Origin: a virus
Length of the DNA stretch: 26,690 bases
Strand: one strand, 5' to 3'
IMG/VR virus record: IMGVR_UViG_3300022745_000129
Coordinates: 1 to 26,690 of that record
Shown here: one piece after another, positions 1 to 26,690 of the stretch
How positions within the stretch are numbered: position 1 is the first letter of the stretch
Layout: each line of letters starts with the position of its first letter
Notes under the pieces: generated by a model
What the model was told of the DNA's origin: nothing
The model's database searches: none
What the model saw: the letters and a program-made list of their open reading frames with translations, nothing else
Position numbers and translations under genes: made by a program

Positions 1-296
1 AGTATTTTTTCATAATCATCAGGAGAGATTCCGTATTTTCTCCTAATGTGCGCTCGCCACATGATAAAATCTCGCCGCTTCGGATTTTTCTTTGACCATC
101 TATCGCAATTCTCTCGGTGTCGTTCGACATTTTCGACGCGCCATCTGGCTGAATTTGCACGGCAACATTCCTTGCACTTTGGATTAAATATGCCGCCGTC
201 TTGTCGTCTGTAGAAATTCTCAATCGCAAGACTGCGCCCGCATTTCAAACATTTCTTGAATCCGTCAATTACTGGGAACCTAGCTTTTGGTGGCAT
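1..296 (-). CDS. Endonuclease VII-like nuclease, 3' end outside window
   Basis: This gene starts at an ATG preceded by a clear GGAGG ribosome-binding site and runs off the left edge after 98 codons. The visible part has a CLKC pair (Cys16, Cys19) and a second CKEC pair (Cys41, Cys44), a basic middle, and then YGISPDDYEKI at the edge. That last motif is typical of the region leading into the catalytic core of phage recombination endonuclease VII-like proteins, a His-Me finger family that cuts branched DNA. The catalytic His/Asn part lies beyond the window and cannot be checked. Its place just behind the capsid gene suits either a free-standing homing-type nuclease or a packaging-related resolvase. 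Confidence 0.7.
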   Translation of the reverse strand, partial: MPPKARFPVIDGFKKCLKCGRSLAIENFYRRQDGGIFNPKCKECCRANSARWRVENVERHRENCDRWSKKNPKRRDFIMWRAHIRRKYGISPDDYEKI

Positions 297-331
297 ACTT
301 ACCTCCATTTCTGAAAGTAAATATACCACCA

Positions 332-354
332 AAAAACTAGAAACAGTAGTTTTT
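332..354. terminator. AT-rich hairpin after the capsid gene
   Basis: An eight-base perfect inverted repeat (AAAAACTA and TAGTTTTT) with a seven-base loop overlaps the capsid stop codon. On the minus strand the stem ends in a T run, as in a weak intrinsic terminator. Only one stem pair is G-C, so termination strength is doubtful. It may only dampen transcription between the capsid gene and the nuclease gene beyond. Confidence 0.3.
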
Positions 355-1618
355 AATATCCAGCTGGGCGAGATAAGCTGCTAATAAATGACCCACTTCT
401 AGGTGAATCATTAAAGATATTAAAAACTGTATCGTATGCGAACCAATATGCCGCCGCAGGAGCGCCGGAAGTGGCGTTATACAGCGGGAATACCGTCTTG
501 CCGTCAACCTCGAAGAAGTCAATGTCCTTCAGCACGGAACGTCCCCAATGGCTCAAGTCCAAAAAGTCAACGCGGGTTTGGTCGGCGTTGATGCTGGATG
601 TAATGGGAACTCCGCTCATTGTTTTCTTTCCGGTAAACAGCAAGTCGAGGTCGTTTGCGCCGCCGCCAGAATCCTGCTTGATGATTTGGCTGATGGTGAT
701 GCCCAGATTCTCCCACGAATGTTCCTGGTCCACGTTCATGTAGGCAATCAGCTTTTGCGAGCTTTGCTTCGTTCCGAGAGCCTTGCGAATCTTGTTGATG
801 GCAAGACGCACAAAGCCTGGAGTCAAAGCTGCCGAGCTTGCATTGACCGATGGCGTAGTCAGGAAAGGCGCGAAAGTCGCCCGGTTGAGGTTCTGCCATG
901 TGCCGGTTGTTGCGGCGCTCTGGTGATACTTCAAGCCGAAGATGCCGACCGGATTAGCGCCCGTCAGCCCTTCGTACACTAGAACGTCAGTGGCAATCGT
1001 GCCAGCAGGAGTGGCGTCGCCAGTGATTGTCTGCGTCGCGGAAACAGTGTCCACGTTGAGCACGTTGAATGCTCCGCGATTGGTGACAAGGTTTGCGCTG
1101 TAAACCGAGACATTTTGCCCGACATACACGCCGACTGCGCCAGTTGGAATCGTCATGGTGTAGACGTTCGCGGCCACCGAAGTGATGGTGCCGATAACGC
1201 CGTCACCAGCCGATGAGTTGGTGATTTTGTCCAGGAAGGCGCGGAACTGCTTCATGGACTCCGCAACTTCTCGCTTGGCGGCATTGGCGACGGCCTTTTC
1301 CTTGCTGTCCGTTCCGTATTCCACGAGCTTCGTGATTTCAACGGAGAACTTGAAAGGCAGCGGAGAAATGCTCGCTACCTCGTAGTCCGTTCCGCCGCCA
1401 CGGCCCATGTCGCCGCCATCCGCGTTGTATGCGCCGCCCCGTCCTCCAGAGAACATTTGGAGCGGGATGCGCATTGCGCGGTTCGATACTTTTTCCAAGT
1501 CGCCCTTTTGCTGGATCATCGTGAGCAAAATGTCGTCGCGCTCATACAGCAGAGTCAGCTTCGACCGCACCTTTTCCAGCTCTACTGCAACTACGTTTGC
1601 ATTGCCTTGTGCAGCCAT
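353..1618 (-). CDS. Major capsid protein, probably HK97-fold
   Basis: This 421-residue protein is the likely major capsid subunit. The N-terminus is predicted helical (residues 1-50), followed by a glycine-rich stretch (58-77). A helical region rich in Lys/Glu (about 95-132) and a mixed alpha/beta C-terminal part ending in FNIFNDSPRSGSF fit phage capsid subunits. Residues about 138-218 are a threonine/valine-rich beta segment that looks like an inserted surface domain. Position directly after the scaffold-like gene and portal supports the call. AAGGAG lies just upstream of the ATG. The HK97 fold is inferred from context and length, not from a diagnostic motif. Confidence 0.82.
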   Translation of the reverse strand: MAAQGNANVVAVELEKVRSKLTLLYERDDILLTMIQQKGDLEKVSNRAMRIPLQMFSGGRGGAYNADGGDMGRGGGTDYEVASISPLPFKFSVEITKLVEYGTDSKEKAVANAAKREVAESMKQFRAFLDKITNSSAGDGVIGTITSVAANVYTMTIPTGAVGVYVGQNVSVYSANLVTNRGAFNVLNVDTVSATQTITGDATPAGTIATDVLVYEGLTGANPVGIFGLKYHQSAATTGTWQNLNRATFAPFLTTPSVNASSAALTPGFVRLAINKIRKALGTKQSSQKLIAYMNVDQEHSWENLGITISQIIKQDSGGGANDLDLLFTGKKTMSGVPITSSINADQTRVDFLDLSHWGRSVLKDIDFFEVDGKTVFPLYNATSGAPAAAYWFAYDTVFNIFNDSPRSGSFISSLSRPAGY

Positions 1619-1652
1619 CTCTTCTCCTTAGTCAGCAGAAGGGCGACAAACT

Positions 1653-2915
1653 CTACAGGTTGATGATGTCCTCGTCCGACATCTTGCGATGTTCGGGGCT
1701 GCCGATTTTCGGCAACTGCTTCCCAGTAGGACGCGGACCCGCTCCGCCTGAAATGTCCGTTCGCGCCGCTGCTTGATTTTCTTTTGCGTTCTTTTCCTTG
1801 TTGGCGTTTACTGCTGTGCCTGTGTACGCGGCCATTGCCTGCTTGATGAGGTCGCTCACCATCAATTTGGCAAGACCGGCTTTCAGGTTCACGATTTGCT
1901 TCATCGAAGCGTCCGTAATGCCTTGCGAACGAATGATGTTCGTGACCTGCTTCATGTGGCTCTTGTTTTCCGCAAGCGACTGCGAAACGGAGGAAATCAC
2001 GTCGTCAACGAGCTTGCCTTTGGCCCATGAGTTCATGCCCTTCGGCAGGATGGGCGTCAGTTTCGCTTCGACAAGCATTCTCACTTCGTTTGTCGCTGAA
2101 GAAATGAGTTTGCTGTTGAAGTCCTCGAACCGCGTGGTTGCCGCTTCCTGTTTTTCCTTATTGAAGGCAGCGCGCTCGCGCTCGAACTTTTGCCGTTCGG
2201 GATCAAGACGGGCTTCCGCCTTCACGGTAATGCCCATCTTGCCGGACCATCCCACCAGCGCCTTAGTGAGTTCCTTGAGCGATTCCACATCATCTTTCTC
2301 AAGGGCTTGCCGCATGGCGTCCATGTGAACCGGAAACTTCTCCGATTCCAAAGTGCTGCGAAGGACGCTGCCTGCAATCTCGCGGTAAGCGTTGGGATCA
2401 CGTTCGGCTAGAAGCTGCGCCGACTGCGTGAAAGCCTGGACAAAGGCTTGCGGATTCGATTCGTGAAGCTCCGCGAAGTATTGCGGGTCTCCCGACTCAA
2501 ACTGCGCATCCGCTTCATCCAGTTCCAGCGCCTTGGCGACAACCGCTTTAGCCTCGACCAGTCCACCAGGAAACGTTTCCCGCCATCCGCGTGCTTCTTG
2601 GATGGTAGGCACCAATTCCCGCATGGCTTGGTGTTGATCCCAAAGCCGCTGCACTTCCTTGGCGATAGGAGCTTGTTCGGCATTCTTGAGCAGCCCTTTC
2701 AGCCAGTCTGGCATCGGCTGGCCTGCGGTAAACTCCGTTTCGGTTTCCTCTTGCTGAACAGTTTGCTGTTCAGCTTCGGGTTGCGGTGTTTCCATTTCTA
2801 CGGATGAAGGTTCCTCAGCACCTATCCCAAGGATTTCTTCGTCCGTCTGTGCTCCACCATCGCCACCCGGTGAGATAGCTGTTGATGGAGTGTTTGCTTC
2901 TACTGCTTCGGGCAT
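1653..2915 (-). CDS. Scaffold-like capsid assembly protein
   Basis: This 420-residue protein lies between portal and capsid genes, the usual place of a scaffolding protein. Residues 1-65 are acidic, rich in Glu, Pro and Gln and probably disordered. Residues about 70-330 are strongly helical and charged, with likely coiled coil around 225-260. The C-terminus is disordered and basic, ending in a segment with PEHRKMSDEDIINL, which could be a capsid- or portal-contacting tail. There is no protease motif that I can see. Its ATG overlaps the portal stop as TAATG, so the two are translationally coupled. The scaffold role is inferred from position and composition. Confidence 0.72.
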   Translation of the reverse strand: MPEAVEANTPSTAISPGGDGGAQTDEEILGIGAEEPSSVEMETPQPEAEQQTVQQEETETEFTAGQPMPDWLKGLLKNAEQAPIAKEVQRLWDQHQAMRELVPTIQEARGWRETFPGGLVEAKAVVAKALELDEADAQFESGDPQYFAELHESNPQAFVQAFTQSAQLLAERDPNAYREIAGSVLRSTLESEKFPVHMDAMRQALEKDDVESLKELTKALVGWSGKMGITVKAEARLDPERQKFERERAAFNKEKQEAATTRFEDFNSKLISSATNEVRMLVEAKLTPILPKGMNSWAKGKLVDDVISSVSQSLAENKSHMKQVTNIIRSQGITDASMKQIVNLKAGLAKLMVSDLIKQAMAAYTGTAVNANKEKNAKENQAAARTDISGGAGPRPTGKQLPKIGSPEHRKMSDEDIINL

Positions 2916-5269
2916 TATTGCCCTCCTTCAACCCCTCCCTTAGAAGGGGGAACTTGCGGCTGCATCGCCGCCATCAGGGTTTGCATTGCTGCCTGATGCG
3001 CTTCGGCATGCGCTCTTACGTTGGAATATCCAGCTGAATTTTGCACTTTGGCTGTTTGTCCAGCGTCCGAGTTGGCCCATCGCTGGCATTCCTCGAATTC
3101 CACTTCGTGATTGTCCAACACAGCGTCTACCTCGACGGTAGATTGCGGCGGAGATGCGACTGGCCCCATCGGCCCCATTTGCGGAGGCATTTCGATGGGC
3201 GCACCTTGCAAAAGCTGTTGAATCTCTCTCAGCTGTTTGGTTCGTGAGTCTTCTCCAGGCACTACGAAGTCCGAAAGGCCCATAATGTTCTTGATTTGGC
3301 CGATGTTTGCTGGGTCAGACAGCATTTTGCCCACTACCGGATCTTGCGCCATCGTGAAAAGCTGGTTGATCGCCGCTCGAAGCTGTGATTTCATGCGCGG
3401 AAACTGTTCGTCGCCCTCTGGATAGGCTTGCAAATTGCCTTTTAGGTCCGCTAGGTGAATGACTTTGCTTTCGAAGTCTCCGCCCTCGCCCCAAATCGGA
3501 ATTTCCACGTCTTCTGCCCTGTTTTTTCGGAAACAATCCACTGCAAGCATGATGAGGTCGGTATAAAACTGCCGCCAACGGCCCCACACTAGCCCAATAC
3601 GTCCCATTGCCTGGTCCCTAGCGATTCCGTAGCCTGTCGCTGTCTTTTGGTCTTGCATTTCACCGCCAAAAATCGCGGGAAACAAGCCTGTAAGGAATTG
3701 CGCTACCGGGCCGACAAGCTCATCGGCCTGTTTGTTCATTTCGGGGTGGAATGTAGCTGCCTCCGCCTGATAGAAACTATTTGTCAATGGCTGTCCAGGC
3801 TTTGCTCGTGCTGGATACATCGCAGCAGGCTCCGAAACCGTGTTGGACAGCGCGTCGAAGTCAACAACATTCGGATCAGCGTAAATTGGAGGGATGCCGT
3901 ACTCGTAAGTCTCCATGGCAATGTTGGACAGAATGTTGTAGCGTTCTTGCACCTGAATTGTTGACCCGCCGATCGATGGCCGCGATTGGCCGTCGCCGGG
4001 AAGCGCATTCATCACCCGCCAATGGTCGTCAAGAATTTCGCTTCGCGCTTCACAATAAGCATCCCCGGCAAAAGCCACGTACACCCCATCAGGAAACAGT
4101 TGAAGTAGCTCATCTCGCTTGGCTTTGTCCTCGATTTGATACAGCGCCCACGGACGAATCCACGTTCTTGCAAAAGTAATGAGGTTTTGGAGAGCGTCTC
4201 CTGGCTGCGGCGCTGGAAGCCCTTGCTTCACGCCTAGCCGGGAAGAACGCGCATACACTTCGTTGCCATCTTGTGCCCCGCTCGGCTGAATCTTGTCCGC
4301 TGCCTTTGGATAGGTCGCTTTCAGCTTCGCTTTATGGACTTCCAGCGTCCACTGCAAGTACGGCATCTCGTAAATTTCATCTGCCCACACAGGACTGTTG
4401 ATCTCCAAACCTCCGTGGAAGCTGATTACCTCTTGGCCGTTCGGCATTTTGCGCGTTGCGGTGATGTTCGGCACTTGCGCGTAGTCCGCCTGCTTGAAAT
4501 TGTCATCGGAAAGCTCTGTCCCGCAACTCGGGCAAATCATGCCCATCTGCATCTGATTCGCCGGGGTTTCCGTTCCGCATTGCGGGCATACATAAGCGTC
4601 TTCGCCCATCTTGGCGAAGTCCGCTTCCATGTCTTGCTGGTCATGCGTGCCAAAACGCGCTGCGTCGGCAACGTAACGCACGTAACCAGCTATCTTTCCG
4701 TCCGTCCACATGTAGTACGCAGCAGCAGATTCCTTAGCCTGCATCTTGTTGTTGTGCTCGACCAGTTCGGCCACGTCGGAAGCCGCTTTTGCCGCTGTAA
4801 CATCCTCTTCGGTCTGTGCGCTTTGCGGATAGAAACGCACGGTAGGCAGTTCTCCAGAAAATGCCGCGATAAAGGAAAGCCCGAAGGCTTGATAGAAATT
4901 CGTGACGTACTGATACCGTGGAACATCTTCCTTGTCCGTCGAGAATGTCAGCCCATGCCCACTTGTCGGCATTTGCCAGTCGCCTACCACGGGATTCCAC
5001 CAACCGTACTGAATCCCCTGCCAAAATAACCGAGCTTGCCGGATGCGCTGAATCTCGTAACGTCTCGCTACAATTCCTTCCTGCTTGTACTGCAAAACCA
5101 ACTGGCGCAACTCCGCTACCAAGTCGGGCTTCATCTCTTCGAGGCTCTCGAAGTTTGGCCCGTAAATGTCTTGAGGGCTTTGCTTTTGCGGAGCGTTTCC
5201 GTCAGCTTCCGCCATCAGGCCGGGAGGAAACTGCGATTCGTCCGGCTTGGCTAATGGAGTGGTAGCCAT
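2915..5269 (-). CDS. Portal protein with embedded zinc ribbon
   Basis: This 784-residue protein is the likely portal, the ring at the capsid vertex through which DNA is packaged. The N-terminal third includes YEIQRIRQARLFWQGIQYGW and aromatic-rich segments, and the C-terminal part has KTATGYGIARDQAMGRIGLVW with a following helix, resembling the stem region of large podovirus-type portals. An unusual zinc ribbon sits at residues 228-249 (CPQC and CPSC, 14 residues apart). The tail after 660 is Pro/Gln-rich. The ATG directly follows the TAA of the upstream gene. Size is at the large end for portals. The family assignment rests on order terminase-portal-scaffold-capsid and on these motifs. Confidence 0.82.
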   Translation of the reverse strand: MATTPLAKPDESQFPPGLMAEADGNAPQKQSPQDIYGPNFESLEEMKPDLVAELRQLVLQYKQEGIVARRYEIQRIRQARLFWQGIQYGWWNPVVGDWQMPTSGHGLTFSTDKEDVPRYQYVTNFYQAFGLSFIAAFSGELPTVRFYPQSAQTEEDVTAAKAASDVAELVEHNNKMQAKESAAAYYMWTDGKIAGYVRYVADAARFGTHDQQDMEADFAKMGEDAYVCPQCGTETPANQMQMGMICPSCGTELSDDNFKQADYAQVPNITATRKMPNGQEVISFHGGLEINSPVWADEIYEMPYLQWTLEVHKAKLKATYPKAADKIQPSGAQDGNEVYARSSRLGVKQGLPAPQPGDALQNLITFARTWIRPWALYQIEDKAKRDELLQLFPDGVYVAFAGDAYCEARSEILDDHWRVMNALPGDGQSRPSIGGSTIQVQERYNILSNIAMETYEYGIPPIYADPNVVDFDALSNTVSEPAAMYPARAKPGQPLTNSFYQAEAATFHPEMNKQADELVGPVAQFLTGLFPAIFGGEMQDQKTATGYGIARDQAMGRIGLVWGRWRQFYTDLIMLAVDCFRKNRAEDVEIPIWGEGGDFESKVIHLADLKGNLQAYPEGDEQFPRMKSQLRAAINQLFTMAQDPVVGKMLSDPANIGQIKNIMGLSDFVVPGEDSRTKQLREIQQLLQGAPIEMPPQMGPMGPVASPPQSTVEVDAVLDNHEVEFEECQRWANSDAGQTAKVQNSAGYSNVRAHAEAHQAAMQTLMAAMQPQVPPSKGGVEGGQ

Positions 5270-5458
5270 TTATTTCTTCTTGCCACTAGGGGCGTGCGCC
5301 ATCTTCTTGAACGTCTTGGCGAGCCGCGCTTGCTTGCCTGTTTTTCCGCTGTCGTGCTCATGCGCCGTAGCAAACTCCTGCACGCCCATCCCGGCGTGTT
5401 CGGCTTTCTGCGTTAATGCGCCCTTCTTCAGGTGCGCTGCTTGAATCCACTTAGCCAT
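5270..5458 (-). CDS. Small basic phage protein
   Basis: The 62-residue product begins MAKWIQAAHLKKGALTQKA, which resembles a small phage protein often found near portal genes. It is rich in Lys, His and Ala and ends in GKKK. A GAGGAA ribosome-binding site precedes the ATG, and this start is preferred over an in-frame upstream one. Its TAA abuts the portal ATG, and its start overlaps the upstream gene by eight bases. No catalytic motif is visible. A DNA- or protein-binding virion accessory role would be a guess. Confidence 0.7.
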   Translation of the reverse strand: MAKWIQAAHLKKGALTQKAEHAGMGVQEFATAHEHDSGKTGKQARLAKTFKKMAHAPSGKKK

Positions 5459-5642
5459 GTTTCCTCGCAGAGGGCGCATGGACCTTTTTCTTTTGCGGCA
5501 ACCCACTTTCAGGAGTTGCGGCAAAATCGTGAAGCTGCCCTGCGCTCATTCCCAAAAGCCCTTTGTTGCGGGCATAAAGCTCTTCGGGATGGTGTTCGGC
5601 TATCGTCGTAGCCCGGCGCTGGGCTTTACTCAAGCTAGGCAT
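5451..5642 (-). CDS. DUF3008-like small phage protein
   Basis: This 63-residue protein starts MPSLSKAQRRATTIAEHH and later has GMSAGQLHDFAATPESGLP. That layout (SKAQ-R near the start, a GMS-x-QLxDFAxT motif, then GLP and a basic tail) matches the small DUF3008 family of phage proteins of unknown function. The chosen ATG overlaps the end of the upstream gene by eight bases, consistent with coupling. The upstream in-frame extension is only the shadow of the neighbouring gene. Confidence 0.72.
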   Translation of the reverse strand: MPSLSKAQRRATTIAEHHPEELYARNKGLLGMSAGQLHDFAATPESGLPQKKKVHAPSARKHG

Positions 5643-6168
5643 TCTCCGGCTCTCTTTGCCTCGGCCCGCGATTCCAATTGCAGCAGCCTTCCGGCTCAAT
5701 GCGGAAAACTGCCTTCGGGAATCCCAGTACCTTCCGCAATACATTCGTTAGCGCAACGCACATATCAGCATCCTCATCGGCGCGAACACACCGTTTACAC
5801 TGGACTTTCCCGAGTACTAACCCGCTTTGCTTCGGCGTGACATACGGCTTCATCGGCATCGCCATATGGCCTGTTGCCGCTGGGCCTTTCTTATACCAAC
5901 CACAAGAGGCTTCATTTGGGACTGCAATGTCGGGCGAATGAATCGTGCAACGGTTCTTCATCTCGCCAGATTCGATGTGCATCGAGCAGCGATTGCCGCA
6001 TTGTTTCGTAGTTCCATCTGGTCCAATATAAATCACTGCGACTCTCAGGTTGGCGATGGCCTCCTCTTCATCGCTTTCAGGAGCCTCGCCGATGGATTCT
6101 GGCGCATGACCATGCTCCAAGTCTTCTTCTTGGAGTTTTGACTTTTTCAGGCTAGGCGCATGAATCAT
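5635..6168 (-). CDS. Cysteine-rich hypothetical phage protein
   Basis: This 177-residue protein has nine cysteines. A first cluster, CGNRCSMHIESGEMKNRCTI, then SCGWY, resembles a cysteine module seen in several phage proteins of unknown function (C-x3-C near a C-T-I-H segment). A second cluster, CKRC with two later cysteines, lies at residues about 124-164. Metal or Fe-S binding is plausible but not shown. The first 40 residues are acidic and charged. The ATG overlaps the upstream stop as TGATG; a GTG one codon earlier is an alternative. Confidence 0.6.
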   Translation of the reverse strand: MIHAPSLKKSKLQEEDLEHGHAPESIGEAPESDEEEAIANLRVAVIYIGPDGTTKQCGNRCSMHIESGEMKNRCTIHSPDIAVPNEASCGWYKKGPAATGHMAMPMKPYVTPKQSGLVLGKVQCKRCVRADEDADMCVALTNVLRKVLGFPKAVFRIEPEGCCNWNRGPRQREPENA

Positions 6169-6428
6169 CACTGTTCCGCCTCTGTGTCGGCGCGTGCGTT
6201 GGCAACCGCTTCCCTGGCCTTTCGATTGGCATAGGCGAACCAGCTTTCCCGCACTACGGGCTTTACTGGCTTAAATTCTTCCGGCTGAGTAACGGGACTG
6301 TATCCGCCACGGAGCAAAAACGAATCTACTAGAGCAGCATCGCGCCTTCGTAGTCGCACAATCTCCGCATCCTTCTCGGCGATCTGCTTTTCCAGTTCAG
6401 CTACATATCGAGTCTTGAATAGCCTCAT
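6168..6428 (-). CDS. Small coiled-coil protein
   Basis: The 86-residue product begins MRLFKTRYVAELEKQIAEKD, a heptad-like coiled coil through residue about 38, followed by a proline-containing linker and a basic helical end. The start overlaps the upstream stop as ATGA. No known family recognised. Its place among virion genes suggests a minor structural or adaptor part, by inference only. Confidence 0.6.
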   Translation of the reverse strand: MRLFKTRYVAELEKQIAEKDAEIVRLRRRDAALVDSFLLRGGYSPVTQPEEFKPVKPVVRESWFAYANRKAREAVANARADTEAEQ

Positions 6429-7159
6429 CGGAATGATGGGAACGAAAACCCAAATCTTGTGCCTCTTCCTTGGGCTAACGCCACACCCCCGGAAGTCGTA
6501 ACATTTCCAACCTGACCCGTAGCCGTGACGCCGGTAAGCGGCACTGTCAAATTCCCACCGACGGTGACTGTTCCAACCGCGCCCGTTTCCGCTATACCTG
6601 CCAGCGGCAAGGAAGTATTGACGGCCAGCGCACCGACTGCTCCTGACGCAGCCACGCCGATCTGTGAGACAGTAGAATTGGAAATTACTGAGCCAACGCT
6701 GCCGCTTGCGCTGTTGCCGGTAAGGGCTAGAGAAAATGATGGGACAACTGTTCCCGGTGAGCCTGTTGCCGCCGTCCCGGTAAGAACTTGCGAAGCGGTG
6801 ACTGCGCCGACGCTTCCAGTGGCCGCGACACCACTCAGAGGAATATCAAAGCTAGGCGCTACTGTCCCTGCCGCGCCGGTAGCGGAAACCCCCGTCGGGG
6901 CAAGGCTACGGTCTGCGGTAAGACTTCCAACACTGCCTGTTGCAGCGTTTCCGGTAAGTCCTTGCGCCGGCGCTACGGAGCCTACAGAGCTAGTCGCTAC
7001 AACGCTAGTTTGGGCTAGGCCAATGCTTGGAACGACTGTTCCGACTGCTCCCGTAGCGACTACGCCCGATAGGGCTAGAGTGATGTCCGCAGTCGCTACG
7101 GCTACAGCAGCCCAGAGGCCAGTATTAAAGAATTTGGACTGCGAAAAGTTCGACGGCAT
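6425..7159 (-). CDS. Ten-repeat Gly/Ala/Val-rich structural protein
   Basis: After a short N-terminal segment (residues 1-28), this 244-residue protein consists of about ten degenerate repeats of 17-25 residues with the core T-G-V-x-ATG-x-VG-T-V. Examples are SGVVATGAVGTV, TGVSATGAAGTV and TGVTATGQVGNV. The C-terminus is aromatic and basic (TRFGFSFPSFR). Such repeats of small residues with alternating beta-prone positions suggest a rod or beta-solenoid-like surface fibre or decoration protein. It lies two bases after the preceding gene. The fibre role is inferred from repeat architecture and location among structural genes. Confidence 0.68.
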   Translation of the reverse strand: MPSNFSQSKFFNTGLWAAVAVATADITLALSGVVATGAVGTVVPSIGLAQTSVVATSSVGSVAPAQGLTGNAATGSVGSLTADRSLAPTGVSATGAAGTVAPSFDIPLSGVAATGSVGAVTASQVLTGTAATGSPGTVVPSFSLALTGNSASGSVGSVISNSTVSQIGVAASGAVGALAVNTSLPLAGIAETGAVGTVTVGGNLTVPLTGVTATGQVGNVTTSGGVALAQGRGTRFGFSFPSFR

Positions 7160-7160
7160 C

Positions 7161-7748
7161 TTAGTTGAACGACTGCATCGAAGTCCATTCTGTGATGATG
7201 GTTGCGCCAGTCACAGAAAAGGTTACTGCTATGTTGAGTGAGCCGAAGGTGCCTGCTGTGCCGGTTCCAGTGGTGTCAACTGAAACTGCGGCGGTGCTGC
7301 CGAAATTGATGCCCCACCCACCGCCGGCCGTAGCCAGTGTGCCTTGGGATGAAAAGGTTCCTGTCACCCATGCGGTTGAGGAGGTAGCAACACCGGAAAT
7401 TAAGCGATAAACCAAGTAGCCTTCCAACGTCCACGGAGCGTTGGAAAGGCTGGCGGTAACTGTTTGCGCCGCCGATGCTCCCATGTCAGTTCCGAAAGCT
7501 GTGGCAGTCGTGCCGGGACCGTGGTAGGGATCAATAATTAAGGTTCCGGTTGCGGGAGTGGTGATGAGTCCACCAGCGGCGAAACGATAGACCTGCCCCG
7601 CAAATGGCGCGGCCAGACCATAACCAACGGGGAAGCATTGATTCGCTTGTGCCGGCGTCAGGATGGATGTCTTTACTGTCGTTGGCGAGATGGATGCTGC
7701 GACGATGAGCGAATCTGCTAGAGTGCTATTGAAGTATTGACGTGCCAT
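7161..7748 (-). CDS. Beta-rich putative virion protein
   Basis: This 195-residue protein starts MARQYFNSTLADSLIV after a GGAGACGATAA site. It is rich in Thr, Ala, Gly and Ser with a pattern of short beta strands, a composition usual for decoration, fibre or adhesin proteins. No specific domain recognised. It is flanked by other beta-rich genes of the same kind, suggesting a cluster of capsid- or tail-decorating proteins. Confidence 0.6.
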   Translation of the reverse strand: MARQYFNSTLADSLIVAASISPTTVKTSILTPAQANQCFPVGYGLAAPFAGQVYRFAAGGLITTPATGTLIIDPYHGPGTTATAFGTDMGASAAQTVTASLSNAPWTLEGYLVYRLISGVATSSTAWVTGTFSSQGTLATAGGGWGINFGSTAAVSVDTTGTGTAGTFGSLNIAVTFSVTGATIITEWTSMQSFN

Positions 7749-7759
7749 TTATCGTCTCC

Positions 7760-8446
7760 TCATATCCTGAGTGATGGGCCTGCTGTCGGAGATTCCCAGC
7801 CTGGAACTACGCTTTCCTGGATAAAAAACGCCATTGACATCGCATCCCAATCCACTGCTCCGGTGCAGGTGAAGTTGATGGCAGTAGCGCCGGTTGCGCT
7901 GAGGTCGTATTCGGCATCGTTGGCGCTAACGGCTGAAATCCCGCCTTGCGCCTGTGTCCATGGAGCGCCCACTCCGCTTGTAGTCCCGCTGGTAGAGGCA
8001 GTGGCATAGAGCAAGGAGTTGGCGTTCGTTGGGGTGAGGCTGGGAGTATTCGGATTGCTGCTGCCGGTTCCATTGTTCTTGGCATCCTTGTCGAATACCG
8101 CCGAGCCGCCTGTTATCGAAAACTCTTCCGCCCAAATGTCCGCAACGGTGATTGTTCCCACGGAAAAAGTAGCCGTAATGGTTGCAGTTGCATTCGCGGG
8201 CGCTGAGAGCAGATAGGCCATCCACGCCGACCCAGCAGTTGCATCTCGTGTAGCTTCCGGCGAGCTCGCTGTGATTGTGTACGAGTTGTTATTGCTGTCC
8301 TTGACCGTGCCCAGCGTCAGCCCTTGAAAACCGCCAATCGCGCAGGCAACAAGGTTCCCGGCCGTAGGGGCGGCAGCGAGGGTCACGGCTACCGTGGTCC
8401 CGCTGATCGCGCTTCCGATGTTGCCTTGAACGTGAGTGAAGGCCAT
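7760..8446 (-). CDS. Beta-sandwich-like putative virion protein
   Basis: The 228-residue product starts MAFTHVQGNIGSAISGTTV and is made of alternating beta segments rich in Thr, Ser and Ala, with a GFQGLTLGTVKDSNNNSYTI stretch typical of jelly-roll or lectin-like surface domains in phage and bacterial proteins. Its ATG immediately follows the TAG of the upstream gene in the same frame. A carbohydrate- or host-surface-binding decoration role is possible but inferred. Confidence 0.6.
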   Translation of the reverse strand: MAFTHVQGNIGSAISGTTVAVTLAAAPTAGNLVACAIGGFQGLTLGTVKDSNNNSYTITASSPEATRDATAGSAWMAYLLSAPANATATITATFSVGTITVADIWAEEFSITGGSAVFDKDAKNNGTGSSNPNTPSLTPTNANSLLYATASTSGTTSGVGAPWTQAQGGISAVSANDAEYDLSATGATAINFTCTGAVDWDAMSMAFFIQESVVPGWESPTAGPSLRI

Positions 8447-8905
8447 CTATGCTATGCGAATCAGTCCATTTGTCGCGTCATTTGTCGGCATCGTGAGTGT
8501 CAGCGTTCCGGCCGTAATCGTCTGCGCGCCAAACGTATGCACGCTCAAGGCTAGCTTCGACGCCGAAGTATCGTTGTAAATCAGAACCGCGTCGAACGCC
8601 GTTGCCAGCGTTACGTTGGTATAGACAATCGAAGCGGAAGGCGTGAAGAATGCTGTCGTGCCGCTCGTGGATGGGCCAGTGGCCGTTGTGACAGCAACGC
8701 CCCCGGCAGTGTAGTTCGTTCCTGAAACTTCGCCAGTAACGCTATAGACTGTGTCGCCTGCGCCGCGTGTGGCCGTGGTCAGATACAGAGCCGCTTTGTA
8801 GGCATCTTTTGTCGTCGCGGCGCGTATGACGCTCGTTCCAAATGCGTGCAGGCCGTTCATTAGATCGGCCTTCGCCTGGGTACAAAAGGCTTGTGTATTC
8901 GCCAT
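8447..8905 (-). CDS. Phage virion protein of the MANTQA type
   Basis: This 152-residue protein begins MANTQAFCTQAKADLMNGLH and contains VIRAATTKDAYKAALYL, TGEVSGTNYTAGG and LSVHTFGAQTITAGTLTLTM. I recognise this layout as a recurrent small phage structural protein of unknown detailed role, found near terminase or portal genes. It has a short helical N-terminus then beta strands. A GGAGAATAGC site precedes the ATG. Confidence 0.7.
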   Translation of the reverse strand: MANTQAFCTQAKADLMNGLHAFGTSVIRAATTKDAYKAALYLTTATRGAGDTVYSVTGEVSGTNYTAGGVAVTTATGPSTSGTTAFFTPSASIVYTNVTLATAFDAVLIYNDTSASKLALSVHTFGAQTITAGTLTLTMPTNDATNGLIRIA

Positions 8906-8906
8906 G

Positions 8907-9098
8907 CTATTCTCCTAGTTTCGCTGCTTCACCGAAGGCGCAGACAGGTTTCTTGAGCGTGATGTGCGCGCTCCGATGGATAAGCTCGCCGTCGAGCCAG
9001 TATTCCACCCAAGTTGTGTGCTCGTTCTCATTGTCTACTTTGCCCTCTCTCTTTTCGAGCAAGGCTTCGTCCATCTCGCCATGGGTAGTCGTAATCAT
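8907..9098 (-). CDS. Small hypothetical phage protein
   Basis: The 63-residue product starts MITTTHGEMDEALLEKREG and has WVEYWLDGELIHRSAHITLK, a short beta-hairpin-like region. Similar short proteins are common next to the MANTQA-type virion gene in phages. The GGAA before the ATG is close to it, so a later start at the MDEALL methionine is possible. Function unknown. Confidence 0.6.
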   Translation of the reverse strand: MITTTHGEMDEALLEKREGKVDNENEHTTWVEYWLDGELIHRSAHITLKKPVCAFGEAAKLGE

Positions 9099-9115
9099 TT
9101 CCTTCTATGAGGTTC

Positions 9116-9412
9116 TCAAAACAATGGCTTGCGCTTGAAGTATGCCCAAGCAATCGCAAAATCCTGGTCGGAGCGGCGAAGGCGCTTCTTCCCTCTCCAA
9201 ACAGCCGCAAGAATCTCACGCGCTTCTTCCATGCGCCTGTCGCCATCGGGAATTTGCCCACACCGTGGGCAGAACTTCAGGACAGGGTCAATTCCACTGG
9301 CATGTTGCAATTCCCGAGTCTTGATAACCGTCAACACCGCTTCATCTGCCAGCCGCCAGACTGGACTATTCAGCAGTCGCAGGAACCGCCATACAAGCCG
9401 TAGCCAACTCAT
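9116..9412 (-). CDS. Small hypothetical protein
   Basis: This 98-residue protein starts MSWLRLVWRFLRLLNSPVWR, an amphipathic, perhaps membrane-associated helix, followed by a charged helical region with a single CPRC pair near residue 56. The ATG overlaps the stop of the upstream gene as ATGA, which fixes the start against a much longer in-frame extension that overlaps that gene. No family recognised. A membrane-active or lysis-related role could be imagined but is unsupported. Confidence 0.6.
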   Translation of the reverse strand: MSWLRLVWRFLRLLNSPVWRLADEAVLTVIKTRELQHASGIDPVLKFCPRCGQIPDGDRRMEEAREILAAVWRGKKRLRRSDQDFAIAWAYFKRKPLF

Positions 9413-9723
9413 GCTGAGTTCACGTCCAACTCTGAAATGAAGAGGACGCCCGTGCCGCTTGCCACAATGCCCGCTAAAAAAACATTCGTCGCGTCCGTGG
9501 CGTGCAGCGCGTCTATCCCGGCCTTGAGTGGATGGCTGGAAATTGTTGCGGTGATTCCGGCAGTGGTGCCATACACGAAAAAGCAGTCCACGCTCGACCA
9601 AAGACGGTATGTCTTGTACTCAATTAATTGCGTGTTTGCACTCACCACACCAAGGTTCAGAATGGTCGGCTGACCGACGTAGCGTCCTACTTGTACTCCG
9701 TGTCCCGCAGCGTCAGACCGCAT
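9409..9723 (-). CDS. Small beta-rich putative virion protein
   Basis: The 104-residue product has a run of beta-prone segments, including TSSHPLKAG-like and NVFLAGIVASGTGVLFISEL stretches, typical of small accessory virion proteins of phages. It overlaps the next gene by four bases and the previous one by eleven. No enzyme motif is visible. Confidence 0.6.
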   Translation of the reverse strand: MRSDAAGHGVQVGRYVGQPTILNLGVVSANTQLIEYKTYRLWSSVDCFFVYGTTAGITATISSHPLKAGIDALHATDATNVFLAGIVASGTGVLFISELDVNSA

Positions 9724-10036
9724 AAGGGAAAGGAACTTGCAAGCTTTGGATAGTTCCTAGAAGCAACCCATCTTTCATAAAGTGGATTTCATCTTTGGGA
9801 AGGTCTCTATTGGCATTTGGCCTGCGTCCAAGCCAGTAGTCACGCTGCCTTTGTACTTGCTCTGGTGCATATGCGCTTAGCCCAAGAAGGTAAGCCAATT
9901 CTTCCCAAGCGCAGACTTGAGCAGGGTGCGCTTCGATTTCGGTAGCATCCCAATACAAGTCTAGCGCAGTACGATAAGCGCGGAGTGTTAGAGCACTTCC
10001 GGCCATCTCGAATGCTGGACGAAGAGATTGGCTCAT
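9713..10036 (-). CDS. Hypothetical phage protein
   Basis: This 107-residue protein is mostly helical in its first two thirds (LTLRAYRTALDLYWDATEIE) and ends with a short beta segment. The chosen ATG lacks a good Shine-Dalgarno site; a TTG five codons earlier, overlapping the upstream stop, is an alternative start. No family recognised. Location suggests a virion or assembly role. Confidence 0.5.
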   Translation of the reverse strand: MSQSLRPAFEMAGSALTLRAYRTALDLYWDATEIEAHPAQVCAWEELAYLLGLSAYAPEQVQRQRDYWLGRRPNANRDLPKDEIHFMKDGLLLGTIQSLQVPFPYAV

Positions 10037-10040
10037 CGTA

Positions 10041-10409
10041 TTAGTTGACAACCGCGATGAAGAACACGCTCGTTCCAGTAAGCGTCTTGACGTTCAGGCG
10101 ATACAGCGCGCCGGGATACACTGGCTGCGTGGCTTTCTGGTTTCCATTGGCCGCGAAGTCAAGCCCTGCCTGCCAGACGTTGAACGTTGTCCCGCCGTCC
10201 AAGCTGATCTCAATGTCCACGGTGAGCACAGTGATGGCTGTCTTGATAGCTTGGATGTCCAGAGAGAAGTCACCGCCCGCAGGCTTTGCCAATGCTCCAA
10301 ACTGAAAGCTGTTCGCCGTGCCTGTCGCCGTGACCGTGCCAGTAATTTGGACAGGGATGCCAGCCTCAAGTGCTGCTGTCCCGCCCGCTGCCGAGAGTAC
10401 TAGTGCCAT
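10041..10409 (-). CDS. Beta-sandwich-like small virion protein
   Basis: The 122-residue product is beta-rich with LSLDGGTTFNVW-like sequence and a GGAGG ribosome-binding site ahead of its ATG. Such short beta-sandwich proteins next to the terminase often act as capsid decoration or head-completion proteins. Its first ten bases overlap the end of the large terminase gene. Exact role is not visible in the sequence. Confidence 0.6.
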   Translation of the reverse strand: MALVLSAAGGTAALEAGIPVQITGTVTATGTANSFQFGALAKPAGGDFSLDIQAIKTAITVLTVDIEISLDGGTTFNVWQAGLDFAANGNQKATQPVYPGALYRLNVKTLTGTSVFFIAVVN

Positions 10410-11839
10410 TGTTGCCTCCGCCTTCCAGTGAAATAGATGGGATGGCCGTGCTTGCGCTCTTGCGCGGCGATGACCTGGTACTGAATCGCTCGCATGGACA
10501 AGTCTTCTGAAGCTACCTCAGCCAGCTTTTGCTCGATGCGCACCGCCACGGGAATTGTTCCTACCGGCATGTGGCTCTTCAGACCGTATCGCGCCGAGTC
10601 GCAAGCATCGTCGGAATCCATCTTGAGGCAGTCTTCCAGCTTCTTAGGGTCGCGGGTCAGGATGGGCAGAGTCTCGATCAGTTGCGTGCAACTATCGGAG
10701 ATAAGCCACAAGTCGCTCTGCAAGAGGCCGTAGAGCAGTTGCCAGCCACCCACCCGGTCGTTATCCGCTGGGGAACACTCGACTCCCAACTCAGGTACAA
10801 GCACTGAGTTAAGCTGAATGGCAATCGTTTCTTCGCTCGTTCGCTGAGCAAAAGCATCAGGCGATAAGTAGATGGCGAGAATCTTTTCCGGCTGTCCATT
10901 TGAGTCAACGCATCTCTCCGCGATGGCTTGGCCTAGCATTCGAGGCGTGAGCTTGTTCTGGACAAACTCCCGGTAAGTGATGACTTGGCCGTTTTGAGCA
11001 GTGGTGTGCCAGTGGACGGCTGAAGGATGCTCAAAGCCCCAATCCACGGATACCCACTTCGGCCACCAAGGCTGTGGCTTGACTGTCTCCGCCCTGGTCG
11101 TATGCCGCGAGACACTGAAGATGTCGAAGTACTGGCCCGCGAAAACGTTCCAGTCGCCATGTAGAAACGCTTGTCTAAGATGGGTAGGCAAGCTCTCCAG
11201 CGTCCTGCGATACTCAGCGTCATTGGCGTAGATCGGATTATCCGCCAGAGTGGCTTTGATGAACGCATAGTCGTTTGGCTGGTAGAGTTCTGGCCGCTCA
11301 AAGCCCGCAGGCGCTCTCTTGTCAATCCACAATGCTTTGACCCAGGCGTGGCCGATGTTGCCAGGATTGGTGGCACCCGCCATGCAAGGATGCGTCCTAG
11401 GAATTGGGCAGCGATTGCGGGTGGTCAAGAACTGCCACATCTTCAGCGTGAACAATGTCAATTCATCTATGCCGATGAACAGAAACTCCGCACCTTGGTA
11501 TTGGTAAACGTCGTTTTCATTCTGGCAGTAGCCGAAGCGCAGAATGCTTTTGTTTGGGAAGTTGGCGATATGGCTGGACTCGTTGTACTTTACGCCCATA
11601 TCCCGCCAAGGAACGTCTTGCCGCCATTCCTTGAGCAAACTCATCTCAAGTTCAGGGAAAGTACGGCGAAGCAACAGTACGTCTGCCCCAGGAGTCTCTA
11701 ACGCCTGCATCACCCCTTCCCACAGTAGCGCCTTTGTCTTTCCTGGTCCTGCCGCTCCGCCAAACAGCCGATACTTTGCAGGATTGCCGTGGAATTCGTT
11801 TTGTCTCGGGAAAGGAGTGTACGTCTTGACTTCGATCAA
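10400..11839 (-). CDS. terL: Terminase large subunit
   Basis: This 479-residue protein is the DNA-packaging motor and nuclease. Walker A is GGAAGPGKT (residues 27-35) and Walker B with catalytic acid is FLFIGIDE (119-126). An ATP-coupling segment near ATNPG follows (156-160). The C-terminal nuclease has VSVDWGFE (Asp266) and the late acidic motif DSDDACDSARYG (about 408-419). It would cut concatemeric DNA and drive it into the prohead through the portal. The start is TTG, overlapping the small-terminase stop as TTGA; no better start exists. Length is normal for the family. Confidence 0.95.
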   Translation of the reverse strand: MIEVKTYTPFPRQNEFHGNPAKYRLFGGAAGPGKTKALLWEGVMQALETPGADVLLLRRTFPELEMSLLKEWRQDVPWRDMGVKYNESSHIANFPNKSILRFGYCQNENDVYQYQGAEFLFIGIDELTLFTLKMWQFLTTRNRCPIPRTHPCMAGATNPGNIGHAWVKALWIDKRAPAGFERPELYQPNDYAFIKATLADNPIYANDAEYRRTLESLPTHLRQAFLHGDWNVFAGQYFDIFSVSRHTTRAETVKPQPWWPKWVSVDWGFEHPSAVHWHTTAQNGQVITYREFVQNKLTPRMLGQAIAERCVDSNGQPEKILAIYLSPDAFAQRTSEETIAIQLNSVLVPELGVECSPADNDRVGGWQLLYGLLQSDLWLISDSCTQLIETLPILTRDPKKLEDCLKMDSDDACDSARYGLKSHMPVGTIPVAVRIEQKLAEVASEDLSMRAIQYQVIAAQERKHGHPIYFTGRRRQQWH

Positions 11840-12132
11840 CTCGGAAAGTCTCCGCGCCTAGCCGGCCGCTCGATTGCGCTCACAATCTGAATCTGCAACG
11901 CGCCACCATTGAGGCCGCTAATCTCCTGCCGTGGCTGTCCATAGCGGTATTCCAGAAGTCGTAAGAGAACTCTCGCTTCCACGCCTGCATCGAGCGGCTT
12001 GTGGAGCAGGTTGACTAGCTTCTCTATCGGGTCAACTTGCTTGAAAACCGCATCGAGAAGAACCTGAACATCCTGCTGTGACTTGTTCGGAGTGCCCTTC
12101 TTCCTGCCGCCTGTTTTGATGCCTTTTGCCAT
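11836..12132 (-). CDS. terS: Terminase small subunit candidate
   Basis: The 98-residue product begins MAKGIKTGGRKKGTPNKSQQ. The GRKKGTPNK-type basic start is common in small phage DNA-binding proteins placed just before the large terminase. A helical middle (residues 20-65) follows. Position and TTGA coupling to the large subunit support the small terminase role, which would bind the packaging site. The protein is shorter than many small subunits, and the assignment is positional. Confidence 0.65.
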   Translation of the reverse strand: MAKGIKTGGRKKGTPNKSQQDVQVLLDAVFKQVDPIEKLVNLLHKPLDAGVEARVLLRLLEYRYGQPRQEISGLNGGALQIQIVSAIERPARRGDFPS

Positions 12133-12206
12133 CTACCGTTTCTCTACCTTAGATAATGCGAGTCCTGGTACTTCACTGAGGTACGCCATGACTCTGCCGC
12201 CCCGCC

Positions 12207-12431
12207 TTACCAAAGCCCGCTCATGTCACTACCTGGCCGCCGACCCTTCTCGATGTTCACAAAAATGGGCCATTGATTGAACTGGATTCTTGCTCTGTGA
12301 CCCCAGAACTTGCTGTGTGAGCCGTTGTTATTCACCCAGTGAATTGTTTGGCCGTAAACGGGCTGACAGTCTCGCAATAGCTTAACCGCTCGACGCACCA
12401 TTTCCTTAGAAAGTTTTGGCTCATCGCTCAT
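12207..12431 (-). CDS. Small hypothetical protein
   Basis: This 74-residue protein starts MSDEPKLSKEMVRRAVKLL, a charged helix, followed by a beta-rich aromatic segment (HWVNNNGSHSKFW). The start overlaps the upstream stop as ATGA, so the longer in-frame extension is rejected. No family recognised. A gap of about 75 bases without a convincing gene separates it from the terminase genes. Confidence 0.55.
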   Translation of the reverse strand: MSDEPKLSKEMVRRAVKLLRDCQPVYGQTIHWVNNNGSHSKFWGHRARIQFNQWPIFVNIEKGRRPGSDMSGLW

Positions 12432-12940
12432 GGGATCACCTGTATAGCTGAAACAGGATGCAATTCGAGCCAGCGGGCATGATTCGTATCCTGGACCCAG
12501 CTTCCGCTCATCCGCACATGGCTGCCGACTGGCGGGACGACGATATGGCTTTTGTAGCCCTTGCACGTCTGAATTGCATCCTTTTGGCTGACTTTGAAGA
12601 GGCAAACGACCTCGAAGACCAGATTCCCGCCTTCGTCGCTTTTATTGCCTGCGTTGATGAATTGCTCTTGCCCCCTATCGAGCTTGAGCCATCCGTGAGA
12701 GTCACCATCGCTTTCGTGTCGAAGTCCGTCTTTCCGCTTGCCGTGCGTCGCGTCCACGATGGTGCCGATCACGGTGACACAAATCTCTTTCACAATGAGC
12801 CGCTCGGGGTGGTATACATGCCGCCAAAGGGTGTCATTGCACGGCTTCGCTCGAGCAGGTCCAGCCGCGAGAGCCAGGCTAAGCGCCGTGATAGCCCAGA
12901 TGGCCCATCTCCTCGAATGCCCTCTCGCGGCGGATGTCAT
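12428..12940 (-). CDS. Secreted OB-fold-like protein
   Basis: This 170-residue protein has a Sec-type signal peptide: basic RGHSRRW, hydrophobic AIWAITALSLALA, then a likely cleavage at GPARA (about residue 31). The mature part is beta-rich with VTVIGTIVDATHGKRKDG, LVFEVVC, AIQTCKGYKSHIVVPPVGSH and a final WLELHPVSAI motif. A similar order occurs in a family of small exported OB-fold-like proteins that I know from soil bacteria. The ATGA overlap with the upstream gene fixes this start. Four cysteines could form disulfides. Function in a phage is unknown; a lysogenic-conversion gene is one possibility. Confidence 0.62.
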   Translation of the reverse strand: MTSAARGHSRRWAIWAITALSLALAAGPARAKPCNDTLWRHVYHPERLIVKEICVTVIGTIVDATHGKRKDGLRHESDGDSHGWLKLDRGQEQFINAGNKSDEGGNLVFEVVCLFKVSQKDAIQTCKGYKSHIVVPPVGSHVRMSGSWVQDTNHARWLELHPVSAIQVIP

Positions 12941-13257
12941 GCCACACCTGCTAATGCGCCCCGCCGAACTTGCCACATGGGAATGCCGTCAGAAGGGAAA
13001 ATATCCCATACATCATAAAAATGGCTGTTGTTCATGCCTCGCGGCTTAACGAGTTCCGGCTTTAGATAAAGCTGGACGCCCATGTGAGCTTCATTGACCC
13101 AGAACCCATCACCTTGCTGAACGATGGAAAATGCGCGGCTGTTTGTGGTTCGATAGGAAGAATTGCCGTTCGGAAGAATGACTTCTACGTTGCGTCTGGG
13201 GATGGCAGTAGCGTCCTGAATTACTAGTCGCCTGTGTGCTCCGGCGTCGAGCTTCAC
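12937..13257 (-). CDS. Hypothetical protein, possible exported partner
   Basis: The 106-residue product is beta-rich and starts at GTG, without a Shine-Dalgarno site. The frame stays open 34 codons upstream and there reads PIARAGCASPTVRPVK, which resembles the lipobox region of a lipoprotein, but that extension has no ATG, GTG or TTG. The true start is therefore uncertain, and a start mutation or frameshift near position 13,300 is possible. It is coupled to the secreted OB-fold-like gene by ATGA, suggesting a shared extracytoplasmic role. Confidence 0.5.
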   Translation of the reverse strand: MKLDAGAHRRLVIQDATAIPRRNVEVILPNGNSSYRTTNSRAFSIVQQGDGFWVNEAHMGVQLYLKPELVKPRGMNNSHFYDVWDIFPSDGIPMWQVRRGALAGVA

Positions 13258-13342
13258 AGGGCGAACTGTAGGTGAGGCGCAGCCCGCCCTGGCTATCGGG
13301 AAGTACTCTGCGATGGAAACATAAGCGACTGGCTGGGGCGTG

Positions 13343-13579
13343 TCAAGGCTTTGCTGAAGAAACTATAACGCTCTTTTTCGGTCGCCCGCCAAGTTTGCCG
13401 TTCTCACGCGAGGCAGCAGCCTTAGCAGGAGATTTGACCTTGCCGCCGAGCTTGCCGAGCTGAAAAGCATTGAAATTCACTTTGACATAAGGGACATTCA
13501 AATGGGCCGTGAGTTCAGCGTTCCACCGCTCTCCGTCGAAAGAATACTCACGGATGACCGAATCCCTGCGCTTGGCTTG
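13343..13579 (-). pseudogene. Start-less gene remnant beside the transposase island
   Basis: An open frame of 78 codons has convincing protein character (EYSFDGERWNAELTAHLNVP, then LGKLGGKVKSPAK and SRENGKLGGRPKK at the basic end) but no ATG, GTG or TTG before residue 30. An AGGGA site lies eight bases before an ATC codon (13,553-13,555) where an ATG would be expected. It sits exactly at the left flank of the plus-strand island, so it is probably a gene broken by that insertion or by loss of its start codon. I do not know its family. Confidence 0.5.
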
Positions 13580-13598
13580 TCAAGTAAAAAGTGAAGGT

Positions 13599-13760
13599 CT
13601 ATCTAAGATTGGTAGTACTGGTACTTTTGGTGATCCTCTGTGCCGTTGTCCGGCTCACGTGGTAACGATAGGCTAATTGCCCGCAACTTAGCCCTTGCTT
13701 GCGCTTTTGGCGCATCTCCTGCCGCTGCTGCTCACTCAGCTTTTTTCGTCGGTCCACCAT
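13599..13760 (-). CDS. Minimal helix-turn-helix regulator
   Basis: The 53-residue product consists almost only of a resolvase-type helix-turn-helix: LSEQQRQEMRQKRKQGLSC leads into QLAYRYHVSRTTAQRIT, the turn and recognition helix. There is no catalytic or sensor domain. It is transcribed away from the plus-strand operon, with two operator-like sites between them. By inference it represses or activates that operon and itself. The start is ATG with a G-rich sequence upstream; longer frames through the transposase are antisense shadow. Confidence 0.62.
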   Translation of the reverse strand: MVDRRKKLSEQQRQEMRQKRKQGLSCGQLAYRYHVSRTTAQRITKSTSTTNLR

Positions 13761-13789
13761 GCCCCGCCTTTGCCGCCTGCTCCCGCAAC

Positions 13790-13823
13790 ATTTTAGGGAC
13801 TTATATACCTGACTCCCTAAAAT
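13790..13823. promoter_or_regulatory. Operator-like inverted repeat, site 1
   Basis: Perfect ten-base arms ATTTTAGGGA and TCCCTAAAAT flank a 14-base centre containing TTATATAC. It lies between the divergent regulator gene and the plus-strand promoter, so it is a natural binding site for a dimeric regulator. The same core returns at two other places in the island. Confidence 0.62.
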
Positions 13824-13828
13824 AGTGC

Positions 13829-13857
13829 TTGACAACGGTGAGGGAGTTATATACAAT
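13829..13857 (+). promoter_or_regulatory. Sigma70-type promoter of the island operon
   Basis: TTGACA (-35) and TACAAT (-10) are separated by exactly 17 bases, the best promoter match seen in the window. The start of transcription would be near 13,864, 17 bases ahead of the first plus-strand ATG. Site 2 overlaps the spacer and -10 element, so a bound regulator would block polymerase. Confidence 0.7.
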
Positions 13858-13863
13858 GGAGTC
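13842..13863. promoter_or_regulatory. Operator-like site 2, overlapping the promoter
   Basis: GGGA, one base, then TTATATAC repeats the left part and core of site 1. The right arm (AGTC) is degenerate, so this would be a weaker or half site. It covers the -10 region of the plus-strand promoter. Confidence 0.5.
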
Positions 13864-13880
13864 AGAAAGTGAGGTTCCCA

Positions 13881-14117
13881 ATGATTAGCTTTTGGAAAGG
13901 CAGTTACGATTACAAGAGGGCGCTTGAATACGATTTCACTCCTATCGAGTCCACTCAAGTGCCCGGCTCTTTCTTCCGCTGCAAATGTAATCAATGCGGA
14001 AAGGTCTACAACATCAATCAGCGAATGAGAATTTGGCAACACAATTGGAAACACAAAAACGAAGATGCTGAGAGGGCGGGAACGTCGAATGTACCTCTCG
14101 GCATCATGGGGTTCTAA
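13881..14117 (+). CDS. Cysteine-containing small protein, first gene of island operon
   Basis: The 78-residue product starts MISFWKGSYDYKRALEYDFT and carries CKCNQC at residues 34-39, followed by a His-rich helix (WQHNWKHKNED). The Cys and His residues could form a small zinc site. AGTGAGG lies six bases before the ATG; a GTG four codons earlier is less likely. It is the first gene behind the strong promoter. No family recognised. One base separates it from the next gene. Confidence 0.6.
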   Translation: MISFWKGSYDYKRALEYDFTPIESTQVPGSFFRCKCNQCGKVYNINQRMRIWQHNWKHKNEDAERAGTSNVPLGIMGF

Positions 14118-14118
14118 A

Positions 14119-14373
14119 ATGGCAACCCTTACAACTAACCACATAGCAGCACAAGAAAGAAAACGATTGAAACGATTGAAGGTCAACGTGCAAGGGAAAA
14201 TCGTGGTTGAGGAGCACGGCATGTATGACTGGCTTGTGATGTTCCCAAGTGGCCGCATAGAACGCTTCCGCAACAAATCCGAGGTGGAAAGAGTCGCCAA
14301 GCAGTATTTCGCCAGACGGGCCAAAAAGGCGGCAATCAATGCAGGATTGATTGAATGGAGAGATAAACGATGA
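14119..14373 (+). CDS. Small basic protein of island operon
   Basis: This 84-residue protein is basic and mostly helical, with QERKRLKRLKVNVQGKIVVE near the start and QYFARRAKKAAINAG near the end, flanking a beta hairpin. It could bind DNA or RNA. Its stop overlaps the transposase start as ATGA, so both are translated together. Function unknown; an accessory to transposition is a reasonable guess. Confidence 0.58.
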   Translation: MATLTTNHIAAQERKRLKRLKVNVQGKIVVEEHGMYDWLVMFPSGRIERFRNKSEVERVAKQYFARRAKKAAINAGLIEWRDKR

Positions 14374-15287
14374 GCCGTTCGACAATCAGCACCTTCAAAC
14401 TCTTCGAGATGTTTCCTGACGAAGGCAGCGCGAGAACCTATCTGGAATCGCGGCTCTGGCCGAACGGCGTCACCTGCCCGGAGTGCAAGAGCATGGAGCG
14501 AATCACCGTCCGCAAAGACGGCTACTATCGCTGCAATCCCTGCAAATTGGACTTCACTGTCCGAACTGGGACCATTTTCGAGCGGTCGCACGTTCCGCTC
14601 CATAAGTGGCTCTATGCGATGTACCTGCTCGTTACAGCTCGCAAAGGCATTTCTTCGATGCAACTGGCGAAGGAAATCGGTATCACTCAGAAATCCGCGT
14701 GGTTCGTTCTTCACCGTCTCCGCGAAGCGTGCGGCAAGGACTTGGACAAACTGCGCGGCACCGTCGAGATCGACGAGACTTTCATCGGCGGTTTGGAAAT
14801 CAACAAGCACGAAGCCGATAAACAGAATCTCGGACGCGGCTCGGTTGGCAAGACTCCCGTACTCGGAATGCGGGAGCGCGGCGGTCGCACAAAGGCAATG
14901 CCTCTCAAGACCGTGAGCATGGAAGAAATCCAGAACGCGATTCACCGCAACGTCGAAGTCGGCTCGACTCTCTTCACTGATGAGCACGGAGCGTACAACG
15001 ACTTGGACGGCCTGTTCTTCCGGCAAGAGTGGGTCAACCATTCTGCGGGTGAGTACGTTCGCGGAGTCGCCAGGACGAACAGCATTGAGAGCGTGTGGGC
15101 CGTCCTCAAGCGCGGACTGCACGGCGTCTACCACCAAGTCAGCAAGAAGCATCTCGCCCGCTACGTTGCCGAGTTCACATTCCGGCTGAATCAAGGGAAT
15201 GTTGCTCGCCACACGCTCAAGCGGCTCGATTCGTTCGTGGACGCGGTTGTGGGGAAGCGACTCACTTACGAAAGGCTCACCGCATGA
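14370..15287 (+). CDS. tnpA: IS1595-like transposase
   Basis: The 305-residue protein has the IS1595/ISXO2 layout. An N-terminal zinc ribbon (CPEC at 36-39, CNPC at 55-58) is followed by helix-turn-helix-like AKEIGITQKSAWFVLHRLRE (100-119) and an RNase H-like core with VEIDETFIGG (Asp135), LFTDEHGAY (Asp204) and ARTNSIESVW (Asn237, Glu240), the DDNE-type set expected for the family. It appears intact. It is coupled at both ends (ATGA) to small genes in one regulated operon, instead of standing alone as in a simple insertion sequence. I could not find terminal inverted repeats. Confidence 0.9.
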   Translation: MSRSTISTFKLFEMFPDEGSARTYLESRLWPNGVTCPECKSMERITVRKDGYYRCNPCKLDFTVRTGTIFERSHVPLHKWLYAMYLLVTARKGISSMQLAKEIGITQKSAWFVLHRLREACGKDLDKLRGTVEIDETFIGGLEINKHEADKQNLGRGSVGKTPVLGMRERGGRTKAMPLKTVSMEEIQNAIHRNVEVGSTLFTDEHGAYNDLDGLFFRQEWVNHSAGEYVRGVARTNSIESVWAVLKRGLHGVYHQVSKKHLARYVAEFTFRLNQGNVARHTLKRLDSFVDAVVGKRLTYERLTA

Positions 15288-15400
15288 ACCGCGAACTCCT
15301 AGACCGAGTGACTGACCATGTGCTCGCATACCGTCCTAAGCCGAAGTCAAGGGCCGCGAAAAAGCGTGCCCGGAAGAAACGAAAAAAGAAAAGGGACTAA
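15284..15400 (+). CDS. 38-residue Lys/Arg-rich protein
   Basis: The product starts MNRELLDRVTDHVLAYRPKP, a short helix, and ends with a very basic tail of Lys, Arg and Ala residues. The ATGA overlap with the transposase stop supports translation. The charge suggests nucleic acid binding. Its TAA lies inside the third operator-like site and overlaps the stop codon of the convergent PAPS-reductase-like gene. Confidence 0.55.
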   Translation: MNRELLDRVTDHVLAYRPKPKSRAAKKRARKKRKKKRD

Positions 15401-15414
15401 TGTATATAATTCCC
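15393..15414. promoter_or_regulatory. Operator-like site 3 at the island's right edge
   Basis: GGGA, five bases, GTATATAA, one base, TCCC: the spacing is identical to site 1 read on the other strand, though the outer arms are shorter. It lies on the converging stop codons of the island operon and the PAPS-reductase-like gene. It may be a regulator site, a recombination end or a terminus of the element. Confidence 0.5.
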
Positions 15415-16044
15415 ATTAAATGCCCCTGGCGTCTCTTGCGCAATGCGTACCAGCTTGGGCAGGCTCTTTTTGTGGCAACAATCACAGTTCCCTTGATGGT
15501 CTTTCAATCCCAAGTCGAACGGCTGCTTCTTCCACCAATCTAAAATTTCCCACTTTAGAGTTGGCCAGATATGCATAAGTGGATACATCACGCCGAGTTT
15601 TGGCTTTGATCTGCGCGGTTCATCCAATCGAATGCCCTGCAAGATCTTGTAATCCTTCCAGCCGAGACCTTGAATAAAGCTACGGATAGGATTCGCTTTC
15701 AACTCCCGCGTGCAATGTAGATAGTTCATGTTGGCGATGCCGTACTTCTGGATCACAGCCTCGAACGGCTCGCCGTGTCTGCTTGCTGTCGCATGGTCAA
15801 CAATCTTGTGAGTACATCCAGTTCCGCGCTCGTTGACTACAGCTTCTACCCAAATAATTGGCAGGTTCCATTCTTCGGCGCAGCGGTGAACGAATAGCAG
15901 CGTTTCTTCACGCTCCTTGCCAGTGTTGGCGAAAACAACTATTAGCTCATTTGAATTAAACCAACCTTCCTCTAAGAGCTTCCATGTCATGTAAGCAGAA
16001 GATCGTCCACCTGAAAAGCTGACCAAGAATCGCTCACTCCCCAT
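15397..16044 (-). CDS. PAPS reductase-like PP-loop protein, C-terminus cut short
   Basis: The 215-residue protein has the PP-loop SFSGGRSSAYM (residues 9-19), VVFANTGKEREETL (36-49), LHCTRELK (109-116), GIRLDEPRR (137-145) and GNCDCCHKK (185-193). These are hallmarks of phage members of the PAPS reductase/adenine nucleotide alpha hydrolase superfamily, which activate substrates with ATP; the substrate here is unknown. Family members usually continue some 40-60 residues after the cysteine motif, with a tryptophan-rich and then basic segment. Here the frame ends at GAFNGNYIH inside operator-like site 3. The start ATG has GGAAGG upstream and overlaps the previous gene by eleven bases. Confidence 0.78.
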   Translation of the reverse strand: MGSERFLVSFSGGRSSAYMTWKLLEEGWFNSNELIVVFANTGKEREETLLFVHRCAEEWNLPIIWVEAVVNERGTGCTHKIVDHATASRHGEPFEAVIQKYGIANMNYLHCTRELKANPIRSFIQGLGWKDYKILQGIRLDEPRRSKPKLGVMYPLMHIWPTLKWEILDWWKKQPFDLGLKDHQGNCDCCHKKSLPKLVRIAQETPGAFNGNYIH

Positions 16045-16351
16045 TCCCCACCTTCCCCTCCAGCTTTCGGAGCGCATCGTCTGCTGCATTATACGCCCTG
16101 TCAATTAGTGCATCACCTTCCTTATTCGAACTGCCGGGAAAGTACCTCAACTCAGCTTGGCATAGGCGCAGGGCTTCCACCAACTCTTCAATCACCGGCA
16201 CCAGCTTGGCATGGTGAGCGGAGAGTTCGTCGGCGGCTTTCCGCATTCCCTCAACGTAATCTCTCTCCCAACTTGGCTCCATGCTCCCAATGGGTAACTT
16301 GCGCCATTTCTCCGCCAACCCCCCGTCCAGCAGCTTGGCTATGTCCATCAT
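16034..16351 (-). CDS. Hypothetical helical protein
   Basis: This 105-residue protein is helical throughout, beginning MMDIAKLLDGGLAEKWRKLP and continuing with LVPVIEELVEALRLCQAELR. GGAGAAACC precedes the double ATG, and the first ATG overlaps the upstream stop as ATGA. Small helical proteins of this sort are frequent in phage early operons. No family recognised. Confidence 0.6.
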   Translation of the reverse strand: MMDIAKLLDGGLAEKWRKLPIGSMEPSWERDYVEGMRKAADELSAHHAKLVPVIEELVEALRLCQAELRYFPGSSNKEGDALIDRAYNAADDALRKLEGKVGNGE

Positions 16352-17091
16352 GGTTTCTCCTTTGGCTGCGCTGCCCTGCCAGTCCCACCGCAGGCGGTGC
16401 AGCAACCAATGTCACCAGTGAGTGACTGCGTTGCGCCGAGAGCGCGGATGGCCTCGTGGATTTCCTTGTGTTTCTTCAGCATCAATTGGCGTTCTGGCCC
16501 GCCCCAATCGCCAATCGCATCGCTTACCGCATCTAATGCCATCTCCAGCCCCTTCTCGATCCCGCGCTGCTCGGCGGCCATGCTAATTTTACGTTCTCGT
16601 TTGTCCCACCAAGTACCATCTACGCCAGCAAGTGCCCGTCCAGCATCCTCTACCGATGAATTCCCTTGCGGCGTATCCACAAAAACATTGGCACTGTTAG
16701 TGCGAACGATAGAGCCCCGTAGAACGCCATCACTTTGAGAAGCAGCAGCATTTTTCCCTCCTTGCCGTCCAACATCGGCTTGGGCTGGCTGCCACATCGA
16801 TTGAATCGCACGGCGGACAATCGTACGTACTTCGGACCATTGTTCAGCCGTCCAATCGCTGCCAAAAAAATCTAAGTCCACACTTAGCCATCGTTCGAAG
16901 CGTCCTGCCGCTTTATCCAACCAAGCATCAGCGGCGTTGAATAGATTCGCCACCAATTCCGTCACTTGCCCCGGAGCGGATGCGGGGAGCACGCGAGCGC
17001 AAATATCGCAATCCTCATGGAAATAGATTCGATGCTTTCTGCATACGCGGATTAGGTCCTGCCCCGCTTCTAGCTTCGTTTGTTCGCTCAT
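16348..17091 (-). CDS. Hypothetical protein with terminal cysteine cluster
   Basis: The 247-residue product has three parts. Residues 1-35 carry CRKH and CDIC, a possible zinc site. Residues 40-190 are a helical and low-complexity middle, with WLSVDLDFFGSDWTAEQWSE. The end has IGCCTACGGTGRA, similar to a half CxxCxGxG zinc repeat. It is coupled at both ends by ATGA overlaps. No enzyme motif is seen. Function unknown. Confidence 0.58.
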   Translation of the reverse strand: MSEQTKLEAGQDLIRVCRKHRIYFHEDCDICARVLPASAPGQVTELVANLFNAADAWLDKAAGRFERWLSVDLDFFGSDWTAEQWSEVRTIVRRAIQSMWQPAQADVGRQGGKNAAASQSDGVLRGSIVRTNSANVFVDTPQGNSSVEDAGRALAGVDGTWWDKRERKISMAAEQRGIEKGLEMALDAVSDAIGDWGGPERQLMLKKHKEIHEAIRALGATQSLTGDIGCCTACGGTGRAAQPKEKP

Positions 17092-17342
17092 GGCTTCACA
17101 CTCTCATCGAGGACTTCTTTCGGCAATGGCGCGAATAGCTCCTTCCGCCTTTGTTCTAATTCCTTGTTTCGGCGTTCATATCCCCGCTTCTCGGCAACCT
17201 TGCGCTCCGCCTCCTTCAACGTGCGTGCGCGGCGCAGGGCAACAATAATCCGTTCCTTTATGTGGAATGGTCTCTTCTGCTCAAGACGGAGAAGTCTTTC
17301 CGTTGTCCGTTCCGCCCAATCCGGCTTGTGCTTTTGCGTCAT
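17088..17342 (-). CDS. Small highly charged helical protein
   Basis: The 84-residue protein is rich in Arg, Lys and Glu and likely forms one long helix or coiled coil (ERIIVALRRARTLKEAERKV). It is coupled by ATGA on both sides. A nucleic-acid-binding or adaptor role is possible. No family recognised. Confidence 0.55.
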   Translation of the reverse strand: MTQKHKPDWAERTTERLLRLEQKRPFHIKERIIVALRRARTLKEAERKVAEKRGYERRNKELEQRRKELFAPLPKEVLDESVKP

Positions 17343-17533
17343 AGGCGCACCGTCAAATTCGCAGCCCTACACCGTTGGCACTTGAGTTTCACTTTCGAGA
17401 GCGGAACGCCCTGACGGATCAATAACGCCTCTATGTCGCCGCAATTTGGACATTCCCCGGTTGCGCTGTAGGCATTTTCCGGCCATTCGTCGCCGAAGCG
17501 CACTTTGAAACCCACTTTCATTTGTTCAGTCAT
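17339..17533 (-). CDS. Small zinc-ribbon protein
   Basis: The 64-residue product has CPNC and CQRC pairs 24 residues apart, a plain zinc-ribbon pattern. Flanking residues are beta-prone, and the C-terminus is ANLTVRL. The ATG overlaps the upstream stop as TGATG. Such mini zinc ribbons are common phage proteins that bind nucleic acid or host polymerase subunits; the target here is unknown. Confidence 0.6.
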   Translation of the reverse strand: MTEQMKVGFKVRFGDEWPENAYSATGECPNCGDIEALLIRQGVPLSKVKLKCQRCRAANLTVRL

Positions 17534-17715
17534 CACTCAGCCCCTTTCTCGCGGCCCATCAGAAGGATGCTCACGTGTCTCTGTTCGTTTTTTTGTCCAC
17601 AACGCACACAGAATCCAATCTCGAATTTATGCTCAGGCCAGCGGCAGCGCATTTCAATCCAGTCACCCTTGCCAAAATTTTCAAGCAGTATGCGATGTTT
17701 AGGACAAACGGCCAT
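17533..17715 (-). CDS. Small zinc-binding protein
   Basis: This 60-residue protein starts MAVCPKHRILLENFGKGDWI and ends with CVRCGQKNEQRH. CPKH, a mid-region Cys plus His, and CVRC could form one zinc site. GGAGGAGC precedes the ATG at good spacing. It belongs to the row of very small cysteine-containing genes in this region. Function unknown. Confidence 0.58.
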   Translation of the reverse strand: MAVCPKHRILLENFGKGDWIEMRCRWPEHKFEIGFCVRCGQKNEQRHVSILLMGREKGAE

Positions 17716-17733
17716 CACGCTCCTCCGCGCTCG

Positions 17734-17904
17734 CTAGGCTGCTCTCCGCAATGCGCGGAGTTGCTTCGCTAAACAAATATGCTCACGCTTTCTTCCTGCT
17801 TGATCTTGGATATTCCAACTCAATCGGTGAGCGGCATCGAGTTGTGCCCGGATTTTTCTCCATAAATAGTCGCGCACTTTTTCGCGTTCAGTTCGGCGTC
17901 TCAT
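17734..17904 (-). CDS. Small basic hypothetical protein
   Basis: The 56-residue product begins MRRRTEREKVRDYLWRKIRA and is basic and helical throughout. GGAGCAACAA lies ahead of the ATG, giving good support for translation despite its size. It ends in TAG. The N-terminus overlaps the stop of a tiny upstream frame as ATGA. No family recognised. Confidence 0.55.
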   Translation of the reverse strand: MRRRTEREKVRDYLWRKIRAQLDAAHRLSWNIQDQAGRKREHICLAKQLRALRRAA

Positions 17905-18005
17905 TTGTTGCTCCTTTCCGTCCCGCCTGTCAGGGGCGCTCGCTCGTTAGCTGCAAGCCCACGCGCCAGCTTCCGGGCTACTGCGCTAAAGAACGGCACA
18001 TACAT
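17901..18005 (-). CDS. Very small possible gene
   Basis: A 34-residue frame starts MYVPFFSAVARKLARGLAAN and its stop overlaps the next gene's ATG as ATGA. Apart from that coupling, evidence is thin: no clear ribosome-binding site. The stretch from here to the next upstream gene (about 66 bases) shows nothing else. Confidence 0.35.
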   Translation of the reverse strand: MYVPFFSAVARKLARGLAANERAPLTGGTERSNK

Positions 18006-18071
18006 GGATTACATTTACATTGTGGACATGCACTCACTGAGCATCACCGTCCTTCCTCGCGCTGATGGCGC

Positions 18072-18254
18072 TCACTTGCTCGCATCGTAACGGACGACGC
18101 GATACTTGATTCCTTTCAAGGCAGGTTTGGCTTCGCGCGATCTGCGCTCTTTCCACGCTTCTCTGATATGCAAGAACCCTACGCCACCAGCGGCTACCAC
18201 CCAACCGAGTCTGTCGTTTAGTAACTCTACCACCCACACGCTCCGTCGCTTCAT
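18072..18254 (-). CDS. Small hypothetical protein
   Basis: This 60-residue protein starts MKRRSVWVVELLNDRLGWVV and ends YRVVRYDASK, a short alpha/beta protein of a kind frequent in phage early regions. A GAGGTGA site precedes the ATG. A GTG one codon earlier is an alternative start. A longer overlapping minus-strand frame is a shadow with poor protein character. Function unknown. Confidence 0.6.
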   Translation of the reverse strand: MKRRSVWVVELLNDRLGWVVAAGGVGFLHIREAWKERRSREAKPALKGIKYRVVRYDASK

Positions 18255-18257
18255 CAC

Positions 18258-18456
18258 TCACCTCGTTGACACTTCTCGTAACTGGCTCTTGCCGCACTCT
18301 TCACACTCACGGCGCTGGACTTCGTACTTGCCGACCGTGCGCTGTTCCTCCGGGGGCAACGAAACGCCCGTCAGTGGGTCGTGGGAGCGGAGTAAGTCCC
18401 CGCTAGATTGCAGCGTCCATTTCCCCCCACTTATGATTCCACGGCCAACAAGTCAT
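18258..18456 (-). pseudogene. Small zinc-binding protein gene, frameshifted in a G run
   Basis: The frame starts MTCWPWNHKWGE with GGAG seven bases upstream and stops after 17 codons. A run of six G lies at 18,423-18,428. With five G the frame continues as HKWGKWTLQSSGD and ends with RRECEECGKSQLREVSTR, giving a coherent 65-residue protein. The WPWNHKW start and CEEC pair near the end resemble a known type of small phage zinc protein. The frame joins the next gene closely. Either this is a sequence error in a homopolymer, a recent mutation, or a frameshift site. Confidence 0.6.
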
Positions 18457-18734
18457 TGCTCATCTCCAAGGGTTGTCAGTGCGATGCTCGCTACTCTATT
18501 GAGCACGTGACGTTGACATTCAGGTTTCCAGTGTCTCGCTGTTGCATTGAGATTAAACTGTTGGCCTCGCCCGCCATCGTTGCGAGCACCGCACTCACAG
18601 CCCTGAATGTGGCCCGGCTGGCTGGCTGCGCGGCTTTTCGCACGGACGCCCAGCTATACAGCAACGCTCGACGCTACCCGTGAGACAACCAACCGGGCCT
18701 TTCGCGGTAGACAGCGATGCACCGCGAAACTCAA
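18453..18734 (-). CDS. Small Cys/His protein gene with in-frame TAG
   Basis: One reading frame of 93 codons starts with TTG overlapping the HNH stop (TTGA) and ends with TGA overlapping the next ATG (ATGA). It is broken only by TAG at codon 27 (18,654-18,656). The part after TAG has GCECGARNDGGRG, then HWKPECQRHVLNRV, a plausible zinc-binding set. The double coupling suggests a single gene, now interrupted or read through. A competing frame on the same strand spans 18,595-18,807 and cannot be fully excluded. No family recognised. Confidence 0.42.
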
Positions 18735-19105
18735 TTTCTCTTCTCCGGCCACGGCACTCGTCTATCCAATAGCGAGTGATGGGGCCGACACAATGCTTGT
18801 AGAGCACTTAAGTTGTCATCCCGCCGCTTCGAGCGCAAAGTTGTATGATGTGGGTCTGCGCAGGATTCCCGGCACCGTATCCCGCCAGCGATATATTCGC
18901 ATTGCCCTCCGCACCGTTCCCAGAGTTCTTCTTTGCGCTTTTTCCAGTCTGCTCCATGCAAGACTTCTGACCCATCGCGCCTGCAAAATGTCCTCGGGTC
19001 AGTGTAGCCCCGAATCGCTTTCAAATCTTCTGCTCGGTCGCTGCATCTACAGCCCCTACTGACCGTTCGTTTAGGTTTCGGAAACTTGAGACAGACTGGT
19101 ACCAT
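18731..19105 (-). CDS. HNH endonuclease
   Basis: This 124-residue protein has a compact HNH layout: ELWERCGGQCEY (Cys65, Cys69), CADPHHTTLRSKRRDDNLSA (about 82-101) and LCRPHHSLLD (105-114). The paired cysteines hold a zinc ion, and the DPHH histidine with the later Asn-Leu and His form the metal-binding nuclease site. Such proteins nick or cut DNA as homing-type or accessory nucleases. GGAG-AAAAC before the ATG supports the start, which overlaps the previous gene by 35 bases. Confidence 0.8.
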   Translation of the reverse strand: MVPVCLKFPKPKRTVSRGCRCSDRAEDLKAIRGYTDPRTFCRRDGSEVLHGADWKKRKEELWERCGGQCEYIAGGIRCRESCADPHHTTLRSKRRDDNLSALQALCRPHHSLLDRRVPWPEKRN

Positions 19106-19238
19106 GTTTTCTCCGCCATTCCTGAAATCCTATCTTTTTGCAAATTCGACATTGGTTCTCTCTCCGCGTCCGGCACTTCCCGCACAAGCAGCGTGGGCTG
19201 TGCTTTCCAGAATCATCGAGAATGGGCTTGCCTTTCAT
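19071..19238 (-). CDS. Small cysteine-knuckle protein, long paralogue
   Basis: The 55-residue product starts MKGKPILDDSGKHSPRCLCG and continues with KCRTRRENQCRICKK. Three CxxC-like pairs in 25 residues suggest one or two zinc knuckles in a basic protein. Its first 27 residues are clearly related to the 30-residue gene near 20.2 kb, so the two arose by duplication or share a common ancestor. The ATGA overlap with the upstream nuclease gene fixes the start. Function unknown; nucleic acid binding is likely from the charge. Confidence 0.6.
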   Translation of the reverse strand: MKGKPILDDSGKHSPRCLCGKCRTRRENQCRICKKIGFQEWRRKHGTSLSQVSET

Positions 19239-19579
19239 GCTATGCACCGCTGGGTGGGCACTTGCCCGCGATACAAATGCTCCGCGAGGAATGCTTTTGC
19301 CCTGCCGTTGAGAACGTCCTCTGTCGTGAATCGGAGCAGCCGCCAGCCAAGCATCGTTCCCTGATTCGCCTTGTCGCAATCGGCTTGATACCCTGTGCCG
19401 CGTGTGTGCCGCCCCGCAGACCATGTGCTGCCCATGATTTCTATGGCGATGCGATGGTCCGTCAGCGCGAAATCCCAGCGCCAGCGGCGAGACTCATGGA
19501 AGCGAACCTCCGTCTCGAAGGCCAGCTTGAGTTCTCGGAGATGCTTCGCCAAAAGAATCTCAGGTGCGCTCTTGCTCAC
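19235..19579 (-). CDS. PD-(D/E)XK nuclease-like protein (Vsr/DUF559 type)
   Basis: The 114-residue protein has WRWDFAL (Asp36), IAIEIMG (Glu47), then GRHTRGTGYQADCDK (56-70) and LGWRLLRFTTEDV (77-89). This order, with a strongly conserved GW-x-LLRF strand near the end, is that of small phage nucleases related to Vsr and DUF559 proteins, which cut DNA at mismatches or branches. The lysine normally following the E-x-K motif is not seen; another residue may replace it. The start is GTG with AGGTGA upstream. Confidence 0.75.
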   Translation of the reverse strand: MSKSAPEILLAKHLRELKLAFETEVRFHESRRWRWDFALTDHRIAIEIMGSTWSAGRHTRGTGYQADCDKANQGTMLGWRLLRFTTEDVLNGRAKAFLAEHLYRGQVPTQRCIA

Positions 19580-19589
19580 GTAACTTCAC

Positions 19590-19676
19590 CTAGTTTCTTT
19601 CCATTTTCGCGCATTCAGCTCCGGCGGTCGTTGATGACTGTGGGGCTGGGCATCTTACTTTGCTTTCTTCGTTCAT
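19590..19676 (-). CDS. Possible 28-residue peptide gene
   Basis: A strong GGAGAAACG site precedes an ATG opening the frame MNEESKVRCPAPQSSTTAG. The ribosome-binding site is the main evidence. In another frame over the same bases, MPSPTVINDRRS is followed by an in-frame TGA and MRENGKKLGEVT, whose stop overlaps the nuclease GTG. So the real coding frame in this short region is unclear. Confidence 0.33.
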   Translation of the reverse strand: MNEESKVRCPAPQSSTTAGAECAKMERN

Positions 19677-19688
19677 CGTTTCTCCTTT

Positions 19689-19943
19689 TTAGTTTCTATC
19701 CGCTGACACTTGGTCAGGTGGGTTACATCTAATAAACTCTTGCATGGCCTTCACCATGTAGGCTCGCTGCGCATTGCTAATCCAAGTGAATTCTGGCCCG
19801 TCGAACGAGAAAATCATCAGCGCAAAGCCCTACTTCTCATCACACTTCTGCCCGAATCGCTCGAACGCGCGACCGAGCGCAGCGGCAATATCGCTTCCAC
19901 ATGCTTCCATAGCCCGGAGCCGTTCTCCGTCCATTTCTCTCAT
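19689..19943 (-). CDS. Conserved-looking phage protein gene with in-frame TAG
   Basis: One frame of 84 codons starts MREMDGERLRAMEACGSDIA at an ATG overlapping an upstream stop (ATGA). At codon 38 there is TAG (19,830-19,832), then it continues GFALMIFSFDGPEFTWISNA with AQRAYMVKAMQEFI to a TAA. The helical start plus the GFALMIFxFDGPE and YISNAxR-type part form a single known-looking small phage protein. Most likely one gene with a nonsense codon. Translation could also restart at the ATG four codons after TAG. Function unknown. Confidence 0.55.
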
Positions 19944-20044
19944 CGCCTTCCCCCTTCCCGCACTAGAATCCCGTCGCTCACAACTGGCTCAAGTACCGAT
20001 GGCCCAATTTCTCCTGCCGCATCCGGTAGTTCGTCGGCAAGCAC
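19940..20044 (-). CDS. Possible overlapping small gene
   Basis: A 34-residue frame from GTG reads MLADELPDAAGEIGPSVLEP and ends EGGRR, with its TGA overlapping the next ATG as ATGA. It overlaps the end of the zinc-protein gene in another frame by 67 bases. A shorter version could start at the GTG overlapping that gene's stop (GTGA), giving 13 residues. Protein-like composition and coupling are the only support. Confidence 0.33.
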   Translation of the reverse strand: MLADELPDAAGEIGPSVLEPVVSDGILVREGGRR

Positions 20045-20214
20045 TGTTCCGTCCCTGCTTCCACCCACGGGCAGCCTTTGCGCGGGCAGCGCCACACAAT
20101 TCGCGTTGCTCGCCGCGCACAGTCTGCTTGTCCATACCGGCTGCCTGTAAACGGCACGCGCTCCTCATGGGCTACCATGCGACAGGAATGAATCCGACAG
20201 TGTGGAACTTTCAC
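19978..20214 (-). CDS. Small zinc-binding protein
   Basis: The 78-residue product from a GTG start contains CRIHSC near the N-terminus, then VPFTGSRYGQADCARRATRI and VWRCPRKGCPWVEAG. The last is a compact zinc-knuckle motif seen in small phage and Com-like proteins. GTG overlaps the upstream stop (GTGA) with GAGAGG ahead, preferred over an ATG lacking such a site. Likely nucleic acid binding; exact role unknown. Confidence 0.6.
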   Translation of the reverse strand: MKVPHCRIHSCRMVAHEERVPFTGSRYGQADCARRATRIVWRCPRKGCPWVEAGTEQCLPTNYRMRQEKLGHRYLSQL

Positions 20215-20303
20215 GGCTGCCTCTCTCGCCGCGCCCGGCAAGTCACACACAAACACTTTGGAGAGTGCTTGCCGTTCTTGTCGAGCAAAGGTCTGCCTTT
20301 CAC
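20211..20303 (-). CDS. 30-residue cysteine-knuckle protein, short paralogue
   Basis: The product is MKGRPLLDKNGKHSPKCLCV followed by TCRARRERQP. It matches the N-terminal half of the 55-residue gene at 19.1 kb in more than half its positions. A single C-x-C-x2-C set remains, with nearby His as possible fourth ligand. The start is GTG, overlapping the stop of the replication gene (GTGA), and its own stop overlaps the next GTG. Confidence 0.55.
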   Translation of the reverse strand: MKGRPLLDKNGKHSPKCLCVTCRARRERQP

Positions 20304-21058
20304 AGCCGCGTCACCTTGTAGGCTTGCTGCGCCTCTATCTTTTCGATCTCGCGCTTGTGCGCGAAAAATCGCCCCGGCACTTTTACCTTGGCCCGCTGGC
20401 ATAGCTCGATTGTTCGCTCCATCGCATCCGCCCATGAATCACTCCCTTTGTGCCGGGCAAACTCAGCCGACCAGTAGGCTCTGAAGGTTTTGCTTCCGAA
20501 TGGTTCACAACCAATCGCTTGAAACGCGAGGGAGGTGGTGGCGGCCTCCGCCGCCTCTACTTCTACTTCTCCCTCTACTTCTCCCTCTATCGCGCACCTT
20601 TCCGTGTTTTCCGTAGTAACTTTAGGTGTAACTTTAGGTGTAACTTTAGCCGCACCTTTTCGTGTCTTGCGTTGCCGCATGTACTCAGACTGGTACCGTT
20701 CCCAACTGAGAATCCTGACGACATAGAGCGCAGGTTCCTCTCTCCGGGTCATTATCACTTCTACTTTTCCTTGTGACTGGAAAAGATTCAGTGTCTCCAA
20801 AACGTTCACCGACGGGTCACCCAGAATGCCCTCATACCGCGACACCGGATAGCCGAAAAACCCATTGTTTTCGCTGTTTGCGCAGATAACACCAGGCACC
20901 CGCGAACGGCCAGCCAGGGTCAAAAGGTCAACCCAGAAGGCCCGCTGCGCGCCGGTCATCTCGTAGCGAGTGCTTCCGTCAAGCCACTCCCCCACCCAAA
21001 GTTTGACCCAACTCCTGCCCTTAGACCTATAGGTTGACGGTGCGCTCATTGTGCGCAT
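20300..21058 (-). CDS. Replisome-organizer-like protein
   Basis: This 252-residue protein begins with a winged-helix-like region (VGEWLDGSTRYEMTGAQRAF, then ENNGFFGYPVSRYEGIL), as found in phage replisome organizers that open the origin and load helicase. A central low-complexity linker has KVTPKVTPKVT and EGEVEGEVEVE, encoded by short DNA repeats. The C-terminal part (residues about 175-250) is helical and could contact partner proteins. Two starts are possible: the first ATG with AGG upstream, or the second three codons later, which would suit a leaderless mRNA. It heads a new transcription unit. Confidence 0.62.
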   Translation of the reverse strand: MRTMSAPSTYRSKGRSWVKLWVGEWLDGSTRYEMTGAQRAFWVDLLTLAGRSRVPGVICANSENNGFFGYPVSRYEGILGDPSVNVLETLNLFQSQGKVEVIMTRREEPALYVVRILSWERYQSEYMRQRKTRKGAAKVTPKVTPKVTTENTERCAIEGEVEGEVEVEAAEAATTSLAFQAIGCEPFGSKTFRAYWSAEFARHKGSDSWADAMERTIELCQRAKVKVPGRFFAHKREIEKIEAQQAYKVTRL

Positions 21059-21086
21059 ATTACCTATTTAGTGACGCGAAAGTCAA
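21057..21086 (-). promoter_or_regulatory. Candidate promoter of the replication gene
   Basis: On the minus strand TTGACT and TAATAT are 18 bases apart. The -10 element overlaps the first ATG, so transcription would begin at or near the second ATG, seven bases on, giving an mRNA with little or no leader. Confidence 0.42.
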
Positions 21087-21098
21087 GCGAAAAAATGT

Positions 21099-21110
21099 AC
21101 TAGTACTAGT
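21099..21110. promoter_or_regulatory. Twelve-base palindrome upstream of promoter
   Basis: ACTAGTACTAGT is a perfect palindrome built of two copies of ACTAGT. It lies 12 bases ahead of the candidate -35 element, in the about 70-base gap between two genes, and could bind the winged-helix protein next door or a host regulator. Confidence 0.38.
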
Positions 21111-21127
21111 CATTACTCTTACGTCGC

Positions 21128-21370
21128 TCATGCCGCCGTTTCCTTTCGCTGCTCATCTAGCAAGCGGTACGTGCAAATCCTAGTCTTACCCCGCCACTGC
21201 TCGGACATCTCGATCTCGTAGCCTTGCTTGCGTAGCTCGAAAATCCTGCGAGTCACAGACAAGATATTTAGCTCTGGGCCGATCTGCCAGGTCGTAGCCG
21301 GGCCGCGCTGCAAGCGTTCCAGGATACGGGCGGATTGGGATTGGCGAGTCACCAAATCCCTCCGTGCCAT
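21128..21370 (-). CDS. Winged-helix DNA-binding protein
   Basis: The 80-residue product has an N-terminal helix (SQSARILERLQRG), then TTWQIGPELNILSVTRRIFE as helix-turn-helix and RKQGYEIEMSEQWRGKTRIC as the wing. This layout matches short phage helix-turn-helix proteins that choose between alternatives in early gene control. ATG is chosen, overlapping the membrane peptide gene by 22 bases; a GTG nine codons earlier is possible. It stops about 70 bases before the replication gene, whose promoter region it may control. Confidence 0.65.
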   Translation of the reverse strand: MARRDLVTRQSQSARILERLQRGPATTWQIGPELNILSVTRRIFELRKQGYEIEMSEQWRGKTRICTYRLLDEQRKETAA

Positions 21371-21456
21371 AGTATCAGCGCCGCTCCGTAGCCGCACACC
21401 GCCAGCAGGTACAAAGCCCAGCGGAGCAAATCTCGCTCTGTGACTTCGCGGATCAT
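21349..21456 (-). CDS. 35-residue membrane peptide
   Basis: The product starts MIREVTERDLLRWALYLLAV and continues CGYGAALILWHGGIW, giving one transmembrane helix of about 22 residues with an acidic/basic N-terminal part. Its ATG overlaps the upstream membrane gene's stop as ATGA. The pair could be small holin-like or inhibitor proteins, but this early-region location makes lysis uncertain. Confidence 0.55.
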   Translation of the reverse strand: MIREVTERDLLRWALYLLAVCGYGAALILWHGGIW

Positions 21457-21620
21457 TGGCCCCAGCCCACGATGTACGCCAGCACCGCTAGCGAAATCAG
21501 CAGCAACACCAGCCCTTGCCACCAGCGAATCTTTACGGGCTTGCGATTCACCGCCCGCAGCGCACGGCGATTCCGCTCTAACTCGGAGATGTCGGATTGA
21601 AAATCACTCCACACACTCAT
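21453..21620 (-). CDS. 55-residue single-pass membrane protein
   Basis: The protein has a charged cytoplasm-like N-terminus (MSVWSDFQSDISELERNRRA) and one transmembrane helix in WWQGLVLLLISLAVLAYIVG near the C-terminus. The ATG overlaps the upstream stop as TGATG, so the longer in-frame extension is rejected. It is followed directly by a second membrane peptide. Possible roles include holin or host-membrane modulator; not decided by the sequence. Confidence 0.58.
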   Translation of the reverse strand: MSVWSDFQSDISELERNRRALRAVNRKPVKIRWWQGLVLLLISLAVLAYIVGWGQ

Positions 21621-21823
21621 CAATTCACCCCGCTCAGTTCGATAACTTCCTGCCCGAAAAACGCCTTCAGTTGTGCTTCCAAATCGTGGCATGATAGGCA
21701 GAGAATCTTCCGCGCCTTCCCTGTCTCTCGATTGTTCTGGCGCTTGTCGGGGCACGCGCAACACCAAATTACATCGCCGCAAGAACTGCAAACGTGGCTG
21801 TGGATGGGGTGCAGGTCAGGCAT
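21620..21823 (-). CDS. Small multi-cysteine zinc protein
   Basis: The 67-residue product has CSSCGD, then CCACP and CLSCH, six to seven cysteines plus histidines in about 35 residues, enough for two zinc sites. It resembles HNH-derived or treble-clef-like phage proteins (LCLSCHDLE is typical of the end of HNH motifs) but lacks the central catalytic His. The start overlaps the HNH gene by eight bases. Function unknown. Confidence 0.6.
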   Translation of the reverse strand: MPDLHPIHSHVCSSCGDVIWCCACPDKRQNNRETGKARKILCLSCHDLEAQLKAFFGQEVIELSGVN

Positions 21824-22163
21824 CTAATCGCCTATGTTGATGCATCTTTTCGTGACATATCTGGCAAACCCATATCACTTCCAATGGCCTTGAATAATCA
21901 GGATGATGCCCATGTGGCTTGCAATGGCATCCACATTCCGAACATTTACTGGGACGAATCAACAAACCCTTTCTAATCGCTATCTGCAACTGAATGTGTG
22001 CTGCTCTCTTGTGTTTGTTTGCTTGTATCCATTTCTCTCTTCTTTTTTGAGCCGCTTCTGGATTTCTCTGCTTTGTTCGATTGCCCCAAAATCTGGATTT
22101 CTCAATGTTCTTCTCGCGCCATGAACGCATGTAAATGCGATGATATTCTTTTCTGTTAAGCAT
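21816..22163 (-). CDS. HNH endonuclease-like protein
   Basis: This 115-residue protein has a long basic helical N-terminus (residues 1-70), then CSECGC (Cys74, Cys77), PHGHHPDYSRPLEVIWVC (83-100) and CQICHEKMH (100-108). The Cys pairs bind zinc and the HGHHPDY histidine is in the place of the catalytic metal ligand. Such proteins are widespread in phages as homing-type nucleases. They often sit between essential genes, as here. Confidence 0.8.
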   Translation of the reverse strand: MLNRKEYHRIYMRSWREKNIEKSRFWGNRTKQRNPEAAQKRREKWIQANKHKRAAHIQLQIAIRKGLLIRPSKCSECGCHCKPHGHHPDYSRPLEVIWVCQICHEKMHQHRRLDA

Positions 22164-22491
22164 CGGACAGGCTCCCGGTTTCTATCGGCTGTTCATCCTC
22201 AGCAAGTTTGCGAATGCTTGAATCGGGCAGTTGCTTGAGCAAACGAAGCATGATTCCATAGGCAATATGCGGATTGCCGCCGCTGTGCTCGATGTAGCGG
22301 TCAAACTGCTCATTGAAATCCGAATAGGTTTGATGGTTGTCCATCTCGCGGATAAAACGTGTCCGGCCTTCCTTGTTCTCCCGCCGCCGCTGTGCTTCGA
22401 GCCGTGGCAAGACCAACTTCGCAGGCTCCATGCCCCGGCCATGCTCAATTAGAAACTTGGCGTGCTCCAAAGCATCGTTAACGGTTGGCAC
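22156..22491 (-). CDS. Hypothetical helical protein
   Basis: The 111-residue product starts at GTG with GGAG seven bases upstream, reading MPTVNDALEHAKFLIEHGRG. It is helical and charged, with YIEHSGGNPHIAYGIMLRLL near residue 65-85. A TTG two codons earlier is an alternative. No family recognised. It overlaps the methyltransferase gene by 14 bases. Confidence 0.58.
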   Translation of the reverse strand: MPTVNDALEHAKFLIEHGRGMEPAKLVLPRLEAQRRRENKEGRTRFIREMDNHQTYSDFNEQFDRYIEHSGGNPHIAYGIMLRLLKQLPDSSIRKLAEDEQPIETGSLSDA

Positions 22492-23188
22492 GGTCAAACT
22501 CCAAGACTTCCTGGCTCAGCCGCTTGGCCGCAATTTCGCAGTACTTTTCTTCGATTTCTATGCCGATACACTTAACGCCTTGGACCTTGCAGGCGAGCGC
22601 CGTTGTGCCGCTGCCAAGAAACGGGTCAAGCACCAGGTCTCCGCCGTACCATCTCACAAGCCAGCGGACATGCTGCAATCGTCGGGCGCAGGGATGCGGC
22701 AAAGCTCCGTTATCGTGAGCGAGGGCAATATCCTTTCGCCGCGTAAAGTGCTTGTCTTTTCCAATCCATGTGGACCGTGTGAAGAGTTTGTCTGATTTGG
22801 TACTGATGTAGCGACCTGGCAGAAGTTTGCGGCCGAGATTCGGCAGTTCGCCAAAGGCATAGGCGATGTCGCCGCCCTGGACAATTCGCCCTTTGTAAGT
22901 CGGCCTTGCATAGTCCAAATCGCATACGCGGATGAATGGAAAGCGGTCCGGCACAGCAGCTAAGAATCGCGGGTCGGAGTCACAACCCATGTGAATGACT
23001 ACCCGCTTCGCCTTAACATCCTGGAGTACGTCGGTGAGCAGCTTCCGAGGATTCATGCCAGGGAACACACGCGAGGAGTTCGGCCAAATCGGGTCAGTGA
23101 TTACCGCATCGGCCAAGAATTCGCTTATCAACTCTCGCGCATCCCCGTGGTAAATTGTGATGCCCGCGTGCTCGTAGTAGGGCTTCAA
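22478..23188 (-). CDS. DNA methyltransferase, N4/N6 beta class
   Basis: The 236-residue enzyme has the catalytic motif TDPIWPN near residues 31-37 ahead of the S-adenosylmethionine-binding motif LDPFLGSGTT (187-196), the beta-class order of amino-methyltransferases acting on adenine N6 or cytosine N4. The usual motif is DPPY or SPPW; DPIW is unusual. HPCARR (165-170) corresponds to the HPxxKP segment. The start is TTG with GGAGG upstream and a TTGA overlap, giving MKPYYEHAGITIYHGDARE. No restriction partner lies beside it, so it probably modifies phage DNA against host restriction. Confidence 0.85.
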   Translation of the reverse strand: MKPYYEHAGITIYHGDARELISEFLADAVITDPIWPNSSRVFPGMNPRKLLTDVLQDVKAKRVVIHMGCDSDPRFLAAVPDRFPFIRVCDLDYARPTYKGRIVQGGDIAYAFGELPNLGRKLLPGRYISTKSDKLFTRSTWIGKDKHFTRRKDIALAHDNGALPHPCARRLQHVRWLVRWYGGDLVLDPFLGSGTTALACKVQGVKCIGIEIEEKYCEIAAKRLSQEVLEFDRANR

Positions 23189-23283
23189 CGGAGCCTCCAC
23201 TGCCGCTTGCGTTGCCTTGGAGACGCCCCTAGAGCCTGAACAGGGGTACGGGCTGTAAATTTAGAAGCGTCTCCAAAGATCAT
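23185..23283 (-). CDS. 32-residue linking gene
   Basis: The frame MIFGDASKFTARTPVQALGA then SPRQRKRQWRLR starts at ATG overlapping the RecT-like stop (ATGA) and ends overlapping the methyltransferase start (TTGA). The end is very basic. A ten-base inverted repeat lies inside it, so translation of this frame may control access to the downstream start. Function of the peptide unknown. Confidence 0.48.
   Translation of the reverse strand: MIFGDASKFTARTPVQALGASPRQRKRQWRLR
23217..23276. repeat. Ten-base inverted repeat with inner stem
   Basis: TTGGAGACGC (23,217-23,226) pairs perfectly with GCGTCTCCAA (23,267-23,276). An alternative inner pair CCCCT (23,226-23,230) with AGGGG (23,242-23,246) competes slightly. 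The transcript would fold just ahead of the methyltransferase start. Confidence 0.5.
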
Positions 23284-24164
23284 TGCGCCGCCTTCAATTC
23301 CTTGAACGGAATGTTTTCGTTCCTTGCCGAGACTTGCAGAGTATCGAAATGGTCTATGGAAATCAGGAATCTGTCCGGCTCTGCTTTCCACTTCGCTTTG
23401 ATGTCCGGCCCAATCAACCATTCCTTCCACTTCGCCAGCAAGTTCGCATCGCCAGTCAGTAGGAAGTAATTCCCATTCTGCTCGGGAGGCTGTGTCCAAA
23501 AGAGTGCTGGCTGGTAATTTAGTTTTTCTTTGAGGTCTTTGATTTTCTCAGTTGCGATGGCTTGTTGAGCATCGCGGGAGCCTGTCTGCTCGATAATGAC
23601 GCGGCCTCTTGGTGTGACCTCGTTGTAATCGTCAAGCCCTTCGATTTCGATTTCATCCAAGAAACTCAGGCCGCAAATAGAAAGTGTTGCGCGCCGCTTC
23701 GCCTTCGTCTCCGTTTTCATTAGAGCGTTGCAAAGCTCCGTTCCTTTCATGCCTTGAATCCAGACTTCTCCTGTCGCCGCATCTGTGCGGCCTGTCTTGT
23801 CGCGTACTTCGACTTCGGCGCTGGAAAGGTTTTCGTTCTTGGCCTTGTTCAGCTTCGTTACGCTGATTCCGTGAATCTTCCGCAATTGGTCGGTACAGTT
23901 GCGCGTTGCGTAGAATTGGAGCTTATTGTTGTAAACGATGTAATCAAAAGGCCGCGTCAGAGGATTCAAGCCGAGCGACTTGCAGACCGTCTTGTAGTAA
24001 GAAACGCGCTGCTCGGACGTTAGAGGCATCAGATCGCCGGTGATGAGAACCTTCTCGATGGCTTCTGCAAGGGTGAACTGCTCTGTTTTGACGATAGCAG
24101 TGCGCTTGCGCTGTTTCGGTTGTGCAGCGATACGCTTCTGAACTGATTTAGATTGAGTCTTCAC
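23280..24164 (-). CDS. RecT-like single-strand annealing protein
   Basis: This 294-residue protein has LTSEQRVSYYKTVCKSLGLN, PLTRPFDYIVYNNKLQFYAT, CTDQLRKIHGISVTKL and, later, KAKRRATLSICGLSFLDE, the order typical of a phage RecT/ERF-like annealing protein group that pairs complementary single strands in recombination. The C-terminus (about 220-294) is less conserved, with aromatic residues. GTG with GAGG six bases upstream is chosen; it overlaps the coiled-coil gene by 17 bases. Family call rests on motif memory, not a search. Confidence 0.7.
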   Translation of the reverse strand: MKTQSKSVQKRIAAQPKQRKRTAIVKTEQFTLAEAIEKVLITGDLMPLTSEQRVSYYKTVCKSLGLNPLTRPFDYIVYNNKLQFYATRNCTDQLRKIHGISVTKLNKAKNENLSSAEVEVRDKTGRTDAATGEVWIQGMKGTELCNALMKTETKAKRRATLSICGLSFLDEIEIEGLDDYNEVTPRGRVIIEQTGSRDAQQAIATEKIKDLKEKLNYQPALFWTQPPEQNGNYFLLTGDANLLAKWKEWLIGPDIKAKWKAEPDRFLISIDHFDTLQVSARNENIPFKELKAAQ

Positions 24165-24909
24165 TGTAAGCCTCAATCCCCGGAATGACTTCCCCGGGCT
24201 GTTTCGTTTCGCGCACAAAATAGCCGATGGAGACTTCGTTGGGTTGCATGTACTGGCGCGGAATCTTATTCACATCTATGATGCGGAACTTCCAGTTCAC
24301 CCGAGCGCGTATTCCCGCCACCTTCGGCACGGACGGCGCAACTGTTACCGCTTGGACATTTGCAGCGGTTTCGACAGCTTGCTTTGCGGCCAATGCCCTT
24401 GCCGCCGCTTCATCCTCAGCCGCTTGCTTCGCCAGTCGGGCCTCTTCACGCTTGCCGATTTCCCCCGCCTTGCGCGCTTCGGCCAATTCACTCTCGCGTC
24501 GCTCGCGGTCCAACTTAGCCTGTTCCTCGGCGGCTTTGCGCTCCAACTCCGCCTTCTGGGCGGCTTCCGCTCGCCGCTGCTGATTGATGCGCTCCTCTTC
24601 GGCGGCAGCCTTGCGCCGTTCCTCCGCCTTCCAGTCTTCGCCCTTGCGCTCCGCGATTCCGACAATCTGCTTTGCAGGGCCGATGTACTTCTCTTTCTCT
24701 TGGCGCAAGAAGTCGAGATGCTCCCGCGCAGAATTGATGCCTGGATCGAGCTTGAATCCAACATCCTTGATGTAAGAGCGGCCTTCCTTCACCAATTCGC
24801 ACACCGCGATGTAGTCGTTCTGGTCCCGTACCGCTATCGCTTCGACACGCGCCCGCAAAGTTGCCAGCGGAGTCTCAAGCGACTTGATTACTTCGATTGC
24901 CGTTGCCAT
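24148..24909 (-). CDS. Coiled-coil protein of phage recombination operon
   Basis: The 253-residue protein has a helical N-terminal domain (1-85), a long Glu/Ala/Arg/Lys coiled coil (about 88-190) and a C-terminal domain with RVNWKFRIIDVNKIPRQYMQ and VIPGIEAYSED. This C-terminal motif recurs in phage proteins next to RecT or exonuclease genes, so it probably works with the annealing protein, possibly as a filament scaffold or linker. GGTGAGAA precedes the ATG. Confidence 0.68.
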   Translation of the reverse strand: MATAIEVIKSLETPLATLRARVEAIAVRDQNDYIAVCELVKEGRSYIKDVGFKLDPGINSAREHLDFLRQEKEKYIGPAKQIVGIAERKGEDWKAEERRKAAAEEERINQQRRAEAAQKAELERKAAEEQAKLDRERRESELAEARKAGEIGKREEARLAKQAAEDEAAARALAAKQAVETAANVQAVTVAPSVPKVAGIRARVNWKFRIIDVNKIPRQYMQPNEVSIGYFVRETKQPGEVIPGIEAYSEDSI

Positions 24910-24912
24910 TTC

Positions 24913-25140
24913 TCACCCCTTTTTGTGATTCTCAGTCACTTCTACCAGCGCCGTGTCTTGTGGCCTCTTCCAGCTTGCCAGCACGTCGGCAAACAAATCG
25001 GGGCTGTTCTTCGCTGCTACCCGCTCTTGCCGCTCCGCGATGGCAGGCTCGTACTCAGGAATTTCTTCGTGCCCGCCGCCTGCGTGCATCCCTTCGCCAG
25101 CGGCTTGATCTTCGCGCTCAGTCTCGTAAGCATCCCTCAT
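24913..25140 (-). CDS. Small hypothetical protein
   Basis: The 75-residue product is acidic in its first half (MRDAYETEREDQAAGEGMHA) and has a short helix around DLFADVLASW. ATG overlaps the upstream stop as ATGA. No family recognised. It lies directly before the coiled-coil gene in the same unit. Confidence 0.5.
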   Translation of the reverse strand: MRDAYETEREDQAAGEGMHAGGGHEEIPEYEPAIAERQERVAAKNSPDLFADVLASWKRPQDTALVEVTENHKKG

Positions 25141-25427
25141 GGCGTCACCGCAAGGATTCTTTTCGATTCTGGGATGAGATTGAAGATTTCTTCTAGGCTT
25201 GGTTTTGCGCGGTCGCCGAGGAATTCTTTCCTCAATTGCTCGACGTTTGAACTGGCGAATTCATGTGTCCAAACCGAACGTCCCAAAGCTTGCTCAACTG
25301 CTTCATGGAATGCCCCGAAAGGCATCAGCAGCCTATCCTCGAATAGTTGAACAGAGCAGATGTCTCTAGCGGATTTCCCCACCCACCACTTCGTCCGAAA
25401 GACTTCTGTTGCTTGTTCTCTGGTCAT
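25137..25427 (-). CDS. DUF7736-like phage protein
   Basis: This 96-residue protein reads MTREQATEVFRTKWWVGKSA, then QLFEDRLLMPFGAFHEAVEQ, LGRSVWTHEFA and LEEIFNLIPESKR. I recognise this set as a small conserved phage family (DUF7736-like) of unknown function, common in early regions. GGGGTGAGGT lies before the ATG. Confidence 0.72.
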   Translation of the reverse strand: MTREQATEVFRTKWWVGKSARDICSVQLFEDRLLMPFGAFHEAVEQALGRSVWTHEFASSNVEQLRKEFLGDRAKPSLEEIFNLIPESKRILAVTP

Positions 25428-25449
25428 ACCTCACCCCTTTCGATTCCAC

Positions 25450-25671
25450 TCAAATGCAAATCAGCCAATCCGTAGCAAGCTGAATAGCGTGCTCTTTTCC
25501 GCAAGCGTGTCTCTGCTCAAGGGTCTTAGGAATGCTGATTGTGTTTTCCCAGCGATTGATGCCGATGTACTTGGGAGTGCGGGAGAGCGTTACAATGAAC
25601 CATCCGTCTTCATTGTTTGCTCTTCGTCTCTCGCAAGCATCACAGACATACTGCTGTGGAATTATTGCCAT
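25450..25671 (-). CDS. Small cysteine-containing protein
   Basis: The 73-residue product starts MAIIPQQYVCDACERRRANN. CDAC, with a later Cys and His (HACGKEH), could bind zinc, and the middle part is beta-rich. GAGGTGAGCG precedes the ATG. It overlaps the HNH gene by 32 bases. Function unknown. Confidence 0.58.
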   Translation of the reverse strand: MAIIPQQYVCDACERRRANNEDGWFIVTLSRTPKYIGINRWENTISIPKTLEQRHACGKEHAIQLATDWLICI

Positions 25672-26149
25672 CGCTCACCTCTTTCGACTTCTGCTCTTCC
25701 GCCAGCTTCAAAATCCGACGCCGTTTCTTTTCCTGAATCGCTCTGCACTTCCTGCATCTCCTGTGACCACGGGGAGTTCTATAAGTGTTCCTTTCTTCAT
25801 AGGCATGACCCGCTGGGCAATGTGTTAGATTCCAACGGTAAATACCCCTTCTTAGATTTTCCTTATGTGTTACAGGTTCTAAGTGCCAAGGATTGCAGCA
25901 AGCGCGATTACGGCAAAGGTGGTCTAATTCCATTCCGTGTGGTATCGCACCACGCAGCAGAGCATAGGCTAATCTGTGGGTGCTAACCGAAACATTGAAC
26001 CAACTAGTCTGCCCGTACTCGTTTCCAAGGCCGCCCGTCCAATGATGTTTGTAACCAGTCCAAATCCAACAGGATTCAGTTTTTCTGACCTTACTCCAGA
26101 AGTGGGCTTCTCTATCCAAAGCGGTCTTAAATCGGACGCCGTACGGCAT
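25640..26149 (-). CDS. HNH endonuclease with zinc ribbon tail
   Basis: The 169-residue protein shows FWSKVRKTESCWIWTG (17-32), THRLAYALLRGAIPHGMELD (57-76) and HLCRNRACCNPWHLEPVTH (77-95), a classical phage HNH_3 layout with the His-Asn-His metal site and two cysteine pairs. A C-terminal region has CPAGH and CRKC, a possible second zinc site. AGGAAGC lies upstream of the ATG, which overlaps the previous gene by 23 bases. Likely a homing-type nuclease. Confidence 0.85.
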   Translation of the reverse strand: MPYGVRFKTALDREAHFWSKVRKTESCWIWTGYKHHWTGGLGNEYGQTSWFNVSVSTHRLAYALLRGAIPHGMELDHLCRNRACCNPWHLEPVTHKENLRRGIYRWNLTHCPAGHAYEERNTYRTPRGHRRCRKCRAIQEKKRRRILKLAEEQKSKEVSDGNNSTAVCL

Positions 26150-26300
26150 TGAGCTTCCTTTTCTCAGATTCGGCTAAGAGCATTATTCGGTCAACCCAAG
26201 TACTCCATTCTTCGTCCGTCATCGGCTCTTCGCGGTACGGCTGCTTGACCACCTGCTGCAACAGGTTCCCTACCTCAGCGAATGCATCCACGGGTTTCAT
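26127..26300 (-). CDS. Small helical hypothetical protein
   Basis: The 57-residue product starts MKPVDAFAEVGNLLQQVVKQ and continues with a second helix (DEEWSTWVDRIMLLAESEKR). GGGGTGAGGCG precedes the ATG. It sits between the pentapeptide-repeat gene and the HNH gene in the same unit. No family recognised. Confidence 0.55.
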   Translation of the reverse strand: MKPVDAFAEVGNLLQQVVKQPYREEPMTDEEWSTWVDRIMLLAESEKRKLNAVRRPI

Positions 26301-26304
26301 CGCC

Positions 26305-26690
26305 TCACCCCGCTACTTCGGTTTCTTTCTCTTTCTTCTTGTTCCAGAGCAATTCAGAAATCTTGCGGATGTGCGCGATGTGCAGCTTGTAGATTTCGAT
26401 GTCCAGCGGCGAGTAGCCTTCGATTGCTCCGATGCGCTCCGCATTTTCCTGCCAGTAATTGAAAGTTTTCTTGTGGCAGCCGATTTGCAGTTGGCCGTCC
26501 GGTGTCGTGATGAGCCAATGTTTGTGCCCGACAAGTTGGATAGGAAAGTTTTTTAATCCGTCCGCGCCCCGGAGGTACGCGCCCTGGAGGTCCGCGCCCT
26601 GGAGGTCCGCGCCCTGGAGGTCCGCGCCCTGGAGGTCCGCGCCCTGGAGGTCCGCGCCCTGGAGGTCCGCGCCCCGGGGGTCCCGGCCCG
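26305..26690 (-). CDS. Pentapeptide-repeat protein, 5' end outside window
   Basis: The visible N-terminal part has at least eight copies of the five-residue repeat GADLQ, which would form a right-handed four-sided beta helix. It is followed by PIQLVGHKHWLITTPDGQLQ, IGCHKKTFNYWQEN and EGYSPLDIEIYKLHIAHIRK, a C-terminal domain I know from phage pentapeptide proteins of unknown role. Each pentapeptide is encoded by an almost identical 15-base DNA unit. The outermost unit has a Pro replacing the central Leu, possibly low-quality sequence at the contig end. Confidence 0.78.
   Translation of the reverse strand, partial: GRDPRGADLQGADLQGADLQGADLQGADLQGADLQGAYLRGADGLKNFPIQLVGHKHWLITTPDGQLQIGCHKKTFNYWQENAERIGAIEGYSPLDIEIYKLHIAHIRKISELLWNKKKEKETEVAG
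26560..26683. repeat. Tandem 15-base repeat encoding pentapeptides
   Basis: About eight head-to-tail units of 15 bases with core GCGCCCTGGAGGTCC, most of them identical. They code for the pentapeptide repeats on the minus strand. Identity at the DNA level suggests recent unit duplication, and the window ending inside the array suggests an assembly break. Confidence 0.8.

What the first reader, a model, noticed from the sequence alone, without database searches (positions are those of the whole stretch)
13599..15414. Self-regulated IS1595-like transposase cassette inside a phage genome
Seen: the only plus-strand operon in the window has a divergent helix-turn-helix gene, a 17-spaced TTGACA/TACAAT promoter with overlapping operator-like sites, and four genes chained by overlaps (Cys protein, basic protein, transposase, 38-residue basic protein). 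Known: IS1595-type elements normally encode one transposase, and only some carry passenger genes. Inference: this may be an undescribed element that controls its own transposase tightly inside a phage.
Basis: partly seen in the sequence, partly recalled or inferred. Interest (0 to 1): 0.72.

Follow-up and report, generated by a model that had tools for sequence, protein, structure and literature searches.

The report
Phage transposon carrying swappable genes
The island is a small transposon whose relatives are found in many uncultivated phage sequences; it may control its own promoter, and its relatives carry exchangeable genes, several of which look like DNA-modification genes that could help phages evade bacterial restriction.

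Summary
The island is real: a 1,619-bp IS1595-family transposon (window 13796-15414) in a phage contig, with 22-bp inverted ends. A third copy of their outer 13 bp lies in its promoter, over the -10 box. Of 121 distinct transposase copies from IMG/VR contigs, 106 have an end pair and 81 a perfect 8-bp target duplication; with ends chosen blind to the duplication, 74 of 101, against 10 of 10,100 shuffled pairings. Near-identical copies sit in unrelated flanks. The core is the transposase plus, in most copies, a small Lys/Arg-rich protein overlapping its stop codon. Other genes differ between copies (202 of 226 ORF clusters are singletons, bacterial relatives included). Recognisable cargo is mostly DNA modification or restriction evasion (methylases, Mom, Lar, PAPS-reductase-like); most cargo is unannotated. 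Of 122 end-bounded elements, 29 lack a transposase; 11 of these carry such genes. The window's two cargo genes are of unknown function, its helix-turn-helix gene lies outside the element, and this copy lacks a target duplication and truncates a PAPS-reductase-like gene. New variant of a known kind (passenger-carrying IS1595). Mobility is firm; autorepression and the counter-restriction role are inferred.

The parts
13796..13817 (+). left terminal inverted repeat GGGACTTATATACCTGACTCCC
   Evidence: 1 mismatch to the search consensus; outer 13 bp exact to GGGANTTATATAC
15393..15414 (-). right terminal inverted repeat, GGGAATTATATACATTAGTCCC read on the minus strand; 18 of 22 positions equal the left one
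   Evidence: 3 mismatches to the search consensus; the 18 of 22 was counted by eye
13829..13857 (+). promoter TTGACA-17-TACAAT
   Evidence: a similar layout recurs in relatives
13842..13854 (+). third copy of the end sequence (GGGAGTTATATAC) over the promoter spacer and -10: proposed operator for the transposase
   Evidence: (-10 start) minus (site start) = 10 in 43 of 51 scored relatives
13881..14117 (+). cargo ORF 1, 78 aa, zinc-finger-like by eye (CxxC, HxxxH), unknown function
   Evidence: no family hit at E 0.1; no relative outside this phage
14119..14373 (+). cargo ORF 2, 84 aa, unknown function
   Evidence: relatives in the cargo position of L004 and L077 only; one sub-threshold Pfam hit, DUF5983 E 0.009
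14370..15287 (+). IS1595-family transposase, 305 aa
15284..15400 (+). small Lys/Arg-rich protein, 38 aa, ATGA overlap with the transposase stop; runs into the right inverted repeat
13788..13795 (.). left flanking octamer ACATTTTA; does not match the right one
15415..15422 (.). right flanking octamer ATTAAATG; no target-site duplication at this copy
15397..16104 (-). flank, not part of the element: PAPS-reductase-like phage gene truncated by the element's right end
   Evidence: the four relatives printed go on 62-74 residues further (counted by eye)
13599..13760 (-). flank, not part of the element: 53-aa helix-turn-helix ORF

Best explanation
13796-15414 is a passenger-carrying IS1595-family transposon belonging to a mostly phage-borne group. 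Shown by sequence comparison: copies have 22-bp inverted ends beginning GGGANTTATATAC and AT-rich 8-bp target duplications, have moved between unrelated phage contigs, and have a core of transposase plus, in most copies, a small Lys/Arg-rich protein overlapping its stop codon; the other genes are exchanged and sit before or after the transposase; transposase-free elements with the same ends are also inserted with duplications. Inferred: the transposase represses the operon by binding a copy of its end sequence laid over the -10 (cargo-first copies), or the end itself, whose TTGACT serves as -35 (transposase-first copies), which keeps transposition low; the small protein is an accessory DNA-binding factor; the cargo often benefits the phage by altering its DNA or relieving restriction, so the elements act as a traffic system for counter-restriction genes. 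The window copy inserted into a PAPS-reductase-like gene and its left side was later deleted or exchanged, so it has no target duplication. Its own two cargo genes are of unknown function.
For: Family. Ends. Target duplication: 74 of 101 copies with ends chosen blind to it, 10 of 10,100 shuffled partners. Recent moves: elements in L104, L135 and L143 are 99.7-99.9% identical with three different duplications and no flank match; L054/L061 96% likewise. Cargo turnover: 320 ORFs in 226 clusters, 202 singletons; cargo before the transposase in 74 of 106 viral copies, transposase within 120 bp of the left end in 30 of 106. Cargo kind: of 75 viral cargo ORFs of at least 115 aa, Pfam hits (E 0.01) to C5 methylase 8, N6/N4 methylase 4, PAPS reductase 2, Dam 1, Mom 1, Lar 1; 8 methylase, Lar or Mom matches among 138 non-redundant cargo ORFs against 1 among 138 size-matched flank ORFs (Fisher p 0.036; 10 against 1 with PAPS, p 0.010). 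Transposase-free elements: 29 of 122, 11 with such genes; a QueD-like protein in one more. Operator register: 43 of 51. The ORF overlapping the transposase stop changes mostly at third codon positions (181, 119, 579 differences at positions 1-3 in 57 pairs, no motif used).
Against: No experiment. The window copy itself lacks a target duplication and its cargo has no known function, so the counter-restriction role is a statement about the family. Most cargo ORFs have no annotation (10 Pfam families among 138). The enrichment in the non-redundant set is modest (p 0.036); the larger one used seeds taken from cargo of the same family. The promoter site reaches 10 of 13 matches in only 37 of 74 cargo-first copies, and in 23 of 74 at least 10 of 50 shuffles do as well. 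The small protein failed even the loose test in 38 of 121 copies. Relatives occur in bacterial records: up to 72% over the whole protein and 79% in a broken one, mostly MAGs, also one isolate (Novosphingobium marinum, 62%). That each IMG/VR contig is truly viral was not checked.
Confidence: 0.8

Rival explanations
1. An ordinary bacterial IS1595 element that happened to land in phages or prophages; its cargo is incidental and the family is no more phage-adapted than other insertion sequences.
For: IS1595-type elements with passengers are known (PMC5704250, passages).
Against: At 70% identity or more over nearly the whole protein 5 of the 37 genome copies remain, plus two cut by contig ends (L183, L190) and two broken or partial ones (L229, L248), from a 257-billion-base collection, while the capped list of 79 viral loci lies almost entirely at or above 70%. 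All 414 matching plasmid records are below 60%; 3 of 50,697 GenBank phage records match, below 40%. In the tree 119 viral and 20 genome rows group together (SH-aLRT 94) while the rows outside are genome rows only (root at midpoint).
Confidence: 0.15
2. A static phage operon: the transposase is domesticated and the small genes are phage genes at a fixed locus.
For: The window copy has no target duplication and its genes are tightly packed like phage genes.
Against: Conserved acidic residues are kept and both ends are present. Relatives have target duplications and unrelated flanks; shared sites were seen only between contigs with identical flanks. The element interrupts a gene that continues in relatives.
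Confidence: 0.03
3. Regulation by the adjacent helix-turn-helix protein.
For: It is divergent, close to the left end, and HTH-like.
Against: It lies outside the element, was found only in this phage, and the promoter site matches the element's ends, a layout seen in relatives that lack this gene.
Confidence: 0.04

Closest known systems
IS1595 family of insertion sequences, including passenger-carrying 'tIS' elements (MTnSag1/tISSag10, tISCpe8)
   Same: Zn-ribbon plus DDE_Tnp_IS1595 transposase and 8-bp target duplications (PMC8101967, passages); passenger genes in some members (PMC5704250, passages).
   Different: Here nearly every viral copy examined carries cargo and it differs between copies; a small Lys/Arg-rich protein usually follows the transposase; the promoter often holds a copy of the end sequence; recognisable cargo leans to DNA modification and restriction evasion; transposase-free cargo elements occur. 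PMC8101967 says that family members usually have a single transposase gene. The defining review (Siguier 2009) was not in the library and was not read.
Integrons and gene cassettes in phages (PMC9892861, search listing and start of abstract only)
   Same: Works like: a pool of exchangeable genes moved as small units among phages.
   Different: Movement here is by a DDE transposase with inverted ends and target duplications. Integron integrases and attC sites were not searched for.
Phage anti-restriction and DNA-modification genes (methylases, Mom, Lar)
   Same: The same protein families.
   Different: Here they are cargo of a transposon. That these families protect phages is recalled, not tested.

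Membership tests
IS1595 family | DDE_Tnp_IS1595 catalytic domain | tested here: met
   PF12762 E 3.9e-41; NF033547 198 bits, cut-off 75
IS1595 family | N-terminal zinc ribbon | tested here: met
   PF12760 E 2.7e-11; C36, C39, C55, C58 invariant in 26 sequences
IS1595 family | conserved acidic catalytic residues | tested here: met
   D135, D204, N237, E240 invariant in 26 sequences; that these are the catalytic ones is recalled, not shown
IS1595 family | terminal inverted repeats | tested here: met
   window ends; 106 of 121 viral copies have a pair. They start GG, which the passages of PMC8101967 state for the related Merlin elements
IS1595 family | 8-bp target-site duplication | tested here: met
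   for the group: 74 of 101 copies. The window copy itself: not met, ACATTTTA against ATTAAATG
IS1595 family | transposition shown experimentally | not testable with these tools
   only comparative evidence of movement
passenger-carrying IS1595 element (tIS) | genes unrelated to transposition between the ends | tested here: met
IS1595 family | named subgroup (IS1016, ISPna2, ISH4, IS1595, ISSod11, ISNwi1, ISNha5) | not tested
   no reference sequences of the subgroups were compared
phage integron cassette system | integron integrase and attC sites | not tested
   considered only as an analogy

The most novel reading that the evidence does not exclude
Uncultivated phages share a dedicated transposon-borne cassette pool, functionally like an integron pool: a self-repressing IS1595-type transposase, with a small basic helper, moves both itself and transposase-free cassettes that carry DNA-modifying and restriction-evading genes, so phages can swap counter-restriction functions independently of homologous recombination; bacterial relatives of the element carry restriction-modification genes.
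Probability: 0.4. Interest if true: 0.87.

Novelty: new variant of a known kind. Interest (0 to 1): 0.7.

Why it matters
Phages are said typically to have few, if any, transposable elements (PMC9600943, passage, citing Leclercq and Cordaux 2011, not read). A transposon group common in environmental phage contigs, but with no close relative among 50,697 GenBank phage records or 72,556 plasmid records, would be a missed route of gene flow between unrelated phages. Because recognisable cargo points to DNA modification and restriction evasion, the inverted ends give a sequence handle for finding new counter-defence genes: whatever lies between two such ends is a candidate, including the many cargo families without annotation.

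Tried and rejected
Helix-turn-helix gene as part of the element: rejected, outside the left end. A fixed phage locus: rejected. PDB searches with the transposase profile, the terminase and the 784-aa protein gave nothing. AlphaFold models of the two window cargo proteins: the 84-residue one pLDDT 74.6 with no PDB match at E 0.001 or better; the 78-residue one pLDDT 59, not interpreted. A 215-residue protein in the L086 cassette looked to me like a tRNA-guanine-transglycosylase relative, but the PDB search found nothing, so I do not claim it. Mom-like readings of the L127 and L148 cassettes by eye were not confirmed (no Mom-profile match in those two records), nor was a methylase reading of L139 (no PF01555 match); none is counted. 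A PF01555 match in the record of L111 was not placed.

Faults in my own steps: the first small-protein selection test returned nothing because of a wrong pattern. redid it, but its stretches were chosen by an amino-acid motif, which itself favours conserved first and second codon positions; one search repeats it without a motif. L263 was split wrongly (a 4.3-kb composite), and its 787-residue ORF was left out of A2 and A4. Cargo ORFs were called mechanically, so some are surely not genes. Identical copies were dropped before the counts; one search shows what that hid (5 pairs of shared sites). In one search flank genes were counted after dropping repeats; keeping repeats gives the same 18.

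Literature: ten searches; no listed title or abstract start describes IS1595-type cargo elements as a phage group. Several lists were cut (15 of 26; 20 of 314; 15 of 4,834, none of the 15 holding IS1595). Only passages of PMC8101967, PMC5704250, PMC9600943, PMC3852290 and PMC2784084 were read. Siguier 2009 and ISfinder were not available, so an earlier description cannot be excluded.
Full report
What is there. The window is a whole IMG/VR record of 26,690 bases with a terminase large subunit (phrog_979 E 4.8e-40) and a weak major-head-protein match (phrog_14242 E 5.3e-07), so it is a phage contig. GGGANTTATATAC with at most one mismatch occurs exactly three times in it, 0.02 expected: at the left end of the island, inside its promoter, and inverted at its right end. 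The island is therefore 13796-15414, with 22-bp inverted ends, the promoter TTGACA-17-TACAAT (13829-13857), two small cargo genes, an IS1595-family transposase and a 38-residue basic protein. The helix-turn-helix ORF is outside.

It belongs to a mobile family. In IMG/VR 135 stretches by single-sequence patterns and 494 by profile patterns encode relatives of the transposase (the best 80 kept each time). Among 121 distinct viral copies (at least 50% identity over more than 240 residues; identical copies dropped) 106 have a pair of ends and 81 a perfect 8-bp duplication. That choice of ends favoured duplications; with ends chosen on the inverted repeats alone it is 74 of 101, against 10 of 10,100 with shuffled partners, and the duplications are 84% A+T. 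Three elements 99.7-99.9% identical over 1,561 bp lie in L104, L135 and L143 with three different duplications and no flank match. No two of the 106 elements with a perfect duplication (81 viral, 25 from genome loci) share a site; identical copies had been dropped, and keeping them, 49 loci of the first scan give 5 pairs at one site, each with identical flanks, i.e. nearly the same phage twice. Insertions fall inside mechanically called ORFs in 38 of 70 cases, 55.9 expected at random.

The window copy. Its flanking octamers do not match. On the right it ends in a PAPS-reductase-like gene on the other strand; four relatives of that gene printed go on 62-74 residues further (my count), so the gene is truncated. 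The left flank showed no remainder of it. The simplest reading is insertion into that gene followed by loss or exchange of the left side. Relatives of the same gene can themselves be cargo: L324 is a complete element with a target duplication holding transposase and this gene; L325, cut by the contig start, has part of the transposase, the gene and the right end; L326-L328 and L330 have the gene and the right end but no transposase detected; L323 and L329 have neither end.

Core and cargo. A small protein with the motif LDxIxDxVLxYRP and a Lys/Arg-rich tail follows the transposase: strict motif in 74 of 121 viral copies, in 62 of these starting in the 4-nt ATGA-type overlap with the transposase stop; 83 of 121 by a looser test at that position. 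Taking whatever ORF begins there, with no motif, differences between similar copies fall at codon positions 1, 2 and 3 as 181, 119 and 579 (57 pairs, 47 of 116 distinct stretches, pairs not independent), as expected of a protein under selection; one search agrees but was chosen by motif. Other genes vary: in 134 elements, bacterial relatives included, 320 ORFs of at least 45 aa fall in 226 clusters, 202 of them singletons, and the largest cluster (61 elements) is the small protein. Cargo lies before the transposase in 74 of 106 viral copies; in 30 the transposase is within 120 bp of the left end and the cargo behind it is longer (median longest ORF 250 against 121 aa). The window's 84-residue protein has relatives in the cargo position of L004 (left end damaged) and L077, beside different genes.

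What the cargo does. In 138 non-redundant viral cargo ORFs Pfam recognises C5 methylase 2, N6/N4 methylase 2, PAPS reductase 2, Lar 2, Mom 1, Dam 1 and one each of four other families. In 138 size-matched ORFs from the flanks one methylase was found among 23 families. 8 against 1 (without PAPS) gives Fisher p 0.036, 10 against 1 gives 0.010, taking each match as a different protein. In all 75 viral cargo ORFs of at least 115 aa, related copies included and E up to 0.01: C5 8, N6/N4 4, PAPS 2, Mom 1, Dam 1, Lar 1, and seven other families with one each. Thirty cargo ORFs (at least 140 aa) of bacterial relatives hit C5, EcoRI-type, Eco57I and N6/N4 methylases, Vsr, GmrSD and HNH, besides unrelated families such as KilA-N, P63C and Tlde1. 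Counter-restriction in phages is inferred from these families.

Transposase-free elements. Over all held viral loci, requiring at most 3 mismatches per end and a perfect duplication, there are 122 elements: 87 with a full transposase, 6 partial, 29 with none (305-1,371 bp). Eleven of the 29 (N6/N4 9, PAPS 1, Mom 1), 17 of the 87 and 0 of the 6 match methylase, PAPS or Mom seeds. The seeds came from cargo, and 9 of the 17 seed loci are in this set, which favours the result; leaving out the one seed among the 29, 10 hits in 24.7 kb compare with 18 in 1,042 kb of flank. Profiles confirm N6/N4 methylase in the records of L099, L105 and L163, Mom in L099 and L312 and a QueD-like protein in L086; that the matches lie inside the cassettes is read directly for L105 and inferred from frame lengths and offsets for L099, L163 and L086. 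L127 and L148 gave no Mom match and L139 no PF01555 match.

Regulation. In 43 of 51 scored cargo-first copies the end-like site and the -10 box have the same spacing; the site reaches 10 of 13 matches in 37 of 74; in 28 of 74 none of 50 shuffles does as well, in 23 of 74 at least 10 of 50 do. Part of the fixed spacing follows from shared TA-rich letters. In 20 of 30 transposase-first copies the TTGACT of the left end is itself the best -35 (my count). Both layouts would let transposase binding shut its own promoter. This is inference.

Where the group lives. The viral list, capped at 80, lies almost entirely at or above 70%. Plasmids: 414 records, all under 60%. GenBank phage records: 3 of 50,697, under 40%. 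A quick tree of 153 transposases puts 119 viral and 20 genome rows together (SH-aLRT 94) with genome rows only outside, 14 label changes against 31 in shuffles (root at midpoint). Whether the genome rows are prophages or mis-binned phage contigs, and whether every IMG/VR contig is viral, was not determined. Both collections were ranked by likeness to the window protein, so this describes its near kin, not all IS1595 elements.

Known and new. IS1595 elements with 8-bp duplications, some with passenger genes, are known. Not found in the ten searches: a mostly phage-borne group with exchangeable cargo in nearly every copy, a small partner protein, a promoter copy of the ends, a lean towards DNA-modification cargo, and transposase-free cargo elements. 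Most of the relevant literature (Siguier 2009, ISfinder) was out of reach.

Noticed in passing
L111:477-1956: Two transposase-free elements lie back to back with the same octamer CTATATTG before, between and after them, as if one inserted into the other's target duplication.
   Followed up: no
L013:8613-9542; also L028, L032, L043: Contigs holding a second, distant IS1595-like transposase (35-40% identity to the window's, partial in L043) besides the close one.
   Followed up: no
L066:6001-6916: This copy's transposase matches in two pieces, so the gene looks broken although an end pair and the 8-bp duplication are present.
   Followed up: no
L189:5921-6868: In a bacterial relative the small-protein motif is the N-terminus of a larger cargo protein, as if fused to it.
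   Followed up: no
window 22481-23200 (-): The same phage carries a separate DNA methyltransferase outside the element (phrog_67 E 6.9e-27).
   Followed up: no
L086:9791-10945: Transposase-free cassette with a QueD-like gene, perhaps a 7-deazaguanine DNA-modification cassette (the pathway is recalled).
   Followed up: partly
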